From positions 310,001 through 374,000 of the forward strand of contig NZ_CP027732.1 of NCBI RefSeq assembly GCF_003852235.1: a stretch of 64,000 bases of DNA, written 5' to 3'. Of this stretch, positions 1 through 64,000 are shown piece after piece. The first letter of the stretch is position 1. The number at the start of each line of letters is the position of its first letter. The position numbers were made by a program, and so were the translations under genes. The DNA comes from Pseudomonas sp. R4-35-07. Its GTDB lineage: Bacteria > Pseudomonadota > Gammaproteobacteria > Pseudomonadales > Pseudomonadaceae. The notes under the pieces are model-generated. The model did no database searches, had not been told where the DNA came from, and was given only the letters and a program-made list of their open reading frames with translations.

Positions 1-222
1 CGACAAGCGGGTAAAAAAAGCCTGGCAGTAAACGGTAACGATCTGACGTTGCCCTGCACGAAGGCGCCGCATTATAACCAGCGTTCTGCCCTTGGGGGCT
101 ACTGCGCCAGTGGTTGTAGAGCGCGGCTTGGCTGGCAGTAGAGGAAAAATCTGCTAACAATGCACACGGTGCGTATAACGGCAGCTAGGCCATAATGCGC
201 GCCGAGATAAGAGGAGCATCTA
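1..222 (+). promoter_or_regulatory. Leader region upstream of ompR
   Basis: No convincing gene is visible here; the reading frames present are short and look like chance. The stretch must hold the ompR-envZ promoter. A strong ribosome binding site, GAGGAG at 211-216, sits six bases before the ompR ATG and fixes that start. I could not assign -35/-10 boxes with confidence. Confidence 0.5.
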
Positions 223-963
223 ATGAGCAGCACTGCACAAACTGCTGAAGGCGAAAAAATTCTCATCGTTGACGACGATCCGGGGCTGAGCAGCCTGCTG
301 GAGCGTTTTTTCAACTCCAAAGGCTACCGGGCGCGCGCGGTGCCGAACACCGAGCAGATGGACCGCCTGTTGGGGCGTGAAGTGTTCAATCTGGTCGTGC
401 TCGACCTGATGCTGCCCGGCGAAGACGGCCTGACCGCCTGCAAGCGTCTGCGCGGCGCGAACAACCAGATCCCGATCATCATGCTCACTGCCAAGGGTGA
501 TGAGCTGAGCCGCATCAAGGGCCTTGAACTGGGCGCTGATGACTACCTGGCCAAGCCGTTCAACCCGGACGAGCTGATGGCACGGGTCAAGGCCGTATTG
601 CGTCGCCAGGCCCCGTCGGTACCGGGTGCGCCGGGCAGCGAAGACGAAAGCGTGACCTTTGGCGACTACGAGTTGTCCCTGGCGACCCGCGAGCTTAAGC
701 GTGGCGACGAAGTGCACATGCTCACTACCGGCGAATTCGCGGTGCTCAAGGCCCTGGTGATGAACGCTCGCCAGCCGCTGACCCGCGACAAGCTGATGAA
801 CCTGGCCCGTGGCCGAGAATGGGACGCCCTGGAGCGCTCCATCGACGTGCAGATTTCCCGACTGCGCCGGATGATCGAGCCGGACCCTTCCAAGCCGCGG
901 TATATCCAGACGGTGTGGGGTGTGGGTTATGTGTTTGTGCCGGATGGCACCGCAACCAAGTGA
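223..963 (+). CDS. ompR: OmpR-family response regulator
   Basis: Cytoplasmic DNA-binding response regulator, partner of the EnvZ kinase encoded just downstream, acting on envelope and osmotic-response genes. The N-terminal receiver shows the acidic pair in VDDD (D17-D19), the phospho-acceptor D61 in VVLDLML, the switch threonine in MLTAKG and the lysine in LAKPF. The C-terminal winged helix (about 150-240) ends with the typical RYIQTVWGVGYVF. Length (246 aa) is normal for OmpR. The ATG at 223 has GAGGAG six bases upstream. Context (envZ next, same strand) makes the ompR call much stronger than a generic OmpR/PhoB-type regulator. Confidence 0.95.
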   Translation: MSSTAQTAEGEKILIVDDDPGLSSLLERFFNSKGYRARAVPNTEQMDRLLGREVFNLVVLDLMLPGEDGLTACKRLRGANNQIPIIMLTAKGDELSRIKGLELGADDYLAKPFNPDELMARVKAVLRRQAPSVPGAPGSEDESVTFGDYELSLATRELKRGDEVHMLTTGEFAVLKALVMNARQPLTRDKLMNLARGREWDALERSIDVQISRLRRMIEPDPSKPRYIQTVWGVGYVFVPDGTATK

Positions 964-1080
964 CCGATGATTTGCAGGGGGCGGGCATCCGGCGTTTGAT
1001 TCCATGAGGATCGACGGGGTGTCCGGCGTCTGCAATTCTGCGAGCGCCGCTCGTTCCTGCAAGGTGTCTAGCTGTCTCCT

Positions 1081-2394
1081 ATGAAAACCCCGCTGTGGTT
1101 CCCGCAAAGTTTCTTCTCCCGCACCCTTTGGCTGGTGCTGATCGTCGTTCTGTTTTCGAAGGCACTCACACTGGTTTATCTCTTGATGAACGAGGACGTG
1201 CTGGTGGATCGGCAGTACAGCCATGGCGTCGCCTTGACGTTGCGCGCCTACTGGGCCGTAGACCCTGAGAACCGTGAAAAGGTAGCCAAGGCCTCAACCC
1301 TGATCCGGGTTGATGGGGCCGGCGTGCCTGAGGGCGAACAGCATTGGCCCTACAGTGAGATCTACCAGCGCCAGATGCAGGCGGAACTGGGCGACGACAC
1401 CGAGGTGCGGCTGCGCATGCATGTGTCGCCTGCGCTGTGGGTGAGGGCGCCCAGCCTGGGAGATGCCTGGATCAAGGTACCGCTGTATCCGCACCCGTTG
1501 CGCGGGCAGAAAATCTGGAACGTATTGGGCTGGTTCCTCGCCATTGGCTTGCTTTCAACCGCGTCCGCGTGGATTTTCGTGCGCCAGCTCAATCAACCGC
1601 TCAAACGCTTGGTGTTCGCGGCCCGCCAATTGGGCCAGGGGCGCAGCGTGCGCCTGCCAGTCAGCGATACGCCCAGTGAGATGACCGAGGTGTACGGCGC
1701 GTTCAACCAGATGGCGGAGGATGTCGAGCAGGCCGGGCGCGAGCGCGAGCTGATGCTGGCGGGCGTGTCCCATGACCTGCGTACACCGTTGACGCGATTG
1801 CGCTTGTCCCTGGAGTTGATGGGCAACCATACCGACCTCACCGATGACATGGTGCGCGACATCGAGGACATGGATGCGATTCTGGACCAGTTCCTGGCAT
1901 TCATCCGTGATGGGCGCGACGAGGTAGTGGAGGAGGTTGACCTGACCGATCTGGTACGTGAAGTGGTCGCGCCCTACAACCAGAGTGGTGAGCAGGTGCG
2001 TCTGCGCCTGGAGCCGATTCAACCGTTTGCGTTGCGCAGGGTGTCGATGAAGCGCCTGCTGAACAACCTGATCGGCAATGCCTTGCATCATGCCGGTTCG
2101 GATGTGGAAGTGGCGGCGTACGTGTCTGGCGACAGCGCTGCGCCCTATGTCGTGCTGAGCGTGATGGACCGCGGCACCGGTATCGACCCGGCGGAACTGG
2201 AGGCCATCTTCAACCCGTTCACTCGTGGCGACCGCGCCCGGGGCGGTAAAGGTACCGGCTTGGGCTTGGCGATTGTGCGGCGGATTGCGTCGATGCATGG
2301 CGGCAATGTCGAGTTGCGCAACCGCGAAGAGGGCGGCCTGGAGGCGCGGGTGCGCCTGCCGCTTGGATTGATGTTGCCCAGGGATGCGGTCTAA
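1081..2394 (+). CDS. envZ: EnvZ osmosensor histidine kinase
   Basis: Inner-membrane sensor kinase that phosphorylates and dephosphorylates OmpR. Visible parts: an N-terminal membrane segment (about 14-36), a periplasmic loop, a second membrane segment (about 145-165), a HAMP linker (NQPLKRLVFAARQLGQG region), the H-box AGVSHDLRTPLTRL, the N-box LLNNLIGNALHH and the G boxes DRGTGID and GTGLGLAIV. 437 aa, normal for the family. It lies 117 bases after ompR, whereas in enterobacteria the two genes overlap, so an internal translation or regulatory signal may sit in that gap. No poor residues were seen at catalytic positions. Confidence 0.93.
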   Translation: MKTPLWFPQSFFSRTLWLVLIVVLFSKALTLVYLLMNEDVLVDRQYSHGVALTLRAYWAVDPENREKVAKASTLIRVDGAGVPEGEQHWPYSEIYQRQMQAELGDDTEVRLRMHVSPALWVRAPSLGDAWIKVPLYPHPLRGQKIWNVLGWFLAIGLLSTASAWIFVRQLNQPLKRLVFAARQLGQGRSVRLPVSDTPSEMTEVYGAFNQMAEDVEQAGRERELMLAGVSHDLRTPLTRLRLSLELMGNHTDLTDDMVRDIEDMDAILDQFLAFIRDGRDEVVEEVDLTDLVREVVAPYNQSGEQVRLRLEPIQPFALRRVSMKRLLNNLIGNALHHAGSDVEVAAYVSGDSAAPYVVLSVMDRGTGIDPAELEAIFNPFTRGDRARGGKGTGLGLAIVRRIASMHGGNVELRNREEGGLEARVRLPLGLMLPRDAV

Positions 2395-2408
2395 CAGACA
2401 ACATGAAT

Positions 2409-2505
2409 CAAATGTGGGAGGGGGCTTGCTCCCGATAGCAGAATGCCAGTCAATGCAGATGTGACTGACCGACCGCTATCGGGAGCAAGCCCCCTCCCAC
2501 ATTTG
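2409..2505. repeat. Paired inverted REP element (REPIN)
   Basis: Two inverted arms, CAAATGTGGGAGGGGGCTTG and its complement, flank a short variable loop. The unit sits between the convergent 3' ends of envZ and rimK. The same arms recur at seven other places between 5 and 27 kb. Confidence 0.9.
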
Positions 2506-2535
2506 AACTGATGTTGTGTCAGGGGCAAAGCTTTT

Positions 2536-3441
2536 TCAGCCCTTTCCCTTGGTCCGGGTCATGTTCGGCCCGCCATTTTTTTCCAGATGCTCAATGATGA
2601 TCCCCGCCACATTTTTACCCGTGGTGGTCTCGATCCCTTCCAGGCCCGGCGATGAGTTCACCTCCATGACCAACGGGCCATGGTTGGAGCGCAGGATATC
2701 CACGCCCGCCACGGCCAACCCCATGACCTTGGCTGCACGCAGCGCGGTCATGCGCTCCTCCGGGGTGATCTTGATCAGGCTCGCGCTGCCGCCACGGTGC
2801 AGGTTGGAGCGAAACTCACCCGGTTTGGCCTGACGCTTCATGGCGGCAATCACCTTGTCGCCCACCACGAAGCAGCGGATATCCGCACCGCCCGCTTCCT
2901 TGATGTACTCCTGCACCATGATGTTCTGCTTGAGGCCCATGAACGCCTCGATCACCGATTCCGCCGCCGTTGCGGTTTCGCACAGCACCACGCCGATGCC
3001 CTGGGTGCCCTCCAGCACCTTGATCACCAGCGGTGCGCCATTGACCATTTCGATCAGGTCGGGGATGTCATCCGGGGAGTGGGCAAAGCCGGTGACCGGC
3101 AGGCCGATCCCCCGGCGCGACAGCAGCTGCAGCGAACGCAACTTGTCCCGCGAGCGCGCGATGGCTACGGATTCATTCAGCGGGAAGACCCCCATCATTT
3201 CAAACTGGCGCAGCACCGCGCAGCCATAGAACGTCACCGAGGCGCCGATGCGCGGGATCACCGCGTCAAAGCCTTCCAGCGGCTTGCCCCGGTAGTGGAT
3301 CTGCGGCTTGTGGCTGGCAATGTTCATATAGGCCCGCAACGTGTCGATCACCACCATTTCATGGCCACGTTCAGTGCCGGCCTCGACCAGGCGGCGGGTA
3401 GAATACAGACGCGGGTTTCGCGACAGCACAGCGATCTTCAT
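2536..3441 (-). CDS. rimK: RimK, ribosomal protein S6 glutamate ligase
   Basis: ATP-grasp ligase that adds glutamate residues to the C-terminus of ribosomal protein S6. The 301-aa length is typical. Visible ATP-grasp features include the central [14 protein letters not shown] lid region, the [20 protein letters not shown] strand and the metal-binding end [20 protein letters not shown]. The start overlaps the stop of the upstream rimB-like gene by four bases (ATGA), so the two are translationally coupled. Order on the minus strand is rimA-rimB-rimK, as described for P. fluorescens SBW25, where the three proteins tune S6 modification and ribosome composition. Confidence 0.95.
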
Positions 3442-3920
3442 GCAGCACCTGGGGCAGAAATAGTAGAGACCGGGAACGCCGGCTTGTCTTGAACGTACTT
3501 GACGCCCGGGCTGACCACCAACTGGCCGTCAATCAGCGCCTTGGAGCCCAGCAACAGGCGATAACGCATGGCTTTGCGGCAAGCCAGGGTGAATTCCACC
3601 CGCCACACCCGATCGCCCAACGCCAGGGTGGTGCTGATCACGTAGCGCACCTGTGCATGGCCGTTGGAGCTCTTGATGGTTTTCATCGTTACCAGGGGCG
3701 CTTCGCAGCGGCGGTGACGCAGTTGCACCACGCTGCCCAAGTGGGCGGTAAAACGCACCCACTTTTCGCCATTACGCTCGAATGGCTCGATTTCAGTGGC
3801 GTGCAAGCTCGAGGTACTGGCGCCGGTGTCGATCTTGGCGCGCAGGCCAGCCACTCCCAGGTCGGGAAGCGCCACCCACTCTCGCAGACCCACAACGGTC
3901 AAATGGTCAAATGTCTTCAA
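3438..3920 (-). CDS. rimB: RimB-type retropepsin-like protease
   Basis: Small (160 aa) member of the family often annotated as ATP-dependent zinc protease, but carrying an aspartic-protease-like motif, [13 protein letters not shown] (DTGA), near residue 33. In P. fluorescens SBW25 the equivalent RimB counteracts RimK by removing glutamates from S6 (family knowledge, not visible here). The C-terminal half has the usual [15 protein letters not shown] segment. It starts 12 bases after the upstream EAL gene and overlaps rimK, which supports one transcript. Confidence 0.88.
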
Positions 3921-3932
3921 TATGGGTACCGG

Positions 3933-4712
3933 TCAATGTGCCCAGGCGTCAGGCGAAACCTTGGCCAGGGCATTGAATGCGGGCTTGGCGAACCAATAGC
4001 CCTGCATTAGAAATATTCCACAGTCGGAGAGGAAGTCCCGCTCGCCGGCACTTTCGATGCCTTCGGCGATGACAGTAACCCCCAACTGCTCACAGATTGT
4101 GACAATCCCCCGGACGATCACCTGACGGACACGGTCTTGATCGACATCGCGAATCAGCGCCATGTCGAGTTTGATCAGGTCCGGCTGGAAATCGGCCAGC
4201 AGATTCAGCCCCGAATAGCCCGCGCCGAAATCATCGATGGCGGTCTTGAAGCCGAATTCGCGGTATTCACGCAGAATATTCGTCAAATGGCGATTGTTAT
4301 CTACATGCTCGCTTTCCAGTGTCTCGAAAATCAGGCGGTCCAGCGGAAAATTGTGCGCGCGGGCGGCCTCCAGGGTGCTGCGGATACACAGTTCCGGACG
4401 GTATACGGCATTGGGCATGAAATTGATGGAAAGGTGAGTCTGCATGCCCAGGGCGGCAGCGCCGGCAATTGCCTGGGTGCGGCAGCGCTGGTCAAAGCGG
4501 TAGCGATTGGTTTCGTTGATATGTGCCAGCACCGATAACGCGTTCTCACCCTGGGTGCCGCGCACCAAGGCTTCATTGGCAAATATCGAATGGTCACGCA
4601 GGTCTACGATAGGCTGGTAGGCGAAAGCGAAATCGAACCCCAGGGGCTCGCTTTGCTGGCAACCCACGCACCGCTGGTTGGGCGAGGTGAGTGAAACGGG
4701 AAAGTCGGTCAC
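3933..4712 (-). CDS. rimA: RimA, stand-alone EAL phosphodiesterase
   Basis: A 259-aa single-domain c-di-GMP phosphodiesterase without sensory or GGDEF parts. The catalytic signature reads as EALVRG (the EAL motif), SINFMPNA, the metal-binding TAIDDFGAGYSGL and the late glutamate in IAEGIES; all look intact. A short cysteine pair (CVGC) lies near residue 15. It is the first gene of the rimA-rimB-rimK operon; in SBW25 RimA binds and stimulates RimK and links c-di-GMP to ribosome modification (established knowledge). It is divergent from hslR across a 116-base gap. Confidence 0.9.
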   Translation of the reverse strand: MTDFPVSLTSPNQRCVGCQQSEPLGFDFAFAYQPIVDLRDHSIFANEALVRGTQGENALSVLAHINETNRYRFDQRCRTQAIAGAAALGMQTHLSINFMPNAVYRPELCIRSTLEAARAHNFPLDRLIFETLESEHVDNNRHLTNILREYREFGFKTAIDDFGAGYSGLNLLADFQPDLIKLDMALIRDVDQDRVRQVIVRGIVTICEQLGVTVIAEGIESAGERDFLSDCGIFLMQGYWFAKPAFNALAKVSPDAWAH

Positions 4713-4828
4713 AGCGTGTCCTCGCGAAAACAGAGTGCTACCTGGCGTATCTTAGGTGAGCCTCAGGGTTTATGCGTCGAAGCGTTTCAACGGTAAGGTT
4801 GCGACATTTTTCAGAGCGAGGAATTCAA

Positions 4829-5236
4829 GTGGCTCAAAAACAGGAAGAGGAAGAAAAGGTCCGCCTGGACAAGTGGCTGTGGGCCGCGCGTTTCTACAAA
4901 ACCCGTGCCCTGGCCAAGGCCGCTATCGAGAGCGGCAAGGTGCACCATCGCGGTGAGCGCTGCAAGCCGGGGAAGGAACCGCGTGTCGGCGACGAGTTTC
5001 AGATTCGTACAGGGTTCGATGAAAAGACTGTCGTGGTTCAGGCGCTTTCCGCCGTGCGCCGGGGTGCGCCAGAAGCGCAGACGCTGTATGTGGAGACCCA
5101 AGCCAGCATTGCCAAGCGCGAGAACGCTGCGGCCATGCGCAAGGCGGGAGCTTCGGGTTTGACCACCGACGGCAAGCCGAGCAAAAAGCAACGCCGTGAC
5201 TTGTTCAAGTTTCGCGGCAGTGGCAATGATGATTGA
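4829..5236 (+). CDS. hslR: Hsp15 ribosome-associated heat-shock protein
   Basis: RNA-binding S4-domain protein (about 135 aa) that binds stalled 50S subunits carrying nascent chains after heat shock. The S4 domain covers about residues 8-70 (VRLDKWLWAARFYKTR, then ESGKVHHRGERCKPG). The basic C-terminus (KPSKKQRRDLFKF) is typical. I chose the GTG at 4829, preceded by GAGCGAGG, over an in-frame ATG at 4772 because homologues begin just before VRLDKWLW and the 19-residue extension looks non-coding. Confidence 0.9.
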   Translation: MAQKQEEEEKVRLDKWLWAARFYKTRALAKAAIESGKVHHRGERCKPGKEPRVGDEFQIRTGFDEKTVVVQALSAVRRGAPEAQTLYVETQASIAKRENAAAMRKAGASGLTTDGKPSKKQRRDLFKFRGSGNDD

Positions 5237-5267
5237 CTGCGCAAATCTCCAGCGCAAAGAAGATCAA

Positions 5268-5362
5268 AAATGTGGGAGGGGGCTTGCCCCCGATTGCTGT
5301 AGGTCAGCTACCTATAAGCCGACTGATCCACTGCTATCGGGAGCAAGCCCCCTCCCACATTT
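5268..5362. repeat. Paired inverted REP element (REPIN)
   Basis: Inverted arms AATGTGGGAGGGGGCTTGCC and GGGAGCAAGCCCCCTCCCAC lie between the convergent hslR and PAP2 genes. It belongs to the same family as the copy at 2409. Confidence 0.9.
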
Positions 5363-5373
5363 GGCCGGTGGTG

Positions 5374-6177
5374 TTAACGGGCTGTGCGTATCACACTCAA
5401 TCGCCCGATCACCGGCAATTTGCCAAGCAACCCGAAAACCGGCGCTGTTACCCGCAACAGGAACCCCGACACCTTCGCTGCAAACGGCGTGTAGTAACCC
5501 CAACCCAATGCCAACAGCGCCAGCAAAACCCCGCCGATGTAATCGTCCTGGCCCCAGTGCGCGCCTGCTACCAGTCGCGGCATCATGAACAACAGCGCCA
5601 GGCCCCATATCGCCAGTACCTGGCCGCTGCGCCTGGCGAACACGGTCATGAACATCGCCCAGATCAACAACACCGACGCATGATCGCCGGGAAAGCTCTG
5701 GCTCGATCGGTCTTTCAGTTCCCAGGTTTTCTCCAGCCCAGGGAAAAAATCACTCATCTGCACTGCGCCGCCGATCACCATCGACGGGCTGCTGTGCTGC
5801 CAACCCATCTGCGCCGCGAGTTTGGAAAACAGCATGCGGATAAACAGCAGCAACAAAAGAATGCTGAGGAAGCCAAAGAACGCTTGGCGAACCTGCACGG
5901 CCTTGAACACCCAGTCGCCGCGTATCAGCAGCGCCAACAGAATTACCCCGACGACCGCATCAAACGGCCGCAGGCTCGCCACTGCCCACACATGCAACCA
6001 AGTGGAGTTGCTCGCCAGCGGACCGTTGAGCAGATGAAACAGCCACTCGTCGAAAACCACACACAGCATCTGCCCAGTGGGCCACAGCCAAAAACACAGC
6101 AGCCCGATAGCGACTAGATTGCAAAGAGCCCATCGCCGGAGGTTCCAGTTCGCTTGGAACAAACCCGGATTGTTCAT
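5374..6177 (-). CDS. PAP2-superfamily membrane phosphatase
   Basis: Membrane protein of 267 aa with about six hydrophobic segments and the PAP2 acid-phosphatase signature: a KDRSSQSFPGDHAS block (the SFPGDH motif) near residue 160 and a later GAHWGQDD-type block (the SRxxxGxHxxxD equivalent), where the usual arginine environment is somewhat altered (RLVAGAHWGQD). Likely substrates are lipid phosphates or undecaprenyl pyrophosphate in the inner membrane, but a specific role cannot be read from the sequence. It is convergent with hslR and divergent from hslO. Confidence 0.8.
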   Translation of the reverse strand: MNNPGLFQANWNLRRWALCNLVAIGLLCFWLWPTGQMLCVVFDEWLFHLLNGPLASNSTWLHVWAVASLRPFDAVVGVILLALLIRGDWVFKAVQVRQAFFGFLSILLLLLFIRMLFSKLAAQMGWQHSSPSMVIGGAVQMSDFFPGLEKTWELKDRSSQSFPGDHASVLLIWAMFMTVFARRSGQVLAIWGLALLFMMPRLVAGAHWGQDDYIGGVLLALLALGWGYYTPFAAKVSGFLLRVTAPVFGLLGKLPVIGRLSVIRTAR

Positions 6178-6300
6178 AAACTGTCCCTCATCGCTCTATC
6201 AAGCTCCTTGTTTTAGGAGAATCCGCACCAATATGGCGCTAAAGCGTTTAATTTTATAAACGTTGTAATCATTTTGTCATCACTTCAGATACCCAGACCT

Positions 6301-7203
6301 ATGACTGATCTACCGGATACCGACTTCACCCAACGCTTTATCTTTGACGAGAACGACGCCCGCGGCGAATTGGTTTCGTTGGAGCTCAGCTATGCCGAAG
6401 TCCTTGCCAAACACGCGTATCCGGAGCCGGTCGCGCAGTTGCTCGGTGAGTTGATGGCTGCGGCTTCGCTGCTGGTGGGCACGATGAAATTCGATGGCTT
6501 GCTGATCCTGCAGGCGCGTTCCGAAGGTCCGATCCCAATGCTGATGATCGAGTGTTCCAGCGAGCGCGAGATCCGTGGCCTGGCCCGTTATGACGTCGAC
6601 CGGATTACACCGGATGCCACTTTTTCCGAGCTGATGGCCGATGGCGTGCTGGCGATCACCGTTGACCCCACCGAAGGCCAGCGCTACCAGGGCATCGTTG
6701 ACCTCGACGGCGAGACCTTGGCGGACTGCTTTACCAACTATTTCGTAATGTCCCAGCAAGTCGGCACCAAGTTCTGGCTCAACGCCGACGGCAAGCGCGC
6801 TCGCGGCCTGTTGTTGCAGCAATTGCCGGCTGACCGCATCAAGGATGAGGATGAGCGCACGGATAGTTGGCGCAAGCTGACCGCTCTGGCGGGCACCCTG
6901 ACCGCTGAAGAATTGCTGGCACTGGACAACGAGACCATCTTGCACCGCCTGTACCACGAAGAGGCCGTGCGCCTGTTCGACGAACAGTCCCTGCGCTTCA
7001 ATTGCAGCTGCTCCCGCGAGCGCTCGGCCAATGCCCTGGTCAGCCTGGGCCTGGAAGATGCGCAGAATCTGGTGGTGGAGCACGGTGGCCATATCGAGAT
7101 CGACTGCCAGTTCTGCAACGAGCGTTATCTGTTCGATGCTGCCGATGTCGCCCAATTATTCGCCGGCGCAGGCATCGACACCCCTTCCGACACCCGCCAC
7201 TAA
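6301..7203 (+). CDS. hslO: Hsp33 redox-regulated chaperone
   Basis: Holdase chaperone activated by oxidation. The C-terminal redox switch is intact: NCSCSRE (CxC) followed about 30 residues later by CQFCNE (CxxC), the four zinc ligands. I chose the ATG at 6301 ([13 protein letters not shown]), giving 300 aa; an upstream TTG at 6274 would add nine residues and is less likely. It stands alone, between a divergent PAP2 gene and pckA. Confidence 0.95.
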
Positions 7204-7382
7204 AACGTTTAAGCACAGGTAAATCACCTGTCAAATGCCGGATTAGAGGCGTTCTGACGGGAGGGCCCTACTTTTTTTGGGCTTTTCTGGCATAATCCGG
7301 CCCACTTTTTTCGCGGTAGTAGTGCGCAACTTTCTACTACAAAACGTTTGGAGCACTCGGCCATAGGCCGACGGGGAACCTC

Positions 7383-8924
7383 ATGACGCAAGCCAATAAC
7401 GCCGTATACACCGATCTGAGTGTTGACGATCTGGTCAAAGAAGCCCTGCAGCGCGGTGAAGGCGTGCTTGCCGATACTGGCGCGCTGGTCGTAGAAACCG
7501 GTCACCGCACCGGTCGTTCGCCGGTCGATCGTTTCATCGTTGAAGAGCCGACTACCCAGGCCGCAATCGCCTGGGGCCCGATCAACCGCAAGTTCCCGGC
7601 CGACAAGTTCGATGCCCTCTGGGCTCGCGTCGAGGCCTTCAACAATGCGCAAGAGCATTTCGTTTCCCACGTTCACGTAGGGGCTGCCGAAGACCACTAC
7701 CTGGCCGTGAAAATGACCACCCAGACGGCCTGGCAGAACCTGTTCGGTCGCTGCCTGTTCATAAACCCGGCCCAATACAACCCGGCCGGTCGTGAAGAGT
7801 GGCAAGTGCTCAACGTCGCCAACTTCGAGTGCGTGCCGGAGCGTGACGGCACCAACTCCGACGGTTGCGTGATCCTTAACTTCGCCCAGAAAAAAGTGCT
7901 GATCGCCGGCATGCGTTACGCCGGTGAAATGAAGAAAGCCATGTTCTCGGTGCAGAACTTCCTGCTGCCGGCCGCCGACGTGCTGCCGATGCACTGCGCC
8001 GCCAACATCGGTGAAGCAGGCGATGTGACCCTGTTCTTCGGCCTGTCCGGCACCGGCAAGACCACCCTGTCCGCTGACGAAAGCCGTTACCTGATCGGTG
8101 ACGACGAGCACGGTTGGGGCGAAGGCGTGGTGTTCAACATCGAAGGCGGTTGCTATGCCAAGTGCATCGACCTGTCCGAGCAGAACGAGCCGGTTATCTG
8201 GAAGGCCATCAAGCACGGCGCCGTGCTGGAAAACGTCGTCATCAACGAAGCCGGGCATGCCGACTACGCCGATGTCAGCCTGACCCAGAACAGCCGCGCC
8301 GCCTACCCGCTGGAACACGTTGCCAAGCGTTCCGAGAAGAACCTGGGCGGCGAGCCCAACGCGGTGATTTTCCTGACCTGCGACCTCACCGGCGTGCTGC
8401 CGCCCGTGTCGATCCTCAGCGAAGAACAAGCGGCCTACCACTTCCTGTCCGGCTACACCGCACTGGTGGGCTCGACCGAAATGGGTTCGGGCAGCGGCAT
8501 CAAGTCGACTTTCTCCACCTGCTTCGGCGCACCGTTCTTCCCGCGCCCGGCCGGTGAATACGCTGAGCTGCTGATCAAGCGCATCCGTGGTTTCGGTTCC
8601 AAGGTCTACCTGGTCAACACCGGCTGGACCGGCGGCGGCTACGGCGTCGGCAAACGCTTCAACATCCCGACCACGCGCGGCGTGATCGCAGCGATCCAGA
8701 GCGGCGCGTTGATCGGTGCCGAAACCGAACACCTCGACACCATCAACCTCGACGTGCCATTGGCCGTACCGGGCGTCGAGACCGGCCTGCTGAACCCACG
8801 TAACACCTGGGCTGACAAGGCTGCCTACGATGAAGCAGCGAAGGCGTTGGCTGGGTTGTTCATCGAGAACTTCAAGAAGTTTGAAGTGAGCGATGCGATT
8901 AAGGCTGCTGGGCCTAAGTTGTAA
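7383..8924 (+). CDS. pckA: Phosphoenolpyruvate carboxykinase (ATP)
   Basis: Converts oxaloacetate and ATP to phosphoenolpyruvate at the start of gluconeogenesis. Full-length (513 aa). Visible motifs are the P-loop [11 protein letters not shown] and the adjacent metal-binding [12 protein letters not shown], plus [10 protein letters not shown] near the N-terminus. The last 90 codons (8650-8925) are repeated almost exactly at 11895-12170, on the far side of an AT-rich two-gene cassette. The intact gene is therefore probably a chimera whose 3' end came in with that cassette. It is followed directly by an intrinsic terminator. Confidence 0.97.
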
Positions 8925-8925
8925 G
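8650..8925 (+). repeat. pckA 3'-end direct repeat, left copy
   Basis: 276 bases of pckA, from within codon 423 to one base past the stop, repeated in the same orientation 3245 bases downstream. Only three differences exist (A8768/G12013, T8900/C12145, T8909/A12154). All are third-codon-position, synonymous changes. Confidence 0.97.
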
Positions 8926-8944
8926 TAATTAATCGTAAACTACT

Positions 8945-8970
8945 AAACCGCCTCCAGGGGCGGTTTTTTA
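8945..8970 (+). terminator. pckA terminator
   Basis: The stem AACCGCC/GGCGGTT is followed by a T run, ending at the left edge of the AT-rich cassette. It differs from the terminator after the duplicated pckA end at 12185. Confidence 0.85.
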
Positions 8971-10518
8971 TGTAGATAGAAGATTGGTTTTAGGTAGGAT
9001 AATTTTTTTGCTTTGGTCTTTAACCGATGGCGGAGTAACTAAATCATTTTTAGGGCTGGGCTTTTCAATGTCAGATTTTGAGATGGCAACCCCAATTGAA
9101 AATACCAGAAAAAACGACACAATGGTCAACACCCATAGCACTGTGTATTTTTTGATTCTTTCTTCTGTGTGAATATCTACACTAACGATTACAGGATCAA
9201 TGCTTGAATTTAATTCATCCTCACTTAAAATGTTTTTGTAATTCGAAAGAATTGAATTTTTCGTCTGTTTCGTTATATAAACGATCCTGTCTTGTGTGTC
9301 TTTTCTGGAAAAATATAACCAGAAAGTAGACGCCACACAGATAAAAATAGAAATTAAAAAGTACTCTTTGGAAAATATTTTCTCAGAACCTGCATCTTTT
9401 AGTCCGTTAATTACTACGACTGAGACTATAAATGAGATAAAGGCAACTGTGCTATTTTGAAACGAGCTTATAAAGCCGTCGGTCGAGTCTAAGGCCCGCT
9501 TGTTGAACTCAGATATAAATTCTAAAAGTTTTCCTTTTAATTCAAGATATTGAGTTACATTTTCCTTTAAGTATATTTCATAATTTGATTGGATTGTATG
9601 CCAAGTATTAATTGTTAAGTTGAGTTTTCCGTCTTGACTGTTAAGGGTGAAGATATTTCTCACTAACCCTAGTTTGTCAGTAGAGGGACCGTCTGAGAAG
9701 ACCCACGAGTAAATCTTAAATACAATTTTATTATTTTCTTTAATGTCCTCCGGTTGCTGAGCTATTGTACTAAAAGAGCGGTAGCCATTAAATTTAAATT
9801 GAATTTCTCCGCGCGTATTAACTTCTGTACTGTTAGATAAATATGCAAGAGCATAAATAAGTTTTGAGCTTTGAAAGAACTTTATTAGCTTGGATGGTAT
9901 ATTTTCTTGCATTGAAAAGTCGAAATCGGCCGCCGTAAAATTGTAGGGTAATCCTATTAATGTGGTGCCTTCTTTGAAAGACGCTATTTTTTTATTACGG
10001 TTTTTCTGCATTTGTGCTTCAATTTTTCTTATATTTTCGCCATGCTTTATGAATTTTATTGTCTTGCTTCCAAAGCAGTTTATTTCTTCAAAAAGTTCAA
10101 ATATAAGTTGCTCTCTCATGTTCCTGCTGAGGAGCTCTATAGATTTTAGTATGCTTTGGGATGAAAGAAAGTCTGCAAAAAGTTTTAGGTTGTAAATCGA
10201 ATAGGTTTGTTCGATGAAATTTTTATTAATTTTTAGTTCTAATGTTAAGGTTGTGTTATCTCCGTTGTACTCGTTGTAGTGAATCTCTAGTTTATTTATT
10301 TCACTTGGAGTGCAAGAAGTTATTGTTTTATCCGATCCATCCAGTTCAATTGTGAATTCAAAGTTATCCCTAACTGATATTTTCTCCAGCTGAGATACTA
10401 GGTTTTTAATATCTAGCCAAGAATGTAGCTCAAAGCTGGCGTCAAGTGTGTATCTAGAAAGTACATCTTGGGCTTCGAATGTTTTGGATTTATTCTTGAG
10501 ATCGGAGAAGTTCAACAT
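8968..10518 (-). CDS. Unknown 516-aa protein with C-terminal membrane segments
   Basis: I do not recognise a family. About the first 340 residues look soluble and are rich in Lys, Asn, Ser and Ile, with the AT-rich codon use of transferred DNA. The C-terminal third holds three hydrophobic segments: STVAFISFIVSVVVI, FLISIFICVASTFWLYF and VLWVLTIVSFFLVFSIGVA, followed by a short charged tail ending at the pckA terminator. Its start immediately follows the stop of the upstream 353-aa gene, so the two are probably one transcript. A soluble sensor part joined to a membrane anchor or effector is a reasonable inference, but no catalytic motif is visible. Confidence 0.75.
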   Translation of the reverse strand: MLNFSDLKNKSKTFEAQDVLSRYTLDASFELHSWLDIKNLVSQLEKISVRDNFEFTIELDGSDKTITSCTPSEINKLEIHYNEYNGDNTTLTLELKINKNFIEQTYSIYNLKLFADFLSSQSILKSIELLSRNMREQLIFELFEEINCFGSKTIKFIKHGENIRKIEAQMQKNRNKKIASFKEGTTLIGLPYNFTAADFDFSMQENIPSKLIKFFQSSKLIYALAYLSNSTEVNTRGEIQFKFNGYRSFSTIAQQPEDIKENNKIVFKIYSWVFSDGPSTDKLGLVRNIFTLNSQDGKLNLTINTWHTIQSNYEIYLKENVTQYLELKGKLLEFISEFNKRALDSTDGFISSFQNSTVAFISFIVSVVVINGLKDAGSEKIFSKEYFLISIFICVASTFWLYFSRKDTQDRIVYITKQTKNSILSNYKNILSEDELNSSIDPVIVSVDIHTEERIKKYTVLWVLTIVSFFLVFSIGVAISKSDIEKPSPKNDLVTPPSVKDQSKKIILPKTNLLST

Positions 10519-11580
10519 CTACAGTTCTCGTTCTTTTCTTTTGAATTGTTTGGCAAGTTTTGATTCAATGACCACGAGCTCTCGTCCATCGGACGTGATC
10601 TCGGACCAGACTTTTTCGGATAAATTACTGATTCCTTCTCGGATTGAAAGAGAAATCTCAGTGGTGAGTTTGTAATTTGTATTTCGGAAAGGTACGGCTG
10701 AGGGCACTAATTCAAAAACAGTATCGAAGCCTTTGTTTTTTGGGAGGTCTTTAAGCTTTATAATAAGTTTTTGTTTTGCTTCTTCGAATTCGTTGTTGTC
10801 TGATTTATAATTAGATATTGTTGCGTCAAGAAATTTAAAGTAGTCAATTGAGCCTTCCTGCTTGAAGGCTGCAACCGTCGCGTTTCTAAGTATTGTGTAG
10901 TCTTGAGGGAACTCTTTCTTTAGCGTGGCGAGCTTGGTTATCGTTTCCGTGCAAGCCGTAGTTGTATTGAAGGTATCTGTATTTCTTTCCCTCAACTCAA
11001 GAAACTCTGCCCACCAGTATTTAGTCAGGCCGGATTTTGAGTCATAGATATTGATGCATGTAGGAGACTTTTTATCATCGAAGTCAACCTTGAATGCTTT
11101 GTATACTTTCTCCGTTAGGCTGAGCCCCTTTCTTTTCTTGAAGTCTATATCATCTAAAATTACTAAATGGTCGACTTTTACGCCAAGATAACGCAGATTG
11201 CCATTTTCTTTGTAAATAAATTGTAGAAAACTGCCAGTTTTCACGTGGGCGCCGTCATTTTTTCCGAGATGCTTATATCGCTCATTGGTTGTTATTTCTT
11301 GGTCTAGCAACTTCTGAACTAAATTCTCACCAGCAAAGTTGACACTTAAGTCTGCGCTTTCCGATACTGTTCTTGTTGAGAGTTTGAAGGCACTTTCCGG
11401 CTCGCTAAAATCAAAAATTCGTTTTTGCTCTTTATTGTTGATTTCTACTAAGAGTGTTTCGAGATAAACTTCGAGATCTTGGTTTTTAAGATCTCCAGCG
11501 ATTTGCTCTTTTGTTTTGTTCAGGATGTCTACATGGAAAAAGCAAGTGCTAATAACACTGTTTCTATCAAGAATTGCCAT
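10519..11580 (-). CDS. Unknown 353-aa protein, possibly NA37/YejK-like
   Basis: First gene of the AT-rich cassette. The pattern of a GSFLQFIYKENGNLRYLGVK strand, then a KVYKAFKVDF block, then IYDSKSG-TKYWWAEFLEL recalls the nucleoid-associated NA37 (YejK/NdpA) family by eye, but similarity is weak and no search could be run. It has no signal peptide or membrane segment and a lysine/arginine-rich C-terminus (KQFKRKEREL) compatible with nucleic-acid binding. It is directly abutted by the membrane-anchored 516-aa gene. The pairing of a DNA-binding-like protein and a membrane protein is reminiscent of two-gene antiphage modules (inference). Confidence 0.7.
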   Translation of the reverse strand: MAILDRNSVISTCFFHVDILNKTKEQIAGDLKNQDLEVYLETLLVEINNKEQKRIFDFSEPESAFKLSTRTVSESADLSVNFAGENLVQKLLDQEITTNERYKHLGKNDGAHVKTGSFLQFIYKENGNLRYLGVKVDHLVILDDIDFKKRKGLSLTEKVYKAFKVDFDDKKSPTCINIYDSKSGLTKYWWAEFLELRERNTDTFNTTTACTETITKLATLKKEFPQDYTILRNATVAAFKQEGSIDYFKFLDATISNYKSDNNEFEEAKQKLIIKLKDLPKNKGFDTVFELVPSAVPFRNTNYKLTTEISLSIREGISNLSEKVWSEITSDGRELVVIESKLAKQFKRKEREL

Positions 11581-12169
<589 letters not shown>

Positions 12170-12184
12170 GATCCGATCGTTGTG

Positions 12185-12214
12185 AAAAAGCCGCCTCTTG
12201 AGGGCGGCTTTTTT
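12185..12214. terminator. Bidirectional terminator
   Basis: AAGCCGCC-CTTGAG-GGCGGCTT flanked by A and T runs, placed between the displaced pckA end and the convergent permease gene. It could serve both strands. Confidence 0.85.
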
Positions 12215-12226
12215 GTGCGCGAAAGG

Positions 12227-13090
12227 TCAGTCGGCGATATGTAAAACCACTGCCCCGACCAGCACCAGCACAACCCCCAGCACCTGCACCGCCGTCAGCC
12301 GCTCCTTGAAAAACACAAACCCCAGGATCGCTGCAATCCCACCTGACAGCGTACTGATCACCGTTACCACCGAAACCGACCCTGCCATTGCCCCCCACGA
12401 AAACGCCGAGAAACCACCGAGGTTCATCACGCTCGCTCCGGTCAATGTCGCGCAGTTTTTCAGCGGCGGGATTTTCAAGCCGTCCTTGATCTTCAGCACC
12501 ATCATCACCATTACGCACCCCCCAACCAGATAGCCCAGCCACAGCATGGTGATGGGGCCCAGCGCCGGCAGCGTATAGCGGCCTTGCAGCCAGAAACTGG
12601 TGCCGTACAGCAGCGCGGCGAGCATGGCGTAGGCGATGGACAGGCGCGGATTGTTGTGGGGTACGCCGTTGTCCTTATGGAGGCTGGAAAGGATCACGCC
12701 GATGGCGCACAGGCCGATGCAGCCGAGTTGGACCAGGCTGATCTGCTCGCCGCTGGCCCAGGACAGCAAGGTGGTGACTACGCCGTATGAGGTCACGAGT
12801 GGCGCAACAATGGCGGCTTTGCCCAAGGCGAAGGCCTTGGACAGTGCGAGGGCGCCGGACACGGTGAGCAGCGCGGCCGCGATACCCAGGAGCCAGACGC
12901 TCAACGGCGCATTGAGGGATTTGGAAAAGAAGGCAGGAAAACTGACCAGCAGCAGGGTCATGATCAAAAAGCCGAGGGCTTGGCCGAAATACACCGCGCG
13001 TTTAACACCAACGGCCCGGGCGTTGAGGCCCACCAGAAAGTCCGTGCCGCCCCAGAGCAGGGCGGCCAGCAGGCCCATCGTTACGTCCAT
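12227..13090 (-). CDS. DMT/EamA-family permease
   Basis: Inner-membrane transporter of 287 aa with about ten hydrophobic segments in the two-fold repeat typical of the drug/metabolite transporter superfamily. It begins with the family-like MGLLAALLWGGTDFLVG. The substrate cannot be inferred. Its start is followed upstream by a REPIN, and it converges on the displaced pckA end. Confidence 0.8.
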   Translation of the reverse strand: MDVTMGLLAALLWGGTDFLVGLNARAVGVKRAVYFGQALGFLIMTLLLVSFPAFFSKSLNAPLSVWLLGIAAALLTVSGALALSKAFALGKAAIVAPLVTSYGVVTTLLSWASGEQISLVQLGCIGLCAIGVILSSLHKDNGVPHNNPRLSIAYAMLAALLYGTSFWLQGRYTLPALGPITMLWLGYLVGGCVMVMMVLKIKDGLKIPPLKNCATLTGASVMNLGGFSAFSWGAMAGSVSVVTVISTLSGGIAAILGFVFFKERLTAVQVLGVVLVLVGAVVLHIAD

Positions 13091-13135
13091 GTAAGGTCCT
13101 TGTTATGCATACCGTTCGCCAGGTTAGCGCAGATC

Positions 13136-13232
13136 CAAATGTGGGAGGGGGATTGCCCCCGATTGCGGTGTAACAGTCAAAAGTTGGCCGCCTGACACAC
13201 TGCTATCGGGAGCAAGCCCCCTCCCACACTTG
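13136..13232. repeat. Paired inverted REP element (REPIN)
   Basis: Inverted arms CAAATGTGGGAGGGGGATTG and GGGAGCAAGCCCCCTCCCAC lie between two minus-strand genes. One arm has a single change from the majority sequence. Confidence 0.9.
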
Positions 13233-13251
13233 ATTCTCGGTGTACTTCAGT

Positions 13252-13902
13252 TCAGCTCAGGTTTTCCAGCGTTTGCGTGTCCCAGCTGTGGGTCTTGATC
13301 GCCAGGTAGAGCATACCAATGGTCAGCGGGACTTTGTCGCCATGCCCCTTGGCCCGGCGCTTGAGGAACACGTCGAAGACCGGTGGGTTGAAGTAACGAT
13401 AAGTGTCGTAGTCGCCCAAGTCGAGGGCGAACTCCTGCTCCAGTGAGTCCATCAGTTGCTTGGCCTCGCTGCCGTCACAGCCCAGGTCGAAATTGAGTGA
13501 GGTTTGCAGATGGATGGTCTTGTGTTTCGGCAGGCCGATTTCTTCGTGCAGCAGTTGCAGAAGTTGCTGCATGACGGGGTCTTCGGGGAAGTTGGGGGCG
13601 AGGTTCATGGTGGGGGCACGCAGGAGTGGGTGAGGGGGACGGTTGCGTTGGTGGCGATACTTGTTTTGGCTTTTTAACAAAATGATGCCTGTTACAAAAG
13701 CGATGACCGGCAGGCTCTCTGTTTGTGTCTCCCTTATCCAAGAGGTGGCGCAGAATAAGATTGTCGGACCGCTCACCACGAGTATGAGCCCAAAAGCCTT
13801 TCTGAATACGGGCCGCTTGATTGTTTTGTCGGCTAAAGCGGGAAGTGCCAAGAGTAGAATCAGATTTATCCATTGGATGTACATGGTTATCGTATTAGCC
13901 AC
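13252..13902 (-). CDS. DUF1493-like protein with N-terminal membrane segments
   Basis: The C-terminal part, from an internal Met at 13608 (MNLAPNFPEDPV), looks like the acyl-carrier-protein-like DUF1493 family, with the SLNFDLGCDGSEAKQLMDSL helix and a DYDTYRYFNPP tail. The open frame extends upstream by 98 residues with three hydrophobic segments (INLILLLALPALA, AFGLILVVSGPTILF, VIAFVTGIILL), which would make a membrane-anchored fusion. Either the 216-aa protein is real, or a 118-aa protein starts at 13608 and the upstream part is a separate small membrane gene in the same frame. Function unknown. Confidence 0.6.
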   Translation of the reverse strand: MANTITMYIQWINLILLLALPALADKTIKRPVFRKAFGLILVVSGPTILFCATSWIRETQTESLPVIAFVTGIILLKSQNKYRHQRNRPPHPLLRAPTMNLAPNFPEDPVMQQLLQLLHEEIGLPKHKTIHLQTSLNFDLGCDGSEAKQLMDSLEQEFALDLGDYDTYRYFNPPVFDVFLKRRAKGHGDKVPLTIGMLYLAIKTHSWDTQTLENLS

Positions 13903-14416
13903 CCTGAAATTGTCGGACCATTGACGAGAGAGATCGCTGAGGGCCGATGCCTCCGTTGACCTGAGCGTCGATCCCTATAACGACGTCACCGGCGTGATAG
14001 CTACGAATGAGGCCTTTGATAGTCAGACCTACGGCTGCTCCTGCGGCGAGTCCAACTGCTGGAGATGCCAGACTCATTGGCGCTGATATCGCGCCGCTGA
14101 TTAATCCTGCAACGATTTCCCCGCGAATGTTGAGCAAGTCGGCATGTTGCCGGGTGATTGGCTTCGAGATGCCGATGGTGATTTTGCAAGGCAAATCACG
14201 GGCAAGCATTTTGTCGTATAAATCTACGAGCCGCTGGCGCAGCTCATTTGCGAATGTGCCTGCTTCCAGTAGGCATAGATTTGCCAGTGCGTGCCGGTTG
14301 GCTGGTAAGGCTATAAGGCGAAGCACCGTGAAGGTGATGCCATAATGGCCGATGTATTGAGTCCTTTCGATGTTCACGGGTGTCCGCCGAGAAAGTTGAG
14401 ACCGCGCTATTTTCAT
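13895..14416 (-). CDS. Hypothetical protein, 173 aa
   Basis: It overlaps the start of the DUF1493-like gene by eight bases, so the pair is probably co-transcribed. The middle has a small-residue stretch rich in Gly and Ala (GLISGAISAPMSLASPAVGLAAGAAVGL) that may insert in a membrane or pack as a glycine-zipper helix pair. The N-terminal 90 residues are mixed and soluble-looking. No family recognised. Confidence 0.5.
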   Translation of the reverse strand: MKIARSQLSRRTPVNIERTQYIGHYGITFTVLRLIALPANRHALANLCLLEAGTFANELRQRLVDLYDKMLARDLPCKITIGISKPITRQHADLLNIRGEIVAGLISGAISAPMSLASPAVGLAAGAAVGLTIKGLIRSYHAGDVVIGIDAQVNGGIGPQRSLSSMVRQFQGG

Positions 14417-14553
14417 TCAGCTACGGGTAACTTCTGTAGACGTTAGGTGGGTATTTGGAGCAGTTTGGGAAGGGGATGTCGCGGTGTTTGGAAGTTTCTT
14501 ACAGCGGTTTCCGGCATTTGTGCCTTGGCAGCGACGCCATAGGTAAAACTGGT

Positions 14554-14647
14554 CAAATGTGGGAGTCGGGCTTGCCCGCGTTGACGTTGGGTCAGGTGTG
14601 GAAATGTCGCCTGATGCTCCGCTATCGCAGGCAAGCCAGCTCCCACA
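14554..14647. repeat. Divergent paired REP element
   Basis: Arms CAAATGTGGGAGTCGGGCTTG and GCAAGCCAGCTCCCACA have the same architecture as the other REPINs, but the core differs (GTCGGGCTTGCCCGC). It is therefore probably a different REP subfamily. Confidence 0.8.
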
Positions 14648-14650
14648 GGG

Positions 14651-14974
14651 TTAGCTGCGTGGCTGGCCAGTTTGTGTTGGACTGTCGGCCGCCGGCTGTA
14701 GCTGCACGTGTTGCGCCGCTTCCAGCAAATCACATCCGTCCTGGACGAGCAGGTACAAGGCGTTGGTGATGTGGGAGATGTCTTTGAGGTCGGCGTGTTC
14801 GAAGGTCAGGCAGGAGAAGGTTTCCAGTAGGTCCGTAGCTGCGCGGATGCGTTGGTGGGCGGCGGACTGGATGTCTTCGGCTTTGGCTTCGGTGTCGATG
14901 ACGAGGGGGTAGGTATCGGTGAAGTTAGTGCGCAGAATGCGATAACGATTGGTTGGGAGGTTGGGCTTTGTCAT
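14651..14974 (-). CDS. DUF6124-like small protein
   Basis: A 107-aa soluble, helical protein of a type common in Pseudomonas. It resembles the DUF6124 family by the AHQRIRAATDLLETFSCL region, followed by a LVQDGCDLLEAA segment. No catalytic or membrane features; function unknown. Its last codons run into the edge of the divergent REP element. Confidence 0.55.
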   Translation of the reverse strand: MTKPNLPTNRYRILRTNFTDTYPLVIDTEAKAEDIQSAAHQRIRAATDLLETFSCLTFEHADLKDISHITNALYLLVQDGCDLLEAAQHVQLQPAADSPTQTGQPRS

Positions 14975-15144
14975 TTCAGTTCCAATACAGATTCAAAGAA
15001 ATACACCAAACGAGTTGGCACGTTTGTCCCTGCTGTTTTTCGGATGACCAAACCCGGTCGCTGATTTGGCAGCGACGGAACGAACCTTAGAAGTGAGTGT
15101 GTTCTCGGGCAATAAACGAATGGTTTAACTGTTCATGGCCTCAG

Positions 15145-15196
15145 ATCATTCCCACGCTCCTGCGTGGGAATGCATCCGGTGACGCTCTGCGTCACC
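15145..15196. repeat. Double-hairpin intergenic repeat
   Basis: Two adjacent perfect hairpins: TTCCCACGC-TCCT-GCGTGGGAA (15149-15170) and GGTGACGC-TCT-GCGTCACC (15178-15196). This sequence type is widespread in Pseudomonas genomes and is unrelated to the GGGGGCTTGC REPs. Confidence 0.8.
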
Positions 15197-15392
15197 AACA
15201 CCTGAGGTTCAAGCCGTGCAGTGATGAGGCGTTGAGTTCGCGAGGCAAATACTGGGCAAGGACCGCGGCTCTCGTCGGCAGAGCATTGTCGACATCGGAC
15301 GGTTGGGTGTCGAAGCCTGCCAGACGCAAGCTGGCAAGATAGTTGGAGCGTTGTATCTGCTTGTAGTAAGCCTGTTTCTGCTTGAACGTCAT
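15192..15392 (-). CDS. YhfG-like orphan antitoxin (FicA type)
   Basis: The segment MTFKQKQAYYKQIQRSNY followed by ASLRLAGF resembles YhfG/FicA, the small antitoxin of Fic AMP-transferases. I take the ATG at 15392 (66 aa, preceded by GGAAGAG); an in-frame Met at 15434 and a GTG at 15545 are possible longer starts. No fic gene with an HPFxxGNGR motif lies next to it, so it would be an orphan. The 3' end runs into the double-hairpin repeat, suggesting the tail was altered. Moderate confidence only. Confidence 0.5.
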   Translation of the reverse strand: MTFKQKQAYYKQIQRSNYLASLRLAGFDTQPSDVDNALPTRAAVLAQYLPRELNASSLHGLNLRCW

Positions 15393-15563
15393 CTCTTCCA
15401 CGGCGCAGTTCTCCAAGACAGAGGCTGGTTTCATCGTGCGGTCAGTGTTCGCTATAACCACGTCACATTCCTTATAAAAAATCCGCCAGCGCGCTGAATT
15501 CAGCGTATGTTTCACCGCAAAATCTTGTAGGGCAATTCCGCCCACTACTTAAAGGGAATTAGC

Positions 15564-16739
15564 ATGGGTTTGCTTCGTGTCGCTTCGGCGATGTCATTGT
15601 GTGCGGTGGCTTTTTCCGTTCAGGCCGAGCAGTTGCCGATCGAGGTGCTGAGCGCGGTGGTCAAGGACCAGAAAATCGCCGACGCCGAGGTGTTGCTGCA
15701 ACGCAACGGTGCGCAGAACGTGGTGGGCCGCACCAACGCTCAAGGGCAGGTGACGCTGACCAGCGAGGCGGCTGACGACGCCAGCAATCTATTGATCATC
15801 AAAAAACCGGGCTATTCCAACCTGGTGGTGAAATGCCCGTGCAAGGGCATGACCTACGCTATCAGCCCTGTGATGGAAAACCTCGATGGCTTGCGCGTGG
15901 TGCTGAGCTGGGGCCAGACGCCGGAAGATCTCGACTCCCATATGATCTTCCCCGGCAACAATATCTACTTCGAGAACAAGACCGGCGCCGACGCCGAGCT
16001 GGACGTGGATGACACCGACAGCTACGGCCCGGAAACCATCACCCTGCAGAAAAAACACTACGGTGAAAGCTACGTTTACGCCGTGCATGACTACAGCAAC
16101 GGCGGCAATCCAGGCTCGCGTCAGTTGTCCAACAGTGAAGCCAAGGTGTTCGTATACATGGGCCAATCGCTGGTGCGCACCTACTACGTGCCGAAAAACC
16201 GCAGCGGTAACCTGTGGACCGTGTTCCGCATGACCGGCAGTGGCGACTTCCAGGACATCAACACCTTCAGCGGCGTGACCGTGAATGCCGCCAATGTACT
16301 CAACGAAGTCAAACCATTACTGGACGACAGCGTTGCGGTTACCGCAGTGGCCGTCAGCTCTTCCGCACAGACCGACGCGAAGCGTCTGAACGTGCAGGGT
16401 GAAGCTGCTTACCAGGCGGGTAATCTGGACCAGGCGATTGATCTGTTCCGACAGGCCATTGATCTGGATAACGGCTTCGGTAAAGCTTATGGCAACCTCG
16501 GCTTGGCGTATCAGAAGGCTGGCAACACCGCCGAATCGATCTGGGCCAACCGCAAGGCCATCGCCCTGGCGACGGGGGCCAATGCGGCAACCGTACGCGC
16601 GGGTGCCTACTACAACATTGCCCGAATCTACGAAGCGGCGGGCCAGTTCCCGGATGCGCTGCGTCACTACCAATTGGCCAAGGAGCAGAAGGCCAATCCG
16701 GTGTACGACACGGCGATTGAGCGGGTGCAGAACCGCTGA
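15564..16739 (+). CDS. Secreted YfaP-like protein with TPR repeats
   Basis: 391 aa with a clear signal peptide (cleavage after SVQA, about residue 21). The N-terminal half has an Ig/carboxypeptidase-regulatory-like region (residues 25-110) and then a YfaP/DUF2135-like stretch, with VLSWGQTPEDLDSHMIFP, ENKTGADAELDVDD and YVYAVHDYS. The C-terminal 120 residues hold about three TPR motifs (EAAYQAGNLDQAIDLFRQAI; AYGNLGLAYQKAGNTAESI; YYNIARIYEAAGQFPDAL). Probably periplasmic or outer-surface and protein-binding; function unknown. Confidence 0.75.
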   Translation: MGLLRVASAMSLCAVAFSVQAEQLPIEVLSAVVKDQKIADAEVLLQRNGAQNVVGRTNAQGQVTLTSEAADDASNLLIIKKPGYSNLVVKCPCKGMTYAISPVMENLDGLRVVLSWGQTPEDLDSHMIFPGNNIYFENKTGADAELDVDDTDSYGPETITLQKKHYGESYVYAVHDYSNGGNPGSRQLSNSEAKVFVYMGQSLVRTYYVPKNRSGNLWTVFRMTGSGDFQDINTFSGVTVNAANVLNEVKPLLDDSVAVTAVAVSSSAQTDAKRLNVQGEAAYQAGNLDQAIDLFRQAIDLDNGFGKAYGNLGLAYQKAGNTAESIWANRKAIALATGANAATVRAGAYYNIARIYEAAGQFPDALRHYQLAKEQKANPVYDTAIERVQNR

Positions 16740-16760
16740 TTCGGTTCTAGCGCGGTTTTG

Positions 16761-16855
16761 AAATGTGGGAGGGGGCTTGCTCCCGATAGCAGTGGATCAG
16801 TGAGTTATTTGTAGCTGATCCACCGCCATCGGGGGCAAGCCCCTTCCCACATTTG
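16761..16855. repeat. Paired inverted REP element (REPIN)
   Basis: Arms AAATGTGGGAGGGGGCTTGC and GGGGCAAGCCCCTTCCCACA, located after the YfaP-like gene and before the RecQ-like gene. One arm carries a C-to-T change. Confidence 0.9.
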
Positions 16856-17009
16856 GTTGTTGGTGTTCCTACAGTCGTATTTGGCCCAAGGCCATTGCTG
16901 CACCCTGTGTATCATCCTGTCTCTTTTTTCCATGCGACCTTTCTCGATCCGCTGAACTTAATGGGCTACGTTTTTAAGCCACGTTCAACGGTCAATGGAG
17001 TGACAGCCT

Positions 17010-18947
17010 ATGCACGACACCCTCCAGCAGGTCTTTGGTTATCCACAGTTTCGTTTGGGCCAGCAAGAGACGGTCAGCGCCGTGCTGGCCGGTCGTTCGG
17101 CGGCCGCTATTTTCCCCACCGGGTCGGGCAAGTCCCTGTGTTATCAACTGTCAGCCGTATTGCTGCCACACCTGACGCTGGTGGTGTCGCCATTGTTGGC
17201 ATTGATGCAGGACCAGTTGGGTTTCCTGCGGCGTCACGGCATTTCAGCGGGCAGTATCGATTCGGCGCAAAGCCGCGAGGACGCCAATGACGTGATGGCT
17301 CGCGCACGTTCCGGCGAATTGAAAATCCTGATGATTTCCGTAGAGCGCTTGAAAAACGAGCGTTTCCGCAACTTCCTGCAAAGTGTGCAGCTCTCGCTGC
17401 TGGTGGTGGATGAGGCGCACTGCATTTCCGAATGGGGCCACAACTTCCGTCCGGACTATCTGAAGCTTCCCGACTACCAGCGCCAGTTCAAGATCCCACA
17501 AGCGCTGCTGCTGACGGCTACGGCCACGCCCAAGGTAATTGCCGATATGCAGGCCAAGTTCGCCATTGCGCCGCAGGACGTGATTACCACGGGCTTTTAC
17601 CGGCCCAACCTCAACTTGTTGGTAGAACCGGTGAGCGGCGCGGACAAACGCCGCCGTCTCGTGCAATGGATGAGCGAGCGGGCCAATCAGCCGAGCATCG
17701 TCTACGTCACCCTGCAAAAAACCGCCGAGCAGATCGCCGAGCACCTGAACCGTAACGGCATCCAGGCCGAGGCGTATCACGCTGGGTTGCCGCACGACAA
17801 ACGCGAGGGCATCCAGCAGCGTTTCATGGGCGGGCGCTCCAATTGCATTGTCGCCACCATTGCGTTTGGCATGGGCATCGACAAAAGTGATATCCGCAAT
17901 GTGGTGCACTTCGACCTGCCCAAATCCATCGAAAATTACAGCCAGGAAATCGGCCGCGCCGGGCGCGATGGCCAGCCTTCGGACTGCCTGGTGCTGGCCA
18001 ATCGCGACAGCGTCAATGTGCTGGAAAACTTCGTGTACGGTGATACGCCGGAGCAGGAAGGTATCCGCCGGGTGCTGGAAGAGGTGCAGGCCGCGCGAGA
18101 CGAGGGCCAATGGGAGTTTTTACTCAGGTCTTTATCGGACCACAGTAACATTCGCGAGCTGCCGTTGAAGACGCTGCTGGTGCAGTTGGAGCTCAAGGGC
18201 GTGATCGCGCCGCGCTACGCGTTTTATGCCGAGTACCGTTTCAAGTACCTGATCGAACCCGATGCCTTGCTGGCCCGATTTTCCGGGGAGCGGCAACAGT
18301 TTGTCGCGGCGATCATCCAGGTGTGCAAACGTGCGAAAACCTGGGCGACGGTGGATTTCGACGCGCTCTACCTGCAGCACAACGCCGAGCGCAGTCGCGT
18401 GGTGAAGGCGTTGGATTACTTCCAGGAGCAGGGCCTGATCGAATTGGAAAGCAAGCAGATGACCGAGGTCTACAGCTTGCTGAACACCGATTTTGACCCA
18501 CAGGTGCTGAGCGCCGGGTTATACACAGGCTTCAAGCAGCACGAGGTGACAGAAGTGGCGCGGATTCACGCCATGCTTGATCTGTTCGCCACCGAGCAGT
18601 GCCTGGGGCAACGCCTGGCGCGCTATTTCGGCGATGAAAATGTACCTGAGCGTTGCGGGCATTGCTCGGTGTGCCACGGGCATGTCGCCCATCTACCGCC
18701 GCCGCCGAGCCTGCCGCCGCTTGTGGATAAGAATTTCATGGGGCTGTGCGGCGATTTTATCCACAGGCATCATGAGCACACCGGCCAATTGCCGGGTGCG
18801 GAACGGTTGACGCGCTTTCTGGGTGGGATCAGCGTGCCGTTGTTCACCAAGTTGAAGGCGCGGGGTATTCCCGGGTTCGCTGCGCTGGAGGACTACCCCT
18901 ACGCCGAGGTTCGTGAGTGGGCCGAAGCTCATTTGAATGACCTGTAA
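17010..18947 (+). CDS. RecQ-family DNA helicase
   Basis: 645-aa SF2 helicase. Visible motifs: motif 0 and Q region (FRLGQQETVSAVLAGRSAAA), Walker A PTGSGKSLCYQ, the DEAH box LVVDEAHCISEWGHNFRPDY, motif III LLLTATATPKV and motif VI QEIGRAGRDGQPSDC. A RecQ zinc cluster ends with ERCGHCSVCHGH near residue 555. The C-terminal tail could hold an HRDC-like remnant, but I do not see it clearly. Because Pseudomonas may carry more than one RecQ-like protein, I leave the symbol blank. Confidence 0.88.
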   Translation: MHDTLQQVFGYPQFRLGQQETVSAVLAGRSAAAIFPTGSGKSLCYQLSAVLLPHLTLVVSPLLALMQDQLGFLRRHGISAGSIDSAQSREDANDVMARARSGELKILMISVERLKNERFRNFLQSVQLSLLVVDEAHCISEWGHNFRPDYLKLPDYQRQFKIPQALLLTATATPKVIADMQAKFAIAPQDVITTGFYRPNLNLLVEPVSGADKRRRLVQWMSERANQPSIVYVTLQKTAEQIAEHLNRNGIQAEAYHAGLPHDKREGIQQRFMGGRSNCIVATIAFGMGIDKSDIRNVVHFDLPKSIENYSQEIGRAGRDGQPSDCLVLANRDSVNVLENFVYGDTPEQEGIRRVLEEVQAARDEGQWEFLLRSLSDHSNIRELPLKTLLVQLELKGVIAPRYAFYAEYRFKYLIEPDALLARFSGERQQFVAAIIQVCKRAKTWATVDFDALYLQHNAERSRVVKALDYFQEQGLIELESKQMTEVYSLLNTDFDPQVLSAGLYTGFKQHEVTEVARIHAMLDLFATEQCLGQRLARYFGDENVPERCGHCSVCHGHVAHLPPPPSLPPLVDKNFMGLCGDFIHRHHEHTGQLPGAERLTRFLGGISVPLFTKLKARGIPGFAALEDYPYAEVREWAEAHLNDL

Positions 18948-18970
18948 ACTCCTTCTAACGAGAGGTGCCC

Positions 18971-19402
18971 ATGCCTGACTCAGTGCCACAACGTGCCGAT
19001 TACGCACACTTCCAGCCGATCATTACGCGCTGGCACGACAATGATGTGTACGGCCATGTGAATAACGTCACCTACTACAGCTTTTTCGACACGGCGGTGA
19101 ATACCTACCTGATCGAACAGGGTGGGTTGGATATTCATGACGGGGAAGTGGTCGGGTTTGTAGTCAGTTCGGCGTGCGATTACTTTGCGTCGATCGCTTT
19201 CCCTGAGCGCATTGATATCGGCCTGCGGGTGGGCAAGTTGGGCAATAGCTCAGTGCAATACGAGTTGGCGGTATTCAAGGCAGGCGAGCAGGAAGCCTGT
19301 GCGGCGGGGCGTTTTGTGCATGTGTTTGTCGACCGGGGCACGAACCAGCCGGTTACGATTCCGGGGAGGTTGCGTGAGGCGTTGCAGAGGTTGGTGGCCT
19401 GA
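18971..19402 (+). CDS. Hot-dog fold acyl-CoA thioesterase
   Basis: A 143-aa 4HBT-type thioesterase with the signature RWHDNDVYGHVNNVTYYSFFDT; the Asp in HDND is the likely catalytic residue. The substrate is not determinable. I chose the ATG at 18971 (preceded by GAGAGG) over a GTG two codons earlier. It lies 23 bases after the RecQ-like gene, so they may share a transcript. Confidence 0.85.
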   Translation: MPDSVPQRADYAHFQPIITRWHDNDVYGHVNNVTYYSFFDTAVNTYLIEQGGLDIHDGEVVGFVVSSACDYFASIAFPERIDIGLRVGKLGNSSVQYELAVFKAGEQEACAAGRFVHVFVDRGTNQPVTIPGRLREALQRLVA

Positions 19403-19427
19403 CTCGGTCCTGCAAACACCGCTGAAC

Positions 19428-19523
19428 CAAATGTGGGAGGGGGCTTGCTCCCGATAGCGGTGGATCAGTCAATACATACAGTGACTGATCCATCGCTATC
19501 GGGAGCAAGCCCCCTCCCACATG
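19428..19523. repeat. Paired inverted REP element (REPIN)
   Basis: Arms CCAAATGTGGGAGGGGGCTT and GGGAGCAAGCCCCCTCCCAC lie between the convergent thioesterase and glycine-zipper genes. Confidence 0.9.
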
Positions 19524-19546
19524 GGATTTTCTGTGTTCGTCAGGCC

Positions 19547-20035
19547 TTAGTCATCATAACGATGATGGCGCTTGTGCTTGTTCTTGCGATGCCCATAGGC
19601 ATGACCGCGGCCAGGGTGGCCATCGCGGTAGTAGCGACGGTCGTCGCGGCCACGGTAACGACGGTCATCGTCATCGCTCTTGTTGCCCATGTAGTTGCCC
19701 AGCGCGCCACCTGCGCCACCGCCGGCAGCTGAGCCGATCAGTGCGCCGGTGCTGCCGCCGACACTGCGGCCTACCACGTTGCCGCCGGCAGCGCCCAGTG
19801 CGCCGCCAATGGCGGCTTCGCCACGGCTGCGTTTGTCGGCGCCGACCGCGCTACCGCCCGCGCCACCCAGCGCTGCGCCGATGGTCGAACCGGTGTTGCC
19901 GCCCAACTGCTGGCCGACAACCGAGCCTAGAACCCCGCCCAATGCGCCGCCCACACCGGCTTCGGTGGTGCCACCGGCCATGGCTGCGCCACTGACCAGG
20001 CCAAGGGACAACAAGAGAATCGAGGAGAACTTCAT
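19547..20035 (-). CDS. Glycine-zipper envelope protein
   Basis: 162 aa with a signal peptide (cleavage after GAAMA, about residue 20). The central 95 residues are very rich in Gly and Ala, with repeated GxxxG spacing (GGALGGVLGSVVGQQLGG; GAALGGAGGSAVGA; GALIGSAAGGGAGGALG), the pattern of glycine-zipper proteins that sit in or against the outer membrane. The C-terminus is a run of Arg, Asp, Tyr, Lys and His, likely extended and cation- or polymer-binding. Function unknown. Confidence 0.75.
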   Translation of the reverse strand: MKFSSILLLSLGLVSGAAMAGGTTEAGVGGALGGVLGSVVGQQLGGNTGSTIGAALGGAGGSAVGADKRSRGEAAIGGALGAAGGNVVGRSVGGSTGALIGSAAGGGAGGALGNYMGNKSDDDDRRYRGRDDRRYYRDGHPGRGHAYGHRKNKHKRHHRYDD

Positions 20036-20192
20036 TCAGGGAAACCTCAAGGGGATGACGGCGCGATCCTGAGGTTGTATCGAGCCGCTGACAATCGAAA
20101 TCCGACCGGCGGCAGCAGTTGTATACAATTTGCTAAGTTGCTGTTTTGTATAGGGAACTTAAGTTGTTTTTACGAGTCTTTAGCTACTTGGG

Positions 20193-20227
20193 AAAGGCCG
20201 CTTTTATATAAAAAGCGGCCTTTTTTT
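20193..20227. terminator. Intrinsic terminator
   Basis: AAAGGCCGCTTTT-ATAT-AAAAGCGGCCTTTTTTT, a strong stem with T run on the plus strand and an A run on the other side. It stands upstream of the glycine-zipper gene and just past the end of the oxidoreductase gene, so in the minus direction it can end the fdhD transcript. Confidence 0.85.
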
Positions 20228-20252
20228 GTGCCTGCAAAATGTGCAGCACACG

Positions 20253-22597
<2,345 letters not shown>

Positions 22598-22601
<4 letters not shown>

Positions 22602-23437
22602 GGCTGGTACTCCATCGCTGGGCTGTAGACCCGCGGCGCGCTTTTCTGCGGCAGGTGGATGAGATTGAGGTTATGCCGACGCGCCCATTGCAGGGCAAGG
22701 CCGGTGGGCGACGACAGGCTGACCAGGGTCTGGATGCCCGCGCGCAGGACTTTCTGGATCAATTCGAGGCTGCAGCGGCTGGTGACAATTGCCAGGCCAC
22801 CGTCGGTCGGAATCTGTTGGCGGATCAGTGCGCCAATCAATTTATCCAGAGCGTTATGCCGGCCGATGTCTTCGCGGCCCATCAGCAATTCGCCCTGGTT
22901 GTTCATAAATATGGCTGCGTGCACCGCGCCGCTGTGTTGGCCCAAGGGCTGGAAGGCGCTGATGCGCTGGCGCAGGCCATCAAGCCATGCGGCGGGTGGC
23001 AAGGGTGCGCCGGGTAGCACCTGCAGGTCGGGCAAAGCCTGCTCCACGGCTTCGACGCCACACAGCCCGCAGCCGCTGGTGCCCGCTAATTGGCGGCGCT
23101 GCTGCTTGAGGTTCCAGAACGCCCGGCTGGAAATCTGTACCTGGGCATACTGTGCAGAGCCCGAACCGCTGAGCTTCAGGTCATAGATGTCGCTGACGTC
23201 GGTGATAATGCCGCTGCCAAGGCTGAAGCCGACAATGAAGTCTTCCAGGTCGGTCGGCGTCACCAGCATGACGGCCTGGCTGATGTCGTTATAGGCAATC
23301 GCCAACGCCACCTCTTCGGCCAGCGCAGTACTGCCGACGTCTGTGTGTTCGAGATTGCTGTACTCATAGCTCTGGCTGGCGGCGGGCGCGGGCATTTCAA
23401 GGGCGGGCGCCGCGCAGGTTGGGCGCTTGGCGTTCAT
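22598..23437 (-). CDS. fdhD: FdhD, formate dehydrogenase accessory sulfurtransferase
   Basis: 279 aa. It transfers sulfur to the molybdenum cofactor of formate dehydrogenases. The conserved cysteine loop is GTSGCGLCGVEA (CxxC), and the late MGREDIGRHNALDKLIG motif is intact. It is the first gene of a two-gene unit with the YdeP-type oxidoreductase, which it probably matures. Confidence 0.93.
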
Positions 23438-23648
23438 GAGGCAATTACCACCGACGGATTGATCAGTGTTCAGACTAGGCGCGACAAAGGGTCGCGTCTA
23501 ATTGCCAGTATTGATGTAGTGATAGACGGCGTCGATCAAGGCTCGGTTTTGCGCGGTTGTCTGCTCGTCTTTGGGGCCGCTGGAACCCAAATCCTTGGGA
23601 CTGGTCTAGTCTTGGGCATCAGGAACTTAAACCCAAGGAGAGCGCACT

Positions 23649-24089
23649 ATGAGTATTTTCAGCTTTATCAAAGAAGCCGGCGAAAAGATCGTCGACCTGT
23701 TGACGCCGGGTAATGCTAATGCGAGTGAGCAGTTGAAGGAGCATGTGAGCAAGGTGGGCCTGGGTAATCCAAACGTGCAAACCACCGTGGATGGCGACAA
23801 GGTCACCGTGACCGGTGAAGTGGCCACCCAGGAAGAGAAAGAGAAAATCCTGCTGGCACTGGGCAACATCGCCGGCGTGGCGAGCGTGGATGATCAGATC
23901 ACCGTCACGGGTCCTACGGTTACCGCTGCGCGTTTCGTCGTGGTGAAAAAGGGCGATACCCTCAGCGCGATTTCCCTGGCTGTGTACGGTAATGCCAACC
24001 AGTACAACAAGATTTTCGAGGCCAACAAGCCACTGTTGTCGCACCCGGACAAAATCTACCCAGGCCAGACCCTGCGTATTCCTGAGTAA
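23649..24089 (+). CDS. BON-LysM protein (Kbp/YgaU type)
   Basis: 146 aa with an N-terminal BON domain (about 25-90; TTVDGDKVTVTGEVATQEEK and NIAGVASVDDQI) and a C-terminal LysM domain (about 96-145; VVKKGDTLSAISLAVYGNAN and YPGQTLRIPE). This layout is that of E. coli Kbp (YgaU), a soluble potassium-binding protein. No signal peptide is apparent, which also fits Kbp. A strong GGAG-type site precedes the ATG. Confidence 0.88.
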   Translation: MSIFSFIKEAGEKIVDLLTPGNANASEQLKEHVSKVGLGNPNVQTTVDGDKVTVTGEVATQEEKEKILLALGNIAGVASVDDQITVTGPTVTAARFVVVKKGDTLSAISLAVYGNANQYNKIFEANKPLLSHPDKIYPGQTLRIPE

Positions 24090-24112
24090 TACGCACAACA
24101 ACCCTGTGGGAG

Positions 24113-24195
24113 GGGGCTTGCCCCTGATGGCAGAGTGTCAGTCACTGGATGTGTTTCTGATATACCGCCATCGGGAGCAAGCCCCCTCCCACATG
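24113..24195. repeat. Paired inverted REP element (REPIN)
   Basis: Arms TGTGGGAGGGGGCTTGCCCC and GGGAGCAAGCCCCCTCCCAC lie between the convergent BON-LysM and yrfG genes. Confidence 0.9.
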
Positions 24196-24198
24196 GGT

Positions 24199-24861
24199 TC
24201 AGAGTCCGGCTATTAGATCGCGGTAGTCCGCGACAGCCGCGAATTCAGCTGTGTCCTTCGGCCCCTTCTTGCTGTCCGGCTCCTTCACCGCCAGCAAATG
24301 CCCCACACCGAACTCCCTGGCGCTGCGCAGGATCGGCAGGGTGTCGTCGATAAACAGGCTGCGGGCCGGGTCGAACTGGATATCAGCGTGCAGCGCTTCC
24401 CAGAACTGCTGGTTTTCCTTGGGAAAACCATAATCGTGGGAGCTGATCAGTTGCTCGAAGTAAGGCGCCAGCTCAATGCGCTCCAACTTCAATGACAACG
24501 AATCGCGGTGAGCATTGGTGATCAGGATCACGCGTTTGCCGGCCTGTTTGATCGCCGCCAGAAATGTATCGGCGTCCGGGCGCAGGGCGATCAGGTGGGC
24601 GGTTTCAAGCTTGAGTTCGCGTACTGGGATCTTCAGTTCGGCGCTCCAGAAATCCAGGCAATACCATTGCAACTGTCCGGCGTTACGCTCGAACAGGGGC
24701 TGCAGTTCCATTTCGGCCATGGCCCGGCTTACGCCATGCAATTCGGCATAACGCTGGGGCAGGTGCTCCATCCAGAAATGGTTGTCGTAGTGCAGGTCGA
24801 GCAAGGTGCCGTCCATGTCCAGCAGGACGGTATCGATGGCGTGCCAGGGCAAAGAGGGCAT
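24199..24861 (-). CDS. yrfG: GMP/IMP nucleotidase YrfG (HAD family)
   Basis: 220-aa HAD-superfamily phosphatase. Motif I is LLDMDGTLLDLHYD, motif II LITNAHRD, the motif III lysine is in YGFPKENQ and motif IV is SLFIDDTLPIL. Length and motifs match YrfG, which dephosphorylates GMP and IMP. It is divergent from nudE, another nucleotide-hydrolysing gene, an arrangement common in gamma-proteobacteria. Confidence 0.85.
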   Translation of the reverse strand: MPSLPWHAIDTVLLDMDGTLLDLHYDNHFWMEHLPQRYAELHGVSRAMAEMELQPLFERNAGQLQWYCLDFWSAELKIPVRELKLETAHLIALRPDADTFLAAIKQAGKRVILITNAHRDSLSLKLERIELAPYFEQLISSHDYGFPKENQQFWEALHADIQFDPARSLFIDDTLPILRSAREFGVGHLLAVKEPDSKKGPKDTAEFAAVADYRDLIAGL

Positions 24862-24948
24862 GGGGCGTTCTCATGTAAGTAAAGATATCCGACACAGACA
24901 ATCGGAAAAGCCACGGTATAGTAACCCGATCACGCCAAGGAGCCGTTC

Positions 24949-25515
24949 ATGCGCCAGAAACCCACCGTCCTCGCCCGCGAAATAGTCGCCAGTAGCCGTT
25001 TGTTCCGCGTGGAGGAAGTGCAATTGCGCTTTTCCAATGGCGTTGAACGGACCTACGAGCGCCTGGTGGGCCGTGGTGCCGGTTACGGCGCAGTGATGAT
25101 CGTCGCGATGATCGACGAAGACCATGCTTTGCTGGTGGAAGAATACTGCGGAGGCACCGACGAGTATGAGTTGTCCCTGCCTAAAGGCTTGATCGAGCCC
25201 GGCGAGGATGTATTGGCGGCGGCGGATCGCGAACTCAAGGAAGAAGCCGGCTACGGCGCACGCCAGTTGGAACACATCACTGAGCTTTCGCTGTCACCCG
25301 GCTATATGAGCCAGAAAATCCAGGTGGTGCTGGCCACCGAGCTTTATGAAGAACGCCTGGAAGGCGATGAGCCCGAGCCCATGCGCGTGGAGCGGGTCAA
25401 CCTGCGTGAGCTGTCTGCACTGGCGCAAAACGAGCAGTTCAGTGAGGGCCGGGCGCTTGCCGCGCTGTACCTGGTGCGAGACCTGCTGACCCAGCGTGGA
25501 GTGTTTACCTTATGA
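24949..25515 (+). CDS. nudE: NudE, ADP-compound Nudix hydrolase
   Basis: 188 aa. The Nudix box is complete: GLIEPGEDVLAAADRELKEE followed by AGYGA (GX5EX7REUXEEXGU). It hydrolyses ADP-ribose, NADH-type and diadenosine compounds. Its stop overlaps the start of cysQ by four bases, so the two are coupled. Confidence 0.92.
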   Translation: MRQKPTVLAREIVASSRLFRVEEVQLRFSNGVERTYERLVGRGAGYGAVMIVAMIDEDHALLVEEYCGGTDEYELSLPKGLIEPGEDVLAAADRELKEEAGYGARQLEHITELSLSPGYMSQKIQVVLATELYEERLEGDEPEPMRVERVNLRELSALAQNEQFSEGRALAALYLVRDLLTQRGVFTL

Positions 25516-26348
25516 GCGAACTGTTTCTGGGCCACCCTCTTATCGCGCCCGTCATCGAACTGGCTCGCCAGGCCGGTGAAGCCATCCTGCCGTACTGGCG
25601 TGCCGACGTCGCGGTTACCTCCAAAGCGGATGATTCTCCGGTGACGGCCGCCGATCTGGCTGCGCACCATCTGATTCTCGCTGGCCTGACTGCGCTGGAC
25701 CCAAGCATTCCGGTGCTGTCCGAAGAAGACGCCGATATCGACCAGAGCGTGCGCGCCGGTTGGCAGCGTTGGTGGCTGGTGGACCCGTTGGATGGCACCA
25801 AGGAATTCATTGGTGGCAGTGAAGAATTCACCGTCAATATCGCCTTGATCGAACAAGGCCGCGTGGTGTTCGGCGTGGTGTCGATGCCCACCAGTGGTCG
25901 TTGCTACTTCGGCGGCGCGGGCCTGGGGGCTTGGCGTTCGGATATGAATGCCGCGCCCAGGCAGATCCAAGTGCGCCAGGCTCCGGCCGCGGGTGAAGCC
26001 TTTACCGTGGTTGCCAGCCGCCGTCATACCAGCCCGGAACAGGAGCGTTTGCTGGAGGGGCTGAGCCAAGGCTTGGGGGAGCTGAAACTGGCGAATATCG
26101 GCAGCTCGTTGAAGTTCTGCCTGTTGGCCGAGGGCAGTGCCGACTGCTATCCGCGCCTGGCGCCGACCTCGCAGTGGGACACTGCGGCGGCGCAAGGCGT
26201 GCTGGAAGGGGCGGGGGGCGAAGTGCTGGAGTTGAATGGCAAGCCGTTCAGCTACCCGGCGCGGGAATCGTTGTTGAACCCGTTCTTCCTGGCATTGCCG
26301 GCCAAGGCGGCGTGGCGTGAGCGCCTGTTGACCCTGGCCAGATCTTAA
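25512..26348 (+). CDS. cysQ: CysQ, 3'(2'),5'-bisphosphate nucleotidase
   Basis: 278-aa inositol-monophosphatase-superfamily enzyme that removes the 3' phosphate from PAP, a by-product of sulfate assimilation. The metal-binding motifs are present: the late glutamates in LSEEDADI, WLVDPLDGTKEF and the C-terminal SQWDTAAAQGVLEGAGG. It is coupled to nudE. Confidence 0.92.
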   Translation: MSELFLGHPLIAPVIELARQAGEAILPYWRADVAVTSKADDSPVTAADLAAHHLILAGLTALDPSIPVLSEEDADIDQSVRAGWQRWWLVDPLDGTKEFIGGSEEFTVNIALIEQGRVVFGVVSMPTSGRCYFGGAGLGAWRSDMNAAPRQIQVRQAPAAGEAFTVVASRRHTSPEQERLLEGLSQGLGELKLANIGSSLKFCLLAEGSADCYPRLAPTSQWDTAAAQGVLEGAGGEVLELNGKPFSYPARESLLNPFFLALPAKAAWRERLLTLARS

Positions 26349-26362
26349 GACCACAGCAAAAC

Positions 26363-26460
26363 AAAATGTGGGAGAGGGCTTGCTCCCGATGGCAGTATGT
26401 CAGTCAATATCTAAGTGACTGATCCACCGCTATCGGGGGCAAGCCCCCTCCCACATTTGC
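26363..26460. repeat. Paired inverted REP element (REPIN)
   Basis: Arms AAAATGTGGGAGAGGGCTTG and GGGGCAAGCCCCCTCCCACA lie between the convergent cysQ and thioesterase-like genes. This is the last complete copy in the window. Confidence 0.9.
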
Positions 26461-26475
26461 TTTGTGTGATGGCGG

Positions 26476-26931
26476 CTAGCGGTGCAGGACGTACTGGCCG
26501 GTGAAGGTCACTGCACGTTCTTCACTGCCCTCATTCACAATCCACGTCTCCAGCGTCAACCGCGCACGGCCATAGCGCTTGTACGTTGCGACAAAACGCT
26601 TCCACACTTTCTCCTCCGGCGCTGCGCAAATCACCGTCGCGTCCTGCGTCACCGGCAAGGGATAGCTGATCTGCCCTTCCTGAATCACGATATGCCCGTC
26701 TTCGATCCCTTCCTCGCGCAGTTTCAGGTGCAACCAACCCCAACCCGCCAGCACGGCGCCGCAGTAGAGGCTGCCGCCAAACATGGTGCTCTTGTGGTTG
26801 ATATTGGCTTGCAAGGGTAAATGCAGTTGCAGTTGGCCGTGTTGCCAGTCGAGCACCTTGAGGCCCATTTCCCGGGTGAGGGGGATGTCGTGATGGAGGA
26901 TGGATTCCAGGTAACGGCTGTCGCGGCTCAT
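26476..26931 (-). CDS. YiiD-C-like thioesterase-domain protein
   Basis: About 151 aa with a hot-dog fold like the C-terminal domain of YiiD. Features are NHKSTMFGGSLYCGAVLAGWGWLHL and the VICAAPEEKVWKRF strand. I prefer the ATG at 26931 (MSRDSRYLE). An upstream ATG at 26961 overlaps the dctD stop as ATGA and would add ten residues, so translational coupling to dctD is possible. Substrate unknown. Confidence 0.75.
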   Translation of the reverse strand: MSRDSRYLESILHHDIPLTREMGLKVLDWQHGQLQLHLPLQANINHKSTMFGGSLYCGAVLAGWGWLHLKLREEGIEDGHIVIQEGQISYPLPVTQDATVICAAPEEKVWKRFVATYKRYGRARLTLETWIVNEGSEERAVTFTGQYVLHR

Positions 26932-26957
26932 GGCGGTCTCTTGGCGGGTGGGCAGGG

Positions 26958-28343
26958 TCATTCGTCGTCTGCGCTGTGGCTGGCGCTGTCGGCGAAGTTC
27001 AGGCCATGCTTGCGCAGTTTGTCGTGCAGGGTTTTGCGGGGCACGCCGAGGGCTTCGGCGAGGCTGCGCATGGAGCTGTGGGGGCGGGTCAGTTCGGCAG
27101 CGATCAGGCTTTTTTCGAATTGTTCGACCTGCTCGCTCAAGCCGCCGGGCGTGGAGGTCAGTGTGCTGGCGGAGGGATTGTCCAGCGTACTGTCCAAGGC
27201 CAGTTCCAGGCCCAGGGCAAAGCGTTCGGCGGCGTTTTGCAGCTCGCGCACGTTACCCGGCCAACTGTGGCGCAACAGCAGCGCGCGCTGGCCCGGTTGC
27301 AGCTCATGCAAGGGCAGGCCGTGGCGACTGCTGGCTTCGTCGGCGAAGTGCTGGAACAGCATCAGCGCATCCTCACCACGCTCGCGCAGTGGCGGAATAC
27401 GCAGTGGCGCGACATTCAGGCGGTAATACAAGTCGGCCCGGAAGCGGCCTTGGTCGGCCGCCTGGCGCAGGTCTTCCTTGGTGGCGGCGATAATGCGGAT
27501 ATCCAATGCAATCAACTGATTGCCGCCCAGGCGCTCCACAACGCGCTCCTGCAGCAGGCGCAACAGCTTGACCTGTACATCCAGGCTCATGCTTTCGATT
27601 TCATCGAGGAACAGCGTGCCGCCATTGGCGAATTCGAACTTGCCGATGCGGCGCTTCTGCGCGCCGGTAAACGCGCCCGGTTCATGGCCGAACAGCTCGC
27701 TTTCCACCACCGATTCGGCCAGGGCCCCGGCGTTGATCGCCACGAACGGACCGCTGCGGCGGCTCGACAGATCGTGCAAGGCGCGGGCGACCACTTCCTT
27801 GCCGGCGCCGGTTTCGCCGAGGATCAGCACATCAGCCTTGGTCGCTGCCAGTGCGCCGATTTGCTCGCGCAGGCGCAGCATCTGCGGCGAATGCCCCACC
27901 AGGCGCGTGCTTAGTTGCTGCCGGTCACTGAGGGCCAGGCGCAGGCTGCGGTTGTCCAGCACCAGTCGGCGCAGGGCCAGGGCGCGGCGCACGCTGTCGA
28001 GCAAGGCGTCGCTGGCGAAGGGCTTTTCGAGGAAGTCATAGGCGCCGGCACGCATGGCCTGCACCGCCAGCGGCACGTCACCGTGGCCAGTGATCAGCAG
28101 CACTGGCAGGTCAGGGTCCTGGCCGTGCAGCTCGGCGAGCAGCTCCAGGCCGTCCATGCCGGGCATGCGGATATCGCTGACCACGACGCCCGACCAGTCC
28201 CGCGACAAGCGCGCGGTGAGGCCGCTGGCTTCGCCCAGGGGCAGCACTTTCAGCCCGGCCAGGTCCAGGGTCTGGCACAGCGCCTGACGCAAATGGGGAT
28301 CGTCATCGATCAGCACCACCTGAATCTGGTTATCGATACTCAT
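26958..28343 (-). CDS. dctD: DctD, sigma-54-dependent response regulator
   Basis: 461-aa NtrC-family activator for C4-dicarboxylate uptake. Receiver (1-120) with IDDDPH and VVSDIRMPGMDGLE; AAA+ domain with Walker A GETGAGKEV, the sigma-54 contact loop GAFTGA and NGGTLFLDEIESM; Fis-type helix-turn-helix at the end (MRSLAEALGVPRKTLHDKL). Coupled to dctB by a four-base overlap. The target transporter gene dctA is not next to the pair. Confidence 0.93.
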   Translation of the reverse strand: MSIDNQIQVVLIDDDPHLRQALCQTLDLAGLKVLPLGEASGLTARLSRDWSGVVVSDIRMPGMDGLELLAELHGQDPDLPVLLITGHGDVPLAVQAMRAGAYDFLEKPFASDALLDSVRRALALRRLVLDNRSLRLALSDRQQLSTRLVGHSPQMLRLREQIGALAATKADVLILGETGAGKEVVARALHDLSSRRSGPFVAINAGALAESVVESELFGHEPGAFTGAQKRRIGKFEFANGGTLFLDEIESMSLDVQVKLLRLLQERVVERLGGNQLIALDIRIIAATKEDLRQAADQGRFRADLYYRLNVAPLRIPPLRERGEDALMLFQHFADEASSRHGLPLHELQPGQRALLLRHSWPGNVRELQNAAERFALGLELALDSTLDNPSASTLTSTPGGLSEQVEQFEKSLIAAELTRPHSSMRSLAEALGVPRKTLHDKLRKHGLNFADSASHSADDE

Positions 28344-30148
28344 ACACTGCGGTCCTCGGACGGTTGCAGACTGACGCCCGGCGAGCCGGCACGCAATTTC
28401 AAGGTTAACAGCGCGCCGCCTTCCTTGTGGTTGGCGAACAGCAGTTCGCCGCCGAAGGCGCGCATCAGGGTGTCACAGATCGCCAGGCCCAGGCCCAGGC
28501 CCTGGGTGCGCGTCTTGGTGGTGTAGAACGGCTCGCTGGCGCGGCCCAATGCCTCCATGCAAAAGCCCGGGCCATTGTCGCGAATGTACAGGTTGACGCC
28601 CTGGTCAGTGGTTTGGGCACTCAGCCACAGTTTGCGTGGCGGACCTTTTTCGGTAAGGGCGTCCAGGGCATTGGCCAGCAGGTTGCCCAGCACCTGGCGC
28701 AGACGGGTTTCACCGGCTTGTACCCATAAGGTCGCCTCGGGTAAGTCGCGGATCAATTCCACTTCCATCGAGCGCCGCCGTTTGGCCAGCAAAGCCAGGG
28801 CATCATCCAGCGCGGGTTGCAGCGCCACGCTTTCCGGCGCGTGGCGGTCACGGCGGGCGAACGCGCGCAAGTGGGCGATGATCGAGGCCATGCGCCCGGT
28901 CAGTTCGCTGATCAGCTTGAGGTTGCCGCGCGCATCGGCGGTGCGTTCATGGTCGAGCAGGATTTCAGCGTTTTCCGCGTAGCTGCGAATCGCTGCCAGG
29001 GGTTGGTTCAGTTCATGGCTGATACTGGCCGACATGGTGCCCAGCGCCGAGAGTTTACCGGCCTGCACCAGGTCATCCTGGGCACGCACCAGTTCCTGCT
29101 GGGCGTGTTCGCGCTCAAGCACTTCCTGTTTCAGGCGCCGGTTCAAGCCCTCCAGGTCGCTGGTGCGCTCGGCCACGCGCATTTCCAGCTCGCGGCGGGC
29201 CTTGGCTTCGAAGGCGATGCGCTCCAGGTAATGCCGGCGGCGCTGCATCATCAAACCGAGCAGCAGCATCAGCACCAGCAAGGTCGCGCCGCCTACGGCC
29301 ACCACGGTACGCACCGGGCGGTTGATCAAGGATTGGGGGGCGAGGATTTCCACATTCCAGCCGGTCTCGGCGATGGCGGTGGATTGGCGCAGCCAGGCGC
29401 TGCTGCTGAGGTTCAGCGGCTGAGGATCACGGGTGGGATAAGGCTGAATGGCAATAATGGCCTGGCGCTCTGCGGCGGTCAGCGGCCGGGTGGCGCGGAA
29501 CCGCCATTGCGGGCGCGAGGTGAGGATTACCACGCCGTTGTGGTCGGTCACCAGGAGTTGTTCCGGGGTGTTGCCCCACAAGCTCTCGGTGTGGTCCAGG
29601 TCTACCTTGACCACCAGCACGCCGATGATGTTCTCACCATCGCGTACGGCGGCGGCGAAGAAGTAGCCGCGCTTGGCCGAGGTGGTGCCTAGCCCGAAAA
29701 AGCGCCCCAGGCGCCCGGCCATGGCTTCGCTGAAATAGGGGCGAAAGGAAAAGTTGCGCCCGACGAAGCTGTCTTGTTTGTCCCAGTTGGACGCGGCGAG
29801 GGTCTTGCCGGTGGTGTCCATCAGGTACATCACCTCCACCCCGGCCTGGGCGGCCACGTCCTTGAGCAGCGAGTTGGCGTTGACCAAGTTGGTGCTGACG
29901 TGGGGCGCATCCAGTGCGGTGCGCAGGGCCGGCAGGTCACCGAGGATCTGCGGCAGCACTTCATAGCGGTGCAGGGTGCCCAACAGGTTGGCGACGTACA
30001 GGTCGAGGGTCTGGCGGTTCTGCCCGGCCAGCTCGCTGCGGTAGTAGCGCTCGGCCAAGTGCTCCAACGGCCAGAGCAGCGGCGCCAGGCACAGCGCCAA
30101 CAGGGCGAGGCTGCGCCAGCGGGGTCTTCGCGGAAGGGGTGGGGTCAT
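28340..30148 (-). CDS. dctB: DctB, C4-dicarboxylate sensor kinase
   Basis: 602-aa inner-membrane sensor kinase. An N-terminal membrane segment (about 11-28) is followed by a periplasmic sensor domain (about 30-285; GRNFSFRPYFSEAMAGR, RGYFFAAAVRDG), a second membrane segment (VVAVGGATLLVLMLLLGLM), a coiled-coil linker, the H-box MSASISHELNQPLAAIRSYA and the ATPase domain with DNGPGF and GLGLGLAIC. It senses succinate, fumarate or malate and drives DctD. Confidence 0.92.
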   Translation of the reverse strand: MTPPLPRRPRWRSLALLALCLAPLLWPLEHLAERYYRSELAGQNRQTLDLYVANLLGTLHRYEVLPQILGDLPALRTALDAPHVSTNLVNANSLLKDVAAQAGVEVMYLMDTTGKTLAASNWDKQDSFVGRNFSFRPYFSEAMAGRLGRFFGLGTTSAKRGYFFAAAVRDGENIIGVLVVKVDLDHTESLWGNTPEQLLVTDHNGVVILTSRPQWRFRATRPLTAAERQAIIAIQPYPTRDPQPLNLSSSAWLRQSTAIAETGWNVEILAPQSLINRPVRTVVAVGGATLLVLMLLLGLMMQRRRHYLERIAFEAKARRELEMRVAERTSDLEGLNRRLKQEVLEREHAQQELVRAQDDLVQAGKLSALGTMSASISHELNQPLAAIRSYAENAEILLDHERTADARGNLKLISELTGRMASIIAHLRAFARRDRHAPESVALQPALDDALALLAKRRRSMEVELIRDLPEATLWVQAGETRLRQVLGNLLANALDALTEKGPPRKLWLSAQTTDQGVNLYIRDNGPGFCMEALGRASEPFYTTKTRTQGLGLGLAICDTLMRAFGGELLFANHKEGGALLTLKLRAGSPGVSLQPSEDRSV

Positions 30149-30184
30149 GGGAATCGTGCGCCTGTGGGTACAGGCGCATTATGC

Positions 30185-31054
30185 CTAGTGCTGCTCGGCA
30201 AGACACTCGTGCAATGCGTCTCGCCACTGCGGCTGGCTGACCTGCCACTGCTGTTGCAGACGGCTGCAATCCAGGCGCGAGTTCAGCGGGCGTTTAGCGG
30301 GTGTTGGATAGGCGCTGGACGGGATCGCTTCCAGTTCGGCGCAGGCTTTGCCCGCAGCGCGAAGGGCTTGGCCAATGGCCTCGGCAAAGCCGAACCACGA
30401 CGTTTCGCCTTGGGCCGTGAGGTGGTAAACCCCCCAATCCCCGGCGTTACCGGCTTGCCAGCGCTCAATCAACGCACGCGTACTGTTGGCGATGGTCCCG
30501 GCCCAGGTTGGCGCGCCGATCTGGTCGGCGACGATGCGCATCTGCGGCTTCTCCTGCAGCAAGCGCTGCATGGTCAGCAGGAAGTTCTTGCCGTGGCTCG
30601 AATACACCCAGCTGGTGCGCAGAATCAGGTACTCGCCGCCCACGGCTGCAATCGCCTGCTCGCCTGCCAGTTTGCTCTGGCCGTAGACGCCCAGTGGGTT
30701 GGGCGAATCGCTTTCGGTGTACGGGGCCGGTTTGCTGCCGTCGAACACGTAGTCGGTCGAGTAGTGAATCAGCGGAATGCCTAGGGCCTTGGCTTCTTCG
30801 GCGAGGATGCCGGGGGCGATGGCGTTGATGGCGAAGGCTGCTTCCGGCTCGCTTTCGGCCTGATCGACCGCGGTGTGGGCGGCGGCGTTGATGATCAGGC
30901 TTGGGCGGTGGGCGCGCACTTGTTGGCGAATCTGCTCGGCGTGGGCCAGGTCAAGCTGGTCGCGGCCGAGGACGATGAGCTCACCGAGGCCTTGGAGCCG
31001 CTGTTGCAGCTCCTGGGAGACTTGGCCGTGTTGGCCGGTGATCAGTATTTTCAT
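30185..31054 (-). CDS. rmlD: RmlD, dTDP-4-dehydrorhamnose reductase
   Basis: 289-aa SDR-type enzyme, last step of dTDP-L-rhamnose synthesis. Nucleotide-binding motif ITGQHGQVSQEL, active-site region HYSTDYVFDG and the YGQSKLAGE motif (YxxxK). Last gene of the rmlB-A-C-D unit on the minus strand, four-base overlap with rmlC. Confidence 0.93.
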   Translation of the reverse strand: MKILITGQHGQVSQELQQRLQGLGELIVLGRDQLDLAHAEQIRQQVRAHRPSLIINAAAHTAVDQAESEPEAAFAINAIAPGILAEEAKALGIPLIHYSTDYVFDGSKPAPYTESDSPNPLGVYGQSKLAGEQAIAAVGGEYLILRTSWVYSSHGKNFLLTMQRLLQEKPQMRIVADQIGAPTWAGTIANSTRALIERWQAGNAGDWGVYHLTAQGETSWFGFAEAIGQALRAAGKACAELEAIPSSAYPTPAKRPLNSRLDCSRLQQQWQVSQPQWRDALHECLAEQH

Positions 31055-31596
31055 GGGAACAAGTCGGCTTCCATCAGAAGTTTACCGACCTGGTCCTTGG
31101 CAGACAGTCGCGGCGGCTCGGACAGCGCCCAGTCGATAGCCAGCGTCGGGTCATTCCAGAGAATGCTGCGTTCGGCGCTCGGTTGATAGTAGTCGGTGGT
31201 TTTGTATAGAAACTCGGCATAGTCACTCAGCACCACAAACCCATGGGCGAAACCCTCCGGCACCCACAGTTGGCGATGATTCTGCGCGGATAAACGTACG
31301 CTCACCCATTGGCCGAAGTTCGGTGAGCTGCGGCGGATGTCGACGGCAACATCCAGCACTTCACCGTAAGTGACACGTACCAGTTTGCCCTGAGTGTGTT
31401 CAAGCTGATAGTGCAGCCCGCGCAGCACGCCTTTTTGCGAGCGTGAATGGTTGTCCTGCACGAAGTCACGTTTGAGCCCGGTGGCGGCTTCAAAAGCGCG
31501 AGCGTTGAAGCTTTCGTAGAAAAAACCGCGCTCATCACCGAATACTTTTGGCTCGAGAATCAGCACGCCAGGTAACGAGGTTTCAACGACATTCAC
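31051..31596 (-). CDS. rmlC: RmlC, dTDP-4-dehydrorhamnose 3,5-epimerase
   Basis: 181-aa cupin-fold epimerase. Signature segments are [20 protein letters not shown], with the catalytic His in LRGLHYQ, and [14 protein letters not shown]. Overlaps both rml neighbours by four bases. Confidence 0.94.
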
Positions 31597-32468
31597 TTGG
31601 TTTCTCCGGCCAGCGAGTAGAGGTATTGACCGTAACCGGTTTTGCCGAAGTACTTGGCACGTTCCAGCAGATAGTCACGATCAATCCAGCCGTTCTCGTA
31701 GGCGATTTCTTCCAGGCAGGCTACTTTCAGGCCCTGGCGGTGCTCGATGGTCTGCACGTAGGTCGAGGCTTCCAGCAGGCTGTCGTGAGTGCCGGTATCA
31801 AGCCAGGCGAAACCACGACCGAAACGCTCAACGTGCAGATCGCCGCGCTTGAGGTAGGCGTTGTTGACGTCGGTGATCTCCAGCTCGCCGCGTGGCGAAG
31901 GCTGGACGGCCTTGGCGATGTTGATCACGTCGTTGTCGTAGAAATACAGGCCGGTGACGGCATATGGCGACTTGGGCTTGGCAGGTTTTTCTTCGATGGA
32001 CAGGGCGCGGCCTTCCTTGTCGAAGTCGATTACGCCGAAACGCTCTGGGTCTTTGACCCAATAACCAAATACTGTGGCGCCGCTGGTGCGTTCTGCCGCA
32101 GTGCGTAGTTGGTCGCCAAAATGCTGGCCGTGGAAAATGTTATCTCCCAGGATTAGGCAGACAGGGTCATTACCGATGAAGTCTTCACCAATCAGAAATG
32201 CCTGGGCCAGGCCATCCGGTGTGGGTTGCTCGGCATAGCTGAAGTGCACGCCAAACTGGCTGCCATCACCCAACAGGTTGCGATACTGCGGCAAGTCTAC
32301 CGGGGTGGATATGACCAGGATGTCCTTGATGCCCGCCAGCATCAGCACAGAGATCGGATAATAAATCATCGGTTTGTCGTACACCGGCAACAGCTGTTTC
32401 GACACGCCCAGCGTAATGGGATGCAAACGGGTGCCGGAGCCGCCGGCCAATACGATGCCTTTCATCAT
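31593..32468 (-). CDS. rmlA: RmlA, glucose-1-phosphate thymidylyltransferase
   Basis: 291-aa nucleotidyltransferase that makes dTDP-glucose. Signature [16 protein letters not shown], then [14 protein letters not shown] and [10 protein letters not shown]. Overlaps rmlB and rmlC by four bases each. Confidence 0.95.
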
Positions 32469-33547
32469 GCGATCAAATCCTTCAAGTCGGTGTTGCCCAA
32501 TCGTTGGCCTTGATAACTACCGTCCTGGACCCTGCGGCACCATTCCAGATTGTCGAGGTACCACTGCACGGTTTTGCGTAGACCCGTTTCAAAAGTCTCT
32601 TCAGGCGTCCAGCCCAGTTCACGTTCGATCTTGCTCGCATCGATCGCATAACGTTGGTCGTGACCGGGGCGGTCTTTGACGAAGGTAATCAGATCGCTGA
32701 ACTTCTCCACCTCGGCCGGGCGTTGTGGCGCCAGCTCTTCAAGCAGGTTGCAGATGCTGCGTACCACGTCGATGTTCTTTTGCTCGTTGTGCCCACCGAT
32801 GTTGTAGGTCTCGCCAACCACGCCTTTGGTCACGACTGTCAGTAGCGCCCGTGCATGGTCTTCGACATACAGCCAGTCGCGTACCTGCAGCCCATCGCCA
32901 TATACCGGCAGCGGCTTGCCCGCGAGGGCGTTGAGAATCACCAGCGGGATCAACTTCTCGGGGAAATGGAACGGCCCGTAATTGTTGGAGCAGTTGGTCA
33001 ACAGTACCGGCAGGCCATATGTACGCTGCCACGCGCGTACAAGGTGGTCGGACGCCGCCTTGCTGGCTGAATAAGGCGAGCTGGGGGCGTAAGGCGTGAC
33101 CTCGGTAAACAGGTCGTCCACGCCGTGCAGGTCGCCATACACTTCGTCAGTAGAAATGTGATGAAAACGAAACGCACGCCTGGCGGGCTCGTCGAGCTTC
33201 TGCCAATAAGCACGGGCGGCTTCCAGCAGGCTATAGGTGCCAACGATATTGGTCTGGATAAAGTCCGATGGGCCATCGATAGAGCGGTCTACATGGGACT
33301 CGGCCGCCAGGTGCATGATCGCCTGTGGCTCGAAGCGCGCCAGTACGGCGCTGACTGTCGCCTGGTCGACGATATCGGCGTGAACGAACTCATAGCGGCT
33401 ACTGGACGCGACGCTGGTAAGCGACTCCAAGTTGCCGGCGTAGGTGAGTTTGTCCAGGTTGAGCACTTCGTGCTCGGTATGTTGAATCAAGTGCCGGATC
33501 AAGGCAGAGCCGATGAAGCCAGCGCCGCCGGTGATGAGAATACGCAT
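32465..33547 (-). CDS. rmlB: RmlB, dTDP-glucose 4,6-dehydratase
   Basis: 360-aa extended SDR. NAD motif [23 protein letters not shown], the active-site block [11 protein letters not shown] and [12 protein letters not shown]. First gene of the rml operon; the four gene products convert glucose-1-phosphate to dTDP-L-rhamnose for lipopolysaccharide or exopolysaccharide. The operon promoter should lie in 33548-33732, which also holds a 17-base tandem repeat. Confidence 0.95.
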
Positions 33548-33672
33548 ATCGGAGGCCCTTTCCTTAGACGGACATTAAGCGAGTGAAGCATAGCTTGAGT
33601 TGTGTAGCAGGGGTGGCGCAAGCACGGTGTATGTTGGGGGTTGCCTAACCCTTTCATCAATGGCGATATAGG

Positions 33673-33723
33673 CCCTGTCAAAAATAGACACCTGTCAAAA
33701 ACAGACACCTGACAAAACGCAGA
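33673..33723. repeat. 17-base tandem repeat, three copies
   Basis: Two near-identical units, CCTGTCAAAAATAGACA and CCTGTCAAAAACAGACA, then a degenerate CCTGACAAAACGCAGAG. Each complete unit contains TGTC-N7-GACA, a dyad. The array lies in the 185-base region between the divergent rmlB and kinase-aminotransferase genes, ending ten bases before the latter's ATG. It could be an operator array. Confidence 0.7.
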
Positions 33724-33732
33724 GGTTGTCCC

Positions 33733-36639
33733 ATGTTGCTCGCTACCTTGATTCACCGCGCCAGCTTAGCCTGCCCGCAAGCAGGGCCTACCCACGCGGC
33801 GAGGTTGCTTGAGCAGCATTATGGCCTCACGGGCAGATTAACTTCATTGGGTAGCCAGCAAGACCTCAATTACAAAGTTGAAAGCCCCCTGGGCCGCTTC
33901 GTTCTGAAAATCTGCCGGGGTGACTACGCCGCAATCGAGCTACTGGCCCAGCATGCAGCCCTCAACGAGCTGCAGGCCCACGTACAGGTGCGCGTGCCCA
34001 AGGTCATCAAGGCCCTCAATGGCGACGAACTGCTGAGCGTCACCGTCGATGGGCAAACCCTGCACCTGCGGCTACTGGACTACATCGACGGCCAGCCGCT
34101 GACCGATTTGCCTCACCTGGGTCGCGATGTGATCGCAGGGTTCGGCGACCTGTGCGGGCGAATGAGCCTGGCACTGTCAACGTTCACCCATCCCGGCCTG
34201 GATCGCACTCTGCAATGGGACCCACGCCACGCGCAGGAGCTGATTACCCATCTGCTGGCGACCTTGCCCGAGCTTCCCCATCGCACTGCACTGGAGCAAG
34301 TCGCCGGGCGGATCGAAGCGCATATCCGCCCTCTGGCTGCACACCTGCCCTGGCAGGCCGTGCACATGGACATCACCGATGACAATGTGGTTTGGCAGCG
34401 CGATGCGCAGCGGCATTGGCAGGTCCAGGGTGTGATTGATTTCGGCGACCTGGTACACACCTGGCGCATCGCTGACCTGTCGGTGACGTGCGCTGCGCTG
34501 CTGCATCACGCTGAGGGCGACCCGTTTGCCATCCTGCCGGCGATCCAGGCCTGTCACGCGATCACGCCGTTGCAGCATGAAGAGTTGCGCGCGCTGTGGC
34601 CGTTGATCGTCGCCCGCGCGGCGGTGTTGGTGTTGAGCAGTGAGCAGCAGCGACGTCTGGACCCTGATAACGCCTACCTATTGAAGAATGCCGAGCACGA
34701 GTGGGAAATTTTCCATGTCGCCACGTCGGTGCCGTTCGAACTGATGGAAGCGGCGATCCTGAGTAGCGTCGGCGAGGCGTTGCCTGCCTTGGCCAGCCAG
34801 GACTTTGCCCCCTTGCTGCCGGGGCTGGTCGGTCGGGAGTTCGCGCTGATCGACCTGGGCGTGCTCAGCCCGCATTTCGAGGCGGGCAATTGGGAGACGC
34901 CGGGCATGGATCGGCGGCTGCTGAATGAAGCCGCAGCGGTGCATGGGCTGGCAGCCAGCCGTTATGGGCAATATCGCTTGTCGCGCACCCGCCCGGACAG
35001 TGCTGTGGAACCGGACACCTTCGCCCTTCATGTCGAATTAAGCCTGCCCCATGGCACAGTGCTTGAGGCACCTTTCGCCGGGACACTGCGCGAGGGCGCC
35101 GACGGTTTGCTGTGTGTGTACGAAGAGCGCCTGAATCTGCGCGTATGGGGCGTGACAACGCGGCTCAAAGCCGGTGCGCAGGTGGTGAAGGGGCAAATAC
35201 TCGGTGAAGTCCACGGGCCGTTGATCGTGCAGCTGTGTCGTGCCGATCTTGCGCCCCCGCTCTTCTGTGCGCCTTCCCGGGCGTCGGCGTGGCAGGCGCT
35301 GTGCCCGTCACCGGCGGCGCTGCTCGGGCTTGCCTGTGATGCCGAACCGGAGCTGGACCCCGAAGCCCTGCTGGCCCGGCGCGACGCCAGCTTCGCCCGT
35401 TCGCAGAAGCACTATTACGTCGACCCGCCCCGTATCGAGCGGGGCTGGCGCAATCACTTGATCGACATGCAGGGCCGCTCCTACCTGGACATGCTCAACA
35501 ACGTGGCGGTGCTGGGCCACGGCCACCCGCGCATGGCAGCGGTGGCGGCGCGGCAATGGTCACTGCTCAACACTAATTCACGTTTTCACTACGCGGCGAT
35601 CGCCGAGTTTTCCGAACGCCTCCTGGCGCTGGCACCGGCGGGCATGGACCGGGTGTTCCTGGTCAACAGCGGCACCGAGGCCAATGACCTGGCGATCCGC
35701 CTGGCCTGGGCCTACAGCGGCGGGCGCGACATGCTCAGCGTGCTGGAGGCCTATCACGGCTGGTCGGTGGCGGCGGACGCGGTGTCTACCTCGATTGCCG
35801 ACAACCCCCAGGCGTTGAGCAGCCGCCCCGACTGGGTGCACCCGGTGACGGCGCCGAATACCTACCGGGGTGAGTTTCGCGGGCCAGACAGTGCGCCTGA
35901 CTATGTACGAAGCGTGGAGCGTAACCTGGCGAAAATCGCCGCTGGCCAACGCCAACTGGCGGGTTTCATCTGCGAACCGGTGTATGGCAACGCCGGTGGC
36001 ATTTCGTTGCCGCCCGGCTATTTGCAGCAGGTCTATGGGCTGGTCCGCGCCCAGGGCGGTGTATGCATTGCCGATGAGGTGCAGGTAGGTTATGGGCGCA
36101 TGGGGCATTTTTTCTGGGGCTTTGAAGAGCAGGGCGTCGTGCCGGACATCATTACCATGGCCAAGGGGATGGGCAACGGGCAGCCGCTGGGCGCGGTGAT
36201 CACCCGTCGAGAGATTGCCGAAGCCCTGGAGGCCGAGGGCTATTTCTTCTCGTCATCGGGCGGCAGCCCGGTGAGCTGCCGTATCGGCATGGCGGTGCTG
36301 GATGTGATGGAAGAGGAAAAGCTGTGGGAAAACGCCCAGGTAGTGGGCGGGTATTTCAAGACACGCCTGCAAGCGTTGATCGAGCATCACCCGTTAGTCG
36401 GTGCGGTACACGGTTCCGGCTTCTATCTGGGCCTCGAGCTGGTACGTGACCGACAAACCCTGGAACCCGCGACGCAAGAGACTGCGCTGTTATGCGACCG
36501 TCTGCGCGAACTGGGAATCTTCATGCAGCCGACCGGCGACTACCTGAACATCCTCAAGATCAAGCCGCCGATGGTCACGACCCGGCGCAGTGTGGATTTC
36601 TTCGTCGACATGCTATCGAAGGTGCTGGATGAGTTGTAG
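33733..36639 (+). CDS. Kinase-aminotransferase fusion protein
   Basis: 968 aa with three parts. Residues about 20-330 form an APH/choline-kinase-like phosphotransferase (AVHMDITDDNVVW and GVIDFGDLVHTWRIADL, the catalytic and metal loops). Residues about 410-540 form an M23-like barrel segment (LPHGTVLEAPFAGTLREG) lacking clear zinc ligands. Residues about 550-968 form a class-III PLP aminotransferase (NSGTEANDLAIRLAW, ADEVQVGYGRMG, ITMAKGMGNGQPLG with the PLP lysine). By analogy with hydroxylysine kinase and phospho-lyase partners, it may phosphorylate and then eliminate or transaminate an amino compound (inference). Divergent from rmlB. Confidence 0.8.
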   Translation: MLLATLIHRASLACPQAGPTHAARLLEQHYGLTGRLTSLGSQQDLNYKVESPLGRFVLKICRGDYAAIELLAQHAALNELQAHVQVRVPKVIKALNGDELLSVTVDGQTLHLRLLDYIDGQPLTDLPHLGRDVIAGFGDLCGRMSLALSTFTHPGLDRTLQWDPRHAQELITHLLATLPELPHRTALEQVAGRIEAHIRPLAAHLPWQAVHMDITDDNVVWQRDAQRHWQVQGVIDFGDLVHTWRIADLSVTCAALLHHAEGDPFAILPAIQACHAITPLQHEELRALWPLIVARAAVLVLSSEQQRRLDPDNAYLLKNAEHEWEIFHVATSVPFELMEAAILSSVGEALPALASQDFAPLLPGLVGREFALIDLGVLSPHFEAGNWETPGMDRRLLNEAAAVHGLAASRYGQYRLSRTRPDSAVEPDTFALHVELSLPHGTVLEAPFAGTLREGADGLLCVYEERLNLRVWGVTTRLKAGAQVVKGQILGEVHGPLIVQLCRADLAPPLFCAPSRASAWQALCPSPAALLGLACDAEPELDPEALLARRDASFARSQKHYYVDPPRIERGWRNHLIDMQGRSYLDMLNNVAVLGHGHPRMAAVAARQWSLLNTNSRFHYAAIAEFSERLLALAPAGMDRVFLVNSGTEANDLAIRLAWAYSGGRDMLSVLEAYHGWSVAADAVSTSIADNPQALSSRPDWVHPVTAPNTYRGEFRGPDSAPDYVRSVERNLAKIAAGQRQLAGFICEPVYGNAGGISLPPGYLQQVYGLVRAQGGVCIADEVQVGYGRMGHFFWGFEEQGVVPDIITMAKGMGNGQPLGAVITRREIAEALEAEGYFFSSSGGSPVSCRIGMAVLDVMEEEKLWENAQVVGGYFKTRLQALIEHHPLVGAVHGSGFYLGLELVRDRQTLEPATQETALLCDRLRELGIFMQPTGDYLNILKIKPPMVTTRRSVDFFVDMLSKVLDEL

Positions 36640-36760
36640 TAATTCGATTGTTATCGACTAAATTACCTGATCTAGCCTAATTATTATTCCTGCTCACTAT
36701 TAAAGCAGATATTTATCCGTTATAAAGTCGGCTTTCACCCCATTCGGAGTCCTCATCGCC

Positions 36761-37867
36761 ATGACCACCCTGCACAGCACACCTCGCGCCGATGGCTTCC
36801 ATATGCCCGCCGAATGGGCGCCACAGACTCAAACCTGGATGATCTGGCCCGAGCGCCCGGACAACTGGCGGCTCGGCGGCAAACCGGCGCAAGCGGCCCA
36901 CGTGGCGGTGGCCAAGGCCATCGCACGGTTCGAGCCGGTGACCGTTGCGGTTTCCGCCGGCCAGTATGAAAACGCTCGTAGCCGCCTGGATGTGCCGAAT
37001 ATCCGCGTGGTGGAAATGTCCAGCGACGACGCCTGGGTACGGGACACGGGGCCGACTTTCGTGATCAACGACAGCGGTGAAGTACGCGGGGTGAACTGGG
37101 ATTTCAACGCCTGGGGCGGTTTCGATGGCGGCCTGTATGCGCCGTGGAACCGTGACGCACAGGTGGGCGGCAAGATTCTCGAGATCGAGCGCGCGTCGCG
37201 TTATCGCACCGAAGGTTTTGTGCTGGAGGGCGGTTCGATTCACGTCGACGGCGAAGGCACCCTGATCACCACCGAAGAATGCCTGTTGAACCGCAACCGC
37301 AACCCGCACTTGGATCGCGCCGCCATCGAAGCGGTGCTCAGCGCCAACCTGGCTGTGGATAAGGTCATCTGGTTGCCGGATGGCCTGTTCAACGACGAAA
37401 CCGACGGCCATGTGGATAACTTCTGCTGCTATGTGCGCCCAGGTGAAGTGCTGCTGGCCTGGACCGATGACCCGCAAGACCCGAACTACCCGCGCTGCCA
37501 TGCCGCCATGGACGTACTGCAAAGCAGCACCGACGCCCGCGGCCGCTCGTTCACGGTGCATAAGATGCCGATTCCGGGGCCGCTGTATGCCACCGAAGAA
37601 GAATGTGCCGGTGTCGATCCGGTAGACGGCAGCCAGGAACGTAATCCGAGCGTGCGGTTGGCCGGTTCCTACGTCAACTTTCTGATCGTCAACGGCGGCA
37701 TCATCGCGCCGAGTTTCGATGACCCGCTGGACCATCAGGCCAAGCAGATCCTGCAGAACCTGTTTCCACAACACGAAGTGGTGATGGTGCCAGGCCGCGA
37801 ACTGTTACTGGGGGGCGGCAATATTCACTGCCTGACCCAGCAGCAGCCAGCACCGCAGAGAAATTGA
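36761..37867 (+). CDS. aguA: Agmatine deiminase
   Basis: 368 aa, normal for the family. Hydrolyses agmatine to N-carbamoylputrescine and ammonia in arginine-derived putrescine synthesis. Guanidine-binding and catalytic features: [42 protein letters not shown] and the nucleophile Cys357 in [12 protein letters not shown]. The usual aguB partner is not adjacent; the following genes are a small hypothetical and an OprD-type porin. Confidence 0.94.
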
Positions 37868-37927
37868 GTGCAGTTGTAACAGCGCCTTGAGGGCGAGCGA
37901 GCACTGCGCGAGCGCAGTGTTCCAAGC

Positions 37928-37962
37928 AAGCCCGCGACCCAGCACGGTCGCGGGCTTTTTTG
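37928..37962 (+). terminator. aguA terminator
   Basis: AAGCCCGCGACC-CAGCAC-GGTCGCGGGCTTTTTT, a strong stem with T run about 60 bases after the aguA stop. Confidence 0.88.
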
Positions 37963-38044
37963 TGCCTGAGTACCTGTGAATGCGGGAGATTGGCATAGCT
38001 CTTGTATCGGCAAACACACCACAGAGCGCCAAGGTGATGACCGC

Positions 38045-38320
38045 ATGGTTCTGTCACAAACCTTGAGTAAGTTAGCCGCTCACGCAGCAGGAGAGAGCGC
38101 TGAAATGAATGCCGAAATCAACCCGATGTACACGCGCACGTTCCACCCGGTGCGGGTCGACGGCGACGCGATCCACGCGCTGGCGCTCTGGTTGAAGGAA
38201 AACGGCGCGCGCCAGGGCAGGCAACAGCCCGACTTGCGCAGCGTGATGAGTGAACGCTACCCAGCGGGCTTGTTCACGGAGGATGAGGTGCAGGTATTGT
38301 GCGCGCTGGAGCGTAACTGA
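38045..38320 (+). CDS. Small hypothetical protein, 91 aa
   Basis: No family recognised. I chose the ATG at 38045 (MVLSQTLSKLAAHAAGE), preceded by AAGGTGATG, rather than an in-frame ATG at 37976. The protein looks soluble and acidic, with FHPVRVDGDAIHALALWLKE and a C-terminal LFTEDEVQVLCAL helix. It lies between aguA and the porin, with its own start after the aguA terminator. Confidence 0.55.
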   Translation: MVLSQTLSKLAAHAAGESAEMNAEINPMYTRTFHPVRVDGDAIHALALWLKENGARQGRQQPDLRSVMSERYPAGLFTEDEVQVLCALERN

Positions 38321-38335
38321 AAGCGCCGACGAATC

Positions 38336-38358
38336 AATATGGGAGGGGGCAAGCGCTT
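38336..38358. repeat. Partial REP arm
   Basis: CAATATGGGAGGGGGCAAGC resembles one arm of the REPIN family, but the matching inverted arm is missing. It is either a lone REP or the remnant left by a deletion. Confidence 0.5.
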
Positions 38359-38423
38359 TTTTGTAGGAGCGCTATAGGTCTGTGCTTAGAATTATTTAGC
38401 CTAAATACAAGCTGTTCACGAAA

Positions 38424-38540
38424 TTGACACATAGTTCAACGCGCGCATAGGATTGCGTCCAACGCCTGTGGCTAACAGCCATGACTCATCCAATAAGAAA
38501 AGGCCCGCGGCAGTTCAGTCGTCCGCGGGCCTTGTTTTTT
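38424..38540 (+). promoter_or_regulatory. Porin promoter and leader hairpin
   Basis: A TTGACA box (38424-38429) and a TAGGAT box (38448-38453), 18 bases apart, give a plausible sigma-70 promoter. Downstream, AAGGCCCGCGG (38500-38510), a 12-base loop, CCGCGGGCCTT (38523-38533) and a T run to 38540 form a complete intrinsic terminator, about 80 bases before the porin ATG. This suggests premature termination (attenuation) of the porin transcript or a small RNA of about 80 bases. Confidence 0.6.
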
Positions 38541-38621
38541 CTGGAGAAAGTCGACACCAGAAAGCGATACGGGGCCTGGTGTCATAGCGCGTACTCAACC
38601 AGTAATAAGGAATATAAGAAA

Positions 38622-39938
38622 ATGTTGAAGCAACGGATGAGTCTGATCGCTCTGGGGATTTTGAGCGCATCGACAGCCATGGCGAACGACCAGGAGCAAT
38701 CCAAGGGTTTCGTTGAAGACAGCCACCTGAACATCGCAGCACGCAACGCCTACATCAGCCGTGACTACAAAAACGGCAAGCAGGACAAGGCCGAGTGGGG
38801 CCAGGGTTTTATCGGCAAATTGGAATCCGGTTTCACCCAAGGCACCGTCGGTGTGGGTGTGGACGTGATTGGTCAGTACGCGATTCGCCTGGATGGTGGC
38901 CAAGGCCGCGCCGGCGCCGGCGGTATCGACTTCTTCAAGCAGGGCAACGGCACGGTTGATGCCAACGGCAAGCCGAACCCAGGCCCGGCCCCCCACGACC
39001 TGGCAAAGGGCGGCGCGGCCGTGAAATTCCGCGTTTCCAACACCGTGCTCAAGTACGGTGATCAGTTCCCGGCCGTGCCTGTGTTGCAGTACGACAACTC
39101 CCGCCTGTTGTCGGAAACCTACACCGGTACCTCGATTGTTTCCAAAGAGATCGCCGGTCTGCAACTGGACGCCGGTCACTTCACCAAAGAAGCCCGCAAG
39201 AGCATGGAAGGCACCGACAGCGGCCGCCTGAAAAGCATCAACTACATCGGTGGTAGCTACAAATTCACCGAAAGCCTGTCGGCAGCGTTGTATGCCTCCG
39301 ACATGCAGGACGTACTGAAGAAGCAATACGTCAACGTCAACTATGTGCTGGCGCTGCCAGAGAAACAGTCGCTGACCTTTGACTTCAACGGCTACAAAAC
39401 CAAGCTGGACCGCAGCTTCGCCCTGGAAAACCAGAAAGACGCCGACGCTCGCGACAACAAAATCTGGAGCCTCGGCGCTACCTGGGCCGTTGGCGCGCAC
39501 AGCTTCACCATCGCGCACCAGCGCAGCACCGGTGACACCGGCTACCTGTACGGCGGCTACCGCAACGCTGGCGGCATCGGCGACGGCGGCAATACCATCC
39601 TGCTGGCCAACTCCTACTGGTCCGACTTCAACGGCAAGGACGAGCGCTCCTGGCAAGCGGGCTACGGCATCGACTTCACCACCTTCGGTGTACCGGGCCT
39701 GACCTACAACATTGCCTATGTACGCGGCACCAACATCGACGACGGCACTGGCCGTGGCGATGGCACCGAGCGCGAAATCTGGAACCAGTTCAAGTACGTG
39801 GTCCAGAGCGGCCCGGCCAAAGACCTGAGCCTGCGCGCTCGCGCCTCGTGGTTGCGCGTTTCCAACAATGCCAGCGAATACAACGTGGGCGGTAACGAAA
39901 TCCGCCTGTTCGCCGACTACCCGATCAATGTTTTCTGA
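38622..39938 (+). CDS. OprD-family outer-membrane porin
   Basis: 438 aa with a signal peptide (MLKQRMSLIALGILSASTAMA). The mature part has the OprD-family pattern: GFVEDSHLNIAARNAYISRD near the N-terminus, SKEIAGLQLDAGHFT, the NIAYVRGTNID strand and a C-terminal strand ending in Phe (FADYPINVF). It is a substrate-specific channel for basic or amino-acid-like solutes. The choice of ATG at 38622, preceded by AAGGAA, removes a 47-residue extension that would run through the leader hairpin. The exact OprD subfamily cannot be fixed by eye. Confidence 0.88.
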   Translation: MLKQRMSLIALGILSASTAMANDQEQSKGFVEDSHLNIAARNAYISRDYKNGKQDKAEWGQGFIGKLESGFTQGTVGVGVDVIGQYAIRLDGGQGRAGAGGIDFFKQGNGTVDANGKPNPGPAPHDLAKGGAAVKFRVSNTVLKYGDQFPAVPVLQYDNSRLLSETYTGTSIVSKEIAGLQLDAGHFTKEARKSMEGTDSGRLKSINYIGGSYKFTESLSAALYASDMQDVLKKQYVNVNYVLALPEKQSLTFDFNGYKTKLDRSFALENQKDADARDNKIWSLGATWAVGAHSFTIAHQRSTGDTGYLYGGYRNAGGIGDGGNTILLANSYWSDFNGKDERSWQAGYGIDFTTFGVPGLTYNIAYVRGTNIDDGTGRGDGTEREIWNQFKYVVQSGPAKDLSLRARASWLRVSNNASEYNVGGNEIRLFADYPINVF

Positions 39939-39969
39939 TTGATCGCAGGTCGCGCCTGATGCCAGGCGA

Positions 39970-40001
39970 GAAAAACCCCGACTGGTTCGGGGTTTTTTTA
40001 T
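39970..40001. terminator. Porin terminator
   Basis: AAAAACCCCG-ACTGGTT-CGGGGTTTTTT, flanked by A and T runs; it can also serve the convergent M48 gene. Confidence 0.85.
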
Positions 40002-40044
40002 TTCTGACGACGAGCATTTCCCGCTAGGCGGTGAGCATCGAACG

Positions 40045-41622
40045 TCAGGCCTTGATCGGAGCGAGCTTCTTGCAGTTTTCCTTGCGTGTCGGGTATTGCG
40101 CACACTTGCGCAGCACGGTTTGCACCTGCTGCACATTCTGCAGTTGCTGATTGGCCAACAGTTTTTCTGTGATGAACAGTTCCTCCGAGCCCAGATTGCG
40201 TTCGGCCTTGTCGATCATCTCCAGTGCCGATTGCCCGTCGCCCCGCTTGAGGTGGTAGCTGATCATCAAGTCATAGGTGGAAGGGCCGGCCAGGGACCAG
40301 TCCTTGATCGCTTGCAACTCTTTCACCGCCTCGCTGTTTTTACCCTGGGCCAGGCGCAGGGTGTAGGCAGTGCGCCGAATGCTCGGCTGGTCCTTGACGG
40401 GCGAGGCCAGGGCCTTGCGAACAAACCTTTCGGCATCCGGTACCTTGTTTTTCTCCAGGGCATCGATTGCGAAGTACGCGTCTTTGTAGCCCTGCAAGGC
40501 CTCCGCCACTTTGGGCGTAGCCTTCATCTTCGACCAGCTTTGCGGGTTGACCCGGGCGCGGCGTTCCTGGCGATATTCGCGCTGCAAATATTGGCGCAGC
40601 TCGGTGTCGCGGTCCGTGGCCGACATATGCGAGCGGTTGAAGTACTGCGTGGTTGCGGTGATGCCGGTGGTCAAGCCGTCCTTGACCAGTACGTCGAGCT
40701 CCTTGGTGAACTGGTTGAGATTGAACTGTTGCAGCGAATCCTGCATGGCATTCTTACGTGCCGTGAGGAACCCAGTGAGCAAGGGTTTCTGTTTGCCCTG
40801 GAAGTCGTTGAGACGCTCCAGACTATGGGTGGCGGCGCGCGGCGCGTAACCGGCGCGGATCATCAAGTCGGTGCCAAGCAGGTCGGCCTGGTCTTCCTGG
40901 CTACGGCCCCAGGCGGTGCTCCACACTTGGTCGGAAAACGTATTGGCCAGCGCGGTGTACAGCACCGTGTTGCCGATGGTCTTCTGGGTACCGGCCGGGT
41001 CTTTGCTGAACAGCTTCATGGTACCGGCGCTACGGTCGACGCCAGTATCGGCTGCCATGGTAGCCAAGGCGACCGTGGAGGCGACGGTGGTAAACATGTC
41101 TTTCTGCTGCTGGAAGGCCGCCATGCGGTCATGGTGATGCAGCAGCACATGGCTCATTTCGTGGCCAAGCATCGCCGCGATTTCGTCTTCGCTGGCAACG
41201 TTGTCCAGCATGCCCAGCGGTACGAACAGGTTGCCGTAAGGGTCTGCCGACGGTCCGAACCCATAACTGTCGGTGATCTTCACCTGTAGCGGCGGAACTT
41301 CGCCCGGCCAGCCCTTGGACAAGCGCGTGACAATGCCCTGCAAGTAGCCTTGCAGCATCGGGATATCCACCAGGTTCTGCTGGCGCGCTTCGGCAGCCGG
41401 CACCGCCCGCCCGTCGTAGCTCAGGCGCTGTTGGCTCTGGCGTTGGGGGTCTAGCTTGTAGTACTGGCGCACGTCGATGTTGTCCACGTAGTGGCCTTGG
41501 ACCCGCGATTGGGTCGACGGCCCTACCAGGTTCAGGAACGCCTGGTCCGCGCCCTTCAAGGTGGCGCAACCACTGAGCACCGAACTGGCCAATAGGCTGG
41601 CTGCTACTAGATATTCCCTCAC
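40045..41622 (-). CDS. Lipoprotein M48-family metalloprotease
   Basis: About 525 aa, BepA-like. The start is a GTG at 41622 (VREYLVAASLLASSVLSGC), preceded by GGGAGCG, which gives a lipobox (LSGC) at about residue 20, so it is probably a periplasm-facing lipoprotein. Zinc-protease motif GHEMSHVLLHHHD (HExxH) and a downstream SQEDQADLLGTDLMI block (third ligand). The C-terminal half is helical and TPR-like. Likely role: quality control or maturation of envelope proteins. Probably one transcript with the two genes upstream. Confidence 0.85.
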   Translation of the reverse strand: MREYLVAASLLASSVLSGCATLKGADQAFLNLVGPSTQSRVQGHYVDNIDVRQYYKLDPQRQSQQRLSYDGRAVPAAEARQQNLVDIPMLQGYLQGIVTRLSKGWPGEVPPLQVKITDSYGFGPSADPYGNLFVPLGMLDNVASEDEIAAMLGHEMSHVLLHHHDRMAAFQQQKDMFTTVASTVALATMAADTGVDRSAGTMKLFSKDPAGTQKTIGNTVLYTALANTFSDQVWSTAWGRSQEDQADLLGTDLMIRAGYAPRAATHSLERLNDFQGKQKPLLTGFLTARKNAMQDSLQQFNLNQFTKELDVLVKDGLTTGITATTQYFNRSHMSATDRDTELRQYLQREYRQERRARVNPQSWSKMKATPKVAEALQGYKDAYFAIDALEKNKVPDAERFVRKALASPVKDQPSIRRTAYTLRLAQGKNSEAVKELQAIKDWSLAGPSTYDLMISYHLKRGDGQSALEMIDKAERNLGSEELFITEKLLANQQLQNVQQVQTVLRKCAQYPTRKENCKKLAPIKA

Positions 41623-41635
41623 CGCAACGCTCCCT

Positions 41636-42001
41636 TTATTGATTGCAACCGGCACCAAAACCTATGGTGGAATTATTGCGGGCGTCCCTGGCCTGGCTTT
41701 TCGTCAGGCCGAGACAGGGCAGGTCGACCACGTTCAGCGGCGGTTCGATACGCAGGTCCATGGTGTCCAACCAGACCTTCTGGCCTGCCAGTTCTACCTG
41801 CACCAGGTCCAGCGCCTGGTTGTACTGCAGCACCGGCATGGGTTGGGTAGGCGCATCTTTTTTCGCCAACTCGCGCTGTGGCTTGCCCTGCTCGTCGAGC
41901 ACCGTCACCGGGTCGGCGAGGAACGCCTGGATACTGTGGGTTTCCGCCCAGGCGCCCTGGGTAAAGACGGCTGCGAGCAAGACGATGAGGCTTCTGTTCA
42001 T
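41636..42001 (-). CDS. Small periplasmic hypothetical protein
   Basis: 121 aa from the ATG at 42001 with a signal peptide (MNRSLIVLLAAVFTQGAWA). The mature part has two cysteines (LPCLGLT and GAGCNQ) that could form a disulfide. No family recognised. It sits between the CHASE2 and M48 lipoprotein genes on the same strand (37 and 13 bases), pointing to a shared envelope function. Confidence 0.6.
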   Translation of the reverse strand: MNRSLIVLLAAVFTQGAWAETHSIQAFLADPVTVLDEQGKPQRELAKKDAPTQPMPVLQYNQALDLVQVELAGQKVWLDTMDLRIEPPLNVVDLPCLGLTKSQARDARNNSTIGFGAGCNQ

Positions 42002-42038
42002 CCTTGAGTTCCTTGAGACAAATGGCAAAGCGGCACGC

Positions 42039-43403
42039 TCAACGATCGCGGTCGAAGAAGGCTTCGATCCGCTCGCTGAACAACACCAACGACAGCAATA
42101 CAATGCCCAGCACGTTGACCGGGGTGATGTCATTGAGGCTCAGCAGCACACTGACCACCCCGAGCATTGACATCACCAACAGCCACGACGGGCACGGCGA
42201 GGTGAAAAACCAGATTTCCTGGCGCCGCCAGCGGCTCCAGGTGCGATGGCCCGCCAGGCGTCGTGCGTGCAGCGCCTTGAGCACAGCGATCAATGCCAGC
42301 AGCCCGAGCTCCAGCAGGTCCAGCCAATTGAAAGGCAGGTGGGGGAAGTCGGCGGGTTCATGGTCATAATTCATACCTGCATTGATCAGGTTATCCAGGG
42401 CCATGGCGTGCAGGTAAACGCCGGGGAGCTGGCCGTGTACCGGCGACTCCACCAGGTCCCCGGTGGACGCAATATTGGCGCCGATCAGCACCAGGCGGTC
42501 GTGGAGTAATTCGGTGATCAAGGCTTGGTCGTCCGGGTCACTGACTTCCAGCTCACTGGCCGATAACGTCAGCGTATAAGGGCACTGCGCCTGGGCGGAG
42601 TCATCCAGTTTCCAGAATACGGCCTGGAAGAACTGCGCCACCCCGTCCAGCAAGAAATGCCGCGCCGCTGCGCAGTGGCGAATATCGGCAATACGCGCCT
42701 GGTCCGCTGCCAGCTTCAGCCCCCATTGCACCGCGATTGGCTGGCGCTGCGCAGCGGTTTGTACATCCACAGGCGGCGACGTGCAGTCTTGGGTGGCACA
42801 GAACGCCCGGTATAGCGCCAAGGCGGGAGTTTCCATCAGCCCGGCCTGTGTGTGCTTAGCCAGTGGGTACTTGTCGTCCACCCCTTCCCACGCTACCAGT
42901 GCTGGCCGGCTGACCTGCATAAAAGGCGCCAGCGTATTGGCCTGGCCTGCCTCCGCGCGCGTCAGCCCAGTATTGGCCAACCACAGCGGAATGCCCTGGC
43001 GTTGATAACGCTCAAACACATTTGCCAGCAATTGACTGCCCCGCGACGGGTCGCCGAGCGAGTGGTCGTGGCTGTAAAGCAAATCTACAAACACAGCCCG
43101 TGGCTTGTACGCCAGCAGACGCTTGAACAATTTGCTTTGGTCGCTGTACGGCATTGGCCATGGGCTGTCATTGCGCATCAGGTAGGCATCATCAATCAAC
43201 ACCACCGCCACCTGCTGCTGTCCGAGGCTTGGGTAGTGGCCGGCGAACATTCGATTGAGCCACTGCGCCGACGCCTTGTCGCTGGAACTGGCCAGGCCAA
43301 AAGGATCAAGAATCGCCAGCAACACGATGATGGCCGCCAGCCAATAGCGGCGGTATTTGAACAGCGGGGTGTTGGACAACATCCATGTCTCGATTAAATG
43401 CAT
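42039..43403 (-). CDS. CHASE2-domain membrane protein without output domain
   Basis: 454 aa. One membrane segment near the N-terminus (YWLAAIIVLLAILDPF), a periplasmic CHASE2 sensor (VAVVLIDDAYLMRNDSPWPM, AVFVDLLYSHDHSLGD, RLVLIGANIASTGDLVESPV) and then C-terminal membrane segments (LLELGLLALIAVL; LLVMSMLGVVSVLLSL; VLGIVLLSLVLF). CHASE2 normally precedes an adenylate cyclase, kinase or EAL domain; here the frame ends after the membrane part. It may signal through the two downstream envelope genes or be a truncated receptor. Confidence 0.8.
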   Translation of the reverse strand: MHLIETWMLSNTPLFKYRRYWLAAIIVLLAILDPFGLASSSDKASAQWLNRMFAGHYPSLGQQQVAVVLIDDAYLMRNDSPWPMPYSDQSKLFKRLLAYKPRAVFVDLLYSHDHSLGDPSRGSQLLANVFERYQRQGIPLWLANTGLTRAEAGQANTLAPFMQVSRPALVAWEGVDDKYPLAKHTQAGLMETPALALYRAFCATQDCTSPPVDVQTAAQRQPIAVQWGLKLAADQARIADIRHCAAARHFLLDGVAQFFQAVFWKLDDSAQAQCPYTLTLSASELEVSDPDDQALITELLHDRLVLIGANIASTGDLVESPVHGQLPGVYLHAMALDNLINAGMNYDHEPADFPHLPFNWLDLLELGLLALIAVLKALHARRLAGHRTWSRWRRQEIWFFTSPCPSWLLVMSMLGVVSVLLSLNDITPVNVLGIVLLSLVLFSERIEAFFDRDR

Positions 43404-43506
43404 AGCAAGGCGGGGTTTTTAACGGAGTAGAGAAGGGGTGTCAATCAAAGGGGTGGCTAAGTGCCATATTGTTCGTGCGCGCGGATCGCCTTTCGCAAAA
43501 AAAAAC

Positions 43507-44505
43507 CTATCGGAGCGTGATGGTCACCTTGCCTTTTGCTCTGCCCTGCTCGACGTACCGCAACGCCTCTGCGGTCGATGTAAACGGGAAAGAGCGATCA
43601 ATGACTGGTCTGATAACGCCAGCCTCGATCAGCGAGCTGATTTTTTGCAGCTGTTCCCCATCGGCATGCATGAACAAAAACCCATAGCTCACCCTCTGTT
43701 TGCGGGCTTTTCTGCGAATGCCACTGCTGAGCAGGCGCATGACCTGCCCCAGCACCCAGGGCAGACCTTGGGCTTGGGCAAATTGCGCAGTCGGCGGCCC
43801 CGACAGGGAAATTAGCTGTCCGCCAGGCTTGAGAACCTTGATCGATTTCCCCAGTACATCAGTGCCAAGGCTGTTCAACACCACATCGAAATCGCGCAAC
43901 TCGTTGGCAAAGTCCTGCTGTTTGTAATCGATGACCACGTCCGCCCCAAGTGATTTCACCCATTCGACATTCGCCGTGCTGGTGGTGGTGGCAACGAAGG
44001 CGCCGAGGTGTTTGGCGAGCTGGATGGCAAGCGTGCCAACACCGCCGGAGCCGGCATGGATCAACACCTTCTGGCCTTTTTTCAGCTGGGCGGTTTCAAC
44101 CAGCGCCTGCCAGGCCGTCAAGGCGGCCAAGGGGATGGACGCCGCCTGGGCCATGTCGAGATTCGACGGTTTCAGCGCCAGCGCGTCTTCGTGCACGGCG
44201 ATCAGTTCAGCAAACGTCCCGATCCGCGCCTCGGGAGGCCGAGCATACACTTCGTCTCCCGGCTTGAATCGCGTCACCGCCGCACCCGTACGAACCACCA
44301 CCCCGGCCAGGTCATTGCCCAATATCAATGGAAACCGATAGGGCAGGATCAGTTTGAACGCTCCCGTCCTGATCTTCGAATCCAACGGGTTCACGCTCGT
44401 TGCATGCACTTGGACCAGCACGTCATGCACACCGACCGCAGGGTCAGGCACTTCGCCAATCATTCCGTTCTGCTTGCCGTAGCGGTCGATGAAAAATGCT
44501 TTCAT
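43507..44505 (-). CDS. Zinc-independent quinone-oxidoreductase-like enzyme
   Basis: 332-aa NADP-dependent oxidoreductase of the medium-chain dehydrogenase superfamily. It has LPYRFPLILGNDLAGVV in the catalytic domain and the Rossmann motif HAGSGGVGTLAIQLAKHLGA; no structural zinc cysteine cluster is seen. Start taken at 44505 (MKAFFIDRYG); a longer frame to 44652 is less likely. It is downstream of an SDR gene on the same strand. Confidence 0.83.
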   Translation of the reverse strand: MKAFFIDRYGKQNGMIGEVPDPAVGVHDVLVQVHATSVNPLDSKIRTGAFKLILPYRFPLILGNDLAGVVVRTGAAVTRFKPGDEVYARPPEARIGTFAELIAVHEDALALKPSNLDMAQAASIPLAALTAWQALVETAQLKKGQKVLIHAGSGGVGTLAIQLAKHLGAFVATTTSTANVEWVKSLGADVVIDYKQQDFANELRDFDVVLNSLGTDVLGKSIKVLKPGGQLISLSGPPTAQFAQAQGLPWVLGQVMRLLSSGIRRKARKQRVSYGFLFMHADGEQLQKISSLIEAGVIRPVIDRSFPFTSTAEALRYVEQGRAKGKVTITLR

Positions 44506-44564
44506 GGTGCAACTGCTCTTGTCGGTGGAGTGAGCGAGGCGCGGCCCCGGCAACGTCAAGCCGT

Positions 44565-45353
44565 TCAGGCTTGAGTCAAATAGCGCTGCGCCACCGTGGA
44601 CTGCTTGATCTGCCCCAACAACCCCCCACGCGCGGCTTGCAGCGCATCCCAACGCTCGCCTTCCTGCAGCGCAGGAATAGTCACCAATTCGCGTCGGTCG
44701 AAACCAAGCAGGGCGGCATCGACCAGCTCACCCACTTCCATGATTTCGCTCAGGGAGTTGATGTCGATACCGGCGCGGTCCCAAATCTCCGTGCGGGTGG
44801 CGGCGGGCAGTACGGCTTGTACGTAAACACCCTGGGGCGACAGTTCCAGGCTCAGGCCTTGGGAAAGGAAGAGCACAAACGCCTTGGTCGCCCCATAGAC
44901 CGACATGCCGAACTCAGGCGCCAGGCCCACCACCGAGCCGATATTGATGATAGAGCCTTCGCCTGCTTTGGCCAGGCGTGGCGCGATGGCGCTGGCGAGC
45001 CGCACCAGCGCGGTGGTGTTGAGTGCCACCAGTTGCGCAACGCTCTCGGTGCTTTGCTCGATGAACGTGCCGGATTGTGCGGCGCCGGCATTGTTGACGA
45101 GGATGCCGATGCGCACGTCATCGCGCAGGCGCGCTTCAACACTGTGCAAGTCGCTGAGTTGCGTCAGGTCGGCCTGAAGCACGTCAATGGCGACGTTGTG
45201 TTCGTCCTGCAACTTCGCGGCGAGCGTTTCCAGGCGCGCGTGGTCGCGGGCGACCAGCACTAGATCATGCCCGCGTTGGGCGAAACGCTCGGCGTACACC
45301 GCGCCGATGCCAGTGGAAGCGCCAGTGATGAGAACGGTAGGGCGGGTAATCAT
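44565..45353 (-). CDS. SDR-family oxidoreductase
   Basis: 262-aa short-chain dehydrogenase with TGASTGIGAVYAERF (TGxxxGIG), ILVNNAG and the active-site YGATKAFVLF (YxxxK). Substrate unknown. It is divergent from a TetR-family gene, the usual arrangement of a regulator and its target oxidoreductases; the quinone-oxidoreductase gene follows. Confidence 0.85.
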   Translation of the reverse strand: MITRPTVLITGASTGIGAVYAERFAQRGHDLVLVARDHARLETLAAKLQDEHNVAIDVLQADLTQLSDLHSVEARLRDDVRIGILVNNAGAAQSGTFIEQSTESVAQLVALNTTALVRLASAIAPRLAKAGEGSIINIGSVVGLAPEFGMSVYGATKAFVLFLSQGLSLELSPQGVYVQAVLPAATRTEIWDRAGIDINSLSEIMEVGELVDAALLGFDRRELVTIPALQEGERWDALQAARGGLLGQIKQSTVAQRYLTQA

Positions 45354-45545
45354 GATGTCAGCTCTTTATCAGGGATTGGGATTGAGGTGCGCGTGAATCC
45401 AGGCTTGATCAGCCGGTGACTTTGGTAGAGGTCATGTCACTTGCGATTAGGATGATGATCGAAATCTAAACTGTCAACGGTTTTGATTATGAACGACATC
45501 TATGTATCATCAGCTCATGAATTCTGCGGTAGAGAGGTAGCGAAC

Positions 45546-46121
45546 ATGCGCGTGTCCAAGGCCAAGGCCCAAGCAAACCGGGAGCACATCGTCGAAACGG
45601 CTTCAGTGGTGTTCCGCGAGCGCGGTTTCGACGGCGTCGGCGTGGCCGACCTGATGGCCGCCGCCGGCTTCACCCACGGCGGCTTCTACAAACATTTCGG
45701 TTCCAAGGCCGACCTGATGGCCGAAGCCTCGGCCAACAGCCTTGCCCGATCCCTCGCCGGCGCCGAAACATTGAGCGTGAAGGACTTCATCGACATGTAC
45801 GTGTCCAGGGCCCATCGCGACAGCCGCGCCACGGGCTGCACGATGGCGGCGTTATGCGGCGACGCGGCGCGCCAGTCGGATGATTTGAAATCGACCTTCG
45901 CTGAAGGGATTGAGCAGATGTTGCAAACCCTTGGCGGAAACTACCCTATTGGTCCGGATGCGGAGCCGGATGAGGCGAGGGTGAAAATGATCGACCTGCT
46001 GGCAAGGGCGGTTGGAGCGATTGTGTTGTCGCGCGCTTGTCCTGATGATTCGGCGCTGGCGGATGAGATTTTGGGGGTGTGTCGGGGGGAGATAATTGAG
46101 TCGTTGTCGGCGAAGGCGTAG
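45546..46121 (+). CDS. TetR-family regulator
   Basis: 191 aa from the ATG at 45546, preceded by GAGAGG; an upstream in-frame start at 45483 is unlikely. The N-terminal helix-turn-helix reads VADLMAAAGFTHGGFYKHFG (typical TetR), and the rest is a helical ligand domain. Divergent from the SDR/quinone-oxidoreductase pair, which it probably represses. Its 3' end is the last chromosomal sequence before mobile-element debris. Confidence 0.88.
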   Translation: MRVSKAKAQANREHIVETASVVFRERGFDGVGVADLMAAAGFTHGGFYKHFGSKADLMAEASANSLARSLAGAETLSVKDFIDMYVSRAHRDSRATGCTMAALCGDAARQSDDLKSTFAEGIEQMLQTLGGNYPIGPDAEPDEARVKMIDLLARAVGAIVLSRACPDDSALADEILGVCRGEIIESLSAKA

Positions 46122-46122
46122 A

Positions 46123-46663
46123 GTCGGTCGTTTATACCGCGTAGACGGCAGAGGTAGCCTATCTCCATCACATACCAGAGGTAAGGCGAGCAGGCCCCAG
46201 GCTGGCCGCTCTTGAGCTGACCTTGCTGCTGCGCGAACCTGATCAGGCTGGCCATGACGATGTCGTCGGGCAGCCGCCGCAGTTTGCGCTCTTTTGGCGA
46301 CTCGATGCCCCTGGCCGGGTTGTCCTTCACGAAACCACGGTTGCGGCCCCACTGCATCACGCGGCGCAGGTAGCGCAAGGCGTGCGCGGCCTTTGATGGT
46401 TTGCCCTCCTGGGCGATCTTATCGATGATCCGCTGGATAAGCGCCGGCGTGAACTTGAGCACCGCCAGCTCGCCCAACGGCTTGCCGAGCTTTGTGGGGA
46501 ATGCCAGAAGCACGTCGCGGGAGTAGACGTAGTCGTCGTGGGTTTTCTCGCTGAGAGCCTTGTACTGATCACTTTTGTGGAACTCGTTACAGAGATACTG
46601 CAGGCTGTCTCGGTCCACGCCGTTGCGCTCCTCGATCAGCCGGTGAAGCTCCGAAAGCGTCAC
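46123..46663 (-). pseudogene. Truncated tyrosine integrase
   Basis: The minus frame from 46663 encodes the N-terminal part of a phage-type integrase (SAM-like core-binding region: YKALSEKTHDDYVYSRDVLL, then ALRYLRRVMQWGRNRGF and the start of the catalytic domain YLWYVMEIGYLCRLRG). It is cut near 46135, and the frame then reads the tetR gene backwards. The catalytic R-H-R-Y residues beyond the first are gone. It marks the left edge of an old integrated element. Confidence 0.8.
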
Positions 46664-46671
46664 GTTGCCCG

Positions 46672-46960
46672 CGCATAGATTCTGCCGCTGATTACGACCA
46701 GGCAGTTGACCGGCAGATCTCGCGCTGGCGTCAGATTCAGCATCAGGCAGAAATGCAACGCCAGGCCAAGGAAAAAGCCCATGCCATGCCTACTGATGGT
46801 GACAGCCATCAGCCAGACGAGCCCACAGAGGGTGCGTATCAGCAACTGCCGAATACTGGGCAAAGCTGAACCTAAAAGAGCTCCAGATTGAGAAAGAGAG
46901 CGGGGTAGATCCAGCCACCAAAAAAATCGCGCTGCTGGCGAAATCTAGTATTTGGATTAC
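46672..46960 (+). pseudogene. Unidentified gene fragments
   Basis: Plus-strand coding-like stretches: one frame (46672-46869) ends VDRQISRWRQIQHQAEM...YQQLPNTGQS, and the next, in a shifted frame from 46866, reads LNLKELQIEKESGVDP. Codon use and residue mix look like real protein, but there is no start and no family I recognise. Probably the tail of a plasmid or integrative-element gene. Confidence 0.4.
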
Positions 46961-46962
46961 AT

Positions 46963-47504
46963 TTAGCTGTACCGCAGAAGGGCGGCGGACTGACGGATCA
47001 TCCAGCAGTACACCTGTGCTGCGCTTTGCCAAGGAGAGTTACATGTCAAATGCTCTAAAGACCGGTTAAACAACTCGCCCGGACGATCCGTCCCTGTCCA
47101 GCAGAGTGCATATAGCCAGCGGGTTAACCGAAAGCCGACACTGACGTCAGAAAGTACTCGATGACCGTAGCGGTCCTGAATCTCGACGGCACGGCGGTGA
47201 CGTTGAAGTGTTTCGGAGTAGAGCAGGACGCAAGTCAAATCATTAACACCCAACTGTTTACTGAGTATTTGCAGTACCTCCTGTGGAATGGCTGAAAAAT
47301 CATCGGGGAAGGCCCCCGAGATAACGAAGGCTGGTCAGTTGTACGGCGTAACCGAGACGGTTGTGTTCGCCACGCAGTGGCACGAGGACTTTGTAGTCGT
47401 CATCGCTCAGGTGAAAATAGCGCTCTAGCTCATCCCTTCTGGGGGACTCGACGTAACGCCCAAAACCATCGCGTTGCTCTTGGGTCAAAAAAAACGACTG
47501 GCAT
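46963..47504 (-). pseudogene. Tn3-family transposase N-terminal remnant
   Basis: The two minus frames together reproduce the N-terminal domain of a Tn3-family TnpA: LTQEQRDGFGRYVESPRRDE, LVPLRGEHNRLGYAVQLTSL, then AIPQEVLQILSKQLGV and RRAVEIQDRYGHRVL. Two homopolymer errors split it: an eight-A run at 47487-47494 (seven would keep the ATG at 47504 in frame) and a five-C run at 47313-47317 (one fewer restores the frame through GAFPDDFSAIPQE). The remaining roughly 800 residues are missing. Confidence 0.75.
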
Positions 47505-47603
47505 CGATCACAGCGCCTCGACGTAAAGTAACGGTTTTGCGCTTATACACTCGTGGCTGACGGTGCGGCAAATAAAATGTCAAAGGTCTGCAAATAGCGA
47601 AAA

Positions 47604-47640
47604 GCCCAGTCGCCTTTTTTTGACGACTAGGCTTGGTTAG
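47604..47640 (-). terminator. Bacteriocin operon terminator
   Basis: In the minus direction AAGCCTAGTCG, a loop, CGACTGGGCTT and a T-rich end. It follows the immunity gene directly. Confidence 0.75.
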
Positions 47641-47646
47641 CTTTGA

Positions 47647-47910
47647 TTAAGCTGTTTTGAAGCCTGGCTTGCCATTGGCGGCCCGCCATTCTTTAACCTT
47701 ATTAGTTATCGCCTCGGGCGTGCTTTCTGCGTCCGTCGCTGCATAATAAATAAGGTCTGTGCTTTCAGGATGTTCGGTGATTCTTTCGAAATGCTCCAAA
47801 AGTATATCTAGCTGATCATCGGTCTTGGCGATATTCTCTTTAAATATCTCCTTCATGAACTCCAAAAACTCAGCTTCTGTATATTCTGAAATACTGCTTT
47901 TAAGTTCCAT
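47647..47910 (-). CDS. DNase bacteriocin immunity protein
   Basis: 87-aa acidic protein very like the colicin E2/E7/E8/E9 immunity family: SISEYTEAEFLEFMKEI at the start, ERITEHPESTDLIYYA in the middle (the nuclease-binding helix III region) and VKEWRAANGKPGFK at the end. It protects the producer by binding the HNH nuclease. It overlaps the bacteriocin stop by one base. Confidence 0.93.
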   Translation of the reverse strand: MELKSSISEYTEAEFLEFMKEIFKENIAKTDDQLDILLEHFERITEHPESTDLIYYAATDAESTPEAITNKVKEWRAANGKPGFKTA

Positions 47911-50027
47911 TATTTTACTTCCTTATGGATATCTATGTGACGCTTAGGTGTCAAAACACGCATGTTTTCGATATTGTAAATATCTCCGCCTTTCGCAACT
48001 TCGTCAATATGATGAAGTTCAAAAGATGATCGTTTACCCACAGCATCAGCTTTTCTGGACTTTGCAGCTTTACCGGTGATCATGCGGTCTCTGTTTGTCA
48101 AAATAAATTGTTTCGCAAGTTCTGGGTCACTAGCTACGGCTTTCCAGAAGGTTTCTCGAAACTCTCTGAAGTTCTTAAATTCCTTCCCTCTAAGTTGATC
48201 GGCAATCTGCGACGGGATGGGTGCACCCTCACCTTGTGATGCAGCGCCTAACCAAGTCCCCGACACAGGTTGGCCAACACCTGTCGCCACGCCTGGATCC
48301 TCTCGCCGGTCCCTGAACATCACATAGATTGGAGGCAGACCCGAGTCTGCCGGGAACACGGTGACGAAGTCATCAAAACCAGCGTCTGCAACCCCTGGGA
48401 AAGTGTCAATCCTTCCTTCAACCGGCGTTACACTAGCTCCAGTGTAGACCGGTGGAGTAGGTTGTTCGGCAGGTAGGGTGGTCGAGCTGTTACCAGGGTC
48501 GACAATCGGTGTCCAAGTCAAAGTCCTTGGTGGGGCGTCTCCTGTCGTCACACTGTACAGGTTCTGTTCGGCGTTATAAGTAGCAGCCACCACCCTGACT
48601 TTCGAAGGAATCGTCACACCATCAGTCTTTACCACAATGACTTCTGACTGCCCATCTGCAGCTGTTTTCGAGCTAAGCCGAACAGGCAAATCAACGGTAC
48701 CACCGGCGGCGGCAATGGCTGGCAAATCTTGGCTTAGCTCAGGGGTAAGATCCGACACAGGGGTACTAAACGTATAACGTTCAGGCAACTCCCCATTAGC
48801 CAGTTTGGGCGAATAGATTAAAGCAGAAACCCCAACCAGAAGACCTGAGGCGGTGCCAGCTGCCAAACTGGTCAAGGCGGCAATTGCAGAGCGGATAGCT
48901 GTTTGCAAGGTCACTGCCGCCGCTTCAATGACAGCTATGGTTCCCGCCGAGGTTATAACAAACGGTGCAGCCGCTGACGCTGGGCCTGGAGCACGAAACG
49001 TATTGGCAACGCGAATAGCCTCTGCAGCTAAACGGGCTTGCTCAGCTGCTTCGGTGGCGATCCTGGCTGCCTCCGCTGCTGCCGCTTCATCCGCGATCCG
49101 CTTAGCTTCAGCCTCTGCCGCGACTCTCGCCGCTTCAGCAGCGGCAGCCTCATCAGCCACGCGTTTTGCTTCAACCTCAGCGGCGATTCTGGCGGCTTCA
49201 GCGGCTGCCGCTTCATCGGCAATGCGCTTGGCCTCGGCCTCAGCAGCGACCCTGGCTGCCTCAACTGCAGCCGCTTCATCGGCAACACGCTTGGCTTCGA
49301 CCTCAGCGGCGATTCTGGCGGCTTCAGCGGCTGCCGCTTCATCGGCAATGCGCTTGGCTTCGGCCTCCGCCGCGAGACGTACGTCTTCTGCTGCCTGGGC
49401 CGTAGCAACATTCTGGGTCAGTAATGCGGACTTTTCTGTAAGAATTCGTATTTTTTCCTCAAGTATTTTTGCCGAATACGCCGCCGTAGCTGACGCTTCC
49501 CAGTTTTTATAAGTATCAAGGGGACTGTTTGGGTTTTTAGGTGATTGAAAGATATTTACAAAATAAACCGCACTTTTTTTCATTTCCACCGCGAGCACAT
49601 TTCTACCAAAAAAAGCGGTAGCAGCTGCGTTAGCGTTAGCCAATTCTGCGGTGTTCTGCGCAATCAGGCCGTCTACAACGGATTTTTCCTTGTTGGCCTT
49701 CTCAAGTTCGGAGAGAGGGTTAGGTCCTACACCTGCCGCGATCTCTGCTTCAACATCAGCCGGCAATTGGGGCAAGTAAGCCGTATAGGATTGCTCCATA
49801 CTTCGTTGAGCGCTAGCGACGGTTACAACCACAGACATTGTGTACCGATCGCTCGTAATTCGTTCCTGATTGAAAAATGCATCAACTTCAGGGCCAGAAG
49901 CGAACTTGCCGTCCCATGGCAGTGGTTTAGCAATGACCCCACCCCCTGGCAGAGGCCCTGGTGGATTGGGCAATGGTGGATCAGGGGTCACGATAGTGGA
50001 AGGCAGAGTAATATCTGGTGGTGACAT
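47910..50027 (-). CDS. S-type pyocin-like HNH DNase bacteriocin
   Basis: 705 aa from the ATG at 50027, preceded by AAGGAGAAAC. N-terminal Pro/Gly-rich segment (receptor or translocation part), then a long Ala/Glu coiled coil (about 220-345) made of 21-residue repeats, a pyocin-S translocation domain (about 470-610; PIVDPG to FVTVFPADSGLPPIYVMF) and a C-terminal nuclease domain with RSSFELHHIDEVAKGG and VLTPKRHIDIHKE (HNH/H-N-H-H motif as in colicins E7/E9). Probably kills related Pseudomonas by DNA cleavage after TonB-type receptor uptake. Upstream sits a perfect LexA box. Confidence 0.92.
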   Translation of the reverse strand: MSPPDITLPSTIVTPDPPLPNPPGPLPGGGVIAKPLPWDGKFASGPEVDAFFNQERITSDRYTMSVVVTVASAQRSMEQSYTAYLPQLPADVEAEIAAGVGPNPLSELEKANKEKSVVDGLIAQNTAELANANAAATAFFGRNVLAVEMKKSAVYFVNIFQSPKNPNSPLDTYKNWEASATAAYSAKILEEKIRILTEKSALLTQNVATAQAAEDVRLAAEAEAKRIADEAAAAEAARIAAEVEAKRVADEAAAVEAARVAAEAEAKRIADEAAAAEAARIAAEVEAKRVADEAAAAEAARVAAEAEAKRIADEAAAAEAARIATEAAEQARLAAEAIRVANTFRAPGPASAAAPFVITSAGTIAVIEAAAVTLQTAIRSAIAALTSLAAGTASGLLVGVSALIYSPKLANGELPERYTFSTPVSDLTPELSQDLPAIAAAGGTVDLPVRLSSKTAADGQSEVIVVKTDGVTIPSKVRVVAATYNAEQNLYSVTTGDAPPRTLTWTPIVDPGNSSTTLPAEQPTPPVYTGASVTPVEGRIDTFPGVADAGFDDFVTVFPADSGLPPIYVMFRDRREDPGVATGVGQPVSGTWLGAASQGEGAPIPSQIADQLRGKEFKNFREFRETFWKAVASDPELAKQFILTNRDRMITGKAAKSRKADAVGKRSSFELHHIDEVAKGGDIYNIENMRVLTPKRHIDIHKEVK
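49040..49375 (-). repeat. 63-base coiled-coil coding repeats
   Basis: Within the bacteriocin gene, a 21-aa unit (AARxAAExEAKRxADEAAAAE) recurs about five to six times. Two variants alternate, EVEAKRVADEA and EAEAKRIADEA, giving a 126-base higher-order period. Twenty-one residues equal three heptads. Confidence 0.85.
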
Positions 50028-50348
50028 GTGTTTCTCCTTGATGTTTAGATCCCTTACGAATGCCTTCCAGTGGCTATCGATAGCATGGGCAAGCAAACAC
50101 TTAATGTGCAAACAGAATGTTCGCGAATCCACTGTACATAAACACAGCTATCGCACCAAGCCAAAATATGCACAAATGCATAAATATTGGACGAACGGTA
50201 TTGATTTCGATTGGCCATCACTCGAAACCAAACGAGCCCCACGATCAAGCCTTTACTGAAGTGATGCTATACAACGCGGCTTGATCAGCTATGGACGATC
50301 AGCTGCAAATAAGCACCACCACCAAAACCCCATTGCAAAGGATTGCAA
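50028..50348. other. Intergenic region between bacteriocin and methylase
   Basis: A 321-base divergent region. It contains the LexA box and, just above it, an imperfect dyad around ATGCACAAATGCAT (50169-50182) that might bind another regulator. No gene visible. Confidence 0.6.
50132..50147. promoter_or_regulatory. LexA/SOS box of the bacteriocin gene
   Basis: CTGTACATAAACACAG matches the gamma-proteobacterial LexA operator CTGT-N8-ACAG exactly. It lies about 105 bases before the bacteriocin ATG. In the minus direction a weak promoter, TTGGCT-N18-TATGTA, can be drawn so that its -10 end overlaps the box. This predicts direct induction by DNA damage. Confidence 0.85.
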
Positions 50349-51116
50349 ATGACAAACCCAATCGTTCCATGGATGGGCGGCAAGCGCCGTCTTTCGAAGC
50401 GCCTGCTGGCGCTGTTCCCAGACCACGAGTGCTACGTCGAAGTGTTTGCCGGCGGCGCTGCGCTGTACTTCAAGCGAGAACAGCCCGCAAAAGTCGAGGT
50501 TTTGAATGATCTCAACGGCGACCTGGTGAACTTGTACCGTGTAGTCCAGCACCACCTTGAGGAGTTCGTTCGTCAGTTCAAGTGGGCACTCAGCTCCCGA
50601 CAGATCTTCGAGTGGCAAAAGATGACAGCGGCCGAGACACTGACGGATATCCAGAAAGCGGCCAGATTCCTCTACCTCCAACACCACGCGTTCGGTGCAA
50701 AGTCCACGGGACAGACATTCGGAACCGCTACTACCGGCCGGGCCATCAACCTGCTGCGGATTGAGGAAAACCTATCGCTGGCTTGGCAGCGCTTGTCCGG
50801 CACGTACGTCGAGAACCTTCCGTGGCTGAAGTGCGCCCAAAAGTACGATCGGCCTCACACCTTTCACTATATGGACCCTCCGTACTGGGAAACCCAGGGC
50901 TACGGAGCTGAGTTTGGCTTTGACCAGTACGAGCTTATGGCCGAGTTCATGCGCGCCTGCGAAGGCAAAGTGATGGTAAGCATCAATGATCACCCGGATA
51001 TCCGCCGGGTGTTTGAAGGGTTCCGCATGGAGGCGATGGATATCCGCTACAGCACGGCCAACCCTAGGAAGGGCGTAGCAGAAAGAACAGGTGAACTGGC
51101 GATCATGAACTGGTAG
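50349..51116 (+). CDS. Dam-like N6-adenine DNA methylase (D12 class)
   Basis: 255 aa. The N-terminal PWMGGKRRL is the AdoMet-binding loop of D12 methylases, EVFAGGAALYF the second AdoMet motif and HYMDPPYWET the catalytic DPPY. Such genes are common in prophages and often lack a cognate restriction enzyme; none is seen here. It probably methylates GATC-like sites or protects element DNA (inference). Confidence 0.88.
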   Translation: MTNPIVPWMGGKRRLSKRLLALFPDHECYVEVFAGGAALYFKREQPAKVEVLNDLNGDLVNLYRVVQHHLEEFVRQFKWALSSRQIFEWQKMTAAETLTDIQKAARFLYLQHHAFGAKSTGQTFGTATTGRAINLLRIEENLSLAWQRLSGTYVENLPWLKCAQKYDRPHTFHYMDPPYWETQGYGAEFGFDQYELMAEFMRACEGKVMVSINDHPDIRRVFEGFRMEAMDIRYSTANPRKGVAERTGELAIMNW

Positions 51117-51130
51117 CGGTCGCTATCAGC

Positions 51131-51154
51131 GCAGCAACAGCAACAGCAACAGCA
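51131..51154. repeat. Short CAGCAA tandem repeat
   Basis: About four hexamer units (GCAACAGCAACAGCAACAGC) just past the methylase stop. Probably a slippage product without function. Confidence 0.6.
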
Positions 51155-51172
51155 GTGGTTGCTGAAACCTGA

Positions 51173-51523
51173 TCAGTATCGAGGGCCAGGAGACGGTCTT
51201 GGCTTCAAGTCCAGCGACAAATGCTCGTTCTGTTTACGGATCAATCTGGCCAGATATTCCAGCCAATCCGCGATAGCGTCGGCCGCAGCTGGGCGGTCCT
51301 CTGGCACCCATGACGACAGGTGTGCTTCTAGCAACTCCTGAAAGTCCAGGTCTTCCCCTGCTTCATGTATGAGGCCGACCAGAGGGGAGTAGTCTGGAAG
51401 ACCCGACTCGATGGCCGCGTCCACAAGGTCCATTGCATCAAGCGAAATGAAAGGACGAATGCCGTCTTCTGCTTCGCTCTCGTCAGGAACTTCAAACGTA
51501 ACTTTGATCTTTCCGGAGAGCAT
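51173..51523 (-). CDS. Hypothetical acidic protein, 116 aa
   Basis: Start at 51523 (MLSGKIKVTFEVPDESEAED) with AAAGGGG upstream; the longer open frame to 51694 would run through a terminator and the tRNA-like attachment site and is rejected. The product is acidic, with a helix-rich middle and a LADWLEYLARLI-type C-terminal helix (DAIADWLEYLARLIRKQ). Convergent with the methylase. No family recognised. Confidence 0.5.
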   Translation of the reverse strand: MLSGKIKVTFEVPDESEAEDGIRPFISLDAMDLVDAAIESGLPDYSPLVGLIHEAGEDLDFQELLEAHLSSWVPEDRPAAADAIADWLEYLARLIRKQNEHLSLDLKPRPSPGPRY

Positions 51524-51648
51524 CTTCGCCCCTTTCGTGTCCCTTACCGCATGTCGGGAAATGGCGGTGGATAAATGGCCGAAAGCATAGCGGGTTGAAT
51601 GCTGCCCGCCGCCTATTGTACGTGTGATTGTACGTATTGCAGAAACAA

Positions 51649-51682
51649 CAAGGGCCTGCATCGCTGCAAGCCCTTGTTTTGT
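51649..51682 (+). terminator. Terminator at the island edge
   Basis: CAAGGGCCTGCATC / GCTGCAAGCCCTTG stem followed by TTTT, immediately before the tRNA-like attachment sequence. Confidence 0.7.
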
Positions 51683-51705
51683 ATGGTGCGGCACCAGGAG
51701 TCGAA
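51679..51705. repeat. Distal attachment site (tRNA-Thr 3'-end copy)
   Basis: TTGTATGGTGCGGCACCAGG and the bases after it match 62931-62958, the 3' end of tRNA-Thr plus seven flanking bases, over 27 of 28 positions; one C is missing. The rest of the tRNA is absent. This is the expected far attachment site of an element integrated at the tRNA 3' end. Confidence 0.88.
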
Positions 51706-52070
51706 AAATGAGCTAACTAGCTGAATTGTAAGTTGCTTAAAGTAATGAAAATAAATTCTATCCCTAAAGCTATCCTAATAAAGGCTTGCAGTTTATATTC
51801 CGCAAACTGACGCACTCGAAGTGCGCTGATTGATTCAGCGAGAATAAAAGCTGACGTTGAGATTTCTGTGTGCAAGGAGATTTATTGGCGGCAGAAAAGT
51901 GGTAGAGCCCTAGTGGCGGTTGAAAAGCTAATCTAGCTCTGCTGCCTTTGACTGACTGGGCGCGGACGATTTTGGGGAGGCTAAATTATATAGCGCATGC
52001 ACACCTAATAACTTGTTTGCCCTCGAGCTTCACTAAAAATGCAGATCGGTATTAATCAAAAGCTCTATCG
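51706..52070. other. AT-rich non-coding stretch at the island's distal end
   Basis: 365 bases without a gene I can support, with stops in every frame and low G+C relative to the core. It includes CTGACGCACTCGAAGTGCGCTG, containing the short palindrome GCACTCGAAGTGC. Nothing else notable. Confidence 0.5.
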
Positions 52071-52568
52071 CTAAATTTGGACTGATAACTGCCATGTAGA
52101 TGATTTTGCGCGCGCGATTATTTCAGGTACAGATGTTAGCAGAAGCTCCTCCGTAACTTTGTTATAAAGAGCTACTCTATGACGTGCTCCCAATTGATCT
52201 GCTGCAGATATTTCACTTTCGGTAAGTGCGAAGAAGAAACCAGAAAACCCAGGCTTGACTCTCGGCTGACTTGCACTTTTTATCTCAATAAATTGCATAA
52301 GTGGAAGGGATTGAGCTACTGCCACGGAATCTAGGAAGTCGAGTTCACACCCATGTGGAAGGGCTATAGCATCGAAGCTTGACGATTTAATTGAAATGCC
52401 AGAGTTTTTCAGGGAGGTCAGAAGCACTTGCAGAGCCAGCCCCTTTGGGCGCGGTATCCAATGGGACATCGCTGATAGTACAGAAATTTCACCTAAAGCA
52501 CCATTTTGATTGGCTAGCCGTGCTAGATGGGCATGTTTGTTCTTAATAACTTCTAGTAGTGACATCAT
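52071..52568 (-). CDS. Putative PD-(D/E)xK / DUF3883-like nuclease
   Basis: 165 aa. The arrangement SFDAIALPHGCELDF ... LMQFIEIKSASQ ... FALTESEISAADQLGARHRV gives an Asp, then E-x-K (EIK), then a trailing helix and strand, the pattern of restriction-endonuclease-like DUF3883 proteins. The small size suggests a stand-alone nuclease subunit. Last gene of the minus-strand cluster, 94 bases after the preceding gene, so it may share its transcript. Assigned by eye only. Confidence 0.55.
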   Translation of the reverse strand: MMSLLEVIKNKHAHLARLANQNGALGEISVLSAMSHWIPRPKGLALQVLLTSLKNSGISIKSSSFDAIALPHGCELDFLDSVAVAQSLPLMQFIEIKSASQPRVKPGFSGFFFALTESEISAADQLGARHRVALYNKVTEELLLTSVPEIIARAKSSTWQLSVQI

Positions 52569-52662
52569 ATTTTAATAATTTCTCATATGAAGCTAGCGCG
52601 ATATTATTTATATGATGCGCTCGCTTGTACTATTGGGCGCCGAACGGCGCCCGTATTGCAGC

Positions 52663-53388
52663 TTAAGCAAGATGTGGCATAAGCGCAGCAGTTTTCGCTT
52701 TTTCATCTTTTTGGGGAGTTTCCCACCAGTTTGCTAGACGTTTCAAATAAGGTTGCCATAGCGTTTTTTGAGACTCTTTAATGAGCCTTAAGTACGGTGC
52801 TTGTTTACGCATGAAGCCCCAGCACTCCCCTGAAAAATTTGAAAGTACGAAATCGATTGCAAGAACCGCGTCCATAGGAGGGAATGCCAAGCGTGGCGCA
52901 GGCAGCAGTAGACTATTGCCAAGCATACCAGCATAAGGCAACATGGCGTTACCGCCGTGTTGGAAGTGATATAGCGGGTGAGCTTCAAGCGTAGGGTTGC
53001 CTTCTTGGTTATGACGGTCGAAGTGCCACGCGCATAGAAGAGATCCACAAGATGATTTTATTATAATATCTAGTACTAAAGCAGTTAGCTGGTCTGCTTC
53101 ATCATTGTTAAGGTCTCCAGCAAGTGAAAGGCTCACTTCAATCGTGAGGGGGCCAGGGCAATTTACAGGTTGTGTGCTCTGGGGCACATTCACGCGAAGT
53201 TGAAGTCCAGAGATCTTGTAGTTCCACGTGGACCCTTTAGTGGTTCGCGTTATAGTATTAGCGGAAGATTTTAGTACGTCCGGATTTACAATTGTCCCGT
53301 GCATCCCTGATTTTAGTACTTCAGCTAAGGCAATCAGGTCAGACGACATTTTTTTTCGAACGAATTCTGGTGACTGTTTCTTAGCCAT
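52663..53388 (-). CDS. Unknown 241-aa cluster protein
   Basis: No family recognised. Distinct conserved-looking segments are LLCAWHFDRHNQEG and AHPLYHFQHGGNAMLP (several His and Asp residues in the centre), then a hydrophobic PMDAVLAIDFVLSNF. No signal peptide or membrane segment. The His-rich centre could be a metal site or active site (inference). It starts four bases after the receiver-domain gene, so it is part of the same operon. Confidence 0.6.
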   Translation of the reverse strand: MAKKQSPEFVRKKMSSDLIALAEVLKSGMHGTIVNPDVLKSSANTITRTTKGSTWNYKISGLQLRVNVPQSTQPVNCPGPLTIEVSLSLAGDLNNDEADQLTALVLDIIIKSSCGSLLCAWHFDRHNQEGNPTLEAHPLYHFQHGGNAMLPYAGMLGNSLLLPAPRLAFPPMDAVLAIDFVLSNFSGECWGFMRKQAPYLRLIKESQKTLWQPYLKRLANWWETPQKDEKAKTAALMPHLA

Positions 53389-53392
53389 GAAA

Positions 53393-54538
53393 TTAAGCTC
53401 CTTCTTCCTTTATCCATGCAAGCCTATCCCTCTCTAAAGGATCTAGGCGCCAGAGGTCCTTATTAATACGCTCAAGTGCAGCATGAGTGGATACATAGAA
53501 AGTATCCTGCCATGTGCGCGAGGACCGTCTAACAACTCGCAGGCCGTCTATCGGATCCAGCGGCAAAAAAGTCCCTACGCACAGAGTGGTAAAATATGTG
53601 CTGTAAGTATGGACTATCGGTTGGCTGGCGATAAGCGCTGTGGAAAATATCTCGTTTAGCTTATTTACACGTTCTTGGCTATCTAATAGTCCTAGCTCGG
53701 AAATTTCGGGCTGTAGGTTAGCCCACCAGTCTTCAATTCGGAACCACCAAAAGCGTGGCCATGCCTCGCGGAAAGGACCCGTATACTGAGCATGTTCAAG
53801 ATTTTTTATTATTACCTCCCACGACTCCTTCGATTCAGATATGTTGACACCTAGACGTGCTGCGACCATCGCCTCTGTCACAAGAAGGCCTTCGACTCGA
53901 ATAAGTTCGTTAAGGAGGAAATGAGCTATTTCATGAGTTGTAGAATCATTAAATATTTGAGTGTATTCATCTAAGAACTGAGAATAAAGAGGCAGGTTTG
54001 CTTCTTCTCCTAAACCAAGAGTGCTTACGAGGTTGCGCTCATTAAGACTTCGTAACTGATGATAGCCGTGCGCTAAAGATACAAGTTTTTCCGCGACTAC
54101 AATTGGTTCGTCAGTTACTTCACGATCTTTACCGAAAATGTCGTCAAAGAGATCATGAGACGATTCATCTCCAAAATATGACTGACGAAATTTGGTATTT
54201 ACTGACCAGAGTACGATTGGGAATGGCGCGATAACCCCTTCTGCCATTCTTGTGCGTAACTCTTGCGCCAGTGTGGGGCCACGATAAGATACACGATTCC
54301 CATCCGGATCGGCGTCCACATCTAACCTAAGGTCAAGAAGTAGCCCTGACGGGCCTGTTTGTTGGGCGAAGAAGTCCTGAATCGCCGGTAGTTGGCCCTC
54401 TAGGTTTTTTGGTGTCCATCGTTCAAAGGATATTAATCCGTCATTCGCTAGCTTGGTTAGCAATGGATCAATAGTTGAATCCTGTTGATCGTCAATGCAC
54501 AGATAATTAATACTGGTCGGCATCGATTTGGTCCTCAC
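53393..54538 (-). CDS. Receiver-like domain protein (381 aa)
   Basis: The N-terminal 140 residues look like a two-component receiver: acidic pair CIDDQ (D16, D17), phospho-acceptor candidate D69 in GLLLDLRLD, Ser112 in PIVLWSVN and a possible Lys137 in IFGKDRE. The remaining 240 residues are an unrecognised, Trp-rich domain (AWPRFWWFRIEDWWANL) without a DNA-binding motif. It overlaps the kinase-like gene by 32 bases from the first ATG, or 17 from the second at 54523, so the two are strongly coupled. Likely the signalling partner of that protein, with the C-terminal domain as effector (inference). Confidence 0.75.
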   Translation of the reverse strand: MRTKSMPTSINYLCIDDQQDSTIDPLLTKLANDGLISFERWTPKNLEGQLPAIQDFFAQQTGPSGLLLDLRLDVDADPDGNRVSYRGPTLAQELRTRMAEGVIAPFPIVLWSVNTKFRQSYFGDESSHDLFDDIFGKDREVTDEPIVVAEKLVSLAHGYHQLRSLNERNLVSTLGLGEEANLPLYSQFLDEYTQIFNDSTTHEIAHFLLNELIRVEGLLVTEAMVAARLGVNISESKESWEVIIKNLEHAQYTGPFREAWPRFWWFRIEDWWANLQPEISELGLLDSQERVNKLNEIFSTALIASQPIVHTYSTYFTTLCVGTFLPLDPIDGLRVVRRSSRTWQDTFYVSTHAALERINKDLWRLDPLERDRLAWIKEEGA

Positions 54539-56924
54539 GCGCTTTAGGAACAGTCAGGCGAATGCATGTGGAGTAACCTACTGCGGGCTCAATGGCTTCG
54601 ATTGACCCACCAGCGGCCTCAATAATGTCTCTCACGATCTTTAGACCAAGACCTGTCCCGACTAGTTGCTCTTCGTGTGTTTCGGAGGTAGAGGGAGGAG
54701 CACTTGTTGTGAAAAAAGCATCAAATATTTTTTCGCGATTTTCTACAGGAATTCCGTCGCCATTGTCAGAAAAATCTATCTGAAGTTCCCCGTCAACGAC
54801 AGAGCAAGCAATTAATATGGCACCTTTCACTTGTGCTCGGTGAATTGCTTTTAGGGAGTTTGTAAAAAGATTAAGTAAGGTGGACGCCCATTCAGATTTG
54901 TGCATCGGTCTGGTGAATAAGTCATAGCCCTGGAACGACGTTTCCACTTTGACATTTTGCCTGGTGAATGTAGGGCGTACTACTTTAATGAACTCACTTA
55001 TTACATCCCTAAGTTCATGCGCCTCAAGTTTTCGATGCGCGTTCTGCATTACTGCGTCATCGAAGTAGTGCATGTAACTTCTGAGAAGCATTACATGCTC
55101 TGTGAGCTCTTCCGCAAGATCGGAATTCTCCCGGCTTTTATTCAGGTCTGTAACAATTGTCCCTAGGGCAGCGAGGGCATGTCTTACTTCATGCGTAAAT
55201 TCGCCTATTGTCAATCCGAGGCTGGCCAGTACTCTCAGCATTCCTACTTCCTGCAGCGCCGACTCCGATGCTTGTCCGATTAGTTCTATTTCGTCGGCAA
55301 GGGTACTCAGTTCTTGCGCGGCATGAGCTAATGAACCGGTATCCTGTGGTTGATTGGAATCGAGTAAAGTTTTCGGCGCATCTGTTTCGTCTGGGTTATC
55401 CGTTATAGCCGGAGGAGCATCATTGGTGGGTACAGCCGCGCCCGCAATAGCCCTGAGCCTCCCGGCTACCTCTGCCGCTTGATCTTTTACGCTTTCGGGA
55501 TTGGTTTTTGTCTCACGCAAAGTCGGTGATTTATCTCCTGCGTATAATTTTCTGCCCCTTACTCTAGCAATTTCCATCACCGCTGCGATGATTGTTCGAT
55601 AGGCAAAGTCTTGCAGTTGATGGAACGCCTCATTTTCTATAAGGCCTTCTCTACTAGCTGTTTCTTGAAAATGATCCCCGTCTACGTCAGTTATTTCAAC
55701 GAAGCCCAGGAAGTTTGTATTGTGATGTGGAGGAAGAACTTCCCGCAATGCACTGGAACGTTGTAGGCTTAGCCAGTCGTCAAAACTTTCGCCATAGGGG
55801 AGCACGCGGAAACCATTGCGATATATTCGAATTCCTCCAGTGCGATTCAAGATATCCCTGACCATGCCTCTGGTGCCTTGTGGTAATTCGTCAGCGATAA
55901 AGTAATGTGCGGATAATTGTATTCCATCAAGAAGATTGTAGCTGGTCACCCTGTCTTTGGATTTTGTGCGTAATTTTGCATCGAACTTTAGCGGTACGTT
56001 ATCCAGTTTTACGGGGTGCATACTGGAGGACAGGCTTATAAAAGCTTGACCTCCATTTTCAACACGCGCTGTGACGTAGCCTGACGCGGTCGACAAAATA
56101 TTTTGCTCATGGCTAGCAATTTTTTCTCGATCACCGTCAACTGTTTTATAAAAATTTACTACAAAACCGGGATCAGGAGCATAGGGGACTTGGAAAAGGT
56201 CAAGCTTAGGAAGGATTTCAGGAGGGGATAGTTTAAAGGGTTGTAATAGATCTGATACGAACCTAAAAGCGCGTCTAATTTGGGCTTCCGACCAAGAGTC
56301 ACGCAGTTCTTCGATCCGCATAGTAGTTCCGCTCATTTCATGAGCAGGGAGCACTATTATTTGACTTGCGATCATGTGCAAGTCAATGCCGGTTAAGAAT
56401 TTATCCCAGTCGATAGTTAATTTTAAACAAAACTGTGCCCCATCTTGCTGCGTCACAATACTTAGTTTTCGTCCAAGTCGCTGTGCGGCAAATCGCCCTA
56501 TGCCTTTTCGCCCCGCACGTTGCCGGCCGTACTTTGGGGAAAGCGGTTCAGTTACTTTCTCCGCTGTAGATATTCGCATGAAGCCATTTAATAATTGTTC
56601 TCGTGACATTCCTGTGCCGTAGTCAATTATCTCTAGAACTCCACCGGCAGTATCAGTTTTATAAAAATCTACTTCCACACAAGGCGTATCAGCATCGTAC
56701 GCATTTTTTATAAGTTCCGAGATTGCGGTTTCTTGTTTTGAAACTAGCTCTAGACCAAGTCTAGAGATATGGCTCGCGTCTACTGAGAATCGAATGGTGT
56801 CTTTATCTTCTTCAGATAACTTATGTGCGAGTTTTAGAATGTTTCCATAATCCAGATTGGGCTCAGTTAGAGCTGCGGTCAGCGCGGTTTTAGCATCAAA
56901 GTCCTTGTCTTGTTCAGTCATCAC
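54507..56924 (-). CDS. Dual GHKL ATPase, Hsp90/MORC-like plus histidine-kinase-like
   Basis: 805 aa with two Bergerat-fold ATPase domains. The first (about 40-300) is MORC/MutL/Hsp90-like: [35 protein letters not shown]. The C-terminal part (about 560-795) is histidine-kinase-like: [17 protein letters not shown] with an H-box-like histidine, [12 protein letters not shown] (N-box), FSDNGDGIP and GTGLGLKIV. Between them lies a Pro/Asp-rich linker. No membrane segment, so it is a cytoplasmic sensor, perhaps of foreign DNA or its modification state. It overlaps the methylase by 11 bases and the receiver gene by 32 bases. Confidence 0.8.
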
Positions 56925-58614
56925 TAACTTCCTTATTTCTAATCCTGCGTTTTCTAGCGATCATCAAGCTTTGTGTTAAATGAGGGATTTCTTTGCGAAA
57001 TACTGACGAACCTGAAAATATAAACTGATCAGCGGCAGTACGGGCATGCTCTTCATTTCCTTCGCGCATGTGTCTATCAATGATTGAGAATGCGTGCTCT
57101 ATCTCTACTTCCGTTTTGTGCGGTAAATATAGAGGAAGCAGTTTGGCATCGCAGGGCTCCAATTTGAGAGCTCCTGAGCCACGAGGCCTTCCAAGCTTTT
57201 CAGCTTCAAGTTGCGTGAACGTAGTCTGCAATGAGATAGCTATTAACCTAAAGGAAATATTGATGTTGGGTTTAAAATTTACTCTATAGAATCCATTCGT
57301 TGTGTTTGCATGTACGCTATTTAGGATAACTCGTGGGCCGTTATGAGTCATGAATACGAAAAAAGCGTCGGGGATTCTACCGTCTAAAAATCTGAACCAG
57401 CAGCCACGTTTTGCAAAAGTAGCATTGGCCTTGATATTGGAGTTTCCATAACCTGAAAGATATTTCAAAACTGGCTCAGATTTCGTGTTTGATGGCGCAT
57501 CCAGAGCAAAGCATGGGACGTCCATTTCTTTGTGGCGCTCTCGGTCTGAAGTTGATACTTCCAGCCCAGTAACAAATCTGCTTTTTGGTAAAATATAGGT
57601 CAGGTGAGAATTGCCAATGCCGTCAGCTCTCCAATGGGCGTGTGGCCTAATGAAGAATTTTGCATCGCCTGTAACCACTCCAATGCCGACATCTGAAAGT
57701 TCGCCTAATTCTTTTACTAGGGGGTCAAGCTTTAGTCTGGATATTGAGGATTCCACTATGGCGCTAACAATGCCAAAGTTGGACTTGCTGTTGCTTGGAT
57801 AATCTTCGTTGCTGCTCACTGTCCATTTTTCTATTTCGATATAGAGTTCTGATAAATTGTCGACATAGCTAGATGTTATATGGGCGTCTTGTGAATTGTA
57901 GCCAAAACCATCACCTAAAACAATAAGTGCCCTTTCTTCGGTGCCTTCCAGTAAGAATATTCGTTCGGTAAGAGTGAAGAAAGCCAGCTTTTTAAAGCTT
58001 TTAAAAAATAGTTCGCGAAGTCCTGCGGCATACTGGGCTGTCATAAAGCTAACTGGTAAAACCCACGCTATCCGCCCACCATTTTTTAGAAAATGCAGGG
58101 CGTGATAGCTAAAGTACGTCCAAAGGCTTGCGCGTCGATTGAGTTTTAAATTGTACTTTTGTTCCCATATATGAATGGCAGCGCGCTGCGCTTCGTCAAG
58201 CTTGCTATAGCGAACATAAGGAGGGTTTCCAATTACGGCATCTGCTTTTTCGGCTGATAATTCATTTGAATCAATTAATAGAAAGTTTTTAAGTTTAAAG
58301 TTCTCTGCGTGCAATTTCAGCTTTCTGTCGTTTAGCATTTCAAATGCAGCGGGATCTATGTCGCAGCCGTATATTGTTTCGGTTGAGTCGGATCCGAGTT
58401 CTTGTACTCTTCTCACGGATGCTTCTAAAAAATTACACCCACCAAAGCTAGGCTCTAGCAAAACGTCGGAAGGAGTTCTTATCGCCCAATCACATAATAT
58501 CTTCGTCACGGACGGTGGAGTGTAGAAAGCGCCTAGTTCTCGCTTTCGTGCTAGCGAGACCGGTCTTTCTTCAGCGGATGGTATCGAGCGCTGAGCATGC
58601 ACAGCCAATGTCAC
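56914..58614 (-). CDS. N6-adenine DNA methyltransferase (Eco57I-like)
   Basis: 566 aa. Motif X region RKRELGAFYTPPSVTKILCD, AdoMet motif I LLEPSFGGCNFLEASV, catalytic motif IV VIGNPPYVRYSKL (NPPY) and motif VI-like GGRIAWVLPVSFM; the C-terminal 250 residues form a specificity-like domain (KLGRPRGSGALKLEPCD). No nuclease domain is fused in. Its start lies two bases after the AbrB-like gene's stop, and its end overlaps the ATPase gene. AT-rich compared with the core genome. Confidence 0.85.
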   Translation of the reverse strand: MTLAVHAQRSIPSAEERPVSLARKRELGAFYTPPSVTKILCDWAIRTPSDVLLEPSFGGCNFLEASVRRVQELGSDSTETIYGCDIDPAAFEMLNDRKLKLHAENFKLKNFLLIDSNELSAEKADAVIGNPPYVRYSKLDEAQRAAIHIWEQKYNLKLNRRASLWTYFSYHALHFLKNGGRIAWVLPVSFMTAQYAAGLRELFFKSFKKLAFFTLTERIFLLEGTEERALIVLGDGFGYNSQDAHITSSYVDNLSELYIEIEKWTVSSNEDYPSNSKSNFGIVSAIVESSISRLKLDPLVKELGELSDVGIGVVTGDAKFFIRPHAHWRADGIGNSHLTYILPKSRFVTGLEVSTSDRERHKEMDVPCFALDAPSNTKSEPVLKYLSGYGNSNIKANATFAKRGCWFRFLDGRIPDAFFVFMTHNGPRVILNSVHANTTNGFYRVNFKPNINISFRLIAISLQTTFTQLEAEKLGRPRGSGALKLEPCDAKLLPLYLPHKTEVEIEHAFSIIDRHMREGNEEHARTAADQFIFSGSSVFRKEIPHLTQSLMIARKRRIRNKEVSDD

Positions 58615-58616
58615 GA

Positions 58617-58832
58617 CTACTTGCCCCCGTTCTGAGGCGATAATTTGTGCTTACTCGGGGATATTTTTCGCAGGCGAATCTCACCGGTCTCTACCATCAA
58701 CGCGACGTCTAGGCTATCGCCTTCCTCCAAGCCGAGCGTCCGCAAGAGGTTCGCATCCAAGGAAATCCTTCGCATTTTTTGTATCATGGTAGGACCAAAT
58801 GATACTTCAGATAGTACGTTTTTAGATGTCAT
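58617..58832 (-). CDS. AbrB/SpoVT-like DNA-binding protein
   Basis: 71 aa with the swapped-hairpin AbrB pattern: MRRISLDANLLRTLGLEEGD followed by a short strand MVETGEIRLRKI. Such proteins act as antitoxins or autoregulators. First gene of the cluster, two bases before the methylase, so it probably controls the operon. Confidence 0.7.
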   Translation of the reverse strand: MTSKNVLSEVSFGPTMIQKMRRISLDANLLRTLGLEEGDSLDVALMVETGEIRLRKISPSKHKLSPQNGGK

Positions 58833-58928
58833 GAGGTTTCGCGCAATACTGGAAACAGGTTTGAATAGTAGCAGATTCAGTGACTAGGCCAAATGTTGAG
58901 CGACGTAATCCTCGACTCACTGCGGTAA

Positions 58929-59225
58929 TCAACGGTTTTTGGCGTCAGCCTGCCTTTGGAATGTCCATGACTTTCGTAAGCGTGATGAAATCAGGCCGAT
59001 GGTCAGCAGGTAGTAATAGCACGTTGATCCCGAGCGCGACTGGATGTGGCTATCAAGAAACCACACAAGGTGTTTCCGCTGCCATGACCATGGATTGTCT
59101 AGTTGCCATCGTTCATGAATAGCTGCTTGGATCGTCTTTGCTTGTTGAATGTGGCGTTTGCGCGTGGCATTTGCGCCCTTCAGAATCCCGGCTAAGAACA
59201 GCTCCATATCGAATGGCTTGCTCAT
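58929..59225 (-). CDS. Small recombinase-associated protein, 98 aa
   Basis: A basic, helical, Trp-rich protein (WQLDNPWSWQRKHLVWFLDSH) without a recognised family. It overlaps the stop of the upstream tyrosine recombinase by four bases (ATGA), so the two are translated together; it may be an accessory factor of integration (inference). Confidence 0.6.
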   Translation of the reverse strand: MSKPFDMELFLAGILKGANATRKRHIQQAKTIQAAIHERWQLDNPWSWQRKHLVWFLDSHIQSRSGSTCYYYLLTIGLISSRLRKSWTFQRQADAKNR

Positions 59226-60202
59226 GCTCTCCCCCCAATGTAAGCCGATGCCACGTCCATACGGCCGTGTCCAAGTTCATAGCTGATTTGCTCTCGGGCC
59301 TCCTGATCGAGGCGTCGGTTGAGTTGGTAGCAACGGCCAACGCTTATGGGCGCGGGATGCTGGGTGATTTGTTCATAGCGTTCGCATGCGTAGGCCGCGC
59401 GCAAGTCGTGGAAGCCTTTGAGTTCGTGCGTATGGAGGATGTCTCGGGAGGGACGGACGGTGCCCTGTATGAAGTCCAGGTAGCTTTCGTTCGGGGCTAA
59501 CAGATTGCGGCTACCACCAGGCGAGAAATGTTGGGCGAATGCTAGTGCGTCACGGATGTAATCGTTCACCATGATCCAGCAAGGTGCAGACGCGCCTGAG
59601 CGTCCGCCCTTGGTACCCTCCTGGATATTAACTCTGCCGAATTTCTCGGCTTCACATTTTAGGCGCGATAGGTCGGCCAAAATGGCCTCGCGTGAACGCA
59701 TACCGATGGCTCGTGCCAGGTACACAATGGCAGCAGCGCGCGCCAGTTGATGTTCGCAGAGTGCATTGATGATCTTCATCACTTGGTCACGATCCTGACC
59801 TTGCGGAGTCGTAGTTCGAACAGTGGTGCGCTGCATTCCCAGCGCCTTGCTCGGGCTTAGCACTTTCACATACTGGTCACCGCGGAGCGCCGCCATGGTT
59901 CGGTTGACGCTGGACAATCGGTTTTGCGCAGTAGCGATGGCAAGCTCACCATGTTCAACTTGCTGGCGTAGGTATCCTGCGTAGTCCAGCAAGGTCTGCC
60001 GGTCGATCTTCCTCGCATCGTTGAATCCCGGCCCATCTTCGGACCGACACCACCGCACAAACGCTTGCCAGCGATCGGTGTGTGCTTTGACAGTCCCATA
60101 ATGCCCACCGCCGAACATGTCTTTCAGCGCCTGCGGCCCGGCGTAGCTCAGTTGCCGGCCATAGCCAAAATTGCGGCCACCTCGTTTGCCCACTAGTGCC
60201 AT
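59222..60202 (-). CDS. Tyrosine recombinase (integrase-domain protein)
   Basis: 326 aa resembling the integrase-domain proteins common on Pseudomonas integrative elements. N-terminal core-binding part (VKAHTDRWQAFVRWCRSE) and catalytic part with ARAIGMRSREAILADLSRL (first Arg), GFHDLRAAYACERYEQ (H-x-x-R) and, near the end, ISYELGHGRMDVASAYIGG (His and Tyr). All catalytic positions seem present. Not next to the tRNA; it may serve a different step or be a leftover from a nested element. Confidence 0.75.
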   Translation of the reverse strand: MALVGKRGGRNFGYGRQLSYAGPQALKDMFGGGHYGTVKAHTDRWQAFVRWCRSEDGPGFNDARKIDRQTLLDYAGYLRQQVEHGELAIATAQNRLSSVNRTMAALRGDQYVKVLSPSKALGMQRTTVRTTTPQGQDRDQVMKIINALCEHQLARAAAIVYLARAIGMRSREAILADLSRLKCEAEKFGRVNIQEGTKGGRSGASAPCWIMVNDYIRDALAFAQHFSPGGSRNLLAPNESYLDFIQGTVRPSRDILHTHELKGFHDLRAAYACERYEQITQHPAPISVGRCYQLNRRLDQEAREQISYELGHGRMDVASAYIGGRA

Positions 60203-60444
60203 GATCGAACTCCTCTCGAAGCCAAAAATTTAAAACCTTCCCCACGTCATCCCGCCAAGAATGTTGAGTGTTATCAGGGATCAAGGCCCCTGCGGCCTGT
60301 GAGGTTTGTCCACTAACGCGGGACTGACGGCTCTTTACGACCGGGAGCTTGGGCATCTCATGATCTGGCCTCCTGAACACCTCCGAAGAGGTGGGCTGGT
60401 GGAGGCTGCACTGGCTGACGAGACCAGCGCCGCGAGATCCTGAG
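60203..60444. other. Non-coding gap before the recombinase gene
   Basis: It contains short palindromic stretches, for example ATCTCATGATCTGG, but no gene. The recombinase promoter probably lies here. Confidence 0.4.
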
Positions 60445-60873
60445 TCAGGTGAAGGCAGTGAAGCGATGACCGGGGCATGCCTGACTGTCAGTCAGGTGCA
60501 GTCCATTTCCTTGGGCTGCGGCACCATCATCTGCATCGCTGTTGCTGGTGACATTGGTGTTTGTCACGCCGATTGTCACGAGGGGGAATGCCGCAATGCC
60601 TTGTACGAGTTGGGCTGCAGCAGCGGTAGGAGCGCCCGTCTCTTTCCGGAAGAAAGAGACGGGCGCAGGTTGGCGCAATGAAATGGCCAAGCGGATAGGT
60701 TGCTGCAGGGCAGCTATGAAAGGGGATGAGTTGCCGCAGCGGGCACACTGGTAAAAGTAGGCATCCATCACATTGCTGTGACCGTGCGAGCCGCCGGACG
60801 CTAATCGCACTTTGGGAGAACCACCACGGTGTGGCGTAGCCTTAAAGGTTCTGGCTACCTGGGTTGCTGTCAA
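60445..60873 (-). CDS. Doubtful hypothetical protein, 142 aa
   Basis: An open frame with YFYQCARCGNSS, which could be one half of a zinc ribbon, but only one CxxC-type pair is seen. The frame runs through a perfect 15-base-stem hairpin (60631-60665), and the C-terminal half has low-complexity Asn/Thr/Asp sequence. It may be a real island gene or chance. Confidence 0.3.
   Translation of the reverse strand: MTATQVARTFKATPHRGGSPKVRLASGGSHGHSNVMDAYFYQCARCGNSSPFIAALQQPIRLAISLRQPAPVSFFRKETGAPTAAAAQLVQGIAAFPLVTIGVTNTNVTSNSDADDGAAAQGNGLHLTDSQACPGHRFTAFT
60631..60665. repeat. Long perfect hairpin
   Basis: GCGCCCGTCTCTTTC - CGGAA - GAAAGAGACGGGCGC, a perfect 15-base stem with a five-base loop and no following T run. 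Possibly a binding site or replication/transfer structure. Confidence 0.7.
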
Positions 60874-61028
60874 CGACAGCGCTTTGCCCGATCTTTTCTA
60901 CTCCTGTGGGTAATTCGGGTTAAGGCTCGAATTTTCGGGAGCTCTGCGGCTGTGGATGAAATTATCCATCGGTGGAAATCTGTGGTTTTCCACAGACAGT
61001 TGCATGGGCTCTAGATTTTTTAAGTGAG

Positions 61029-61071
61029 GTCCATCCAAACAGGGCGGCTTTGCAGCCCTGTTTGGATGGAC
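61029..61071. repeat. Perfect 17-base-stem hairpin
   Basis: GTCCATCCAAACAGGGC, a nine-base loop, GCCCTGTTTGGATGGAC. No T run follows on either side, so a terminator role is doubtful. It lies between an island membrane gene and the doubtful hypothetical. Confidence 0.75.
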
Positions 61072-61099
61072 CCGCGTGGCAGAGCAGATTGCGAGAGTC

Positions 61100-61429
61100 T
61101 TACGGATGTACGCTTACTTTACTGCGGCACTTTAAAAGCCAAAGCAGTGTTAGCACCGTCGGCCAAAACAACGTGTTGAGAACGTCGTGAGCGCTTGCCT
61201 GCCAGCGCCAGTATCCGAAGCTTCCAATGTCGTCTCGCCGATCTACCCACTCGCCTGCACACGCAATGATGAAAACAACCAGCCAGCCAAGGTATGGCCT
61301 GAATCGTCGGGTGCCAACGATCAACGTCAAATAGACCGCCATGCCCAAATAGATATGCAGCGCGTCTTTTGACAGTCCGGTTGCCGACACAATGGCGAGC
61401 TTGATGCTTTGTGCGGTTGAGATATCCAT
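61100..61429 (-). CDS. Small membrane protein, 109 aa
   Basis: Three to four hydrophobic segments (LHIYLGMAVYLTLIVG, LGWLVVFIIACAGEW, LNTLFWPTVLTLLWLL) with a conserved-looking VDRRDD between the second and third. Loosely VanZ-like. It starts one base after the integrase stop, so it is co-transcribed with it. Function unknown. Confidence 0.6.
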   Translation of the reverse strand: MDISTAQSIKLAIVSATGLSKDALHIYLGMAVYLTLIVGTRRFRPYLGWLVVFIIACAGEWVDRRDDIGSFGYWRWQASAHDVLNTLFWPTVLTLLWLLKCRSKVSVHP

Positions 61430-61430
61430 G

Positions 61431-62764
61431 TCAATTCCTCCTCTCTGCGCCAGTGCCAGGCTTCGCTTTTATCCAAGTGACGTTCGCTCCTGTCTGGTTC
61501 GCGAATTCGTGTGGAGTGACATGCTCCTGTCGGTTGGCCTCCAGGTACCGGCTCCACCAGTTCATGATCAGCCTGCGCTCCTCGATGAACTCGGCCTTGT
61601 GGATGTAGGCGGCACGGACGTTGTTGCGTTCCTTGTGGCTCATCTGCCTTTCAATGGAGGTCTCCGACCACAATCCTGACTCGATCAGTGCGCTGCAGGC
61701 CATCGAACGAAACCCATGCCCGCAGATATCGGTTTTGGTGTCGTATCCCATCGTCCGTAGCGCGTTGTTCACCGTATTTTCGGACATGGGCTTCCAGGGT
61801 TTGGCATCCCCTGCGAAGACCAATGCGAATTTGCCTGTGAGTGCATGGATTTTTTCGAGTAGCGCCACTGCTTGCGGCGATAAGGGTACTAAATGGATAT
61901 CCCCTGCCATCTTCGTACCCCTTGTGGAAAAGGGTACTCCCTCCAACGCGGGTCGAGTGTCGGGTATCTCCCAGGTGCCACGCTTGAGGTCGAACTCGCT
62001 CCAGCGGGCGAAACGCAGTTCGCTGGATCTTACAAACACATGCAGCGACAGCATCACCGTCAGACGGGTAAGTGCCCGGCCTTTATAGGTGTCGATCCGC
62101 TCCTGCAGTTCCGGCAGTCGCGATAAGGGTAGAGCAGGGCGATGTACCACTCGCGGGGCTTTGATCAAGCCTTCGAGGTCGTAAGCAGGGTTTGCGGTGA
62201 TAAGCCGGAGGCGTTTTGCCTCGCGCATGATGCTCTGCAGGTAGTTTTGTACCCTTAAAGCAACGTCGATCGTTCCGCGCTTCTTGATCGCTTCCAAGGG
62301 CTGCATAAGGTCATGGGTGTCGAGATCAACAATGGCGCGTGCGCCGATCAGCGGGAATACGTGGGTTTTGAGGCGGCTCATCACTGTCTTGGAATGGCCT
62401 GGTGCCCACTTGGCCGACATTTCCGTATGCCAGTCGAGCGCAACGCTTTCAAAGGTTCTGCCTTTGATCACAGCTTCCGCCTTGGCTTGGTGCTTGGTCT
62501 CTATAGGATCAACGCCATCCGCCAGCATTCGCTTAACTTCCAAGCGCTTGCGACGCGCGTCGGCGAGGCCAATGACGGGGTAGTTGCCGAACGAGGTCAG
62601 TCCTTCGCGTCCGTCAGGTTTGACGTAACGGAGCCGCCAGAATTTGCGGCCATTGGTTGGACTAGGAGGTAGAGGCCATCGCCGTCGAAAAGCTTGTAAG
62701 CGCCGTCGGTGGGCTTGGCTGAGCGGCAAGCCGAATCGGAGAGTGGAGCAGTGGTGCGCGACAT
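61431..62764 (-). pseudogene. P4-type integrase with N-terminal frameshift
   Basis: Catalytic parts are intact: VRSSELRFARWSEF (first Arg), CGHGFRSMACSAL (HxxR), MSHKERN and AAYIHKAEF (Tyr). But the normal N-terminus, starting at the ATG at 62764 (MSRTTAPLSDSACRS to DGDGLYLLVQP), is in another frame from the rest (NGRKFWRLRYVKPDGRE). One A is missing near 62653, where CCA-ATG-GCC should read CCA-AAT-GGC. The downstream frame has no good start before 62729. The gene lies 170 bases from tRNA-Thr, its likely target. It is either broken, or read by slippage or from a weak internal start. Confidence 0.82.
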
Positions 62765-62865
62765 AAGGGTACTCCCCCTTTATCGAATTACCTTACCCCT
62801 AACACTACCCCTAAAACGGTTGGAATCCACCAGTTTCTGACGGAAACCGATGGAACGCCAAAACG

Positions 62866-62893
62866 AAAAAACCCGCCAGAAGGCGGGTTTTTC
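62866..62893. terminator. Terminator beside tRNA-Thr
   Basis: AAAAAACCCGCC-AGAA-GGCGGGTTTTTC, an AT-flanked stem between the tRNA and the integrase; it is on the tRNA's 3' side and can end its transcript. Confidence 0.85.
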
Positions 62894-62935
62894 GGGGGTT
62901 CCAGAGATTTTGAAAGCCTTCTATGGAGCCTTGTA

Positions 62936-63011
<76 letters not shown>

Positions 63012-63339
63012 GTGTTAGGGCGACGATTATAGCGATTGAAAAGGTTCTGTAAACCCCTGAATTCTGACTATTTTTGCAAACGCTGCGGTTTTTTGCGGTC
63101 ACCGTGTTTTTTAACCAATGTCACTGCTTGAAAATGCGCGCAGACAGCGCTCAGGGAAAAGCCATTAAATTGACTTTTTACCGTTCATCCAGAAAGCACA
63201 AAACAAAAACATCAAAATAATGACACGCCCTACCCGTTGCCACAGAATGCACAAACAAGGACGCCTATAATAAGACCTGCGGTAAGTATCCGCGCTTGCC
63301 GAGCTTCACGTCTTAACGCTGCGTCGTGAGGAGCAGGTT
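63012..63339. promoter_or_regulatory. Upstream region of the cellulose operon
   Basis: 328 bases without a gene; A-rich around 63190-63220 (CACAAAACAAAAACATCAAA). It should contain the operon promoter and perhaps sites for c-di-GMP-linked regulators, but I cannot assign any with confidence. GAGGAG at 63329-63334 is the ribosome site for the next gene. Confidence 0.45.
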
Positions 63340-64000
63340 ATGAGCCTTAGCAGAGAAATCCTGGCGTTGTTCGGCAAGGATGTCGCCCATGACGCCGATG
63401 GCATCAATGCGCGAATGCACTTTTTCGGCAGTGTCCCTGAACAATCCCATCTCCAACCGCTGGTTACCCCTGTGTTGCGCCCAAAAATAGTGGCGCTGGT
63501 GTCGATCAATGGCGGTGTCGGGCGCAGCACGCTGGTTACGGCGTTGAGCAGCGGTTTGCAGCGCCACGGTGAGTCGGTGGTGGCGTTGGACCTGGACCCG
63601 CAGAATGCCTTGCACCATCACTTTGGCGTAAGTTCCACCTTGCCAGGAATCGGGCGCACCAGTCTGGAGCATGGGCAATGGGGACCGCTGCAGCAGTTGG
63701 GGTTTGCCGGTTGTCAGGTGATCACCTTCGGCGATGTCGATATTCAGCAGCAGGAGAATCTGGAGCGTTGGCTCAAGCATGAGCCCGATTGGTTGGCGCA
63801 GCGTCTGGCGTCCCTGGGCTTGAGCGAGCGGCAGACGGTGATTATCGATACGCCCGCCGGCAATAACGTCTATTTCCATCAGGCGCTGAACGTGGCCGAT
63901 GTGGTGTTGCTTATTGTGCAGCCGGACGCTGCGTGCCTTGGTACGTTGGATCATCTGGACACGCTGCTCGCCCCGTACCTTGAGGGCCAGTGCCCACCGG
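63340..64000 (+). CDS. bcsQ: BcsQ/WssA-like cellulose operon ATPase (partial)
   Basis: It runs off the right end of the window; 220 codons are visible. A MinD/ParA-type ATPase: deviant Walker A VSINGGVGRSTLVTALSSGL near residue 55, switch-like VALDLDPQNALHHHFG and IIDTPAGNNVYFHQAL. In P. fluorescens SBW25 the first gene of the wss cellulose operon (wssA) is such a MinD-like protein, needed for polar placement of cellulose synthase. Start ATG at 63340 preceded by GAGGAG. The rest of the operon is outside the window. Confidence 0.8.
   Translation, partial: MSLSREILALFGKDVAHDADGINARMHFFGSVPEQSHLQPLVTPVLRPKIVALVSINGGVGRSTLVTALSSGLQRHGESVVALDLDPQNALHHHFGVSSTLPGIGRTSLEHGQWGPLQQLGFAGCQVITFGDVDIQQQENLERWLKHEPDWLAQRLASLGLSERQTVIIDTPAGNNVYFHQALNVADVVLLIVQPDAACLGTLDHLDTLLAPYLEGQCPP

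Follow-up and report, generated by a model that had tools for sequence, protein, structure and literature searches.

Do the six minus-strand genes running from position 58832 down to 52071 of the window, i.e. the whole 64,000-nucleotide stretch of Pseudomonas sp. R4-35-07 DNA analysed here, form one defence system, and which of them belong to it? The preliminary description had proposed a system of all six, and its six open reading frames are indeed present, with the spacing it gave for the first five genes (+2, -11, -32 and +4 bases); a gap of +94 bases separates U4 from N5, the last gene of the cluster (Table 1). The cluster region is single-copy in the host genome, which consists of one 5.84-Mb contig. 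Our analysis points to a mobile defence cassette resembling restriction-modification (R-M) systems, in which a phosphorelay would control a restriction module made of HK, RR and U4 while MT would provide an exchangeable self mark. We give this reading a probability of about 55%.

Table 1. Positions (window coordinates) of the cluster genes and of the elements bounding the island
Feature	Position	Strand	Remarks
AbrB/MazE-like small regulator	58617..58832	-	accessory; start of cluster
MT, N6-adenine DNA methyltransferase, Eco57I type	56914..58614	-	core; Pfam and PADLOC
HK, dual-GHKL kinase-like protein, 805 aa	54507..56924	-	core; Pfam, alignment, hhalign
RR, receiver domain and helical C-terminal domain, 381 aa	53393..54538	-	core
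U4, candidate effector with invariant H-x-D ... H-P-x-x-H, 241 residues	52663..53388	-	core
N5, PD-(D/E)xK-like small protein	52071..52568	-	accessory cargo, not core
Tyrosine integrase adjoining tRNA-Thr	61431..62729	-	Phage_integrase E 1.6e-14, Arm-DNA-bind_3 E 6.7e-13
tRNA-Thr	62936-63011	minus	att repeat at 3' end
att repeat 1, tRNA-Thr 3' end	62931..62958	.	28-column repeat, 96.4% vs 51679-51705
att repeat 2, opposite end of island	51679..51705	.	28-column repeat, 96.4% vs 62931-62958

The conserved unit is MT-HK-RR-U4 only, which does not agree with a six-gene system, the nuclease-like gene being found in three loci and the AbrB-like gene in five. Searches with RR, U4 and HK as queries covered genomes, a plasmid and viral contigs and gave 29 loci, the window included, after merging by contig or matching gene content (L010 = L018, L057 = L108). 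The order MT-HK-RR-U4 is seen in 18 of the 29 (the window, L008, L009, L010/L018, L011, L012, L013, L014, L015, L016, L017, L022, L024, L025, L026, L027, L057/L108 and L062), an association beyond chance. Sources of these loci include further same-genus genomes, Solimonas, Gallionella, Janthinobacterium, Duganella, a Moraxellaceae MAG, Motilimonas, a genome from the family of Hymenobacter lapidarius, and IMG/VR contigs. Three loci (L006, L023 and L107) have the order HK-RR-U4-MT with a different methyltransferase, e.g. the best PADLOC model for that of L023 is PDLC03335 (E 2.5e-108) versus PDLC03267 for the window MT; together with four Ssp-linked loci described below they make up the seven in which HK-RR-U4 comes with another modification module. 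The HK of L009 is split across two ORFs. The divergence of L011 is too great for this locus to carry weight: U4 was identified there from position and motif, and the RR match extends over 62 residues.

A DNA-modification module is adjacent in all 25 loci that were judged, four of the 29 (L058, L060, L104 and L106) being left out of this count as they reach a contig edge. The partner modules in the 25 loci are of N6 type or Ssp, with no C5 methylase among them. Measured on first-start ORFs in 21 loci, the core genes are -137 to +37 bases apart, and the core order with its short gaps or overlaps is common to Pseudomonadota and Bacteroidota. This conservation refutes the idea that the genes are unrelated neighbours within a defence island, which we find hardly credible even though the island holds other cargo, e.g. 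N5. The preliminary description had named as a counter-example an ATPase-receiver pair lacking the methylase and lying outside defence regions; none was seen, and the loci without MT carry sspBCD instead.

The 805-residue HK has the two Bergerat ATPase domains earlier ascribed to it, HATPase_c_3 at residues 65-173 and HATPase_c at 682-795 (Pfam). Its layout is an N-terminal MORC/MutL-like GHKL ATPase, a His-Glu phosphoacceptor helix and a C-terminal histidine-kinase ATPase. Identical in 24 of 24 HKs are the N-terminal GHKL residues E70, N74, D101, G103, G105, G141 and G143, the phosphoacceptor-helix pair H578 and E579, and the C-terminal ATPase residues N685, N689, D720, G722, G724, G756 and G758. 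The block 364-384 is also conserved and was considered as a post-GHKL S5 domain, an assignment that no tool made. RR has zero Pfam matches at E <= 1, and its receiver nature, which had been proposed earlier, is borne out by a predicted structure and its fold comparison; its acidic pair, D63, S106 and K131 are each kept in 26 or 27 of 27 sequences. With relay residues intact at both the phospho-His site and the receiver active site, HK and RR would form the two-component-like pair that had been suggested.

These residues also bear on a complex of HK, RR and U4 that does not phosphorylate, in which the GHKL domains would be a MutL-like clamp and the receiver a structural switch, with U4 or the complex cutting DNA. 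Relay-free defence proteins combining GHKL and nuclease exist, e.g. VcSduA in the passages concerned of PMC12137116, and the BbrUII/HgiDII model NF050001 matches residues 45-215 of HK (E 2.7e-21); the two have an N-terminal GHKL alike, but with 75.8 bits, far below the cut-off of 550, HK is not a member. Such a complex would have no need for H578-E579 or for the RR pocket residues, and we hold it to be rather unlikely.

Is the composition new? PADLOC-DB returned for the six window proteins single-gene R-M models only and no named multi-gene system, i.e. MTase_II for MT, and REase_II at the N-terminus plus a weak PDC-M43B match (E 0.0026) and none other for HK. RR, U4, N5 and the AbrB-like protein have no match in PADLOC-DB (BREX, DISARM, MADS, other multi-gene systems), and none of the six matches an Ssp model in PADLOC. 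The HK of L021 additionally matches MzaB (E 1e-4, PADLOC). As had been stated, no named system of PADLOC-DB has this composition, but the claim that it is undescribed is not supported: PMC8011034 (2021), in the sections that deal with them, already presents kinase-like proteins with two HATPase domains that adjoin receiver proteins and are linked to R-M genes. The same sections name the families PF19191 (HEF_HK) and PF19192 (Response_reg_2), state that the canonical DHp domain is absent from HATPase_c_3 proteins, and speculate that the kinase-receiver pairs control R-M systems. The cassette is a variant of this class, which was already predicted but is uncharacterised.

We compared the cassette with HEF_HK/Response_reg_2 controls, taken from those seven of 249 genomes in which PF19192 finds a match. 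HK aligns with seven control HEF_HK proteins over 683 columns (hhalign probability 100, E 7.5e-42), and the pairs have in common HATPase_c_3, a His-Glu helix and HATPase_c, an adjacent receiver and, going by that part of PMC8011034, an R-M neighbourhood. Membership of the window HK and RR in PF19191 and PF19192 was ruled out, neither matching at or above the cut-off. PF19191 matches neither the window HK nor those of L012, L057 and L011, and its match to the HK of L022 stays below the cut-off (E 0.063, 14.2 bits vs 24.1), while the control HKs L036 and L039 match with E 1.8e-22 and 1.8e-24. Likewise PF19192 has no match in the RRs of the window, L008, L006, L011, L057 and L012, while the control receiver L029 matches with E 1.6e-33. 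RR shows no detectable relation to the control receivers (hhalign probability 0.2), the control ORFs having 567-721 aa versus 381 aa for RR, and no relation was found between U4 and the controls. C5 methylases are prominent in the class as the cited sections portray it, whereas here the marking is of N6 or phosphorothioate type and U4 is added.

Several other systems share parts of this design. ParaMORC ATPases in R-M operons are established by the relevant section of Iyer 2008 (PMC2292703); they resemble HK in having an N-terminal GHKL ATPase with intact motifs in a methylase operon, but the window cassette has a kinase half, a receiver and U4, and a helicase gene is absent. In VcSduA, a GHKL-fused Shedu, the GHKL ATPase is likewise proposed to control the effector, but this is a single protein with a PD-(D/E)xK domain, and the passages on it in PMC12137116 describe neither a relay nor a methylase. 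DefensePredictor (PMC13092281) names HATPase and REC in a figure legend for predicted, unvalidated systems, a likeness by domain names only, so a comparable predicted system may already be drawn there. The portion of PMC10853773 concerned does not mention histidine kinase, receiver, GHKL or two-component. The terms 'SspBCD' and 'histidine kinase' occur together in none of the matches listed among open-licence PMC papers. Detocs defends against phages in a two-component-like manner and has an effector of its own.

U4 is the candidate effector. It has zero matches in Pfam, PADLOC, NCBIfam and PHROGs and zero among PDB sequences at E < 0.5. In its AF2 model (pLDDT 76.7, pTM 0.77) helices flank a set of five strands, and fold comparison gave no convincing match, so that the fold assignment failed. 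U4 had been called His-rich, which holds locally, with five His within residues 122-144, but not overall, there being just seven His in 241 residues. All 26 U4 proteins aligned, a set without L104, L106 and L107, share H122, D124, H137, P138, H141 and P165, a cluster of His and Asp that makes a metal-dependent hydrolase plausible. As the H-x-D...HPxxH site is invariant and none of the libraries searched gave a match, U4 may be a new enzyme family. Since its fold and chemistry have no assignment, and a relay would suit a conditional toxin, U4 could also be an abortive-infection effector whose target is not DNA but RNA, nucleotides or NAD. The DNA-marking module in every judged locus points to DNA discrimination instead, and we regard the toxin explanation as very doubtful.

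The modification module appears to be exchangeable. In four Bacteroidota loci (L019, L020, L021 and L053) SspB, SspC and SspD are encoded directly upstream of HK, and MT was not seen in the available DNA of these loci. The matches just ahead of HK in L021 have E 6.3e-93 for SspB, E 0 for SspC and E 2.7e-83 for SspD; the three proteins were identified in L020 and L053 too, and in L019 by blastp. None of the three core proteins of L021 (HK, RR, U4) has a hit to an Ssp model. As the HKs of L019 and L020 are identical, the Ssp pairing represents three lineages. A tree of 23 HKs puts the Ssp-linked HKs in one group (100/100), the two with MT downstream in a separate group (100/100) and those with MT upstream in the remainder (89/88), with L011 as a long branch of unsure placement. 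The Ssp-linked HKs being a single clade, this exchange possibly happened once, and the groups in the tree need at least two changes of the marking module, each possibly one event. Because the three-gene core also follows the genes of a chemically different mark, the defence module may serve more than one kind of self label.

According to the part of PMC8092258 on Ssp systems, which describes SspABCD-SspE and SspABCD-SspFGH, 2,211 of 2,678 sspBCD loci lack sspE as well as sspFGH, and two explanations are offered, i.e. further restriction partners or true orphans. For SspFGH the paper reports an attack on the DNA of cells without the mark. With N6 methylation exchanged for sspBCD, HK-RR-U4 becomes a concrete candidate for such missing partners, the difference from the window being that sspBCD, not MT, lies upstream of the core. 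In L021 a PbeA gene immediately follows U4 (E 0), so another effector could act in this locus. HK-RR-U4 is not PbeBCD, because PbeABCD, as the pertinent section of PMC6459918 gives it, combines a PLD-helicase protein and an SMC-like ATPase with two small proteins.

The exchange also bears on a different role for the pair, in which HK and RR would be a two-component system, RR would be the transcription factor governing how strongly MT and U4 are expressed, and restriction would be the work of U4 alone or would not occur. According to its structure model the helical C-terminal domain of RR could be a transcription factor binding DNA, in line with the above speculation on control of R-M systems. 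But HK, RR and U4 were kept together through exchange of the modification module, and HK has a second, MORC-like ATPase in a group of proteins reported to lack the canonical DHp; we therefore judge regulation of expression unlikely.

Returning to the phosphorelay-controlled cassette, we infer phage defence, and a course for it, from the observed gene order, the conserved ATPase, His, Asp-pocket and U4-motif residues, the receiver fold, the marker exchange and the signs of mobility. Going by its family, MT would N6-methylate adenines of the host DNA as the self mark, as had been supposed. The N-terminal GHKL clamp of HK would engage DNA, or a DNA-bound state, without the mark, and the C-terminal kinase ATPase may in response autophosphorylate HK at H578. 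Phosphotransfer from H578 to D63 of RR would follow, and phosphorylated RR would license U4 for attack on the invader, the H-x-D...HPxxH motif being the likely catalytic, perhaps metal-bound, centre. More tentatively, HK-RR-U4 might be agnostic to the modification, i.e. a MORC-like clamp on unmarked DNA would trigger the His-Asp relay and a new nuclease class, U4, with N6-methyl and phosphorothioate marks both accepted. Restriction is usually pictured as the encounter of an enzyme with an unmarked site. If a phosphorelay does stand between recognition and cleavage, it would be a new control layer in innate DNA immunity, and the unexplained HEF_HK/Response_reg_2 class would gain a testable role.

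The remaining genes differ in their relation to the core. MT matches Eco57I (E 1.1e-16) and N6_Mtase (E 7.6e-13) in Pfam and PDLC03267 over residues 28-556 (E 1.2e-67) in PADLOC, which agrees with the N6-adenine methylase first proposed and makes it the DNA methyltransferase expected of a type II R-M system; its match to mad2 in PADLOC-DB is only partial (E 4.4e-15). It has the motifs GNPPY and LEPSFGGCNF, and NPPY is kept by every one of the 20 MTs that were scanned, a set without L017. The AbrB-like call has a MazE_antitoxin match behind it, but a weak one below the Pfam cut-off (E 0.0061). This gene, 2 bases upstream of MT in the window, has homologues ahead of MT in L012, L014, L017 and L024, and is possibly an accessory that would control MT expression. 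N5, with zero Pfam matches at E <= 1, has the motif FDAI...FIEIK, which we take to be of the PD-(D/E)xK nuclease type; FDAI is kept in both relatives reaching that stretch and FIEIK in three of three. The nuclease-like nature thus fits, but N5 is outside the conserved unit: among the loci scanned it is found only in the window, L025 (47%) and L058, so we ruled it out as the nuclease of the system and consider it cargo. Its match to a Piwi-annotated protein of L006 looks like chance, the aligned stretch lacking the ExK motif.

The cassette is apparently mobile, and the integrase, tRNA-Thr att repeats and candidate empty sites agree with a mobile setting. The island of ~11.3 kb contains the entire cassette. 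Its 1-kb bins from 52001 to 59000 have 43-48% G+C, compared with 51-62% in the remaining bins of 40001-64000 except one at 48% (47001). Window positions 51640-51705 abut the tRNA in five of 29 relative loci of L064-L092 (L069, L071, L072, L075 and L078), consistent with empty sites, the match covering the att repeat plus just ~38 bases of flank. Counting the own or centre genome, RR occurs in 4 of 199 same-genus genomes, 2 of 398 genomes of the phylum, 2 of 149 and 1 of 150 genomes of the orders of G593 and G590, respectively, and 2 of 90 genomes of the family of G596, and U4 in 1 of 369 genomes of the class and 2 of 345 genomes of the phylum of G593. An RR match is also found in NZ_NFZQ01000002.1 (Pseudomonas sp. 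SID14000), and U4 is single-copy in all eight carriers searched. The window also contains the Pseudomonas sRNA P34.

The tRNA-Thr gene beside which the island lies is probably an integration hot spot, because DNA related to the window's tyrosine integrase adjoins the same tRNA-Thr in other genomes of the genus (loci L067, L068, L070, L073, L080 and L083). The island also holds a radC RNA motif upstream of an Integrase_1 gene, and an S-type pyocin gene and an immunity gene lie just outside it.

Some relative loci carrying cassette genes have neighbours of their own. The surroundings of HK-RR-U4-MT on a Hymenobacter plasmid (L006) resemble a defence island, with the genes for a Piwi-annotated protein and for an MmeI-like methyltransferase next to it. 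The apparent operon of seven genes at L021 reads SspB-C-D-HK-RR-U4-PbeA, the PbeA helicase gene overlapping the end of U4, and it is preceded by an MbpB/MobB-like gene that scores below the cut-off. At L053 a candidate defence gene stands directly ahead of sspB.

The kinase-like HK is made up of two overlapping ORFs at L009, and MT, RR and U4 are single ORFs there; this may be a real split, an error or decay. The homologue of N5, the PD-(D/E)xK-like small protein, overlaps a phage CI repressor gene on an IMG/VR contig (L025); N5 may belong to the accessory genes of a prophage.

Coordinates of the features in the window and at the relative loci
Feature	Location	Detail
Immunity gene	window 47647-47910	Colicin_Pyocin family
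S-type pyocin gene	window 47910-50132	Col-Pyo_DNase domain
Integrase_1 gene	window 59222-60202	326 aa
radC RNA motif	window 60761-60894	78 bits
Piwi-annotated and MmeI-like neighbours of HK-RR-U4-MT	L006:2989-8644	
Split HK	L009:6757-9040	
Apparent Ssp-linked operon	L021:1455-14102	
CI repressor gene and N5 homologue	L025:8831-9951	
Candidate defence gene	L053:18634-19602	PDC-S02/PD-(D/E)xK
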